NCBI GenBank assembly: GCA_030682655.1
Contig: JAUXNU010000013.1
Coordinates: 1 to 35,523, forward strand
DNA: 35,523 bases
Direction of reading: 5' to 3'
From: Actinomycetota bacterium
GTDB taxonomy: Bacteria; Actinomycetota; Coriobacteriia; Anaerosomatales; JAUXNU01
This document shows, piece by piece, positions 1 through 35,523 of this stretch. A program made the translations under genes and the position numbers. Positions within the stretch are counted from its first letter, which is position 1, and each line of letters opens with the position of its first letter. The notes below the pieces were generated by a model. It was not told where the DNA came from. It ran no database searches and was given only the letters and a program-made list of their open reading frames with translations.

Positions 1-2
1 TG

Positions 3-74
3 TATTCGCAGGATTCGGACACCGGAGACTCGAATCGGACGGGTCAGAAGTACACCGACAAACTGGGCGACTAA
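3..74 (+). pseudogene. 5' continuation of the CWB2 surface protein, cut by in-frame TAA
   Basis: Reading upstream of the surface-protein gene in the same frame gives 23 sense codons ending in a TAA at 72-74. The residues on both sides of the stop (KYTDKLGD, then TVGSIPARPAKVQ) together resemble one carboxypeptidase-regulatory-like repeat of the kind found in the downstream protein, with the stop where a Tyr (TAC) would be expected. No ribosome binding site precedes the first GTG after the stop. I infer either a nonsense mutation or a base-call error. The gene would then start beyond the window edge. An unrelated upstream gene simply ending here is the alternative. Confidence 0.4.
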
Positions 75-107
75 ACGGTCGGAAGCATCCCCGCCCGTCC
101 TGCCAAA

Positions 108-2615
108 GTGCAGAACACAGACTTCCTTGGCAAGTGTGCAGGCCAGTGGTTCAACGGTAGGCCGTTCCTACATCGCTCGGACGTGACCGTCGTGACGGCG
201 GGAGCGACCACCACAGGTGTCGATGCGTCGCTCGACAGCGCGGGCTCGATCAGCGGCCGAATCTACGATCGTTGGACGGACGATCCTGCATACGCCTACG
301 TGTATCTGTACGATGCGATGGACGGGCTCGGCGAACTCCACGAGGTCGCGTGGAAGGATACCCCCGATGGCGACTACGCGTTCGAAGGACTACCCGAGTG
401 GTCTGACTACGTCGTAGCTGTCGATCCACCCGGCCCTCTCGGCATGCGTTACTACGACGACACCGACGACCCGGGCTCCGCGACCCCCTTCGGCGTGTTG
501 GCCGGTGAGGATGTCACCGGCATCGACATACCGCTCGACATCACGCCGGATTCGACGGCACCCGGAACGCATGACGACGCGCTGGCGCTCTACTACAATG
601 CGGCTTCGATCGAGGTCACCGCGAGCGACGACCTTTCGGGAGTCGAGCAGATCGAGTACCGGCTCGACGCCGAGGCGACCGCAACGGTGGCGGCGACATC
701 GACAGTGGTAGCGACTTCCGCCGAAGGCTCGCACACGCTGCGGTACCGTGCCAAAGACCGCGCGGGCAACTACTCCGATCTCGTCGTGCGCGACTTCGAC
801 GTTGTCTACGACACAACCCCGCCGGAGCTGGACTACGCGGGCTGGGAGGCGTACCAGAGCGCGCCTCACACGACGATCGAGATGTTCGCGGTTGACGACA
901 TCTCCGGCGTCGCGCGTCTCTCTTGGAGGATGGACGGTGCCGCGACCAAGACCGTCGACGCGGACTACTACGGCGAAGTCATCGGTGGGCATGGCGCACA
1001 TACGCTCAGATTCTGGGCCGAAGACATCGCGGGCAACGTGTCCGACGACATCTTGCTGGAGTTCTTCCTCGACGAGGTTGTTCCGACCGCGACCGATGAC
1101 GCCGAGGACTACTACACAACCAGTCCCGCGCAGTTCACGGTGACGGGTGATGATGGGGTCGACGGCTCGGGCATTGAACACGTTCGGTATCGCATCGACG
1201 GCGCTGCGACTCAGACGGTGGATGCGTCCTTGGCGGATATCGAGGTCACGGGCGAGGGCGACCACGAGGTGGAGTACTGGGTAGTGGACATGGCGGGCAA
1301 CGAGTCGGACCACGGGACAGCATCGTTCGTCATCGACCTCACCGACCCGACGATCTCGCACGATGGCTGGGCCTCGGCGTGGTATCCACGGGCGGCGGCG
1401 ATCACCGTCGAGGCGGACGACGCCGGATCGCTGCTGCGGACGCTCAGGTGGCAGGTGGACGGCGGACCTGCGGAGACGCTCAACGGGCCGGCGAGTCACC
1501 TGGAGGACATTGTGGTCGCCGGGCTCGGTGCCCACACGCTACACATATGGGCCGAGGACATGGCCGGCAATACCTCCGAGGATACCTTCGACTTCGAGGT
1601 CTTCGAGCCGGACGCGGGCCGCGTGGCCGACAGCACCCGCTACTCGACGGCCGTCGCCATAGCCCGCGAGGGGTTCGATCCTGGTGGCGAGAAGCAGTGG
1701 CCGGGCGTCGTGAACGTGGTCATCGCGAGCGGGGACGACCGGGCCGCAGCCGATCCGCTCGCGGCGAGCGGACTCTGCTGGGCGTATGACGCGCCGCTGT
1801 TCCTCGTGAAGTCCACGAGTGTTCCCTCAGAGGTTGCCACCGCGATCAGGGAGATCGCCCGGGCGCGATCTGAGAACATCGCGATGTACGTCGTCGGAGG
1901 ACCGGTCTCGGTACCTGACGCGCGAGTGAACGACATCGTGAAGGCGGTCGGGTCGGCGGAGTTCGTCACGACGACACCTTCGAAGATGCGCATCCTTTCG
2001 AGCGGAGGACGCTACGACCTCGCCAAGGCGATCGCGCTTTGCATGCGTGATGTGGCAGCTGCCGACCCGGAGAAGACGATGCCGTCCGTGGCGCTGTTCG
2101 CCAACGGAGCCGACCCCGCGAAGTTCTTCGATGCGCTCGCGCTTTCGCCGATCGCGGCGCACACGGGAGCCCCGATCCTGCTCGTCCAGCAGAACAGCGT
2201 CCCGTCGGCGACCTCCTCGGCGGTTGGTGCGCTGGGGCCTGCGACGAGGATCGTCGGAGGTGGGTCGGCGACGGTCTCCGAGACCGTGCGCAAGAAGCTC
2301 GGAGCACAACGGTGGGCGGGCGATACGCGCTACTCCACCGCGACTGCCATCGCTGACAAGGCCATCGCGAAGGGTTGGCTCGGCGCGCGCACCGTTGGCG
2401 TAGCCGCCAAGCTGCCCGATGCGCTCACGGGAGGGTCGATGGTTGGGGCTTCAGGCGGCGTGCTCGTACTCACTGACGGGAAGGCACTGACCCCGATCAC
2501 GGGGTCCTGGCTCGCCGCGCACAGGAAGACGATCGATGACTGCTATGTGTTCGGCGGCACGATGTCGGTCGATCCGAAGGTGCTGACGGCCATCAAGGCG
2601 AAGATCGCGCCATAG
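108..2615 (+). CDS. CWB2-repeat cell-surface protein with Ig-like/OmpL47-type repeats
   Basis: A secreted or wall-attached protein of about 835 residues as read from the first GTG; the true N-terminus and any signal peptide are probably upstream. Residues ~40-145 form a carboxypeptidase-regulatory-like (beta-sandwich) module. Residues ~150-500 hold about four Ig-like repeats with the pattern SGVxxxxYRxDGAAT...HTLRYWAxDxAGN. Residues ~505-835 hold three cell-wall-binding type 2 repeats, beginning near RVADSTRYSTA (~505), SSGGRYDLAKA (~630) and RWAGDTRYSTA (~737). CWB2 triplets anchor S-layer-type proteins to anionic wall polymers in Firmicutes and Actinobacteria. The ligand or partner cannot be read from the sequence. 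The GTG at 108 has no Shine-Dalgarno, so this start is only where the frame reopens after the TAA at 72-74. Confidence 0.8.
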   Translation: MQNTDFLGKCAGQWFNGRPFLHRSDVTVVTAGATTTGVDASLDSAGSISGRIYDRWTDDPAYAYVYLYDAMDGLGELHEVAWKDTPDGDYAFEGLPEWSDYVVAVDPPGPLGMRYYDDTDDPGSATPFGVLAGEDVTGIDIPLDITPDSTAPGTHDDALALYYNAASIEVTASDDLSGVEQIEYRLDAEATATVAATSTVVATSAEGSHTLRYRAKDRAGNYSDLVVRDFDVVYDTTPPELDYAGWEAYQSAPHTTIEMFAVDDISGVARLSWRMDGAATKTVDADYYGEVIGGHGAHTLRFWAEDIAGNVSDDILLEFFLDEVVPTATDDAEDYYTTSPAQFTVTGDDGVDGSGIEHVRYRIDGAATQTVDASLADIEVTGEGDHEVEYWVVDMAGNESDHGTASFVIDLTDPTISHDGWASAWYPRAAAITVEADDAGSLLRTLRWQVDGGPAETLNGPASHLEDIVVAGLGAHTLHIWAEDMAGNTSEDTFDFEVFEPDAGRVADSTRYSTAVAIAREGFDPGGEKQWPGVVNVVIASGDDRAAADPLAASGLCWAYDAPLFLVKSTSVPSEVATAIREIARARSENIAMYVVGGPVSVPDARVNDIVKAVGSAEFVTTTPSKMRILSSGGRYDLAKAIALCMRDVAAADPEKTMPSVALFANGADPAKFFDALALSPIAAHTGAPILLVQQNSVPSATSSAVGALGPATRIVGGGSATVSETVRKKLGAQRWAGDTRYSTATAIADKAIAKGWLGARTVGVAAKLPDALTGGSMVGASGGVLVLTDGKALTPITGSWLAAHRKTIDDCYVFGGTMSVDPKVLTAIKAKIAP

Positions 2616-2650
2616 AACCGCGGTTGATGCACCGGACGGCTGCTGTAGCG

Positions 2651-3430
2651 CTACCAGAGCTGGTAGAAACCGTCGCGCGACTCGATGTGTGCGGGGATGT
2701 CGAACAGCTCTGAGAGCGCCTCGTGCGTGAGAAGCTCACGTTTGCCGCCGTCGCGTGCGATGAGGCCGTCGCGAAGCATGAGCACGCGCGATACCTCGGG
2801 GATGATATCCGCGATGTGGTGGGTGACGATCACGAGCGTCGTCCCTGCTTGCGCGATGTCGCGGAGCGTCTCGATGAAGTGGTGCCGCGCGCTCGGATCG
2901 AGTCCGTCGCACGGCTCGTCGAGCACGAGAGCGCGTGGCTGGTGCACCAGCGCCCGGCCGATGAGCGCACGCCGGGCCTCTCCCGTCGAGAGCGTGTCCA
3001 TCGTGCGATGAGCGATCCGCTCGATGCCAAGGAAGGCGATGGTCTCCTCGGCACGCTGGATCATGGCCGAGGAGAGTTCGTCCCGGCGGTAGAGCCCGAT
3101 CGAGCCGAAGAAGCCCGAGAGTACGGTGTCGCGCACGGTGACGGCAAGGTCGTAGGTCTCCTGCAGGTCGTCGGATACGACGCCGAAGACCTTGCGTGCC
3201 TCGAACAGGTCCCATCGGTCGCGGCCTTGCATGAGCACTGCCGAGTCCGGGGTCCACACCGGCAGCACGTCGCGGGTGATCAGCTTGATGAGCGTCGACT
3301 TGCCCGCTCCGTTCGGGCCAAGGATGGCGGTGTGCTCTCCGTCGCGCAGCTCGAGCTCGTCGATGCGCAGGATCGAGCGGCCGTCTCGCAGAACGGTCGC
3401 ATCACGAATCTCGAGCAACGGCGCACTCAC
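2651..3430 (-). CDS. ABC transporter ATP-binding protein
   Basis: A soluble ATPase subunit of 259 residues. Walker A is GPNGAGKST (38-46), the signature is LSTGEARRALIGRAL in place of the usual LSGGQ, and Walker B is RALVLDEPCDGLD; an H-loop histidine sits in VTHHIADI. The unusual LSTGE signature and overall layout recall the YlmA/ModF-like ATPases, but the substrate is not determinable and no membrane permease is adjacent. The start is GTG at 3430, because a longer frame upstream only shadows the neighbouring gene and this GTG overlaps the TGA of the LysE gene (GTGA, 4 nt). That overlap suggests translational coupling. It is the last gene of a three-gene operon. Confidence 0.85.
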   Translation of the reverse strand: MSAPLLEIRDATVLRDGRSILRIDELELRDGEHTAILGPNGAGKSTLIKLITRDVLPVWTPDSAVLMQGRDRWDLFEARKVFGVVSDDLQETYDLAVTVRDTVLSGFFGSIGLYRRDELSSAMIQRAEETIAFLGIERIAHRTMDTLSTGEARRALIGRALVHQPRALVLDEPCDGLDPSARHHFIETLRDIAQAGTTLVIVTHHIADIIPEVSRVLMLRDGLIARDGGKRELLTHEALSELFDIPAHIESRDGFYQLW

Positions 3431-4092
3431 AGCGGGCTCCCCGTGACGCCGAGGCCGTTGAGCAGGAACGCAGCACCGAGATAGAGCAGGAATGCGGCAA
3501 GCGAGCCGATGATGATGCGGTAGACGCGCGGCGTGAGCAGGCTCCGTCCCTTCGATACCGCGCCGATGACGAAGCCATACCAGGCCACATCGGCAAGTTC
3601 GTGGCCGAGGAAGAACGCCAGCACGCCGACGGGCCCGATCGCGAGACCGTCGGCGGCGAGCTTGACGCCGATGGTGGCCCACCACAGCGTCCAGTAGGGG
3701 GTGGAGAGCGACACGACGATGCCGCGCGCGATCGGCCCGAGCGAGGAGGTCTCCTCGGACGACTCGAGGTCTGCGGCGATCGAGCCGTTGATCGCGCCTC
3801 GCGCCAGTCCAGCGCCCATCCACACGAGCACACCGCCGCCGATGACGGCGAGCGCGGTCGCGACCGACGGGCGTGCGAGGAAGTGCTGCAGTCCGAACGC
3901 GAAGCCGATGATGAGCACGCCTTCGAGCAGCGCGTGACCGACGAGCATGAGTGCGGCCGAGAGGCGCCCGTGGCGGAGTGTGCGGGCGATCGTGACCGTG
4001 AGGTAGGGGCCGGGCGACATCGCGCCCGACAGACCGACGACGAAGGCCGCGAGCCCGAGCCTAGCCGCGGCTGTGAGGTCTGCAGCGTTCAC
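3427..4092 (-). CDS. LysE/RhtB-family transporter
   Basis: An integral membrane protein of 221 residues with about six hydrophobic segments. It carries the family hallmark SPGP in the first helix (GLSGAMSPGPYLTVT, ~20-34) and a charged central loop (DLESSEE). Members export amino acids or small metabolites using the proton gradient; the substrate cannot be assigned here. ATG at 4092 overlaps the 3' end of the glycosyltransferase gene by 4 nt, and its own stop overlaps the GTG of the ABC ATPase. The three genes are therefore very probably one transcript. Confidence 0.88.
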   Translation of the reverse strand: MNAADLTAAARLGLAAFVVGLSGAMSPGPYLTVTIARTLRHGRLSAALMLVGHALLEGVLIIGFAFGLQHFLARPSVATALAVIGGGVLVWMGAGLARGAINGSIAADLESSEETSSLGPIARGIVVSLSTPYWTLWWATIGVKLAADGLAIGPVGVLAFFLGHELADVAWYGFVIGAVSKGRSLLTPRVYRIIIGSLAAFLLYLGAAFLLNGLGVTGSPL

Positions 4093-5237
4093 GACGTGCG
4101 CTTCCGCTCGATCAGGTGCTCGTACAGGCCAAGGAGCGTATCGGCTGCGTCCCGGATGTCGTAGCGTAGGGCGTCGTCCCGCGCGGCGGTGCCCATGCGC
4201 TCGCGCAGTGCCGCGTCTCCGGCCAGCTCGACCATGCGGTCGGCGAACTCGCGCGGGTCCTCGGCGGTGAGGAAGCCGGTGGCGCCGTCGTGGACGGTGT
4301 CACCGACACCGGGGGAGCGCACGCCGAGGGCTGGCAGGCCCGCGGCCATCGCTTCAAGCACGACGAGCGGGTGGACCTCAGAGACCGACGCGGTCGCGAA
4401 CACGTCCGCGGTCGCAAGAAGGTCGGGGACCTGGGAGTAGGGCATCATCCCGGTGAAGTGCACCCGGTCCCGCAACCCGTGTGCCCAGAGGCGCTCGGTC
4501 GCTTGCCCGCGACTGGGGCCGTCGCCGATGAGCATGAGTGCGATGCGTTCGTCGCGACCGGCGGCGTCGATGAAGGCGTCCACGAGCATCGGCAGGTTCT
4601 TTTCCGGCCCGAGGCGACCGAGGTAGCAGAACACGATCGAGTCGGCGGGGAGCGAGACGTCGCTACGGGTCGCGGGGTTCGCGGGTGCGGCGAAGGGTCG
4701 GGTGTCGATGGCGTTGGGCATGAGCAGCGCGTCGCACGTCACCCCGAACTCGCAGAGCCACTGACGGATGCCAGGCGACGGCGCGATCACGGTGTCGACC
4801 TGCGAGGCGAACCGGTGCAGGAAGCCGCGCAGGTAGGCCATGCGCAGCGGGCGCGGGATGAACCAGGCGTACGCATCCGAGTAGATGTCGTAGCGCGTGT
4901 GGTTCGTGAAGACGACCGGGACGCCGTGGGGACGACACTGTGCGAGCGCCACGCGTCCGGAGAGGAACGGGTGGTGTGCGTGCGCGATGTCGAGCGTGGG
5001 GATGAGCTCGCTGGCCTCCTTGGCAAGACCGTACCCGGCCTGCCAGCCGGTCTTGCCCCATGCCATCGCGGGCGAGCGGACCACGCCCGGCTCCGTGTCT
5101 ACGTAGTCGCGGTTGCCGTAGGTCAGCACGAAGACCTCATGTCCGAGCTCCTCGAAGCGCTGCTTGTACAGCGCCATATGGTTCGTCACGCCGGACAGAT
5201 GCGGCTTGTACATGTCGGCGAAGAAGCCGATGCGCAA
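4089..5237 (-). CDS. glycosyltransferase family 4 (GT-B fold)
   Basis: A cytosolic or membrane-associated sugar transferase of 382 residues. The N-terminal GT4 acceptor domain starts MRIGFFADMYKPHLSGVTNH and includes the typical HAHHPFLSG segment. The C-terminal GT1 domain has YLGRLGPEKNLPMLVDAF and the E-x7-E nucleotide-sugar motif region (SEVHPLVVLEAMAAGLP). It resembles actinobacterial mannosyl- or glucosyltransferases acting on diacylglycerol or phosphatidylinositol, but donor and acceptor are inference. I chose the TTG at 5237 because AAGGAGG (5244-5250) lies 6 nt upstream and the protein then begins as the family does. The longer ATG start at 5267 adds ten residues and lacks such a site. 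It is the first gene of the operon with the LysE transporter and ABC ATPase. Confidence 0.88.
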   Translation of the reverse strand: MRIGFFADMYKPHLSGVTNHMALYKQRFEELGHEVFVLTYGNRDYVDTEPGVVRSPAMAWGKTGWQAGYGLAKEASELIPTLDIAHAHHPFLSGRVALAQCRPHGVPVVFTNHTRYDIYSDAYAWFIPRPLRMAYLRGFLHRFASQVDTVIAPSPGIRQWLCEFGVTCDALLMPNAIDTRPFAAPANPATRSDVSLPADSIVFCYLGRLGPEKNLPMLVDAFIDAAGRDERIALMLIGDGPSRGQATERLWAHGLRDRVHFTGMMPYSQVPDLLATADVFATASVSEVHPLVVLEAMAAGLPALGVRSPGVGDTVHDGATGFLTAEDPREFADRMVELAGDAALRERMGTAARDDALRYDIRDAADTLLGLYEHLIERKRTS

Positions 5238-5753
5238 CGCGGGCCTCCTTGCGGCTGGTGGGAGCATGCTGGTTCGAGTAGAGTACGAACGTCGCCGCCC
5301 CGGCTCCGTGCCGAGGACGACGCTCTAGAGGCTATCAGTACCTGCGGCGAGGAGCCATACGTGCCGCTTTCCATCGGTATCGTGCCCGTCCCCGACACGC
5401 GACTCGCGTGTCTCGCCGAACTCGTGAACCCGCAGCAGATCGTGCCCGCAGCCCGTCGAGTCAGTTGACAAGAGTTTCGTCGAGTAGGGTCGATGGCGGG
5501 TTTTCGGGGCAATATCGCTGTTTCGGTTCACGCGAGGCGCACGCTCGACTAGAATGACGACACCGGGAGCGCGGCCGGGCCGTTGCGCGGCCCCGCGGGC
5601 GACCACATGCAGCCCTCAGTCGAACCAGGCAGCTCGCTGGATGATTTCCGCGGCAGTGGCCTGGTTTCGTCGTATCCGCAGCCCCGTGACCCGGCCGTAG
5701 CGAGGTAACCATCGCCCGCCAGGGCGTGCAGAACCGAGGAGGCAGCAGCGCTT
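5238..5753. other. divergent intergenic region (glycosyltransferase / guaB3)
   Basis: About 515 bases without a convincing gene. It holds the Shine-Dalgarno of the glycosyltransferase (5244-5250), a short inverted repeat GTTCG-N9-CGAAC (5272-5290) in front of that gene, a possible promoter for guaB3 and a GC-rich leader of nearly 200 nt before guaB3. I do not recognise a known riboswitch class in the leader. Confidence 0.6.
5527..5555 (+). promoter_or_regulatory. possible sigma-70 promoter for guaB3-guaA
   Basis: TTCACG (5527-5532), a 17-bp spacer and TAGAAT (5550-5555). It would give a leader of about 190 nt ahead of guaB3. The match is moderate; a TTGACA at 5465-5470 lacks a good -10 partner. 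Confidence 0.3.
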
Positions 5754-6926
5754 ATGGAGATCGAGATCGGACGGGGCAAGACCGCGCGTCGCGCGTACGG
5801 ATTCGATGACATCGCAATTGTTCCGAGCCGCCGCACACGCGACCCTCGAGACGTGGATATCAGTTGGTCGTTCGCGTTCAAAGACCGGGAGTACAACTTC
5901 TCGGCGCCCCTTCTCGCCTCGGCCATGGACGGCGTGGTCGATTCGGCGTTCGCCGTCACCATGGGCAAGCTCGGTGGGCTCGCGGTCCTCAATCTTGAGG
6001 GCATCCAGACTCGCTACGAGGACCCCGGCCCGCATCTCGACGCCATCGCATCGTTCTCCCGTGACGAAGCGACCTCGCGCATGCAGCAGATCTACACCGA
6101 ACAGGTGAAGCCCGAACTCATCACGAAGCGTGTTCGCGAGATCAAGGACGGCGGAGTGCTCGCCGCCGCGTCGCTGACCCCGCAGAACGTCGAGCGCTTC
6201 ATCGGCCCCGCAATCGAGGGCGGGCTCGACATCCTCATCATCCAGGGAACCGTCGTCTCCGCTGAGCACGTCAGCAGCTACGACAAGCCACTCGACCTCA
6301 ACGCATTCGTGCGTGACGTCGATCTCCCCACGATCATCGGTGGCTGCTGCAGCTACCAGGGCGCACTGCACCTGATGCGCGCAGGGGCCGTCGGCGTTCT
6401 CGTGGGCGTCGGCCCCGGTCACGCATGCACTTCGCGGCGCGTGCTCGGCATCGGAGTGCCGCAGTGCACCGCCGTAGCGGACGCCGCAGCCGCCCGCATG
6501 CGCCATCTCGACGAGACCGGCGTGTACTCGCATGTCATCGCTGACGGCGGCATGCGCACGGGTGGCGACCTCGCCAAGGCGATCGCCTGCGGTGCCGACG
6601 CCATCATGGTAGGCTCCCCGCTCGCCTCGGCGAGCGAAGCACCCGGCCGCGGCTTCCACTGGGGTATGGCGACCTTCCACCCCGAACTGCCGCGCGGCAC
6701 GCGTGTCCAGGCTGGCGTCAAAGGCTCGCTCGAGCAGATCCTCCTTGGCCCGGCGCATGAGAACGACGGCACACGGAACCTCCTTGGCGGGCTGCGCACG
6801 TCGATGGCGACGTGTGGTTACGAGAACCTCAAGGCCTTCCAGAAGGCCGAGGTCATGGTTGCACCCTCGCTGCAGACGGAGGGCAAGATCCTCCAGCAGT
6901 CGCAGGGTGTGGGCATGGGCCGGTAG
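5754..6926 (+). CDS. guaB3: GuaB3-family IMP dehydrogenase-related protein
   Basis: Predicted to oxidise IMP to XMP with NAD+, the committed step of guanine nucleotide synthesis, although the activity of GuaB3 proteins has been uncertain in several actinobacteria. The 390 residues form a single TIM barrel without the CBS pair found in the usual ~490-residue IMPDH. The catalytic-loop cysteine is C225 in GPGHACTSRR, and the phosphate-binding region reads DGGMRTGGDLAKAIACGADA. The N-terminus (IGRGKTARRAYGFDDIAIVPS) is typical of GuaB3. AGGAGG stands 11 nt before the ATG. guaA follows after 9 nt, which supports a real role in GMP synthesis. Confidence 0.9.
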   Translation: MEIEIGRGKTARRAYGFDDIAIVPSRRTRDPRDVDISWSFAFKDREYNFSAPLLASAMDGVVDSAFAVTMGKLGGLAVLNLEGIQTRYEDPGPHLDAIASFSRDEATSRMQQIYTEQVKPELITKRVREIKDGGVLAAASLTPQNVERFIGPAIEGGLDILIIQGTVVSAEHVSSYDKPLDLNAFVRDVDLPTIIGGCCSYQGALHLMRAGAVGVLVGVGPGHACTSRRVLGIGVPQCTAVADAAAARMRHLDETGVYSHVIADGGMRTGGDLAKAIACGADAIMVGSPLASASEAPGRGFHWGMATFHPELPRGTRVQAGVKGSLEQILLGPAHENDGTRNLLGGLRTSMATCGYENLKAFQKAEVMVAPSLQTEGKILQQSQGVGMGR

Positions 6927-6935
6927 GGACGAGGC

Positions 6936-8486
6936 GTGTCGGGCTATCACGAGCAGCAGCAGGCGGTATTCGTCCTCGATTTCGGCGCGCAGTACGCGCA
7001 GCTGATCGCGCGACGGGTTCGCGAGGCGCGTGTCTACTCAGAGATAGTCCCGTTCGACATCTCCGCCGAGGAGATATCGCGCCGCGCACCGGCCGCGCTG
7101 ATCCTCTCCGGCGGCCCGGCGAGCGTGTATGCCGAGGAAGCCCCGCACATGGATCCGGCCGTGCTCGGCCTCGGCATCCCGGTGCTCGGGTTCTGCTACG
7201 GGATCCAGGAGATAGCGCTGCACCTCGGCGGCGAGATTCCCAAGACCGACATCGGCGAGTATGGTTTCGCCGAGCTTGAGGTCATCGGTGACGGCGGCGA
7301 ACTGCTCGCGGAACTCCCGGCGAAGTCGCAGTGCTGGATGAGCCATCGCGACTCGGTGGGCACGGCACCGGAGGGCTTCACCGTCACGGCGAGGACTGCC
7401 ACGACCGCGGTAGCGGCGATGGAAGACGCGGAGCGCAAGCTGTTCGCTACGCAGTTCCACCCCGAGGTCGCGCACACCGACTTCGGGCAGCAGATCATCC
7501 GCACGTTCCTGCACGATATCGCCGGGATTCCGGCGTTGTGGACGATGGTCAACATCATCGACGAGACGGTCGACCGTGTCCGCGAGCAGGTCGGCACCGA
7601 CCGTGTGATCTGCGGCCTGTCCGGCGGTGTAGATTCCAGCGTGGTGGCCGCTTTGCTGCACCGCGCCATCGGCGACCAGCTGACCTGCGTGTTCGTCGAC
7701 CACGGTATGCTACGGCTCGACGAGGCCGAGCAGGTCGTTCGCACGTTCCGCGATCAGTTTCATATCGACCTCGTTCACGTCGACGCCGAGGACCGCTACC
7801 TTTCGCTGCTGGCTGGCGTGACCGACCCCGAGCGAAAGCGCCACATCATCGGCGAGGAGTTCTGGCAGGTCTTCTTCGAGGAGGCCACCAAGCTCGAAGG
7901 TGTGCGCTGGCTCGCCCAGGGCACGCTGTACCCGGATGTCATCGAGTCGGGCAACAAGACCGCAGCCAAGATCAAGAGCCACCACAACCTCATCCCGTTC
8001 CCCGAAGGCGTGCACTTCGATCTCATCGAGCCGCTCAGGGCGCTCTTCAAGGACGAGGTTCGCGCGGTAGGCGCCGAGCTCGGCCTGCCCGACGAGATCG
8101 TGCACCGGCAGCCGTTCCCGGGACCGGGACTTGCGGTGCGAATCATCGGCGAGATCACGCATGAGAAGCTCGAGACGTTGCGCTGCGCCGATGCGATCGT
8201 TCGCGAGGAGATCGGCGCCTGGGACACGGATCGCAGCGTGTGGCAGTACTTCGCCGTGCTGCCCGACATCCGCAGCGTGGGCGTGATGGGCGACGAGCGC
8301 ACCTACGGGCACCCGATCATCATCCGTGCGGTCTCCTCGGCAGATGCGATGACCGCCGACTGGGCGCGCCTTCCGCATGATCTGCTCGCGCGAATGAGCA
8401 ACCGCATCATCAACGAGGTCGAGGGCATCAACCGGGTGGCGTACGATATCACGAGCAAGCCGCCCGGCACTATCGAGTGGGAATAG
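6936..8486 (+). CDS. guaA: GMP synthase (glutamine-hydrolysing)
   Basis: Converts XMP to GMP with ATP and the amide nitrogen of glutamine. At 516 residues it has the normal bacterial length. The class I amidotransferase domain (~10-200) carries the nucleophile C87 in GFCYGIQE and H175/E177 in QFHPEVAHT. The ATP-pyrophosphatase domain has the PP-loop SGGVDSS (~229-235). The dimerisation domain ends in the family-typical KPPGTIEWE. The start is GTG at 6936, nine bases after the guaB3 stop, so the two form a GMP-synthesis operon. Confidence 0.97.
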
Positions 8487-8561
8487 CAGGGGCACGGGAC
8501 TGACGGGACGTCGGGGAAGCCGGCGCCGCGAGTATCGAGGGTCCAGCGCGAGGAGAAGAAC

Positions 8562-8840
8562 ATGGCCGAGGACATGGAAGCCCAGGGCAAGATCGAAGAG
8601 CACCGGACACGCATCGACGAGATCGATTGCCAGCTCGTGAAGCTGCTCAACGCGCGCGCGGCCGAGTCGCTGGCGATACGCGCGCTCAAGCCGCAGGTAC
8701 ATTGGGGTCTGTACGATCCCAAACGCGAGGAGGAGATCTTCGCCAATCTGACCAGGTGCAACGAGGGCCCGCTGTACTCGGAGAACTTGCGCGAGATCTA
8801 CGAGTCCATTCTTCACGTCATGAAGGAGCTGAGGGACTGA
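8562..8840 (+). CDS. chorismate mutase (AroQ type, stand-alone)
   Basis: Converts chorismate to prephenate for phenylalanine and tyrosine synthesis. The 92 residues match the all-helical AroQ fold: helix 1 contains [20 protein letters not shown] with its R and K, followed by [10 protein letters not shown] and a C-terminal helix. GAGGAGAAGAAC precedes the ATG. The TGA overlaps the ATG of the DAHP synthase gene (TGATG). In some Gram-positives these two activities are fused in one polypeptide with the mutase acting as a regulatory domain. Here they are separate but translationally coupled, so they may act as a complex (inference). Confidence 0.9.
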
Positions 8841-9637
8841 TGTCTGCGGGGGGCGCGCAGGTCACCGGCGCTGTCGAGCGCGACGGGGCAGTCACCATCA
8901 TCGCCGGGCCGTGCTCGGTCGAAAGCCGCGAGCAGATGCGCGAGGTCGCGGCGTGCTTGAGCGAGAACGGCATCCGGGTGATGCGAGGCGGCGCCTACAA
9001 GCCCAGGACCTCACCCTTCTCGTTCCAGGGTCTCGAGGAGAAGGGTCTCGTGCTCCTGCGCGAGGCCGCCGATGAGTACGGGCTGCAGGTCGTCACAGAG
9101 GTCACCGACTCCGCCCACGCCGAGAAGATCGCCGCCTACTCGGACATCCTGCAGATAGGCACGCGCAACATGGCGAACTTCTCGCTTCTCAAGAAGATCG
9201 GCGAGGTGACCGCAGAGTCCGGCAAGCCGGTGGTCTTCAAGCGCGGCATGGCGGCGACCATCGAGGAGTGGCTGCAAGCGAGCAACTACATCACCATGAG
9301 CGGCAACGAGAACGTCATCCTGTGCGAGCGGGGCATTCGCACGTTCGAGACAGCCTACCGCTTCACACTCGACATCGCGGCCGTGCCGGTGGTCAAGAGC
9401 CTCTCGCTTCTTCCGATCATCGTTGACGTGTCGCACCCCGCGGGTCGCGCGGACCTGGTGCCGGCGCTCTCGCGCTCGGCGATTGCTGTCGGAGCTGACG
9501 GAATCATGGTCGAGGTGCACCCGAATCCCCGCGAGGCGCTTTGCGACGGTCCTCAGTCACTCGACTTGGCAGGATTATGCAGCCTGCTTGAAGAACTAAA
9601 GCCTGTGGCGGAAGCCGTTGGCAGACACATCGGATAG
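8840..9637 (+). CDS. aroF: 3-deoxy-7-phosphoheptulonate synthase (type I beta)
   Basis: Condenses phosphoenolpyruvate and erythrose 4-phosphate in the first step of the shikimate pathway. The 265-residue TIM barrel lacks an N-terminal regulatory extension beyond ~17 residues. Motifs are [49 protein letters not shown] and the metal-site [12 protein letters not shown] with H and E in [14 protein letters not shown]. The ATG at 8840 shares one base with the chorismate mutase stop. A longer frame upstream is only the mutase gene in another phase. Without its own ACT or ferredoxin-like domain, feedback control may come through the adjacent mutase (inference). Confidence 0.94.
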
Positions 9638-9725
9638 CACAACAGGAACATGACGGCGGGCCCGTGAAGCAACGAACGGGACATGCAAGGCAACGAAGGT
9701 CGCGTCGTCACCTGGGGGAGTGCAG

Positions 9726-9926
9726 GTGACCGACCCGACCGTCAGGTTTTGTCCACACTGCGGCACTATCGGAACGCGCAGGCTTGGGCACTGCAAAGTG
9801 TGCAAGCTGGCGGTCTGTGAACGCTGCGGCAACATCCAGCATGTCCAGGGCGAAACCGAGATCGTGCACAACGAGTGTCTCAAGAATTCCGGCGACTCCT
9901 TCTCCATGATCAAGTTCGTGAAGTAG
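9726..9926 (+). CDS. small zinc-ribbon protein
   Basis: A 66-residue protein, or 68 if the GTG at 9720 is used. GGGGGAG (9714-9720) sits 5 nt before the GTG at 9726, so I prefer that start. Three CxxC pairs (CPHC, CKVC, CERC) and a later Cys (HNEC) imply one or two structural zinc sites of the rubredoxin/zinc-ribbon type. No catalytic or DNA-binding domain accompanies them, so function is unknown. It follows aroF by about 90 bases in the same direction and may be at the end of that transcript. Confidence 0.7.
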   Translation: MTDPTVRFCPHCGTIGTRRLGHCKVCKLAVCERCGNIQHVQGETEIVHNECLKNSGDSFSMIKFVK

Positions 9927-10198
9927 GCCGGCGGCCGCCTCCGCCAGTTCTTCCGGTTCCAGATTGAAGCCCTGGACGATGACGGTCGCGGCTCCTGTCT
10001 GCGCGGTGATGCACTCCCGTTTGTCACGACCCTTGGTGACATCGTGTTCGCTGCACCCTGCGGTGAAGGTGGCACCGTAGGCGTGCTGAGTGCGTGAGTT
10101 AGCCTTGTCATTCTCTGCGGTTTAGGCTATACAGGCCCCAGTGACTTCGCAGTACCTAATTCTGCGAGGAAGAGCGGTAGAATGAACGGGAGAGAACC
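9927..10198. other. intergenic region with feo promoter and open but unassigned frames
   Basis: Between the zinc-ribbon gene and feoA. About 180 bases (9927-10110) are open in both codon-aligned directions: a plus-strand frame after the TAG, and a minus-strand frame without an ATG/GTG/TTG start. Both read like protein, but I could not identify either. The right part carries the feoA promoter. Confidence 0.5.
10099..10133 (+). promoter_or_regulatory. feoAB promoter inside an inverted repeat
   Basis: TTGTCA (10105-10110), a 17-bp spacer and TATACA (10128-10133) make a strong sigma-70 match about 60 bases before feoA. TTAGCCT (10099-10105) and AGGCTAT (10124-10130) are inverted copies that bracket the -35 box and reach into the -10 box. 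The half-sites recall the TTAGG/CCTAA halves of DtxR/IdeR boxes, but the spacing does not match the 19-bp consensus, so the iron-repressor assignment is inference. Confidence 0.5.
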
Positions 10199-10492
10199 AT
10201 GTTTCGCAGCGCGGGACGTTTGCACCGGCATGGGAGGGGCGATCCTAATGACCGCGATACGGTCGTCGCTCTCAGAGACGGGGAGAGAGCAACGGTCATT
10301 GGCGTTCGCGGCGGCGGGCAGATGGAAGCGCGGCTCGTCAACATGGGACTTCGTCCCGGAAAGACCATCACGAAGCTTGCGGCGCTGCCCGGACGCGGGC
10401 CGGTGACCGTGGAGGTCGACGGATGCCGAGTGGCGCTAGGCCATGGGATTGCCCGCAAGCTGCTCGTAGAGCGGTCGAACGACCCCGGCTAG
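10199..10492 (+). CDS. feoA: FeoA-domain protein
   Basis: A small cytosolic SH3-like protein (97 residues) that supports the ferrous iron transporter FeoB. The FeoA domain spans ~21-92 and includes LRDGERATVIGVRGGGQMEARL, NMGLRPGKTITKL and a final GHGIARKLLV, all typical. About 20 extra N-terminal residues precede it. GGGAGAG lies 6 nt before the ATG at 10199. feoB begins nine bases after the stop, with its AGGAG overlapping the end of feoA, so the two are co-transcribed. Confidence 0.88.
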   Translation: MFRSAGRLHRHGRGDPNDRDTVVALRDGERATVIGVRGGGQMEARLVNMGLRPGKTITKLAALPGRGPVTVEVDGCRVALGHGIARKLLVERSNDPG

Positions 10493-10501
10493 GAGAAACT
10501 C

Positions 10502-12277
10502 ATGGGCGATGTGCCGTACCCCAGTAGGGTCGCCACTCTGGAGTCCGGCGCTCAGCCGAGAGTCCTCCTCGTGGGGAACCCGAACGTCGGGAAGAGCGTG
10601 GTCTTCTCCCGTCTGACGGGCGTGCGCGCGTTCTGCTCCAACTACCCCGGGACGACCGTCGAGTTCCTTGAGGGGGACATGCTCCTGGACGGCCGGAAGG
10701 TCCACGTGGTCGACGTGCCGGGCACCTACAGCCTCGAGCCGACGTGCCCGGCCGAGGACGTGGCGGTGCGCATGCTCGACGAGGGCGGCCTGGTCGTCAA
10801 CGTGGTCGACGCCACCAACCTCGAGCGCAACCTGAACGTAACGCTGCAGCTGCTCGAGCGCGGGATCCCCGTCGTCGTCACCCTCAACCTCTGGGATGAG
10901 ACGCGCCACCTTGGTATCCACATCGACGCGGACGCGCTCGCCGAACGGCTTGGCGTGCCCGTCGTGCCCACCACCGCCATCACGGGCGAGGGGATCAAGG
11001 AGCTGGTCGACGAGCTCGCACGCGCGAGCGGGTCGCCGCCGCCGAAGCCCGCCCGTTTCGAGGATGTCTGGTCCGAGATCGGCTCGATCGTCTCCGAGGT
11101 CCAGACAATCGAGCACAGGCACCACACCTGGCGCGACATCTTCGAGGACGTGAGCGTGAAACCGCGCACCGGCATCCCCTTCGCAATCGCGGTCCTCGTG
11201 GTCACCTTCCTCGTGATCCGCTTCATCGGCGAGGGGCTCATTGGGTACGTGATGGAGCCGGCGTTCGAGACTCTGTGGAGGCCCGTCGTTGAGGCCGTCT
11301 CGCGGGCGCTCGGGGGCGGGGGCTTCGTGCACGACCTGCTTGTCGGCTCGTTCGTGGTCGTCGACGGCACCAAGACGCTCGACTTCCTCCAGTCCTTCGG
11401 GTTGCTGACGACGGGTCTCTTCGTGCCGTTCGGCATGGTGATGCCCTACATCATCGCGTTCTACCTTCTGCTCGGCGTGCTTGAGGACGTCGGCTACCTC
11501 CCGCGGCTAGCGGTGCTGCTCGATCGGGTGATGCACCAGTTCGGGCTCCACGGCTACGCCGTGATCCCGCTGCTGCTCGGCTTCGGCTGCAACGTCCCCG
11601 GAATCCTTGCTACGCGGGTGCTGGACACGCGCCGGGAGCGTTTCATCGCGGCGACCATCATCTCCATCGGGGTCCCCTGCGCGGCGCTGCAGGCCATGAT
11701 CTTCGGACTGCTAGGCCGGTACGGGGGGCGGTACGTCCTCCTCGTCTACGCTGTGCTCGCCCTCGTGTGGCTGGTCCTCGGCACCTACCTGCGTCTGACC
11801 AGCAAGGACTTCCTGCCCGAGATCATCCTCGAGATACCGCCCTACCGGCGCCCGCACCTCGGGCCGCTGTGGGAGAAGCTTAGGATGCGGCTGAGGAGCT
11901 TCTTCCGCGAGGCGGTGCCGCTCGTGCTCGGCGGCGTCCTCGTAATCGACCTTATCTACATGAGCGGCGTGTTCGAGAGGGTGGCCGACGTTCTTGGACC
12001 TGTGATGGAGACGCTCTTCGGGCTCCCACCGGAGACAGCACTCGCGCTCGTGATCGGCTTCCTCCGAAAGGACGTGGCCATCGGCATGCTGGCACCCCAT
12101 GGTCTCACGGCGCTGCAGCTGGTCAAGGCATCCGTCCTGCTCGCCGTTACGTTCCCGTGCGTGGCCACGTACGCGGTGATGCTTCGCGAGCTGGGCTGGA
12201 GGGACACGGCGAAGGCGATGGGGCTCATGGCCGCTATCTCGGCTACTGTGGGCATTGCGATGAACCTGGTCTTCTAG
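10502..12277 (+). CDS. feoB: ferrous iron transport protein B
   Basis: Membrane Fe2+ transporter with a cytosolic GTPase domain, 591 residues. G1 is GNPNVGKS (25-32), the switch region NYPGTTVE, G3 DVPGTYS, G4 NLWD and G5 TTAITGEG, so the G-protein is intact. The membrane part (~225-591) has the first Gate motif with GFGCNVPGILATR and a second Gate near GFLRKDVAIGML. It is shorter than the ~770-residue E. coli protein and lacks a long C-terminal cytoplasmic tail. The cysteines proposed to line the pore are retained (GCNVPG and the later GVPCAAL and FPCVATY). Expressed with feoA; likely iron-regulated from the promoter at 10105-10133. Confidence 0.95.
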   Translation: MGDVPYPSRVATLESGAQPRVLLVGNPNVGKSVVFSRLTGVRAFCSNYPGTTVEFLEGDMLLDGRKVHVVDVPGTYSLEPTCPAEDVAVRMLDEGGLVVNVVDATNLERNLNVTLQLLERGIPVVVTLNLWDETRHLGIHIDADALAERLGVPVVPTTAITGEGIKELVDELARASGSPPPKPARFEDVWSEIGSIVSEVQTIEHRHHTWRDIFEDVSVKPRTGIPFAIAVLVVTFLVIRFIGEGLIGYVMEPAFETLWRPVVEAVSRALGGGGFVHDLLVGSFVVVDGTKTLDFLQSFGLLTTGLFVPFGMVMPYIIAFYLLLGVLEDVGYLPRLAVLLDRVMHQFGLHGYAVIPLLLGFGCNVPGILATRVLDTRRERFIAATIISIGVPCAALQAMIFGLLGRYGGRYVLLVYAVLALVWLVLGTYLRLTSKDFLPEIILEIPPYRRPHLGPLWEKLRMRLRSFFREAVPLVLGGVLVIDLIYMSGVFERVADVLGPVMETLFGLPPETALALVIGFLRKDVAIGMLAPHGLTALQLVKASVLLAVTFPCVATYAVMLRELGWRDTAKAMGLMAAISATVGIAMNLVF

Positions 12278-12605
12278 CGGCAGCGGACTGCGAGCGGCTG
12301 TGGGAGCCGGCTCCTTCTCCACGGGTGAGAACGTTGTGCTCTGTCTCTTGAGGTGCACGGTGATCGGTTTTCGCTATGAGCGTCATGTCGTATCCTGCTC
12401 CGGGGCCACCTGCCTCTCGATGGCGCGACCTACCTTGTTGGACAGCTCACGCGTTTTCTGGTCGCCATGCCGCGGCACAGGAAACTGAGTCCGCTCTGGC
12501 GTCCCTCGGCCGAAGTGACTGCTCGGTCTCGCGCTGCTCGCGTTCGAGCTGTCTCTGCTCATGCGACCGAGATTCCAGTGCGACTGGTCCGACGAGGGCT
12601 GCGCG
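12278..12605. other. convergent intergenic region after feoB
   Basis: Between the stop of feoB and the stop of the nicotianamine-synthase-like gene. GAGCGGC and GCCGGCTC around 12290-12312 can form a 7-bp stem with one bulge just after feoB, a weak terminator candidate without a U-tract. A minus-strand frame 12383-12562 (59 codons, ATG) has no recognisable features and I do not call it. Confidence 0.45.
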
Positions 12606-13478
12606 TCACACGCGTTCGACGAGAACCACCGTATTGTTCACGGGAGGCCCCGGGTCGACCTTGTCCACGACGACGAACTCCTCTGGCAACGACAGGTCTT
12701 CGTCGCCCGCGAGGATGCGACGCAGGCCTTTCTCGTAGGTGCGCAAGGAGATGCGAGCGCCCTTTGGCAGGACATGCAGCAGGTGTCGGAGGATCTGTTG
12801 CCTCGGGTCCGCCTGCGCCGCGATCATCACGAGGTCTGGGGTCCGTCCGACCGACAGCCATCGGTGATCCCCCCTGACGACCTCGATCCGCTCAGACAGG
12901 CCGAGGCGCTGGACGACGCGGCTGGCGAGCGCCGCGAGATCCACGTCTTCCTCGATGGCGATCGTGTGTACGTGGTGGTGCGCGGCGAGCAGGATGTTCG
13001 TCAGCGGAAGAGGGCCACATCCCACGAATAGCACCTCGTCGTCCGCATGGAGCGAGGCGGCGCGGGCCTCCGCGCCCACGAGTGTGACGTAGTTGGGGTA
13101 GAAGACGAAGCGCTCCAATACCGTCCAGGGCTCATTGCTTTCGAGCACCTGCTCGGCGAAGCGTCTCTCGTGGAGACGGAAGAAGGCGGAGTGGGCGTCG
13201 CGTAGGTCTGGGAGCATGGCGCTCACGTCGGGATCAGCCAACAACGCGGCTACTAGGTTGTCCCCAGGCGCGTGCAGACGAACGACATCGTCGAGCTCTG
13301 CGTAGAGCAGACATACGTCACCGAAAGCGAGTTCGTCCTGCGCGTCTGGAGCGAGTTCGCGGATCCTATCGTGGAACGCCAGCAGATGCCGCTTGACCGA
13401 CTCGAGACTCGTTTCGCAATCCAGACAACAATCGGCAAGCTCGCGGTCGATGCTGTGGCGGTGATATGGGTTGTCCAC
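12606..13478 (-). CDS. nicotianamine synthase-like protein
   Basis: Likely transfers aminobutyrate from S-adenosylmethionine, as in nicotianamine or opine-type metallophore synthesis (family knowledge; the exact acceptor is unknown). The 290 residues hold an N-terminal helical domain with the family region LERFVFYPNYVTLVGAE (~121-137, with Y127, Y130, E137). The Rossmann methyltransferase-like domain has FVGCGPLPLT (151-160), very close to the FIGSGPLPLT of nicotianamine synthases, then LGLSERIEVVRGD and a terminal VVLVERV. I chose the GTG at 13478 because TAGGAGG lies about 10 nt upstream; a much longer frame upstream is a shadow of the lipoprotein gene. It is convergent with feoB. No opine dehydrogenase is visible here, so a complete metallophore pathway is not shown. 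Confidence 0.8.
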   Translation of the reverse strand: MDNPYHRHSIDRELADCCLDCETSLESVKRHLLAFHDRIRELAPDAQDELAFGDVCLLYAELDDVVRLHAPGDNLVAALLADPDVSAMLPDLRDAHSAFFRLHERRFAEQVLESNEPWTVLERFVFYPNYVTLVGAEARAASLHADDEVLFVGCGPLPLTNILLAAHHHVHTIAIEEDVDLAALASRVVQRLGLSERIEVVRGDHRWLSVGRTPDLVMIAAQADPRQQILRHLLHVLPKGARISLRTYEKGLRRILAGDEDLSLPEEFVVVDKVDPGPPVNNTVVLVERV

Positions 13479-13507
13479 GGCTCCACGTCCTCCTACGAGT
13501 CTGTTCC

Positions 13508-13645
13508 CTACAGCGGTACCACGAGCGGGATGTTGTTCATCCGCGTCACGCTCATCTGCACGCCGTAACCGGACGCGACGTTGTCCGGAGTGATGACTTC
13601 GGACGTGCTGCACCGCAGTCTGTTCGCTCCACGTTCGGCGGGGCG
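13508..13645 (-). pseudogene. coding remnant upstream of the nicotianamine synthase-like gene
   Basis: A minus-strand frame ending in TAG at 13508-13510 reads CSTSEVITPDNVASGYGVQ... and ends NNIPLVVPL. About 31 of its last 35 codons end in G or C, as in real genes here, yet no ATG, GTG or TTG with a ribosome binding site opens it; the only starts are internal (VQM.., MSVTRM..). It lies between the lipoprotein stop and the Shine-Dalgarno of the next gene. I read it as the 3' remnant of a lost gene. The left limit (13645) is approximate, and a short leader peptide is the alternative. Confidence 0.35.
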
Positions 13646-13665
13646 TGATCGGCGCGTTGGGCGGG

Positions 13666-14088
13666 CTAGTCGTGGAAGCCGCCAGACTCGTGAACCTGCT
13701 CGACCTCCGCCTTGAACGTCTCGAAGAGCGACATGGCAATCCGCATGGGTTCGCCCGCCTCTGCGTTTTCGGGCAGTGCTTCGACCGCATCGATGAGATC
13801 CTGGTGCGCAGCAGCGGCGTCTGCGATGTCAATCCCGTCCAGCCCCTCGGCGGCTCGCTCGACGTCCTTCCATTCGAGTGAGAGCTTCTCGACGAAGGAT
13901 CGGATATCGGCGCTCGTCGCATCAGACCCAAGCAGGTAGAAGGCTGCGAACTGATGCTCGACGTCGTGGATTGTCTCGTCAAAGGCGGCGCGCTCTTCGT
14001 CGTGAGATGAGACCTGGCACCCCGAGATGAGTCCAGCCAACGCCACGGCAACGCAGAATAGCACAAGCACTCGTCGCACGGGATCCAT
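13666..14088 (-). CDS. predicted lipoprotein of unknown function
   Basis: A 140-residue exported protein. The N-terminus MDPVRRVLVLFCVAVALAG is a signal peptide, followed by the lipobox LISGC with Cys at residue ~24. The mature part is acidic and helical, with no motif I recognise. GGGGGAG lies just upstream of the ATG at 14088, which I chose over an upstream in-frame start because the signal peptide begins there. It is upstream of the nicotianamine-synthase-like gene on the same strand and may share its transcript. A role in metal binding is conceivable but not shown. Confidence 0.75.
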   Translation of the reverse strand: MDPVRRVLVLFCVAVALAGLISGCQVSSHDEERAAFDETIHDVEHQFAAFYLLGSDATSADIRSFVEKLSLEWKDVERAAEGLDGIDIADAAAAHQDLIDAVEALPENAEAGEPMRIAMSLFETFKAEVEQVHESGGFHD

Positions 14089-14255
14089 ACTCGCTCCCCC
14101 CTTGGGCAAGACGTTGCGCACACGGCAACGGTGAGTCAGCAAGCCCACCATCGGAGTCCATCCTATCAGTGTTCACAGCGACGCACCCGACCGCGAACCC
14201 CGACGCGGGGTAGGTAGTGTCTGTGGGCGTTGCGAATCCCCCAAGGAGGTGTCGG

Positions 14256-14972
14256 ATGGAAGAGAAGGCGATTGGCTGTGCACGTCCAACCGGGGCCGTC
14301 GTCGGCGAGGAGCCGGTCAAGGAAATCGAATCAGTCGATACAGCGCGAAAGGAAGTCTCTATGAGCAAGATCATGGTGGGGCGTGCGGCCCCCCCCGATT
14401 TCACCGCACCCGCATACCACAACGGCGGGTTCGCGCAGGTCAAGTTGTCGGATTATCTGGGCAAATGGGTCGTTCTATGCTTCTACCCGGGTGACTTCAC
14501 CTTCGTTTGACCGACCGAGTTGTCGGCGGTCGCCGCGAAGTACGATGAGTTCAAGGCTCTTGGAGCGGAGGTGATGTCGGTCAGCGTGGACACGCAGTTC
14601 GTGCACAAGATGTGGAACGAGACCGAGCTCTCGAAGATGGTCGATGGCGGTGTCCCGTTCCCCATGATCGCCGACGCGGCTGGACGCCTAGGTACGGCGT
14701 TCGGGGTCTACGACGACGAAGCGGGGGTGGACGTGCGCGGTCGCTTCATAATCGACCCGGATGGCGTGATCCAGGCCATGGGGGTGCTCACCCCGCCGGT
14801 AGGCCGGAAGGTTGAGGAGTCTTTGCGGCAGATCAAGGCGTTCCAGCACGTGCGTGAGACGGGTGGTGCCGAGGTGACTCCCTCGGGTTGGGAGCCGGGC
14901 AGGAAGGTGCTGAAGCCGGGTCCCGATCTGGTCGGTCATGTGTGGGAGGTCTGGAAGCCGGGCGACGAGTAG
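14256..14972 (+). CDS. selenocysteine peroxiredoxin (AhpC/Prx type, in-frame TGA)
   Basis: Reduces hydroperoxides. The frame runs from ATG 14256 through an in-frame TGA at 14508-14510 to TAG 14970-14972, 238 residues with Sec at 85. The TGA stands exactly where the peroxidatic Cys of AhpC-type peroxiredoxins lies: [22 protein letters not shown]. Homology continues without a shift on both sides, including the later [10 protein letters not shown] segment. AAGGAGGT (14243-14250) lies 5 nt before the chosen ATG; ATG 14361 (GGAAG upstream) would give a family-length 203-residue form. Odd points are a 35-residue N-terminal extension with a Cys (GCARPTG), and VTPSGWEPG where 2-Cys enzymes have a resolving Cys (VCPAxW). 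The enzyme is therefore probably 1-Sec, or uses C75, C8 or a partner. It needs SelA/B/C/D encoded elsewhere. Confidence 0.88.
14508..14532 (+). promoter_or_regulatory. candidate bacterial SECIS hairpin
   Basis: Immediately after the TGA (14508-14510), CGACCG (14512-14517) can pair with CGGTCG (14527-14532), leaving a 9-nt loop that contains GU. An alternative stem pairs CCGAC (14511-14515) with GTCGG (14522-14526). Bacterial selenocysteine insertion needs such a stem-loop within the coding region just 3' of UGA. The hairpin is seen in the sequence; SelB binding is inference. Confidence 0.5.
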
Positions 14973-15060
14973 AACCCAGCCCGACACGCCGCGCCAGGGC
15001 CACCCGTGTCATCTGAACCCCTGTTCGCGGCGCCCCGCGCGCGTGTACACTGACTACCCT

Positions 15061-17289
15061 ATGACCATCTCGCTTTCCGACCTCAATCCCGCGCAGCACG
15101 ACGCGGTCACAACGACGGAGGGTCCGCTGCTCGTACTTGCCGGCGCCGGCTCCGGCAAGACGCGCGTGCTCACGCATCGCATCGCACATCTCGTTGGCGA
15201 CCTGCGCGTTTCCGCCGCCGAGATCCTCGCCATCACCTTCACCAACAAGGCTGCCGAGGAGATGCGCGGACGCCTCGGAGCCATCGTTGGGCCAGCCGTC
15301 CGCGCGATGTGGGTCATGACCTTCCACGCCGCGTGCGTCCGCATGCTGCGCGCCGATGCGGACAAGGTCGGCTACGAACGCAACTTCACCATCTACGACT
15401 CCGACGACACCAAGCGCATGCTTGCCGCGGTCATGTCGGAACTCGAGATCGACCCCAAGCGCTATCCCGTGAACATGGTCGGGGGCAAGATCTCCTCGGC
15501 CAAGAACGAACTGATCGGGGCTGCCGAGTACGCGGAGACGGCGGTCCTTCCGCCGGACAAGATCGCGGCACGGGTCTACTCGCGCTACCGGAAGCGCATG
15601 CGAGACGCGTGCGCGATGGACTTCGACGACCTGCTGGTCAACGCGCACCGGCTTCTCGCCGAGAATCCCGACGTGCTCGAAGCGTACCAGGACCGCTTCC
15701 GCTACATCCTGGTCGACGAGTATCAGGACACCAACCACGTCCAGTACCGCATCGTGAATCTGTTGGCGGCCAAGCTTCGCAACCTGATGGTGGTAGGCGA
15801 CGACGACCAGTCGATCTACTCGTGGCGCGGTGCGGATATCCGCAACATTCTCGAGTTCGAGCGCGACTATCCCGATGCGACCGTGATCCGTCTCGAGCAG
15901 AACTACCGGTCCACGGCGACGATCCTCGCCGCCGCCAACGCCGTTGTGGCCAACAACGCCGGGCGCAAGCCCAAGACACTCTGGACCGCCAACGCGGGCG
16001 GCGAATCCATCGCGCGCTATTGCGCCAGCGACGAGCGTGACGAGGCGCGGTTCGTGGCCGCCGAGGTCGAGCGAGTCATGCGCGAGGAGCACCGCAGCTA
16101 CGCGGAGTTCGCCGTCTTCTACCGCACCAACGCGCAGAGCCGTGTGCTCGAGGACCTGTTCCTGCGCGCCGGCGTGCCCTACCAGATCGTCGGCGGCACG
16201 CGTTTCTTCGACCGCATGGAGATCCGCGACGTCATGGCCTACCTCAAGGCGGTCGTGAATCCCGCCGATGAGATCGCCGTCAAGCGCATCATCAACACGC
16301 CCAAGCGAGGAATCGGCAAGACGACCGTCGAGGGTCTTGAGTACGAGGCGATATCCCGGGGCATCACGTTCATGGACGCGGTACAGCAGGCTGGCGAGTG
16401 GTTGGGAACAGGCCCGGCGAGCAAAGTGGCCGCGTTCGCCGGGCTCATGGGCGAGCTGGACGGAATCCTCGGCGGGGGCGGATCCTTGCGCGACCTCGTC
16501 GAGGGCGTCATCGAGCGTGCAGGGCTCATTGCGGCGCTCCAGGCAGAGCGCACGTTCGAGTCCGATGGCCGCGTTGAGAACGTCAAGGAGTTCTTCGGCG
16601 TGGTCGAGGAGTTCTGCGCGCAGCATGCGGACGCAGGTCTGCCGGAGTTCATGGAGTGGGCTGCGCTGCGTTCGGACATCGACTCGCTGCAGGAGGGGGA
16701 GCGGGCCGTCACGCTCATGACCTTGCACACGGCCAAGGGTCTCGAGTACCCGGTCGTGTTCGTCGTCGGCATGGAGGACTCGATCTTCCCGCACGCCAAC
16801 TCGATGTTCGATGAGTCCGGGCTGGAAGAGGAGCGCCGTCTCGCCTACGTCGGTATCACGCGTGCCAAGGAGCGCCTCTACCTCACACACGCTCACTCGC
16901 GGTCGCTGTACGGCGCCACGCAGCACAACCCGCCGAGCCGTTTCCTTGGCGAGATACCCGAGGAGCACGTCAAGATGAGCGGGGTCGGCTCTCAGGGCAT
17001 CTCCGGGACCGGCTTCACCCGCCGCGGCGAAGGCTCTCGCGGGAGCTCGCCGGGCATCGGCTCCTCGCGAGGTGAAGGACGCGTGTTCGGGGCTGGAACG
17101 CCCCGCCGCGAACCTCGCCCCACCGAGCAGACCGAGAGCTTCACGAAGGGCGACCGGGTCGAGCACAAGGTCTTTGGCCTGGGCAAGGTGACGGAGGTCG
17201 CGGGCGACAAGGTGACCGTGCGGTTCTCCTCGGCAGGGACCAAGACGCTGCTTGCGGGTTACGCTCCGCTTCGGAAAGTGCAAGACTGA
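15061..17289 (+). CDS. pcrA: ATP-dependent DNA helicase PcrA/UvrD
   Basis: A superfamily 1A 3'-5' helicase acting in nucleotide excision repair, mismatch repair and clearing of stalled complexes, 742 residues. Seen in order: Q-motif LNPAQHDAV, Walker A AGAGSGKT (27-34), Walker B DEYQDTN (from D219), motif III GDDDQSIYSWRGAD, motif IV QNYRST, motif V TLHTAKGLEY and motif VI VGITRAKERLYL. The C-terminus (GDRVEHKVFGLGKVTEV...) is the Tudor-like domain that binds RNA polymerase in PcrA. I chose ATG 15061, where the family N-terminus begins; the frame extends upstream without support. No clear Shine-Dalgarno is seen, so it may be translated from a near-leaderless transcript. Confidence 0.95.
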   Translation: MTISLSDLNPAQHDAVTTTEGPLLVLAGAGSGKTRVLTHRIAHLVGDLRVSAAEILAITFTNKAAEEMRGRLGAIVGPAVRAMWVMTFHAACVRMLRADADKVGYERNFTIYDSDDTKRMLAAVMSELEIDPKRYPVNMVGGKISSAKNELIGAAEYAETAVLPPDKIAARVYSRYRKRMRDACAMDFDDLLVNAHRLLAENPDVLEAYQDRFRYILVDEYQDTNHVQYRIVNLLAAKLRNLMVVGDDDQSIYSWRGADIRNILEFERDYPDATVIRLEQNYRSTATILAAANAVVANNAGRKPKTLWTANAGGESIARYCASDERDEARFVAAEVERVMREEHRSYAEFAVFYRTNAQSRVLEDLFLRAGVPYQIVGGTRFFDRMEIRDVMAYLKAVVNPADEIAVKRIINTPKRGIGKTTVEGLEYEAISRGITFMDAVQQAGEWLGTGPASKVAAFAGLMGELDGILGGGGSLRDLVEGVIERAGLIAALQAERTFESDGRVENVKEFFGVVEEFCAQHADAGLPEFMEWAALRSDIDSLQEGERAVTLMTLHTAKGLEYPVVFVVGMEDSIFPHANSMFDESGLEEERRLAYVGITRAKERLYLTHAHSRSLYGATQHNPPSRFLGEIPEEHVKMSGVGSQGISGTGFTRRGEGSRGSSPGIGSSRGEGRVFGAGTPRREPRPTEQTESFTKGDRVEHKVFGLGKVTEVAGDKVTVRFSSAGTKTLLAGYAPLRKVQD

Positions 17290-17336
17290 TACGCGAGCAG
17301 CGAGAAGCCCTGCGCTACGGGAGGTATGTCGCAATC

Positions 17337-18962
17337 ATGGGTCCGATCCTTGTGTTCGGTCACAGGAATCCCGACAACGACTCTATCTGCTCGGCGGTTG
17401 CTTACGCGCATCTCAAGAACCTGTCCGACCCGGAGAATGTCTACGTTCCGGCACGACTGGGCCCGGTTCCCTCCGAGACGGCCTGGGTGTTCTCGCGTTT
17501 CGAGGTCGAGCTCCCCGAGGAGATCGAGCACGTGCATGCGCGCGTCCGCGACGCGATGACCCACGAGGTCGTCACGGTTGAGATGGACACAACCATGCTC
17601 GATGCCGGTCGGCTCATGCGTGAGCAGGGGATACGCGCGCTGCCGGTCGTCGAAGACGGGGTGGTTCGCGGCCTGCTGAACGTGACCATCCTGTCCGAGT
17701 TGTACCTCGACGAAACCGAGATCCGGGGATTCGCACAGCTGCCGGTGACCGTATCGCGCCTCGTGCGCGTGCTCGACGGCGAGCTCCTGGTTGGCGATCC
17801 GGACAAGAAGCTTTCCGGCAACGTTCTGATCGGCGCCATGGAGCCGACAACGATGCTAGGCTACATCCGTCCTGGCGACACGCTCATCCTTGGCGATCGC
17901 GTGCGCACTCAGCCTATGGCGATCGATGCCGGAGTCGCGTGCTTGATCGTGACGGGCGGGAGACGACCCGACCACGAGGTTCTGAGTCTGGCAGCCGACA
18001 GCGGCGCGGTCGTGATCAGCACCTTCCATGACACCTACGCTGCCGCGCGCAAGGTCAATCTCTCGCATACCGTGGCCGACCGCATGGACACGGCGGTGCC
18101 GCTGGTCGAGATGGACACTCTGATCGCCGAGGCCACCGAGGACCTTCTTGCGTCACCGCATCGGGAGGCCATCGTTGTCGATCCGGCGGGCAAGCTCGCC
18201 GGGATCCTCACGCGCACCAACGTTGCCCGTGGCCCACGACGCCGGGTCGTGCTCGTCGATCACAACGAGAGCGCCCAGTCGGCCCCGGGGGTCGAGGGTG
18301 CCGCGATCGTAGAGATCGTCGACCATCACCGGGTGGGCGACGTGCAGACGGTGGGGCCGATACTGTTCCTGAACCTTCCCGTCGGTGCCACGGCGACGAT
18401 CGTGGCCCTGCGCTACGGGGAGCTCGGGGTGGAAGTACCCAAGCCGATGGCGGGACTGCTGCTCTCTGCGATCCTCTCCGACACGGTACTGCTGAAATCG
18501 CCGACCACGACCGATGAGGATCGCGAGACCGCCGCGCGGCTCGGTGCGGTCCTTGGCATCGATCCGCTCGAGTTCGGTATGGAGATGTTCCGCGCACGTG
18601 CGGCGGGCGAGGCGTTCTCTCCGGAGCGCGCGGTCAAGGCGGACCTGAAGGAATACCGGATTGGCGATACGTTCGCGGCGATAGGCCAGATGGAAACCGT
18701 CGATGTCACCGAGGTGATGGCATATTCGGATCAGCTGAACGCCGAGCTGGAAAGGTTGCGCGAAGCGCGCGGGTACGACCTCGCCATTCTCATGATCACC
18801 GATGTCGTGCGGGAGGGCAGCCAGATACTGACGGTCGGGAAGACGCGTCTGGTCGAGCGCGGACTCGATGTCACGCTGGCCGATGGGTCGGTGTGGATGG
18901 ACGGCGTTCTGTCTCGCAAGAAGCAGGTTGCTGCCGGTCTCGTCGACGCGGCATCGGCGTAG
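17337..18962 (+). CDS. ppaC: manganese-dependent inorganic pyrophosphatase with CBS-DRTGG insert
   Basis: A family II pyrophosphatase, hydrolysing PPi to drive biosynthesis, 541 residues. The DHH domain opens with GHRNPDNDSI (H9, D13, D15 as Mn ligands) and is interrupted by a regulatory insert: CBS ~68-125, a DRTGG domain ~135-245 and a second CBS ~248-300. It resumes with VDHNE, IVDHHRVGD and SDTVLLKSPTTTDED. The C-terminal DHHA2 domain ends with the substrate-binding SRKKQV. CBS-containing members are known to be inhibited by AMP/ADP and activated by ATP or diadenosine polyphosphates, so this enzyme likely senses energy status. The stop overlaps the Shine-Dalgarno of the following PAP2 gene. 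Confidence 0.93.
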   Translation: MGPILVFGHRNPDNDSICSAVAYAHLKNLSDPENVYVPARLGPVPSETAWVFSRFEVELPEEIEHVHARVRDAMTHEVVTVEMDTTMLDAGRLMREQGIRALPVVEDGVVRGLLNVTILSELYLDETEIRGFAQLPVTVSRLVRVLDGELLVGDPDKKLSGNVLIGAMEPTTMLGYIRPGDTLILGDRVRTQPMAIDAGVACLIVTGGRRPDHEVLSLAADSGAVVISTFHDTYAAARKVNLSHTVADRMDTAVPLVEMDTLIAEATEDLLASPHREAIVVDPAGKLAGILTRTNVARGPRRRVVLVDHNESAQSAPGVEGAAIVEIVDHHRVGDVQTVGPILFLNLPVGATATIVALRYGELGVEVPKPMAGLLLSAILSDTVLLKSPTTTDEDRETAARLGAVLGIDPLEFGMEMFRARAAGEAFSPERAVKADLKEYRIGDTFAAIGQMETVDVTEVMAYSDQLNAELERLREARGYDLAILMITDVVREGSQILTVGKTRLVERGLDVTLADGSVWMDGVLSRKKQVAAGLVDAASA

Positions 18963-18972
18963 GGAGGATACG

Positions 18973-19656
18973 GTGACGGTGCGCGACCCCAAACTGTGGA
19001 GACGTGACCCGCGACCAGGACTTCTCGTGATCGTGTTCGGGTTCGGGGCGGCCGGGTTCGCTTTCCTGCTCGCGATGGTTCTGCTGTACCGGCCTTTCGT
19101 TGCGTTTGACGAGCGTGTTTCGCACGCCTTCGCTTCGGTGGACGCGCCACTGCTAGACGTGCTTTTCCGCAGCGTCAACGGTATCGGCAGCTTCTGGTCG
19201 ATGGCGGTTCTCACAACGATCACGGCGCTCGTGCTCGTGCTGCGCAAGCACGTCGCCGAAGGTACGCTTCTGATTGCCACGGTTAGCATCGGGACGCTCA
19301 TGGGGGATGTCACGAGGGGTCTCGTAGAACGTGTCCGGCCCGGGCTCGAGACCGCGCGGATCCCCCTGCCGGACTCCTACAGCTTCCCGTCCGGGCACGC
19401 GCTCGCGTCGTTTCTCTTCTTCGGCACGGTGGCCTTCATAGCGTTCCTGCATGTCAAACGGGTCAGAGCGAAGTTCCTCATCTTCGCCGGGTGCACGGCG
19501 CTCGCGATCGGCGTCGCGCTCGCGCGGGTCTACCTGGGAGTGCACTGGTTCGGCGACGTGACGGCGTCGTGGCTACTGGGCTCTGCCTGGATGATGGTCT
19601 GCTTCGGCGTCTACTTCTGGGCGATCACGCTATCGGACGAGTCTTCCGAGGACTGA
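18973..19656 (+). CDS. PAP2-family membrane phosphatase
   Basis: A 227-residue membrane phosphatase, probably acting on lipid phosphates such as undecaprenyl pyrophosphate or phosphatidate at the outer face of the membrane. It has about six hydrophobic segments. The three catalytic motifs are RGLVERVRP (KxxxxxxRP-like, with R in place of K), FPSGHALAS and RVYLGVHWFGDV. GTG at 18973 has GGGAGG 5 nt upstream, overlapping the ppaC stop, so the two are co-transcribed. Its last 32 bases overlap the 3' end of the convergent histidine kinase gene. The natural substrate is not determinable. Confidence 0.88.
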   Translation: MTVRDPKLWRRDPRPGLLVIVFGFGAAGFAFLLAMVLLYRPFVAFDERVSHAFASVDAPLLDVLFRSVNGIGSFWSMAVLTTITALVLVLRKHVAEGTLLIATVSIGTLMGDVTRGLVERVRPGLETARIPLPDSYSFPSGHALASFLFFGTVAFIAFLHVKRVRAKFLIFAGCTALAIGVALARVYLGVHWFGDVTASWLLGSAWMMVCFGVYFWAITLSDESSED

Positions 19657-21415
19657 GCGCCCGCGGGAACGTCACCGCGAAGGTACTGCCTCCGCCAGGC
19701 ACCGAGGACACCTCGACCGAACCGTTCGAGCGCCCGACGACATGGCGTACGAGGGCTAGGCCAAGTCCGGTACCTCCGCTGTCTCGGGAGCGAGCGCGAT
19801 CGACGCGGTAGAAGCGCTCGAAGATCCTCGGCAGATCCTCAGTGGGTATTCCGATGCCGGTGTCGGCGACCGTCACGACGACGTCGCTCTCGTCGACCGC
19901 GAGAGCGACAAGGACCGAGCCAGACTCGGTGTAGGTGATCGCGTTGTCTATCAGGTTGTCGAGAGCAATCACCACGTCAGTTGGGTCGGCTGCAGCATAG
20001 GCGTCGATATTGGCCGCGGCGGACATGTCGACGGTGAGGTCCAGACCCTTGGCCTCTGCCGCGATGCGGTGCCCGACGACTGCATTGGCGATCACGCGCC
20101 GCACATCGGCCACCGAGTCGGGAGCAGGAACGGACTCGAGCCGGGACAGGTCGAGCAGGTCCTTGACGAGTCTTCCGAGCCGAGCCGCTTCGTCTGAGAT
20201 CTGGCCCGCGAAGCCGATGGCGACATCCGCGTCGCCTGCCGCCGCAGCATCCGCCGCAGAGGAAGCCAGGAGCTGGATTCCCGCGACCGGTGTCTTGAGT
20301 TCATGGCTTGCGTTGGCGACGAAGTCCCGCCGGACATCGTCGACACGCACGCGGTCGGTGATGTCCGAGATGGTGACGACCGCCTGCTTCGTGCCGTCGG
20401 TCGCGGCTAGCGGCAGGACCGTCACGCGCAGATGCCGACCGAGGGTGTCGGGGCCGCACTCCTCGCTCGACGCGACCTCGTCGTCGAGGTGATCGCGGAT
20501 TGCCCCGACCACCGACGCGGGCAGCTCGACTGCATCGAGCTGCTGCGCCGTCCAGCCCGTCACCGGTTCCTTGAACACGGTGGATGTCGCGGCGTTCGCG
20601 AACCTGATCTCGGTGCCGTCGAGCAGCAGGACGGCGTCGGTGAGCGTGTCGAGGACCGAGCGCTGTGTACGCTGTTCGTTCTCGAGGTCATCGAGACGGG
20701 CGCGCATCTGTTCGCGCAGGTCTGTAAGGGCTGCGGACAAGGTGCCAAGCTCGCCGGGCTCCTCGGGAATGCGGGCTTGAAGGTTCCCCGCCGCCATCGC
20801 CTCAGCTGCTTCGGACAGGCGACGCACCGGTTCCGTGGCTGAGGCGGTCAGCCGGGCGACGACCACTCCTGCGAATGCGAGCGCTACCGCGAGCAAGATG
20901 AGTCCCCAGCGTCGCGCGTTCGCGGCCACGGCATTGACTGTCTCGAGTGATGAGCTCGACCGCACGACGACGTTGCGGCCGCCGAGTGTGGCGGGCACGG
21001 CAACGTAGATCTGCTCGGTTCCCTGGGTCGCACTCACACGTCGGGTCGTTCCCACGTCTTCCGAGAGCGCTGCGGCGATCTCGGGACGATCGCGGTGGTT
21101 CTCCATAAGCGATGGGTCTTCCTGGGAGTCGGCGAGGACCGTCCCGTCGGCGTCGATGACAGTGATTCGCAACTGCGTTCGGGCCACCAGTCGATCGACG
21201 ATCTCTCCGACAGGGAGGTCGGATTCCGAAAGTACGAGGGCACCCGACTGGGCGACCGAGAGCAGGTGCTCCTCCTGTAGACCGACGACCGCGTTGGTGA
21301 GTGGACCAAAGAGGCTCCACGCCCATGCCGAGGCGAAGACAGCGACGATGAGGAGGTAACCGATGGTCAGGCGGGCTCGGTAGGAGGCCGTCCAAAGTGA
21401 GGTATATGTGGTCAT
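19625..21415 (-). CDS. phoR: PhoR-like sensor histidine kinase
   Basis: A membrane sensor kinase of 596 residues. TM1 is ~16-37, followed by an extracytoplasmic sensor of about 130 residues, TM2 ~168-188, HAMP ~190-240, a PAS domain ~255-345, and HisKA with the phosphoacceptor H371 in NASHELKTPVAG. The HATPase domain has the N box DNLIDNAITYT, DTGIGIP and GGTGLGLALV. Architecture and location (divergent from pstSCAB) fit PhoR, which controls the phosphate response; the signal itself is inferred from context. ATG at 21415 overlaps the regulator stop (ATGA). The 3' end overlaps the PAP2 gene on the other strand. Confidence 0.88.
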   Translation of the reverse strand: MTTYTSLWTASYRARLTIGYLLIVAVFASAWAWSLFGPLTNAVVGLQEEHLLSVAQSGALVLSESDLPVGEIVDRLVARTQLRITVIDADGTVLADSQEDPSLMENHRDRPEIAAALSEDVGTTRRVSATQGTEQIYVAVPATLGGRNVVVRSSSSLETVNAVAANARRWGLILLAVALAFAGVVVARLTASATEPVRRLSEAAEAMAAGNLQARIPEEPGELGTLSAALTDLREQMRARLDDLENEQRTQRSVLDTLTDAVLLLDGTEIRFANAATSTVFKEPVTGWTAQQLDAVELPASVVGAIRDHLDDEVASSEECGPDTLGRHLRVTVLPLAATDGTKQAVVTISDITDRVRVDDVRRDFVANASHELKTPVAGIQLLASSAADAAAAGDADVAIGFAGQISDEAARLGRLVKDLLDLSRLESVPAPDSVADVRRVIANAVVGHRIAAEAKGLDLTVDMSAAANIDAYAAADPTDVVIALDNLIDNAITYTESGSVLVALAVDESDVVVTVADTGIGIPTEDLPRIFERFYRVDRARSRDSGGTGLGLALVRHVVGRSNGSVEVSSVPGGGSTFAVTFPRALSPRKTRPIA

Positions 21416-22122
21416 GAACCGGAGCCCGGATCCTTCGGCTCGACCTCGAACCGGTAGCCCATACCGTGCACCGTGTGTATGTAGCAGTAGTCGGACGGGT
21501 CCTCGATCGCCTGGCGCAGTCGTCGGATGTGAACGTCGATCGTGCGCGACGATGGGAGGAACTCGTAGCCCCACACATCTTGTGCGAGCCTCTGTCGCGT
21601 CTGCAGCGATCCTGGATGTGACGCGAGCGCCACGAGAAGCTGAAACTCCTTCAGGCGCAGTTTCGCTGGCTCGCCCTTGACGGTCAGACGCAGCTCGCTT
21701 GGCTCGATCACGAGATCACCTGCCTCGATGAGCGAAGCCCTCGTCAGCACTCCTCGCTCCCTGACACGTCGCAGGTTCGCCCTCACGCGCGCAAGAAGCT
21801 CCTCCATCGAGAACGGCTTGGTGATGTAGTCGTCGGCGCCGGCGTCGAGGCCTCTGACCTTGTCGCGCTCCTGGTCGAGAGCGGTGACCATGAGGATGGC
21901 CGCCTCGCTGTCGAAGGAGCGTATCTCGGCGGCGACCCTGTAGCCGTCCATGCCGGGTAGCATGAGATCGAGCAGGATGAGGTCGGGGCGGGCCGTTCGG
22001 GCAAGTTCGAGAGCCTCGATGCCATTGGCAGTGGACGATGTTTCGAAACCTGCTCGCCTTAGGGCGTACTCCACGGTCTGCCTGATGATGGGGTCGTCTT
22101 CGACCACCAGGATGCGTGACAT
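21412..22122 (-). CDS. phoP: PhoP/PhoB-like response regulator (OmpR family)
   Basis: A DNA-binding regulator of 236 residues. The receiver has the acidic pair E8-D10, the phosphoacceptor D52 in LLDLMLPGMDG and the conserved Lys in YITKPFS. The C-terminal winged helix includes LRLKEFQLLVAL, SSRTIDVHIRRLRQAI and HGMGYRF. ATG 22122 has AAGGA about 8 nt upstream; the frame extends further without support. It is the first gene of the pair with the kinase. The GTTTAACA repeats begin about 60 bases upstream, between it and pstS, and are its likely operator for both directions. Confidence 0.92.
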   Translation of the reverse strand: MSRILVVEDDPIIRQTVEYALRRAGFETSSTANGIEALELARTARPDLILLDLMLPGMDGYRVAAEIRSFDSEAAILMVTALDQERDKVRGLDAGADDYITKPFSMEELLARVRANLRRVRERGVLTRASLIEAGDLVIEPSELRLTVKGEPAKLRLKEFQLLVALASHPGSLQTRQRLAQDVWGYEFLPSSRTIDVHIRRLRQAIEDPSDYCYIHTVHGMGYRFEVEPKDPGSGS

Positions 22123-22182
22123 GCGGGGATCCTTTCGTGCCGACGCCGTCATGATGACATGCGCCACGCTTCGCGCCGATAC

Positions 22183-22222
22183 GTTTAACAAATGTTTCAC
22201 ACAAAACCTACCCTGTTTAACA
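22183..22222. promoter_or_regulatory. PHO-box-like direct repeats between phoP and pstS
   Basis: GTTTAACA (22183-22190), GTTTCACA (22194-22201) and GTTTAACA (22215-22222). The first two are 11 bp apart and the third 21 bp further, leaving room for one degenerate unit (~22205). Direct TTAACA-type repeats with 11-bp periodicity are the known binding sites of PhoP in Bacillus-type systems. A TAGTAT at 22254-22259 could be the pstS -10 box. Binding by the adjacent regulator is inference. Confidence 0.7.
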
Positions 22223-22326
22223 GCACTGCAACCACAGAGGCATTGCGCGTCCGTAGTATGACGTTCGACCGGTGGTTGGATGCTGCCGGCGCATTGCGGA
22301 TTCGAGAGCGACAAGGAGAGGGTTTC

Positions 22327-23220
22327 GTGAAGGCTAAGAAGTGGATGTCACTCGCTTTGGTGACGGTCCTGGGGCTTTCCGTGCTGGGTCTCACCGGCTG
22401 CGATAACAGCAGCGGGACCGACTCGGGTACGAGCACCGAGACCGGAACGACCGAGGAGCTCACTGGCTCCATCAACGTCGAGGGCTCCGACACGATCGTC
22501 AATACGGGCCAGGCATGGGCCGAGATGTTCATGGAGGCGAACCCTGGCGTGATGATCTCGGTCAAAGGCGGTGGCTCCGGCGCGGGCATCGCGGCGCTAA
22601 TCAACGGCACGGTGGACTTCGCGAACGCGTCTCGCGACATGAAGCAGGAGGAGATCGACCAGGCCAAGGCTGCGGGTGTCGACCCCGTCGAGCATGTCAT
22701 CGCGAAGGACGGCATCTCGGTCGCCGTGAACCCGGCTAATCCGGTCACGAACATCACCATCGAGCAGCTTGGCAAGATCTACCGCGGCGAAATCACGAAC
22801 TGGAAGGACGTCGGCGGCGCCGACAAGGCCATCGTGCTCCTTTCGCGTGACAGCTCCTCGGGTACGTACGAGTACTTCAAGGAGGCTGTCGTCGGCAAGG
22901 ACGCCGAGTACGCCAAGGAGGCCAAGCTCCTATCCTCCAACCAGGCAATCGTCGATGAGGTCAAGGGCAACGACGCGGCCATCGGTTATGTCGGCCTCGG
23001 CTACGCCGAGAACGCCGGCTCCGAGATCAAAGTGCTGAGCGTCGAGGGCATCACCGCTTCGGTGGACACGGTGCTCGATGGAACCTACCCGCTCGGTCGC
23101 GATCTGTACATATACAGCAACGGTCAGCCTGACGGCGTCATGAAGGCCTACCTTGACTGGATCCTCGGTTCCGAGGGCCAGACGATCGTGGCCGACCAGG
23201 GTTTCGTCCCGCTCCAGTAG
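22327..23220 (+). CDS. pstS: phosphate-binding lipoprotein PstS
   Basis: Captures phosphate outside the membrane for the PstCAB transporter, 297 residues. A signal peptide leads to the lipobox LGLTGC, followed by a Ser/Thr/Gly-rich linker, then the binding domain with VEGSDTIVNTGQAWAEMF, GGGSGAGIAAL and SRDSSSGTYEYF, all phosphate-ligand regions of PstS. GTG 22327 lies 8 nt after AAGGAG. An upstream ATG in frame would place the operator repeats inside the gene and is rejected. First gene of pstSCAB. Confidence 0.94.
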   Translation: MKAKKWMSLALVTVLGLSVLGLTGCDNSSGTDSGTSTETGTTEELTGSINVEGSDTIVNTGQAWAEMFMEANPGVMISVKGGGSGAGIAALINGTVDFANASRDMKQEEIDQAKAAGVDPVEHVIAKDGISVAVNPANPVTNITIEQLGKIYRGEITNWKDVGGADKAIVLLSRDSSSGTYEYFKEAVVGKDAEYAKEAKLLSSNQAIVDEVKGNDAAIGYVGLGYAENAGSEIKVLSVEGITASVDTVLDGTYPLGRDLYIYSNGQPDGVMKAYLDWILGSEGQTIVADQGFVPLQ

Positions 23221-23222
23221 TA

Positions 23223-24152
23223 GTGACATCAACGACGTCTCCAGTTTCGCAACGGAGACCCGGCCGCCTGGCACATCGCCGGGCGGCCGAGGCCGTTGTT
23301 CGTGCGCTCATCACCGCGTCCGGTTGGGCGGCTATTGTCATCCTCGCGGCTATCGCCACGTACCTCTTCGTGAGCTCCTATCGAGCGCTTCACGAGGTCG
23401 GCATCGTGGCGATGGTTTCCGGTGACAACTGGTACCCGACGTCATCCAACGCGCAGTTCGGCTTCTTGCCTTCAGAGGTCGGCTCGCTGTGGGTGACTTT
23501 CGTTGCCCTGCTCCTGTGTGTCCCGTTCGGCGTGGGCACGGCGGTCTACCTCTCCGAGTTCGCCTCCTCGCGCGTGCGGGAACTGTCGAAGTCCATCATC
23601 GAGTTCATGGCCGCGATCCCCTCGGTCGTTCTCGGTCTCGTCGGTCTGGCGCTGCTCGTGCCCTTCATCAAGCGCACGCTGGGACTCGATACCGGACTCA
23701 CTGCGCTTGCCGCGGGGATCATGGTCGGCATCATGGCTCTACCGACGATCGTCTCGATTGCCGAGGACGCGCTCCATGCCGTGCCGGGAGACCTGCGCCG
23801 TGGCTCGCTCGCGCTCGGCAACACACGCTGGCAGACCACGTACAAGGTTGTGGTTCCGGCTGCCTCCTCGGGTATCTTCGCGGCGGTCATGCTTGGTCTC
23901 GGCCGTGCGATCGGCGAGACGATGGTCGTGCTCATGCTCGCCGGCAACGCCGGCATCATTGCCGGCACGCCGCTCCTCTCCGTCCGCACGCTTCCCGGCA
24001 CGATCGCGGGTGAGCTTGGCGAGGTGGTCAGAGGAGGACTGCACTACTCGGTGCTCTTCTCGATGGGGATGGTGCTGTTTGTGGTCACCTTCCTCATCAA
24101 CCTTGCAGCCGACGTGGTTCTCGAACGTCAGCGGCGGAGGTGGCGCCGATGA
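23223..24152 (+). CDS. pstC: phosphate ABC transporter permease PstC
   Basis: An inner-membrane permease of 309 residues with about six transmembrane segments and the EAA-type coupling loop (ALHAVPGDLRRGSLALGNTRW). Residues typical of PstC include FMAAIPSVVLGLVG and GRAIGETMVVLMLAGN. It begins at GTG 23223, only two bases after the pstS stop, and overlaps pstA by ATGA. The N-terminus is basic (QRRPGRLAHRRAAEA), consistent with the cytoplasmic side. Confidence 0.94.
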   Translation: MTSTTSPVSQRRPGRLAHRRAAEAVVRALITASGWAAIVILAAIATYLFVSSYRALHEVGIVAMVSGDNWYPTSSNAQFGFLPSEVGSLWVTFVALLLCVPFGVGTAVYLSEFASSRVRELSKSIIEFMAAIPSVVLGLVGLALLVPFIKRTLGLDTGLTALAAGIMVGIMALPTIVSIAEDALHAVPGDLRRGSLALGNTRWQTTYKVVVPAASSGIFAAVMLGLGRAIGETMVVLMLAGNAGIIAGTPLLSVRTLPGTIAGELGEVVRGGLHYSVLFSMGMVLFVVTFLINLAADVVLERQRRRWRR

Positions 24153-25009
24153 GCCGAGGAAGGGTGCGGCGCGCCCGCCTGTACGAGGCCATCGCGAAGG
24201 CGGTGCTTGGCACCATCGCGGCGACGACCATCGGCGTGGCCGTGGCGTTGATCGGATACATCGCCTTCCGGGGCGCGCGGTTCGTCTCGTGGGGATTCCT
24301 CACAGAGGCGCCACGGAAGGCGATGACCGAGGGCGGCATCTATCCCGTCGTCCTCGGCACGGTCTATCTGGTGGCGTGGACGGCGGTGCTCGCGCTGCCA
24401 ATCGGCATCATGGCCGGCATCTACCTGGCGGAGTTCGCGCCCCGCACGAGGATGACGCGCATGATCAGACTGGCGATCGCCAATATGGCCGGCGTACCGT
24501 CGATCGTGTACGGCCTCTTCGGGGTGGCATTGTTCGTGATCCAGCTCGGGCTCGGGCGCTCGATCATCTCGGGTGCCGCCACGCTCGCGTGTCTGACGCT
24601 GCCGGTCGTGATCACGGCGACCGAGGAGGCTCTTCGGCAGATTCCCACCGACTTGCGCCACGCCGCCCTGGCGCTCGGCGCGTCCAGGTTGCGCACGATC
24701 GGAACGGTGGTCCTGCCCGCAGCCGCCCCAGGAATCATGACAGGGTCGATACTCGGTCTCTCTCGTGCCGCCGGGGAAACGGCCCCGATTCTGTTCACTG
24801 CAGTCGCGTTCTTTGCGCCCGTCGCGAACTCGCCGCTCGATGAAACGATGGCGCTCCCGTACCACCTCTACATCATGGCCACTCAGGCGGTGAAGCAGTC
24901 TCCGATGATGGTGTGGGGAACCGCATTCGTGCTCGTTGCTGGCATCAGTTTCATCAACGTCATCGTTGCCACGTGGCGTTCCAGGCAAAGGAGAAGGATC
25001 ACATGGTAG
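24149..25009 (+). CDS. pstA: phosphate ABC transporter permease PstA
   Basis: The partner permease, 286 residues, with about six membrane segments. The cytoplasmic loop reads [23 protein letters not shown], and the PstA signatures [12 protein letters not shown] and [16 protein letters not shown] are present. ATG 24149 overlaps the pstC stop (ATGA) and has GGAGG 8 nt upstream; a GTG nine bases earlier is less well placed. The last 7 nt overlap pstB. Confidence 0.94.
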
Positions 25010-25791
25010 TCACAACCACCTCCGGTTTCTTCGAACTGGCCGAAGTCTCGGTCGCGTATGGTTCGGAGATGGCAGTCGCGGGGGTGACCATGCAGATTCC
25101 TGAGCGCGCTGTCACCGCACTCATTGGTCCTTCGGGATGCGGGAAGTCCACGTTGCTGCGGTGTCTGAACCGGATGAACGATGAACTCGGCGATGTGACC
25201 GTGGGCGGAACGGTCCTTCTTGATGGCCGCGATATCTATGGCCGCGGCGTCGATCCGGTCGAGCTGCGTACTAGAGTGGGTCAGGTGTTCCAGAAGCCCA
25301 ACCCGTTCCCGATGTCGGTTTATGACAACGTGGCGTATGGGCCCAGGACGCATGGGTTGCGAGCGCGTACCGAGCTTGACGCTATCGTCGAGGAGTCGCT
25401 GAAGCGCGCTGCGCTCTGGACCGAGATGAAGAACGCGCTCAAGAAGCATGCGTTTGAGCTCTCGGGCGGGCAGCAGCAACGGCTCTGCATCGCCCGGGCC
25501 CTCGCAACCACGCCTGAGGTGCTCCTGATGGATGAGCCTGCGTCGGCACTCGACCCGATATCTACCCAGCAGATCGAGGACACGATCGCTCAGCTCAAGT
25601 CCTCGGTTACGGTCGTCATCGTCACGCACAACATGCAGCAGGCGGCGCGGATATCCGACCACACCGCCTTCATGCTGCGCGAGAGCATGGACGAACCCGC
25701 GAAGCTTGTCGAGATGGGCGAGACGCGTGTGATGTTCACACATCCCGGCGACAAGCGCACCGAGGCATACATCACCGGGCGGTTCGGATAG
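25003..25791 (+). CDS. pstB: phosphate ABC transporter ATPase PstB
   Basis: The ATP-hydrolysing subunit of the phosphate importer, 262 residues. It carries Walker [10 protein letters not shown], the PstB-typical [10 protein letters not shown], the Q-loop in [19 protein letters not shown], the signature LSGGQQQR, Walker [13 protein letters not shown] and the H-loop in [11 protein letters not shown] 25003 is preceded by AAGGAGAAGGATCAC and overlaps pstA by 7 nt. No phoU follows, which is somewhat unusual for a pst operon; the negative regulator may be elsewhere. Confidence 0.96.
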
Positions 25792-25842
25792 GACGGGAGC
25801 GGGAAGTTCCTGGATAGACCCTGGCAAGACCCTTCCTGAATG

Positions 25843-25899
25843 ATGGTTCCCTCGCCGGGTCCGGCAGTCGGAACCGGAAGCATGCGGGAGGGGAACCAT
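25843..25899 (+). promoter_or_regulatory. leader with two mutually exclusive stems
   Basis: ATGGTTCCC (25843-25851) can pair either with GGAACC (25870-25875) or with GGGAACCAT (25891-25899). The second pairing would cover the Shine-Dalgarno and the ATG (25898) of the exported-peptide frame that follows. The arrangement resembles a translational switch. I do not recognise a known riboswitch class. Confidence 0.3.
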
Positions 25900-26248
25900 G
25901 CGACTCGCACGAAGCGCACCCGCTCTGATCGCCACGATGCTTGTTGTCGCGGCACTTGTGCCGCACATCGCCTGCGCTGATGAGGTGACGATCAGCTGCA
26001 CCGGACACCTCTCCGCGCGAGCGGCTCACACTTGCAGGTGCCGCCGCCTCCGTGCACTCGTGCGACTGCGATGCCGAAGACTGGACCTAGATCCGGCGTC
26101 TGGCCGCGCGCTGGATTCCTCGCTCTTGCGAGCATGGAGTCATCCGTGGATTCCTTGCCAGGAGAGAAGAACGCAGGACGCGCCGAGGGGGAGTGGCGCG
26201 TCCTGCTTGATGAGCGGCGTTCCCGCCCCCGAGGGGGAGGAGGAGTGA
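25898..26248 (+). pseudogene. exported-peptide frame, probably broken
   Basis: GGGAGGGGAACC leads into an ATG and a credible signal peptide (MRLARSAPALIATMLVVAA, then an ACA-DE cleavage region). After about residue 40 the frame becomes rich in Arg and Cys and unlike a natural protein. Other phases also read poorly, and the frame runs through a perfect 12-bp hairpin. I infer that the start region belonged to a secreted protein now frameshifted or truncated. It could also be a short exported peptide whose real end I cannot place. It follows the pst operon by about 100 bases. Confidence 0.35.
26173..26206. terminator. perfect 12-bp hairpin, terminator-like
   Basis: GCAGGACGCGCC (26173-26184) and GGCGCGTCCTGC (26195-26206) are exact inverted repeats with a 10-nt loop. 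Only TT follows, so this is not a textbook rho-independent terminator, but GC-rich stems without U-tracts are common in actinobacteria. It could end the pst transcript or the broken frame above. A second weaker stem (CCCGCC/GGCGGG, ~26222-26256) follows. Confidence 0.5.
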
Positions 26249-26337
26249 AGGCGGGCGGCCTGCTCTTGGCGATATTGCAAGCAATTTTCGTGCCCTGAGA
26301 TCCGAAATGGGTTAAGATTCCGTCTCCGACAACTGCG

Positions 26338-26367
26338 TTGGTGCCGCTGTTTTCCGGAACGTATCAT
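26338..26367 (+). promoter_or_regulatory. possible promoter of the GNAT-nhaA operon
   Basis: TTGGTG (26338-26343), an 18-bp spacer and TATCAT (26362-26367), about 45 bases before the GNAT start. Moderate match to sigma-70. Confidence 0.35.
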
Positions 26368-26411
26368 GAGATGTTCTCGAAGCAGCCGGACATCATGGCG
26401 GGAGATGCAAC

Positions 26412-26933
26412 TTGACCGATGCGCTGATCCGCGACGCGTGCATGGCGGACGCCCAGGCTATCGCCGACATCTACAACCACTACATCGAGCATTCGACGGC
26501 GACTTTCGATACGGAACCCAAGACCGCCGAGGAACGTCTTTCGTGGCTCGACGCGCACGGCGAGCGATACCCCGTGCTCGTCGCGGAGATTGACGGCCGC
26601 GTCGTGGCGTGGGGCTCACTTACCGCGTGGTCGCCGCGTCCGGCATATGCTCCCGCCGTCGAGGTCTCGACCTACGTGGCGCCCGACGCTGTAGGGCGAG
26701 GTCTCGGACCGCAGCTCATGGAGGAGCTTGTGGAGTGCGCAAGGCGCGCGGGACATCGCGCGCTGCTGAGCCAGGTCGTCTCCGAGAACGAGCATAGTCT
26801 CCGTGTGACCGAGCGGATGGGATTCGAACGCGTGGGCCTGCTCAGGGAGGTCGGCCTCAAGTTCGGACGTCGCCTGGATGTCGTGATCTTGGAGCGACTG
26901 ATTGACCAAGGAGGTCTCGCGGAACGTGACTAG
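26412..26933 (+). CDS. GNAT-family N-acetyltransferase (phosphinothricin acetyltransferase-like)
   Basis: A cytosolic acetyl-CoA-dependent acetyltransferase, 173 residues. The fold shows the N-terminal IRDACMADAQAIADIYNHYI, a beta bulge with VEVSTYVAPDAVGRGLGPQLM (the acetyl-CoA-binding V/R-x-x-G-x-G/A motif) and SENEHSLRVTERMGFERVG. This layout is that of the phosphinothricin/methionine-sulfoximine acetyltransferase subgroup, whose natural substrates are often amino-acid analogues; the substrate here is unknown. The start is TTG at 26412 behind GGGAG. The end overlaps nhaA by 8 nt. Confidence 0.85.
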   Translation: MTDALIRDACMADAQAIADIYNHYIEHSTATFDTEPKTAEERLSWLDAHGERYPVLVAEIDGRVVAWGSLTAWSPRPAYAPAVEVSTYVAPDAVGRGLGPQLMEELVECARRAGHRALLSQVVSENEHSLRVTERMGFERVGLLREVGLKFGRRLDVVILERLIDQGGLAERD

Positions 26934-28284
26934 CAGCGCGAAACAAATAGGGCTCGAACGGGTTGCGCGACTACAGCGGGGCTTCGCGCAGTTTGTGAAA
27001 CTTGAGGTTGCCGGCAGCGTTGTCTTGCTTTGCACGACGGTCCTGGCACTCGGGCTAGCGAACTCTCCTCTCGCTGAGTGGTACCACAGCCTATGGGAGA
27101 TTGAGATCGGCATCTCGGTTGGCGGATGGCACTTCGCCGAGACGCTCCTGCACTGGATCGACGACGGCCTGATGGCGCTGTTCTTCTTCGTCGTAGGCCT
27201 CGAGATCAAGCGCGAAGTGCTTGTTGGGGAGCTCTCCTCGGCACGCAAAGCGGCGCTTCCGATCCTGGCGGCTTGCGGTGGGATGATTGTGCCGGCGCTG
27301 ATTTACATCATGGTCAACCGGGGAGGGGATGGAGCGAGCGGTTGGGGCGTTCCGATGGCGACCGATATCGCATTCGCCCTGGGTGTGCTCGCCCTACTTG
27401 GCAGTCGGATTCCCACGGCACTCAAGGTCTTCCTCACCGCCCTAGCCATCGCCGATGACATCGGCGCGATACTCGTGATCGCGCTCTTCTACACCGAGGG
27501 AATCGCGCTTGGCTGGCTCGGGATCGGGCTGGCACTTCTGCTCGTTCTTGTGATGCTGAACTTGCTCGGTGTCGATGGTCCACTACCGTACTTCCTCGTT
27601 GCCTGTGTCGTCTGGTTCGCCTTCCTGCACAGCGGCGTCCACGCCACGGTCGCCGGCGTACTCGTGGCATTCACAATCCCTGCCAAGGCCCGCACAGAGC
27701 CTGTCGCCTTCATAGAGTGGGCGCGCGGCAAACTAGATGAGATCGAACTGCAGGATGTGCCCGGTTCGCACGTGCTCGACGATCCGGTGCAGCAGCACCG
27801 CTCATTCGAGATCAGGGAGGCGGCGCGCTACACCGCGGCCCCCCTTCAGCGGCTTGAGCACACGCTTCTGCCGCTCACAAGCTTCATAGTCCTGCCCTTG
27901 TTCGCCCTGGCCAACGCCGGCGTCACGCTCGTCGACTACGATGTCGGAGCGCTGCTCCTCGAGCCTGTGACTGTAGGCGTCTTCCTAGGGCTGCTGGTCG
28001 GCAAGACCCTGGGCATCACGGCCTTCACCTGGCTTGCTGTGCGCTTCCGCCTCGCCGATCTACCCGCCCAGGTTGGCTGGGCGCACATCGTTGGTGCCGG
28101 CATGCTCGGCGGCATCGGGTTCACCATGTCGCTGTTCGTGTCGAATCTCGCCTTCCGGGGCGAACTCCTACGGGCGGAGGCGAAGCTCGGCATCCTGCTG
28201 ACGTCGGTCATCGCGGGTGTGCTCGGCTACCTCGTCTTGCGGTATGCCGTTCCGCAGCCTGCCGAGGACACGTTCGCGGCGTGA
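26926..28284 (+). CDS. nhaA: Na+/H+ antiporter NhaA
   Basis: Exports Na+ in exchange for protons, supporting pH and salt balance; 452 residues with about twelve membrane segments. The ion-binding aspartate pair appears in LAIADDIGAILVIALFYT. GWGVPMATDIAFALGVL and the terminal GAGMLGGIGFTMSLF are also family hallmarks. A charged cytoplasmic insert (~residues 260-300, IEWARGKLDEIELQDV) is common in actinobacterial NhaA. AAGGAGG (26908-26914) precedes GTG 26926 by 11 nt; TTG 26902 is an alternative start. It overlaps the GNAT gene. Confidence 0.93.
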   Translation: MTSSAKQIGLERVARLQRGFAQFVKLEVAGSVVLLCTTVLALGLANSPLAEWYHSLWEIEIGISVGGWHFAETLLHWIDDGLMALFFFVVGLEIKREVLVGELSSARKAALPILAACGGMIVPALIYIMVNRGGDGASGWGVPMATDIAFALGVLALLGSRIPTALKVFLTALAIADDIGAILVIALFYTEGIALGWLGIGLALLLVLVMLNLLGVDGPLPYFLVACVVWFAFLHSGVHATVAGVLVAFTIPAKARTEPVAFIEWARGKLDEIELQDVPGSHVLDDPVQQHRSFEIREAARYTAAPLQRLEHTLLPLTSFIVLPLFALANAGVTLVDYDVGALLLEPVTVGVFLGLLVGKTLGITAFTWLAVRFRLADLPAQVGWAHIVGAGMLGGIGFTMSLFVSNLAFRGELLRAEAKLGILLTSVIAGVLGYLVLRYAVPQPAEDTFAA

Positions 28285-28290
28285 GCCGCG

Positions 28291-28536
28291 CTACTCGACG
28301 GTTCCAAGCGTCCGTCCCCAACCGTGCCCCATGATGGCCGAGTTGAGCTGGTTGCACAGGCGGTGCCGCGTGTACCGTCCGGGCGGCAGCAGGTTCACGA
28401 TGCCAAGGACGTCAGCGGGAAAGTCCAGGAACTCCGCAGCGATGACGACGTCCAGCCGCGAGACGACCGTGGCCTGCCGGAAGAGCGTGTCGATCATGCG
28501 TTGGAATGCCGCACGGTTCTCGGCGAGGTCGGTCAA
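28291..28536 (-). CDS. small conserved-looking hypothetical protein
   Basis: An 81-residue protein with no signal peptide or membrane segment. The N-terminal half is helical (LAENRAAFQRMIDTLFRQA); the C-terminal half has VIAAEFLDFPADVLGIVNLLPPG, then YTRHRLCNQLN and GHGWGRTLGTVE. I do not recognise a family. GAGGAG lies 6 nt before TTG 28536, which I chose as start because residues further upstream in the frame are compositionally unlike the rest. It is convergent with nhaA, six bases from its stop. Confidence 0.6.
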   Translation of the reverse strand: MTDLAENRAAFQRMIDTLFRQATVVSRLDVVIAAEFLDFPADVLGIVNLLPPGRYTRHRLCNQLNSAIMGHGWGRTLGTVE

Positions 28537-28680
28537 GCGGGCTCCTCGGTCGCTTGGCAGACCAGTGTAGCGCGTCGGCTCGCGGGCGTGGGCTTGATTG
28601 CGCGAACGTGTGGGGCCACGATGTGACATGCACGCTGGCGTCGGGCCCTCACGAGGTGCCGGGCAAATCGAGGAGATGAC

Positions 28681-29241
28681 TTGGGGAGATTCGGACGTTC
28701 GCGCAGGGTAGCACGGTGTGTCGCAGCGATAGCGGGATGCGCGCTCGCCGCAACCGCGCTAGCCGCATGTTCGCGCGGCGGCACGGAACTGCAACTCAAT
28801 GACGCTTTGCGCAGCCGCATAGCCTCGGACTATCCAGGGTTCGTCTACGTTGATTCCGAAGGGTCGTCGGTCCCGGCAACGGATGGGAACACCGAGGAAG
28901 ACATGCAGGTCCGCTTCGAACGGATCGGCATCCCGTTCGTCATGAGCGTCCAATACAGGCGTGCCTTCTCCACGGGGGACGCGCCGGGCGACTGGGAGAA
29001 CATGGACACCTTCTGGCGCGCTCACGAGGCCGCCGTGACCGACGCCCTCATAGACTCATTCCTCGAGCGGCACGAGGGCGAGCACGTTTGGGTCGACAAC
29101 GTCGAGAGGGACGCCTCGAACCCGGAGCGCTTCAACGTCTGGTACGTGACCGACTACAAATGGGGGCCGCTGTCGTGGTCACGCGGCCAGGGAGAGAGTT
29201 TCGCGCTCGATGAGGCGACCGGGAAGTGGAGCTACCCGTAG
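28681..29241 (+). CDS. predicted lipoprotein of unknown function
   Basis: A 186-residue exported protein starting at TTG 28681 behind GAGGAGATGAC. An Arg-rich N-terminus leads into a hydrophobic stretch and the lipobox LAAC (Cys ~30). The mature domain is acidic and rich in aromatic residues, with segments such as SDYPGFVYVDSEG, DNVERDASNPERFNVWYVTDY and a final FALDEATGKWSYP, suggesting a beta-rich domain. No enzyme motif is visible. It is followed by a DUF6941-like gene in the same direction. Confidence 0.7.
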   Translation: MGRFGRSRRVARCVAAIAGCALAATALAACSRGGTELQLNDALRSRIASDYPGFVYVDSEGSSVPATDGNTEEDMQVRFERIGIPFVMSVQYRRAFSTGDAPGDWENMDTFWRAHEAAVTDALIDSFLERHEGEHVWVDNVERDASNPERFNVWYVTDYKWGPLSWSRGQGESFALDEATGKWSYP

Positions 29242-29316
29242 GTGGCGCTTCCGGCCAGCTCGCATCGCAGTGTCGCTCCCTCCGGTACGCCTGGACACCG
29301 ACACTAGGGAGACAGC

Positions 29317-29733
29317 ATGAGAGGCATGATCTTCACGGCCGATGCCGCCCGCAATGACGGCAACAAGGTCTCTTGCCTTGGCGGGTTCTGGACAGTGACT
29401 CAGGCAGGACCGGTTGTGGCCGACGTGGCCTTCGTTATTCGCGTTGAGGACGAGAGCGAGATGGGTGTCGAGCATCGCGTCAGGATCACATTGCAGGGCC
29501 TTGCCGAGCGTGACGAGACCATAGTCGGTGTCGATGCCGGATTCAAGGTCGACCGGGACTCTGCAGACACAAGGGCGCCGGTCGTGATATCGCGAGCCAT
29601 CTCGATCGGTCGGCGGGAGCTGGTCGAGGGTAGCTACGCCTGGGTTCTCGAGGTCGACGGGCACAAGCTCGACGAGTGGCCCTTCATCGTGACCCCCCGC
29701 ATCGCGCCCGAGGCTACCCCAGCCACTCCCTGA
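29317..29733 (+). CDS. DUF6941-like hypothetical protein
   Basis: A 138-residue soluble protein. The pattern FTADAARNDGNKVSCLGGFW, then a beta strand with VADVAFVIRVEDES, fits the small DUF6941-type proteins (F-A-D-A...G-K...G-W start), from memory and without a search. The function of that family is unknown. AGGGAGACAGC precedes the ATG. The last 20 bases overlap the 3' end of thrC on the opposite strand. Confidence 0.6.
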   Translation: MRGMIFTADAARNDGNKVSCLGGFWTVTQAGPVVADVAFVIRVEDESEMGVEHRVRITLQGLAERDETIVGVDAGFKVDRDSADTRAPVVISRAISIGRRELVEGSYAWVLEVDGHKLDEWPFIVTPRIAPEATPATP

Positions 29734-31255
29734 CGGCGCTCTCGACGCCCTCGCACCCGGCGTCTACCACGCCGGTGAACCGCTCCGACGCTGCGTCGAG
29801 CTCTGCCAGTGCGCGCGGCACGCATGCGCTCTCGCCCGCGAGCTCCTGCACCGTCGCCAGCAGCTGCACGCCGCTCATGCCGTCGTATTCCGCCGGCAGA
29901 GACTCCGCATACTCGATTCCTCGCAGCGCGCGCAACACGTCGGCGCCAAACTTCGCCCAGTGAGCTGTCGACACGACCAGAACGGGCGCATCACTGCGCA
30001 GCCGCTCGGCGACCTCCCATGCGACGGCGGTGTGCGGATCCATCAGGTACCCGGTCTCATCGAATACGCGACGCGACGTCGTGAGCGACTCGTCATTCGT
30101 CACGAAGTCGCCGAGGAACAGCTCGCGCATCGCCGCGAAGGTGGCGCGATCGACCTGGAAGCGCTTCTCCTCGGCGAGCTGGGTCATCCACTCGCGAACC
30201 CGTTCGGGTCCGGCAAGGTGGTAGAGCTGCCGCTCGAGATTGCTTGAGATCAGGATGTCCATCGACGGCGACGGCGTGGTGACCAAGTCGCGCTCGGAGA
30301 TGTCGTAGACGCCGGTGGCGATGAAGTCGGTGAGCACGTTGTTCTCGTTGCTTGCGCACAGCAAGCGGCGGATCGGCACGCCGATCTCGCGCGCGTAGTA
30401 CGCACCGAGGATGTTGCCGAAGTTGCCCGTCGGCACGCACACGTCCATCGGCTCGCCGGCCTTGACCCCGCCAGACGCGACCATGTCGGCGTAGGCGCTC
30501 ACGTAGTAGGCGACCTGCGGGAGCAACCTGCCCCAGTTGATCGAGTTGGCCGAGGAAAGCTGCAGTCCCCACCTGGTGTGCAGCCAGTCGCCAAAGCGCT
30601 CGTCGTTGAACGCGGCCTTGACCGCGTTCTGGCAGTCGTCAAAGTTGCCACGCACGCCGAATACGCCCACGTTGTCGCCGCGCTGGGTGACCATCTGTTT
30701 GCGCTGAATATCGGAGACGCCTTCGGCAGGGTAGAAGACCACGATCGATGTGTGGTTGCGGTTTGCGAATCCCTCAAGGGCCGCCTTGCCTGTGTCGCCC
30801 GAAGTGGCGACCAAGACGAGGTAGTCGTCCTTGGCAAGCCCGCGTGGGCGCAGAATGTCGATCGATTCCGAGAAGAACAGTGGCATGCACTGGAGCGCCA
30901 TGTCTTTGAAGGCGCTCGTGGGCCCGTGCCACAGCTCAAGCACGTGCATGTCGGGGCGCACCTCGACCACCGGTGCGATGCGGTCGTCGTCCCACTGGTC
31001 GCCGTACGCTCGGCGCATGAGCACGTCGATGCGGTCGTCGGAGACGTCGACGCCGAAGCGCGAGAAGATCGCTGCCGCCCGGCGCCAGTATGGCATCTCG
31101 GCGAACACGAGGATCTCTTCGAGGGTAAGCGCCGGCAGTGTCTCGGGCACGAAGAGCCCGCCGCCGGGGGCGATCCCCTTGACGACGACTTCGGTGAAGG
31201 GCCGATGCCCCGGACCGAGCCCCCTCGTGTCCGTGTAGTGGATGATGTTCCTCAT
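29714..31255 (-). CDS. thrC: threonine synthase
   Basis: PLP enzyme converting O-phosphohomoserine to threonine, 513 residues, the long (E. coli/yeast-like) class. The N-terminus MRNIIHYTDTRG with PGGGLFVPE is typical. The Schiff-base lysine is K117 in TSAFKDMALQ. The phosphate/PLP-binding segments VATSGDTGKAALEGF and PTGNFGNILGAYYA follow. I chose ATG 31255, where the family begins; the upstream frame is unsupported and there is no strong Shine-Dalgarno. It diverges from the proposed homoserine kinase, so substrate-making and substrate-using steps sit side by side. Confidence 0.95.
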   Translation of the reverse strand: MRNIIHYTDTRGLGPGHRPFTEVVVKGIAPGGGLFVPETLPALTLEEILVFAEMPYWRRAAAIFSRFGVDVSDDRIDVLMRRAYGDQWDDDRIAPVVEVRPDMHVLELWHGPTSAFKDMALQCMPLFFSESIDILRPRGLAKDDYLVLVATSGDTGKAALEGFANRNHTSIVVFYPAEGVSDIQRKQMVTQRGDNVGVFGVRGNFDDCQNAVKAAFNDERFGDWLHTRWGLQLSSANSINWGRLLPQVAYYVSAYADMVASGGVKAGEPMDVCVPTGNFGNILGAYYAREIGVPIRRLLCASNENNVLTDFIATGVYDISERDLVTTPSPSMDILISSNLERQLYHLAGPERVREWMTQLAEEKRFQVDRATFAAMRELFLGDFVTNDESLTTSRRVFDETGYLMDPHTAVAWEVAERLRSDAPVLVVSTAHWAKFGADVLRALRGIEYAESLPAEYDGMSGVQLLATVQELAGESACVPRALAELDAASERFTGVVDAGCEGVESAVREWLG

Positions 31256-31436
31256 GGATGCATGATACCCGACGGCGTGCTTCGTCTGCGCGGCTGTATG
31301 CGAGTTCTCCAGCGCCCACGCCGCGCGCGTTCGACAACCTATGGCTCTTGCGCGGACCTGCGAAGCTGTGCGCCCGAGGGCCGATTCCAGTACGCTTGTG
31401 TCCCTAACAGCATGCCGCAGTTTCGATGGGGGCGGA

Positions 31437-32648
31437 ATGAAGTACTGCGTGGTGATTCTCGACGGTGCTGCTGGATGGCCCCTCCCCGAACTCGGTGGAC
31501 GGACGTGTCTGGGCGCCGCCGAGACACCGAACCTCGATGAGCTGGCCCGGAGCGGGCGCTGCGGCCTGGCGCAGACCGTCCCCGCACACATGGAGCCGTC
31601 CTCCTCGGCGGCCTGCACGTCGATCCTTGGCTACGATCCGGTCGAGGACTACGTTGGCCGAGGAGCGATCGAAGCGGCAAGCATGGGTATCCAGCTCGCG
31701 CCCGATGAAGTCGCGCTACGCATGAATCTCGTGACGGTTGAGGATGACCGGATGCGCAGCTACGCTGCTGGACACATGCCGACCGAGGAGTCGCGCGCGA
31801 TCGTGGCCGACCTCGGGCAGGCGCTCGACGACGAGACATTTCGCGTGCACCCTGGTGTGGCGTACCGCCACATCCTCGTGGTGAAAGGACACCCGGAGCT
31901 TGCCGATGCGGAGTACACCCCTCCGCACGACATCTCTGACCGCGAGATCGCAGGGAACCTTCCGCGCGGTGCCGGGGCCGACATGCTGCTGGAGTATATG
32001 AAGAGGGCCCGGCAGGTCCTGCAGCACAGTGCGCTCAACCTATGTCGTACTGACGCGGGAGAGCTCCCGGTGACGGACGTGTGGCCGTTCTGGCCCGGCG
32101 TCGCCCCTTCGGGCATGATCCCGTTCCAGTCAAGGCGGGGGAAGCGCGCAGCGTTGACATCGGGCGTGGACCTGTTGAACGGCCTCGCGGTGCTCACCGG
32201 CATCGACCGTCTGGATATCGATGGTGTGAGCGACGGACCGGACAACGACTACGCTGCTCAGGTGGCGGGGGCGATCGAGGCGCTCGGGAACCACGATGTC
32301 GTGCTCGTTCACGTGGAGTCGCCTGACGAAGCGGGACATGCAGGTGACATCAGGGCAAAGATCGCCGCGATCGAGGCGATCGACCGGGAGGTCATTGGGC
32401 GACTCATGGCTTGCGGCATCGAGATGCGACTTCTTGCTATGCCCGATCACCCGACACCCATAGCTCTCAAGACGCACGTCGGAGAAGCCGTCCCGTTCGT
32501 GCTGTGGGGACCAGGCGTCCCGAGCAACGGAGCGAATGCCTATAGCGAATCTGCGGCCGGGAATACGGGCCTGTTCCTCGATCCCGGCCGAGGCGTGATG
32601 GACCTGCTTCTGGCTCAGCAGCCGAGCCGGACCGCGACCGTGCTTTGA
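31437..32648 (+). CDS. apgM-like protein, proposed homoserine kinase
   Basis: An alkaline-phosphatase-superfamily protein of 403 residues related to archaeal-type cofactor-independent phosphoglycerate mutase. Metal-site motifs include MKYCVVILDGAAGWPLPELGG at the N-terminus (DG), the Ser region HMEPSSSAACTSILGYDP, HVESPDEAGHAGD and MPDHPTPIALKTH. Bacterial members of this subgroup have been proposed to be homoserine kinases (TIGR02535-type), because they occur with threonine-pathway genes. The divergent thrC 180 bases away supports that here. Phosphoglycerate mutase activity remains the alternative. GGGGGCGGA precedes ATG 31437. Confidence 0.85.
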   Translation: MKYCVVILDGAAGWPLPELGGRTCLGAAETPNLDELARSGRCGLAQTVPAHMEPSSSAACTSILGYDPVEDYVGRGAIEAASMGIQLAPDEVALRMNLVTVEDDRMRSYAAGHMPTEESRAIVADLGQALDDETFRVHPGVAYRHILVVKGHPELADAEYTPPHDISDREIAGNLPRGAGADMLLEYMKRARQVLQHSALNLCRTDAGELPVTDVWPFWPGVAPSGMIPFQSRRGKRAALTSGVDLLNGLAVLTGIDRLDIDGVSDGPDNDYAAQVAGAIEALGNHDVVLVHVESPDEAGHAGDIRAKIAAIEAIDREVIGRLMACGIEMRLLAMPDHPTPIALKTHVGEAVPFVLWGPGVPSNGANAYSESAAGNTGLFLDPGRGVMDLLLAQQPSRTATVL

Positions 32649-32684
32649 CGCTGCTTTGACGATCGCTTTGCCGCTTTGACGATC
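32642..32684 (+). repeat. GCTTTGACG short tandem repeats
   Basis: GCTTTGACG at 32642-32650, 32653-32661 and 32673-32681, plus GCTTTGCCG at 32665-32673. Two copies extend to GCTTTGACGATC. The first covers the stop codon of the homoserine-kinase-like gene. Irregular spacing (11, 12, 8). Confidence 0.6.
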
Positions 32685-32792
32685 TGCAGGATGTGCAGGA
32701 CGAAGCGGGTACTCAGCGTATATACTTCTTAACGAAGCGTGATCCGCGGCGACTGGGATGCCGCGCGCACGTTCTGCGCGAGGGGGGGGGCA

Positions 32793-33950
32793 TTGAGGAC
32801 TGCCGGGTCCTTGCATATAGGTGTCGCGATTCGGCTACTGGTGTGCGTTGCCGCAGTCGCATTCGTCGTGCTTGCCGCGGCAGTCCCGGTCGCGCTGGCA
32901 TACGACGAGTCGATAGCCTATCCGGCATTCGGTGCTCACTCGCCGTGCACGACATGTCACGGTGCCACGAGCCCGTCCGGCTACTGCTCCTCCTGTCACG
33001 GACCGGGCGGCGGTTTCGGACTCGTGCCAGAGCACGCACAAGGACCCCACGATGGCTACACGACGACGAGTCAGCGTTGCGCTATCTGCCACAAGCTTCA
33101 CAATGCGCCATACAAGGATCAGCATCTTCTGCCCGGTGCCACGATCGCAGCGACTTGCAGGACCTGTCATGACGGTACGGGCGGCAAGGGCGTCTACGGG
33201 GCGATCAAGTTCCGGACTGGTGCGGATCCCGGTGAGACGCACCGCGTCGAGCTGACGACCTGGGTACCCGGTGGCGATCCAGCGTCCGGTGGAGGCAAGG
33301 CGTACGCCTTCAAGGGTTTGAGCAATGCGCTGACGTGTACCGACTGCCACAACGCGCACGACACGAACACCGTGGCGGGGTTCCGCGGAGAACGCCGACG
33401 GGTGCCGTACTCCACGGTTGGGCGCGAGGCCTGGGAGTACAAGCTCACGAACAAGCTTCTCAAGAAGCGACCCGGTCCTGCGACAGCAGACATCAACACG
33501 TACGGGTCCGACTGGTGCCTTGCGTGTCATCAGGGTCGCCATTCGGGGGGTACCATCAAGAACCACCCGGTAGACAGTGCGCTGACGCACGCGACGCCCT
33601 TCACGTACGACAACGTGGCGAAACTGAACTCTGACGTTCTCACAGGTGTCACAGTACTAGGTGCCCTCGGCGGAGATCATCGTGGATACCTGATGCCATA
33701 TCCCCGCACGGCGCAGCAGGGGACCCACAAGCCGATTTGCCAGCAGTGCCACGAGGACTCGCGCAACGTTGGAATACTCAGCGGCGCCACAGCAGATGCA
33801 GAGGCGTTCTCCGTCTCGCTCGACGGCGTGACCGCGGCAACCAACCCCCGGTTCCAGAACTTCCCCCACGAGACGGTCAACCAAGGCTTCCTGGTCGAGA
33901 CCGCCGACAACCTGTGCCTCAACTGTCACCCGGTGGCGCAGCTTCCCTAG
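32793..33950 (+). CDS. octaheme c-type cytochrome
   Basis: An exported multiheme electron carrier of 385 residues. An uncleaved or cleaved signal segment (~10-36, AIRLLVCVAAVAFVVLAAA) precedes the mature domain. Eight CxxCH sites are present: CTTCH, CSSCH, CAICH, CRTCH, CTDCH, CLACH, CQQCH and CLNCH. Extra histidines are available as distal ligands. It fits the doubled-CxxCH/cytochrome c3-like families used in extracellular or periplasmic electron transfer, but the redox partner is unknown. TTG 32793 lies just after a run of nine G (32782-32790) that could serve as the Shine-Dalgarno. GTG 32739 in the same frame would put that run inside the gene. Its stop overlaps that of the convergent flavoprotein within CTAG. 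Confidence 0.88.
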   Translation: MRTAGSLHIGVAIRLLVCVAAVAFVVLAAAVPVALAYDESIAYPAFGAHSPCTTCHGATSPSGYCSSCHGPGGGFGLVPEHAQGPHDGYTTTSQRCAICHKLHNAPYKDQHLLPGATIAATCRTCHDGTGGKGVYGAIKFRTGADPGETHRVELTTWVPGGDPASGGGKAYAFKGLSNALTCTDCHNAHDTNTVAGFRGERRRVPYSTVGREAWEYKLTNKLLKKRPGPATADINTYGSDWCLACHQGRHSGGTIKNHPVDSALTHATPFTYDNVAKLNSDVLTGVTVLGALGGDHRGYLMPYPRTAQQGTHKPICQQCHEDSRNVGILSGATADAEAFSVSLDGVTAATNPRFQNFPHETVNQGFLVETADNLCLNCHPVAQLP

Positions 33951-34555
33951 ATCTTGCCGGCAAGTATGCGCCCGAGCGACTGCGCCTTGTCGCGCTCCCA
34001 TTCATCGATTGTCGGATGTCGCCACGTGTCCGTGACGGTCAGCGAGCCGATCGTACGGATGTTCCCGGGCCGCAGCGCGGCACGCAACTCGCGCAGCGGG
34101 CCCGTCGTGTAGCCGAAGAACGTCGCAAGTGGTTCCGGAGCGGCGCACGCTGTGATGATTACCGCACGCTTCGCGGCACGCACGTAGGGCTCCTGTGGAA
34201 CCTCTCTGAGCCCCAAACCGGGCAGGTGAAGCTGGTCCGGTCCCTCGAAGTAGCCTGCGAGGCGGTCGAGAATCGCCTTGGTGGCGTCGTCCGCTCGGCG
34301 GAAGTAGGAGGGCGTTCCGAAGATGACTCCGTCGGCGTCGGTGATGCGTTCGGCCAGCCAGGGTAGGTCGTCCTGAATCTTGCACAGGCCGGTCGCCCGG
34401 CACATATGGCACCCGGTGCATGATCGGATCTCAAGGTCGCAGAGGTGCACCCTCTCCACAGTGGCGCCGGCGTTCTCGGCGGCCAGGGCAGCGGTCTCCA
34501 CCGATCTGCTGACTATCCCCACACGCCTGCTCGCATCGATTACCACGATTCTCAT
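33947..34555 (-). CDS. iron-sulfur flavoprotein / NADPH-dependent FMN reductase-like
   Basis: A flavodoxin-fold oxidoreductase of 202 residues. The N-terminus MRIVVIDASRR is the FMN phosphate loop region (degenerate). The compact cysteine cluster C46-x2-C49-x2-C52-x5-C58 matches the 4Fe-4S motif of Isf-type iron-sulfur flavoproteins. DADGVIFGTPSYF and ACAAPEPLATFFGY follow as flavin-contact regions. Such proteins reduce O2, peroxide or quinones, or act in detoxification. ATG 34555 overlaps the PadR gene stop (ATGA), so its expression is tied to that repressor. CTGCH here is part of the Fe-S motif and not a heme site, as there is no export signal. Confidence 0.85.
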   Translation of the reverse strand: MRIVVIDASRRVGIVSRSVETAALAAENAGATVERVHLCDLEIRSCTGCHMCRATGLCKIQDDLPWLAERITDADGVIFGTPSYFRRADDATKAILDRLAGYFEGPDQLHLPGLGLREVPQEPYVRAAKRAVIITACAAPEPLATFFGYTTGPLRELRAALRPGNIRTIGSLTVTDTWRHPTIDEWERDKAQSLGRILAGKI

Positions 34556-35163
34556 TGCGTCTTCCTCCCTGTGCGCTTCGCGTTTCCGAACAGGCTTCTC
34601 TGCGCGCCTTCGGGGATGTCATCTTGGGCTTGCAGAGTGTCGATGCAGTTGTCGAGCCAGTCGATCGTCGCCCTTTCCGATGTCATGGCCGCTTCGAAGG
34701 TCATGCGCCTCAGTGCGATCGTGCGTTCCCCGTCGTGTGGGTACTCGTGCATGAACGTCGCGGCGCGAGAGCGGAGGCTGTCAAGGCGCGCCTGATGCTC
34801 CTCTCGTTGCGCGACAAGAACATCGACCAGGTCTTGGGGCGGGATATCCGCTGCGAAGTAGAGCTGGATCAGTAGCGGGTCTCGGAAGGGCGCTGACCCG
34901 TGCGGTTGTCCGGCCCACTCAGCGAGAGCTTCGCGGCCTGCGCGGGTGATGGAGTAGACCTTGCGGTCGGGACGACCTGTCTGGCGCTGACGCCGGACGC
35001 TGACTCGGCCAGCTCGTTCCAGGCGGTCGAGCGTTCGGTAGATCTGGGCTTGATCAGCCGTCCAGAAATGCGGGATCGCCTCGTCGAAGCACCTCGTCTT
35101 GAGGTCGTACCCCGACAGGTCGTCCGTAGACAGGAAACCGAGGACCGCACAGTCCAGCGACAT
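34552..35163 (-). CDS. PadR-family transcriptional regulator
   Basis: A 203-residue regulator. The N-terminal winged helix reads MSLDCAVLGFLSTDDLSGYDL, then TADQAQIYRTLDRLERAG and GRPDRKVYSITRAGREAL, the PadR pattern. A C-terminal helical domain (~95-180, PLLIQLYFAADIP...) is the Vir-type dimerisation domain. AAGGAG lies 8 nt before ATG 35163. It is first in an operon with the iron-sulfur flavoprotein and probably represses itself and that gene in response to an aromatic or toxic ligand (inference). Confidence 0.9.
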   Translation of the reverse strand: MSLDCAVLGFLSTDDLSGYDLKTRCFDEAIPHFWTADQAQIYRTLDRLERAGRVSVRRQRQTGRPDRKVYSITRAGREALAEWAGQPHGSAPFRDPLLIQLYFAADIPPQDLVDVLVAQREEHQARLDSLRSRAATFMHEYPHDGERTIALRRMTFEAAMTSERATIDWLDNCIDTLQAQDDIPEGAQRSLFGNAKRTGRKTQ

Positions 35164-35184
35164 CCCAAGAACTCCTTTTGGACG

Positions 35185-35229
35185 ATATATGACAAAACAA
35201 GTATAGGGGCAAACATATAACAATGGCAA
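35185..35229 (-). promoter_or_regulatory. PadR-operon promoter with AT-rich inverted repeat
   Basis: On the minus strand, TTGCCA (35224-35229), an 18-bp spacer and TATACT (35200-35205) form a near-consensus sigma-70 promoter. TATATG (~35186-35191) and CATATA (~35214-35219) are inverted copies on either side of the -10 box, a plausible site for the PadR protein. The stretch is markedly AT-rich for this genome. Confidence 0.55.
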
Positions 35230-35293
35230 GGGGTGTAAAGGCTCAAGTGTGGATTGAGCGAGAGATGGAAAACGCCAGCTCAAGGTGGAGGCA

Positions 35294-35368
35294 ATGTCTC
35301 AACCGTCAATAGAGGGTGAGATCTTGCAGCTCCTTTGGCTCGAGAATTGTCGAGCAGGGAGTCGTTGA
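35294..35368 (+). pseudogene. 24-codon frame, possible truncated gene 5' end
   Basis: GGTGGAGGCA leads into ATG and 24 sense codons (MSQPSIEGEILQLLWLENCR...), then TGA. It has a good start region and natural composition but is too short for a domain. It lies between the PadR promoter and the transposase start, so it may be the 5' stub of a gene disrupted by the insertion. A short hairpin GCTCGA-N6-TCGAGC (35338-35355) lies within it. A regulatory peptide is an alternative. Confidence 0.25.
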
Positions 35369-35442
35369 CGACCGCGTTGCGTACTAAGGAAGCGTCAAAC
35401 AACAAGTAGGAGATTGGCTGGTGATGTCGAAGTAAGATCGTA

Positions 35443-35523
35443 TGATCAACGAGCATGCGATCGGAGAGCGCTATCGGGCGCTCGCGGGAGAGTTCGATGA
35501 GAGACGTCGACGCCTGTGGGCGG
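35443..35523 (+). mobile_element. ISAzo13-type transposase, N-terminus only (runs off the window)
   Basis: ATG 35443 opens 27 codons to the window edge: MINEHAIGERYRALAGEFDERRRRLWA. The pattern I-x-x-RY-x-x-L-x-x-x-x-DERxRRLWA is the familiar start of ISAzo13-family transposases. The left terminus of the element may lie around 35384-35400 (CTAAGGAAGCGTCAAAC), but without the right end the inverted repeats cannot be confirmed. Confidence 0.6.

Follow-up and report, generated by a model that had tools for sequence, protein, structure and literature searches.

A gene at positions 12606..13478 (− strand) of the 35,523-nt stretch of Actinomycetota DNA analyzed here (the window) encodes a 290-residue protein of the nicotianamine synthase (NAS) family, best predicted from its sequence to be an aminobutyrate (3-amino-3-carboxypropyl) transferase of the archaeal, thermonicotianamine (tNA) kind. 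Computation placed the protein by family, fold, catalytic residues, SAM motif, and phylogeny, and tied the NAS genes of its relatives to nickel importers. We consider it reasonably likely that this is an enzyme of the Methanothermobacter thermautotrophicus type (MtNAS) that makes a tNA-related chelator for the handling of nickel (or cobalt or iron), and that its gene was probably shared horizontally. The NAS family itself is already known; the novelty lies in the unexpected lineage and in the gene neighborhoods of the relatives.

The reading frame is intact. Translation from a GTG start codon at 13478, with an AGGAGG Shine–Dalgarno sequence ten bases upstream, to the stop codon at 12606-12608 yields 290 residues. 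The Pfam NAS family (PF03059) matched the protein at 100.9-101.5 bits (E 1e-28; gathering cutoff, 27.1 bits) over profile positions 8-270 of 276. It was the sole Pfam family above cutoff, and general methyltransferase families all remained under their own cutoffs, in agreement with the original prediction, made from the DNA letters, that the gene belongs to the NAS family. A phmmer search of the Protein Data Bank returned MtNAS (3fpe) at E 1e-26 and the staphylopine enzyme CntL at E 0.03. Scanning positions 12200-14300 for promoters and terminators found nothing.

All three motifs on which the family call had been based, FVGCGPLPLT, ERFVFYPNY...E, and LGLSERI, are present, and the catalytic Glu/Tyr pair is retained. 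Glu81 and Tyr107 of MtNAS align, within an ungapped part of the alignment with the Protein Data Bank sequence, with Glu104 (codon 13167..13169, − strand) and Tyr130 (codon 13089..13091, − strand), both of which are invariant in a 54-sequence alignment. In MtNAS, these two residues have been credited with removing a proton from the acceptor amine (PMC10491745); their equivalents in AtNAS1 are essential (PMC10248798). The family also carries a modified SAM-binding motif I (PMC1282579), GxGPxP, which here takes the NAS-specific form GCGPLPLT (residues 153-160; 12999..13022, − strand). Judged by sequence, the window gene specifies an enzyme of the NAS family whose catalytic pair is intact.

An AlphaFold model of the protein, built from 31 relatives (pLDDT 84, pTM 0.83), was compared with the Protein Data Bank. 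MtNAS (3fpg/3fpe) ranked first, with TM scores of 0.82 and 0.90 when normalized to the query and target lengths, respectively, followed by CntL at 0.71. MtNAS, the thermonicotianamine synthase of M. thermautotrophicus (3FPE/3FPF/3FPG/3FPJ/3O31), uses glutamate as starter together with SAM; for archaeal NAS, crystal structures are available and the product is known. It is the closest relative of the window enzyme in both fold and sequence, and in the tree both enzymes are set apart from plant-type NAS. Beyond family, fold, and the Glu/Tyr pair, the two have in common GxGPLPLT, RTY, and VNNT as well as the absence of a VGMD insert, whereas they are only 30% identical, and the window enzyme differs in its N-terminal extension with HxH and CCxDC, its subclade, and its gene neighborhood. 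The nearest sequences, at up to 37-39% identity, are NAS of Methanosarcinales and ANME-2 (e.g., L010 and L013) and the NAS1 and NAS2 proteins of Desulfobacterota (e.g., L031). The window enzyme shares a clade with the Methanosarcinales/ANME set and an N-terminal motif with Desulfobacterota NAS1. Several of these relatives adjoin NikKMLQO or CbiX genes and many are paired, whereas the window NAS is single and lies beside feoAB.

CntL, the D-histidine aminobutyrate transferase of staphylopine synthesis, performs the same class of chemistry and has the same overall fold class (TM 0.71), and the window gene might on that account encode the first half of a route to a staphylopine- or pseudopaline-like opine metallophore, the dehydrogenase and exporter being encoded at other sites in the genome. 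We regard this as highly improbable. Identity to CntL in the structural alignment is 17%; the CntL model (NCBIfam NF033601) scored 27.5 bits against a cutoff of 350; and the tree groups the window enzyme with methanogen and ANME enzymes, so that the kinship with staphylopine-type synthases proposed earlier finds no support. In line with the accompanying remark that no opine dehydrogenase or exporter lies nearby, no cntM and no exporter or importer genes were seen among the neighboring window proteins scanned. The opine dehydrogenase family PF10100 had no match in the host genome, an absence that is unproven in that the model gave no match over cutoff in any genome searched and thus no positive control.

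Plants and fungi make true nicotianamine from three SAM molecules, and a common Pfam family and catalytic Glu and Tyr would be compatible with the same product here. This is nevertheless very unlikely. Genuine nicotianamine synthesis by AtNAS1 needs the glutamate E73 and a VGMD insert (PMC10248798); in our alignment, the window enzyme has Phe100 at the E73 position and a four-residue gap at VGMD, and it lies on a separate branch from AtNAS1. Two plant-like NAS from other actinobacteria (L003 in G553 and L004 in G426) resemble it in family and catalytic pair but possess a VGxD insert and the E73-equivalent Glu, and they form a separate, fully supported, long branch of the tree. These two are candidate genuine nicotianamine producers. 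Since they carry both features on a branch of their own, the phylum holds two distinct kinds of NAS, with the window enzyme representing the archaeal kind. The original proposal of a product that is "nicotianamine-like itself" was thus right as to the kind of molecule, whereas the lack of a VGMD insert and of an E73 equivalent makes nicotianamine proper unlikely. Three further NAS-like proteins (L002, L005, and L006) are short, at ~200 aa, have variant SAM motifs (GSGPLPYT, GAGSVPYT, and GGGFCPFS), and lack most of the N-terminal helical domain.

Phylogenetic analysis joined the window NAS to the Methanosarcinales/ANME-2 clade with support of 100/99 without an outgroup and 95/90 with one. It forms a long single branch (length 1.06), which makes transfer of function at the level of orthologs uncertain. 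A scan of genome contigs located NAS relatives in Methanosarcinales, ANME-2, Methanobacteriales, and a few bacteria, namely Desulfospira, another deltaproteobacterial metagenome-assembled genome (MAG), Peptococcaceae, and Syntrophaceticus/Syntrophomonadaceae; viral contigs contained none. Within the host's order, NAS was present in 1 of 69 genomes, the window's own, and no genome besides the host gave a match over cutoff in the sample of the class. Horizontal acquisition is the natural reading, and a horizontal exchange probably links the host's gene with those of methanogenic or methanotrophic archaea or other anaerobes, the host lineage presumably being the recipient. Uniqueness in the order, together with the long branch and a contamination estimate of 4.6% for the MAG, would also fit a binning contaminant or a decaying acquisition without function in the host, an explanation to which we give scant credence: the gene lies inside a 35 kb contig whose nearby peroxiredoxin gene is 74-87% identical to the closest copies in order relatives, its GC content (0.636) is close to that of the window (0.646), and its frame is open with all catalytic residues retained.

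Tandem NAS1-NAS2 pairs were found in 5 of 345 genomes (a sample centered on Desulfospira), with an HxH and CCx[DN]C motif in the first gene. In these Desulfobacterota pairs (L016, L031, L113, L114, and L115), NAS2 falls in the Methanosarcinales clade, and the arrangement suggests that two successive aminobutyrate transfers are divided between two enzymes. By sequence comparison, the window NAS has the same motif as NAS1, His-x-His followed by Cys-Cys-x-Asp-Cys at residues 6-21 (13416..13463, − strand), in a region of low model confidence; archaeal NAS lack it. It is a possible metal or regulatory site. Orthology of the window NAS to Desulfobacterota NAS1 on the strength of the common CCxDC was considered and set aside, as the tree weakly rejects a single clade of the two (AU p 0.046, borderline); it may instead be an ancestral motif that archaea have lost.

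We then turn to the gene neighborhoods of the relatives. Clustering of ORFs around 40 NAS genes revealed one recurrent cassette, composed of DUF4198 (NikK), CbiM/NikM, a NikL-like protein, CbiQ/NikQ, and an ABC ATPase (NikO). This NikKMLQO-type cassette lies by NAS in Methanococcoides, Methanolobus, ANME-2, and Desulfospira, and a Peptococcaceae locus has M-Q-O. With tblastn, the parts detected near NAS were M at two Methanobacteriaceae-type loci, M plus Q in Peptococcaceae, and K, M, plus Q in Desulfospira. For Methanococcoides, Methanolobus, and ANME-2, the same search placed K, M, and L next to NAS, together with Q at all but a short ANME-2 locus (L023). The NAS1-NAS2 pair of Desulfospira follows nikO in the same orientation, starting 61 bp behind it. 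Parts of the Nik transporter were the only families besides NAS itself that several archaeal and bacterial NAS loci had in common. The probability that 5 lineages among ~20 would show the linkage by chance is crudely estimated at 5e-6, assuming a guessed density of two importer loci per 2.5 Mb genome and roughly counted lineages. At a further set of Methanosarcinales/ANME loci, a gene for a CbiX-type chelatase lies next to NAS. There is no Nik linkage in most Methanosarcina and Methanobrevibacter NAS loci or in 4 of the 5 Desulfobacterota pairs, and no nickel-importer genes adjoining NAS were seen in the window. NikK and NikL are markers of nickel systems, and some NikKMLQO systems move cobalt (PMC2667541). 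The literature that we searched contained no established biological role for archaeal NAS; Methanobrevibacter papers mention NAS as a gene for general metal uptake, as a suggestion only. It is the linkage of NAS to nickel importers in the relatives that leads us to propose a chelator serving in the handling of nickel (or of cobalt or iron).

In the window itself, NAS is convergent with feoAB, as originally described: feoA (10199-10492; PF04023) and feoB (10502-12277; PF02421) occupy 10199..12277 on the + strand, ~330 bp from NAS. On the other side lies a PrxU-type peroxiredoxin gene (14256-14972, + strand; NCBIfam PrxU, 392.7 bits; cutoff, 270). Its in-frame TGA at 14508-14510 falls exactly at the position of the peroxidatic Cys (FTFV-U-PTEL), and the matches in order relatives all have one TGA per gene, one copy having a TAA as well. 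Because the TGA is kept in all of these matched relatives, PrxU is probably a conserved selenoprotein. An Rfam scan of 12200-15100 gave chance matches only and no known SECIS family. A gene for a small putative lipoprotein (13666..14088, − strand), with no family match and with a signal peptide and lipobox recognized by eye, precedes NAS by ~190 bp in the same orientation; it was not found near PrxU in order relatives. Farther along the window, a GNAT acetyltransferase near the ArsN1/phosphinothricin family (26412-26933, + strand) scored 141 of 170 bits, under the cutoff.

This neighborhood invites a role in iron handling, in which the chelator would work with FeoAB by buffering imported Fe(II), perhaps together with the peroxide-removing PrxU. 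Besides the positions of feoAB and PrxU on the two sides of NAS, such a role is favored by a desulfobacterial NAS pair situated ~5 kb from a TGA-interrupted PrxU of the window's kind (L114; 481-2180 and 7457-8233), with rubrerythrin- and desulfoferrodoxin-like genes, read by eye, in between. We nonetheless judge it unlikely. NAS and feoAB are convergent, not cotranscribed; an order relative without NAS (G007) also has feoAB beside the same peroxiredoxin gene, and that neighborhood is therefore independent of NAS; and the related NAS loci showed no recurring feo-like cluster, whereas Nik genes do recur in them. An operon-like link between NAS and feoAB was rejected on the first two of these grounds. 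Of the original inference of a metal-chelator pathway from the adjacency of feoAB, the outcome is upheld, a chelator function being likely, whereas the argument from feoAB is weak.

Nickel demand in the host is plausible, given two CbiM-type importer loci (L116 and L117), on other contigs than NAS, and several [NiFe]-hydrogenase large subunits; the host NAS itself may be connected with nickel. In the nickel-directed mechanism that we propose, the window NAS would be a cytoplasmic enzyme of the archaeal (MtNAS) type that transfers aminobutyrate from SAM. The amino group of an amino acid starter, most likely glutamate as in MtNAS, would be deprotonated by Glu104 and Tyr130 and would attack Cγ of SAM, with 5′-methylthioadenosine (MTA) as leaving group. 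The transfer may be repeated, in perhaps one or two rounds overall, to give a small polyamino-carboxylate chelator presumably related to thermonicotianamine. The metal bound by the product would be a divalent transition metal, with nickel the likeliest candidate and cobalt or iron as alternatives, and the product may buffer or deliver this metal inside the cell or else help in its uptake.

The occurrence of NAS beside nickel importers in both domains gives the enzyme a testable role in providing a small-molecule nickel chelator. This role would concern the methanogens, methane oxidizers, and sulfate reducers that have a nickel-dependent metabolism, and archaeal-type NAS has also reached an actinobacterial lineage with hydrogenases. 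As a broader and more tentative idea, anaerobic archaea and bacteria might share a nickel system in which a tNA-type enzyme, often a NAS1-NAS2 pair, operates with NikKMLQO and a CbiX-type chelatase; the window NAS would then be a dispersed form of it, with CCxDC sensing or receiving the metal. Among the hydrogenase genes of the host, one large subunit (G000:C3:15076-16545; L158) contains a single in-frame TGA and is a probable [NiFeSe] selenoprotein hydrogenase.
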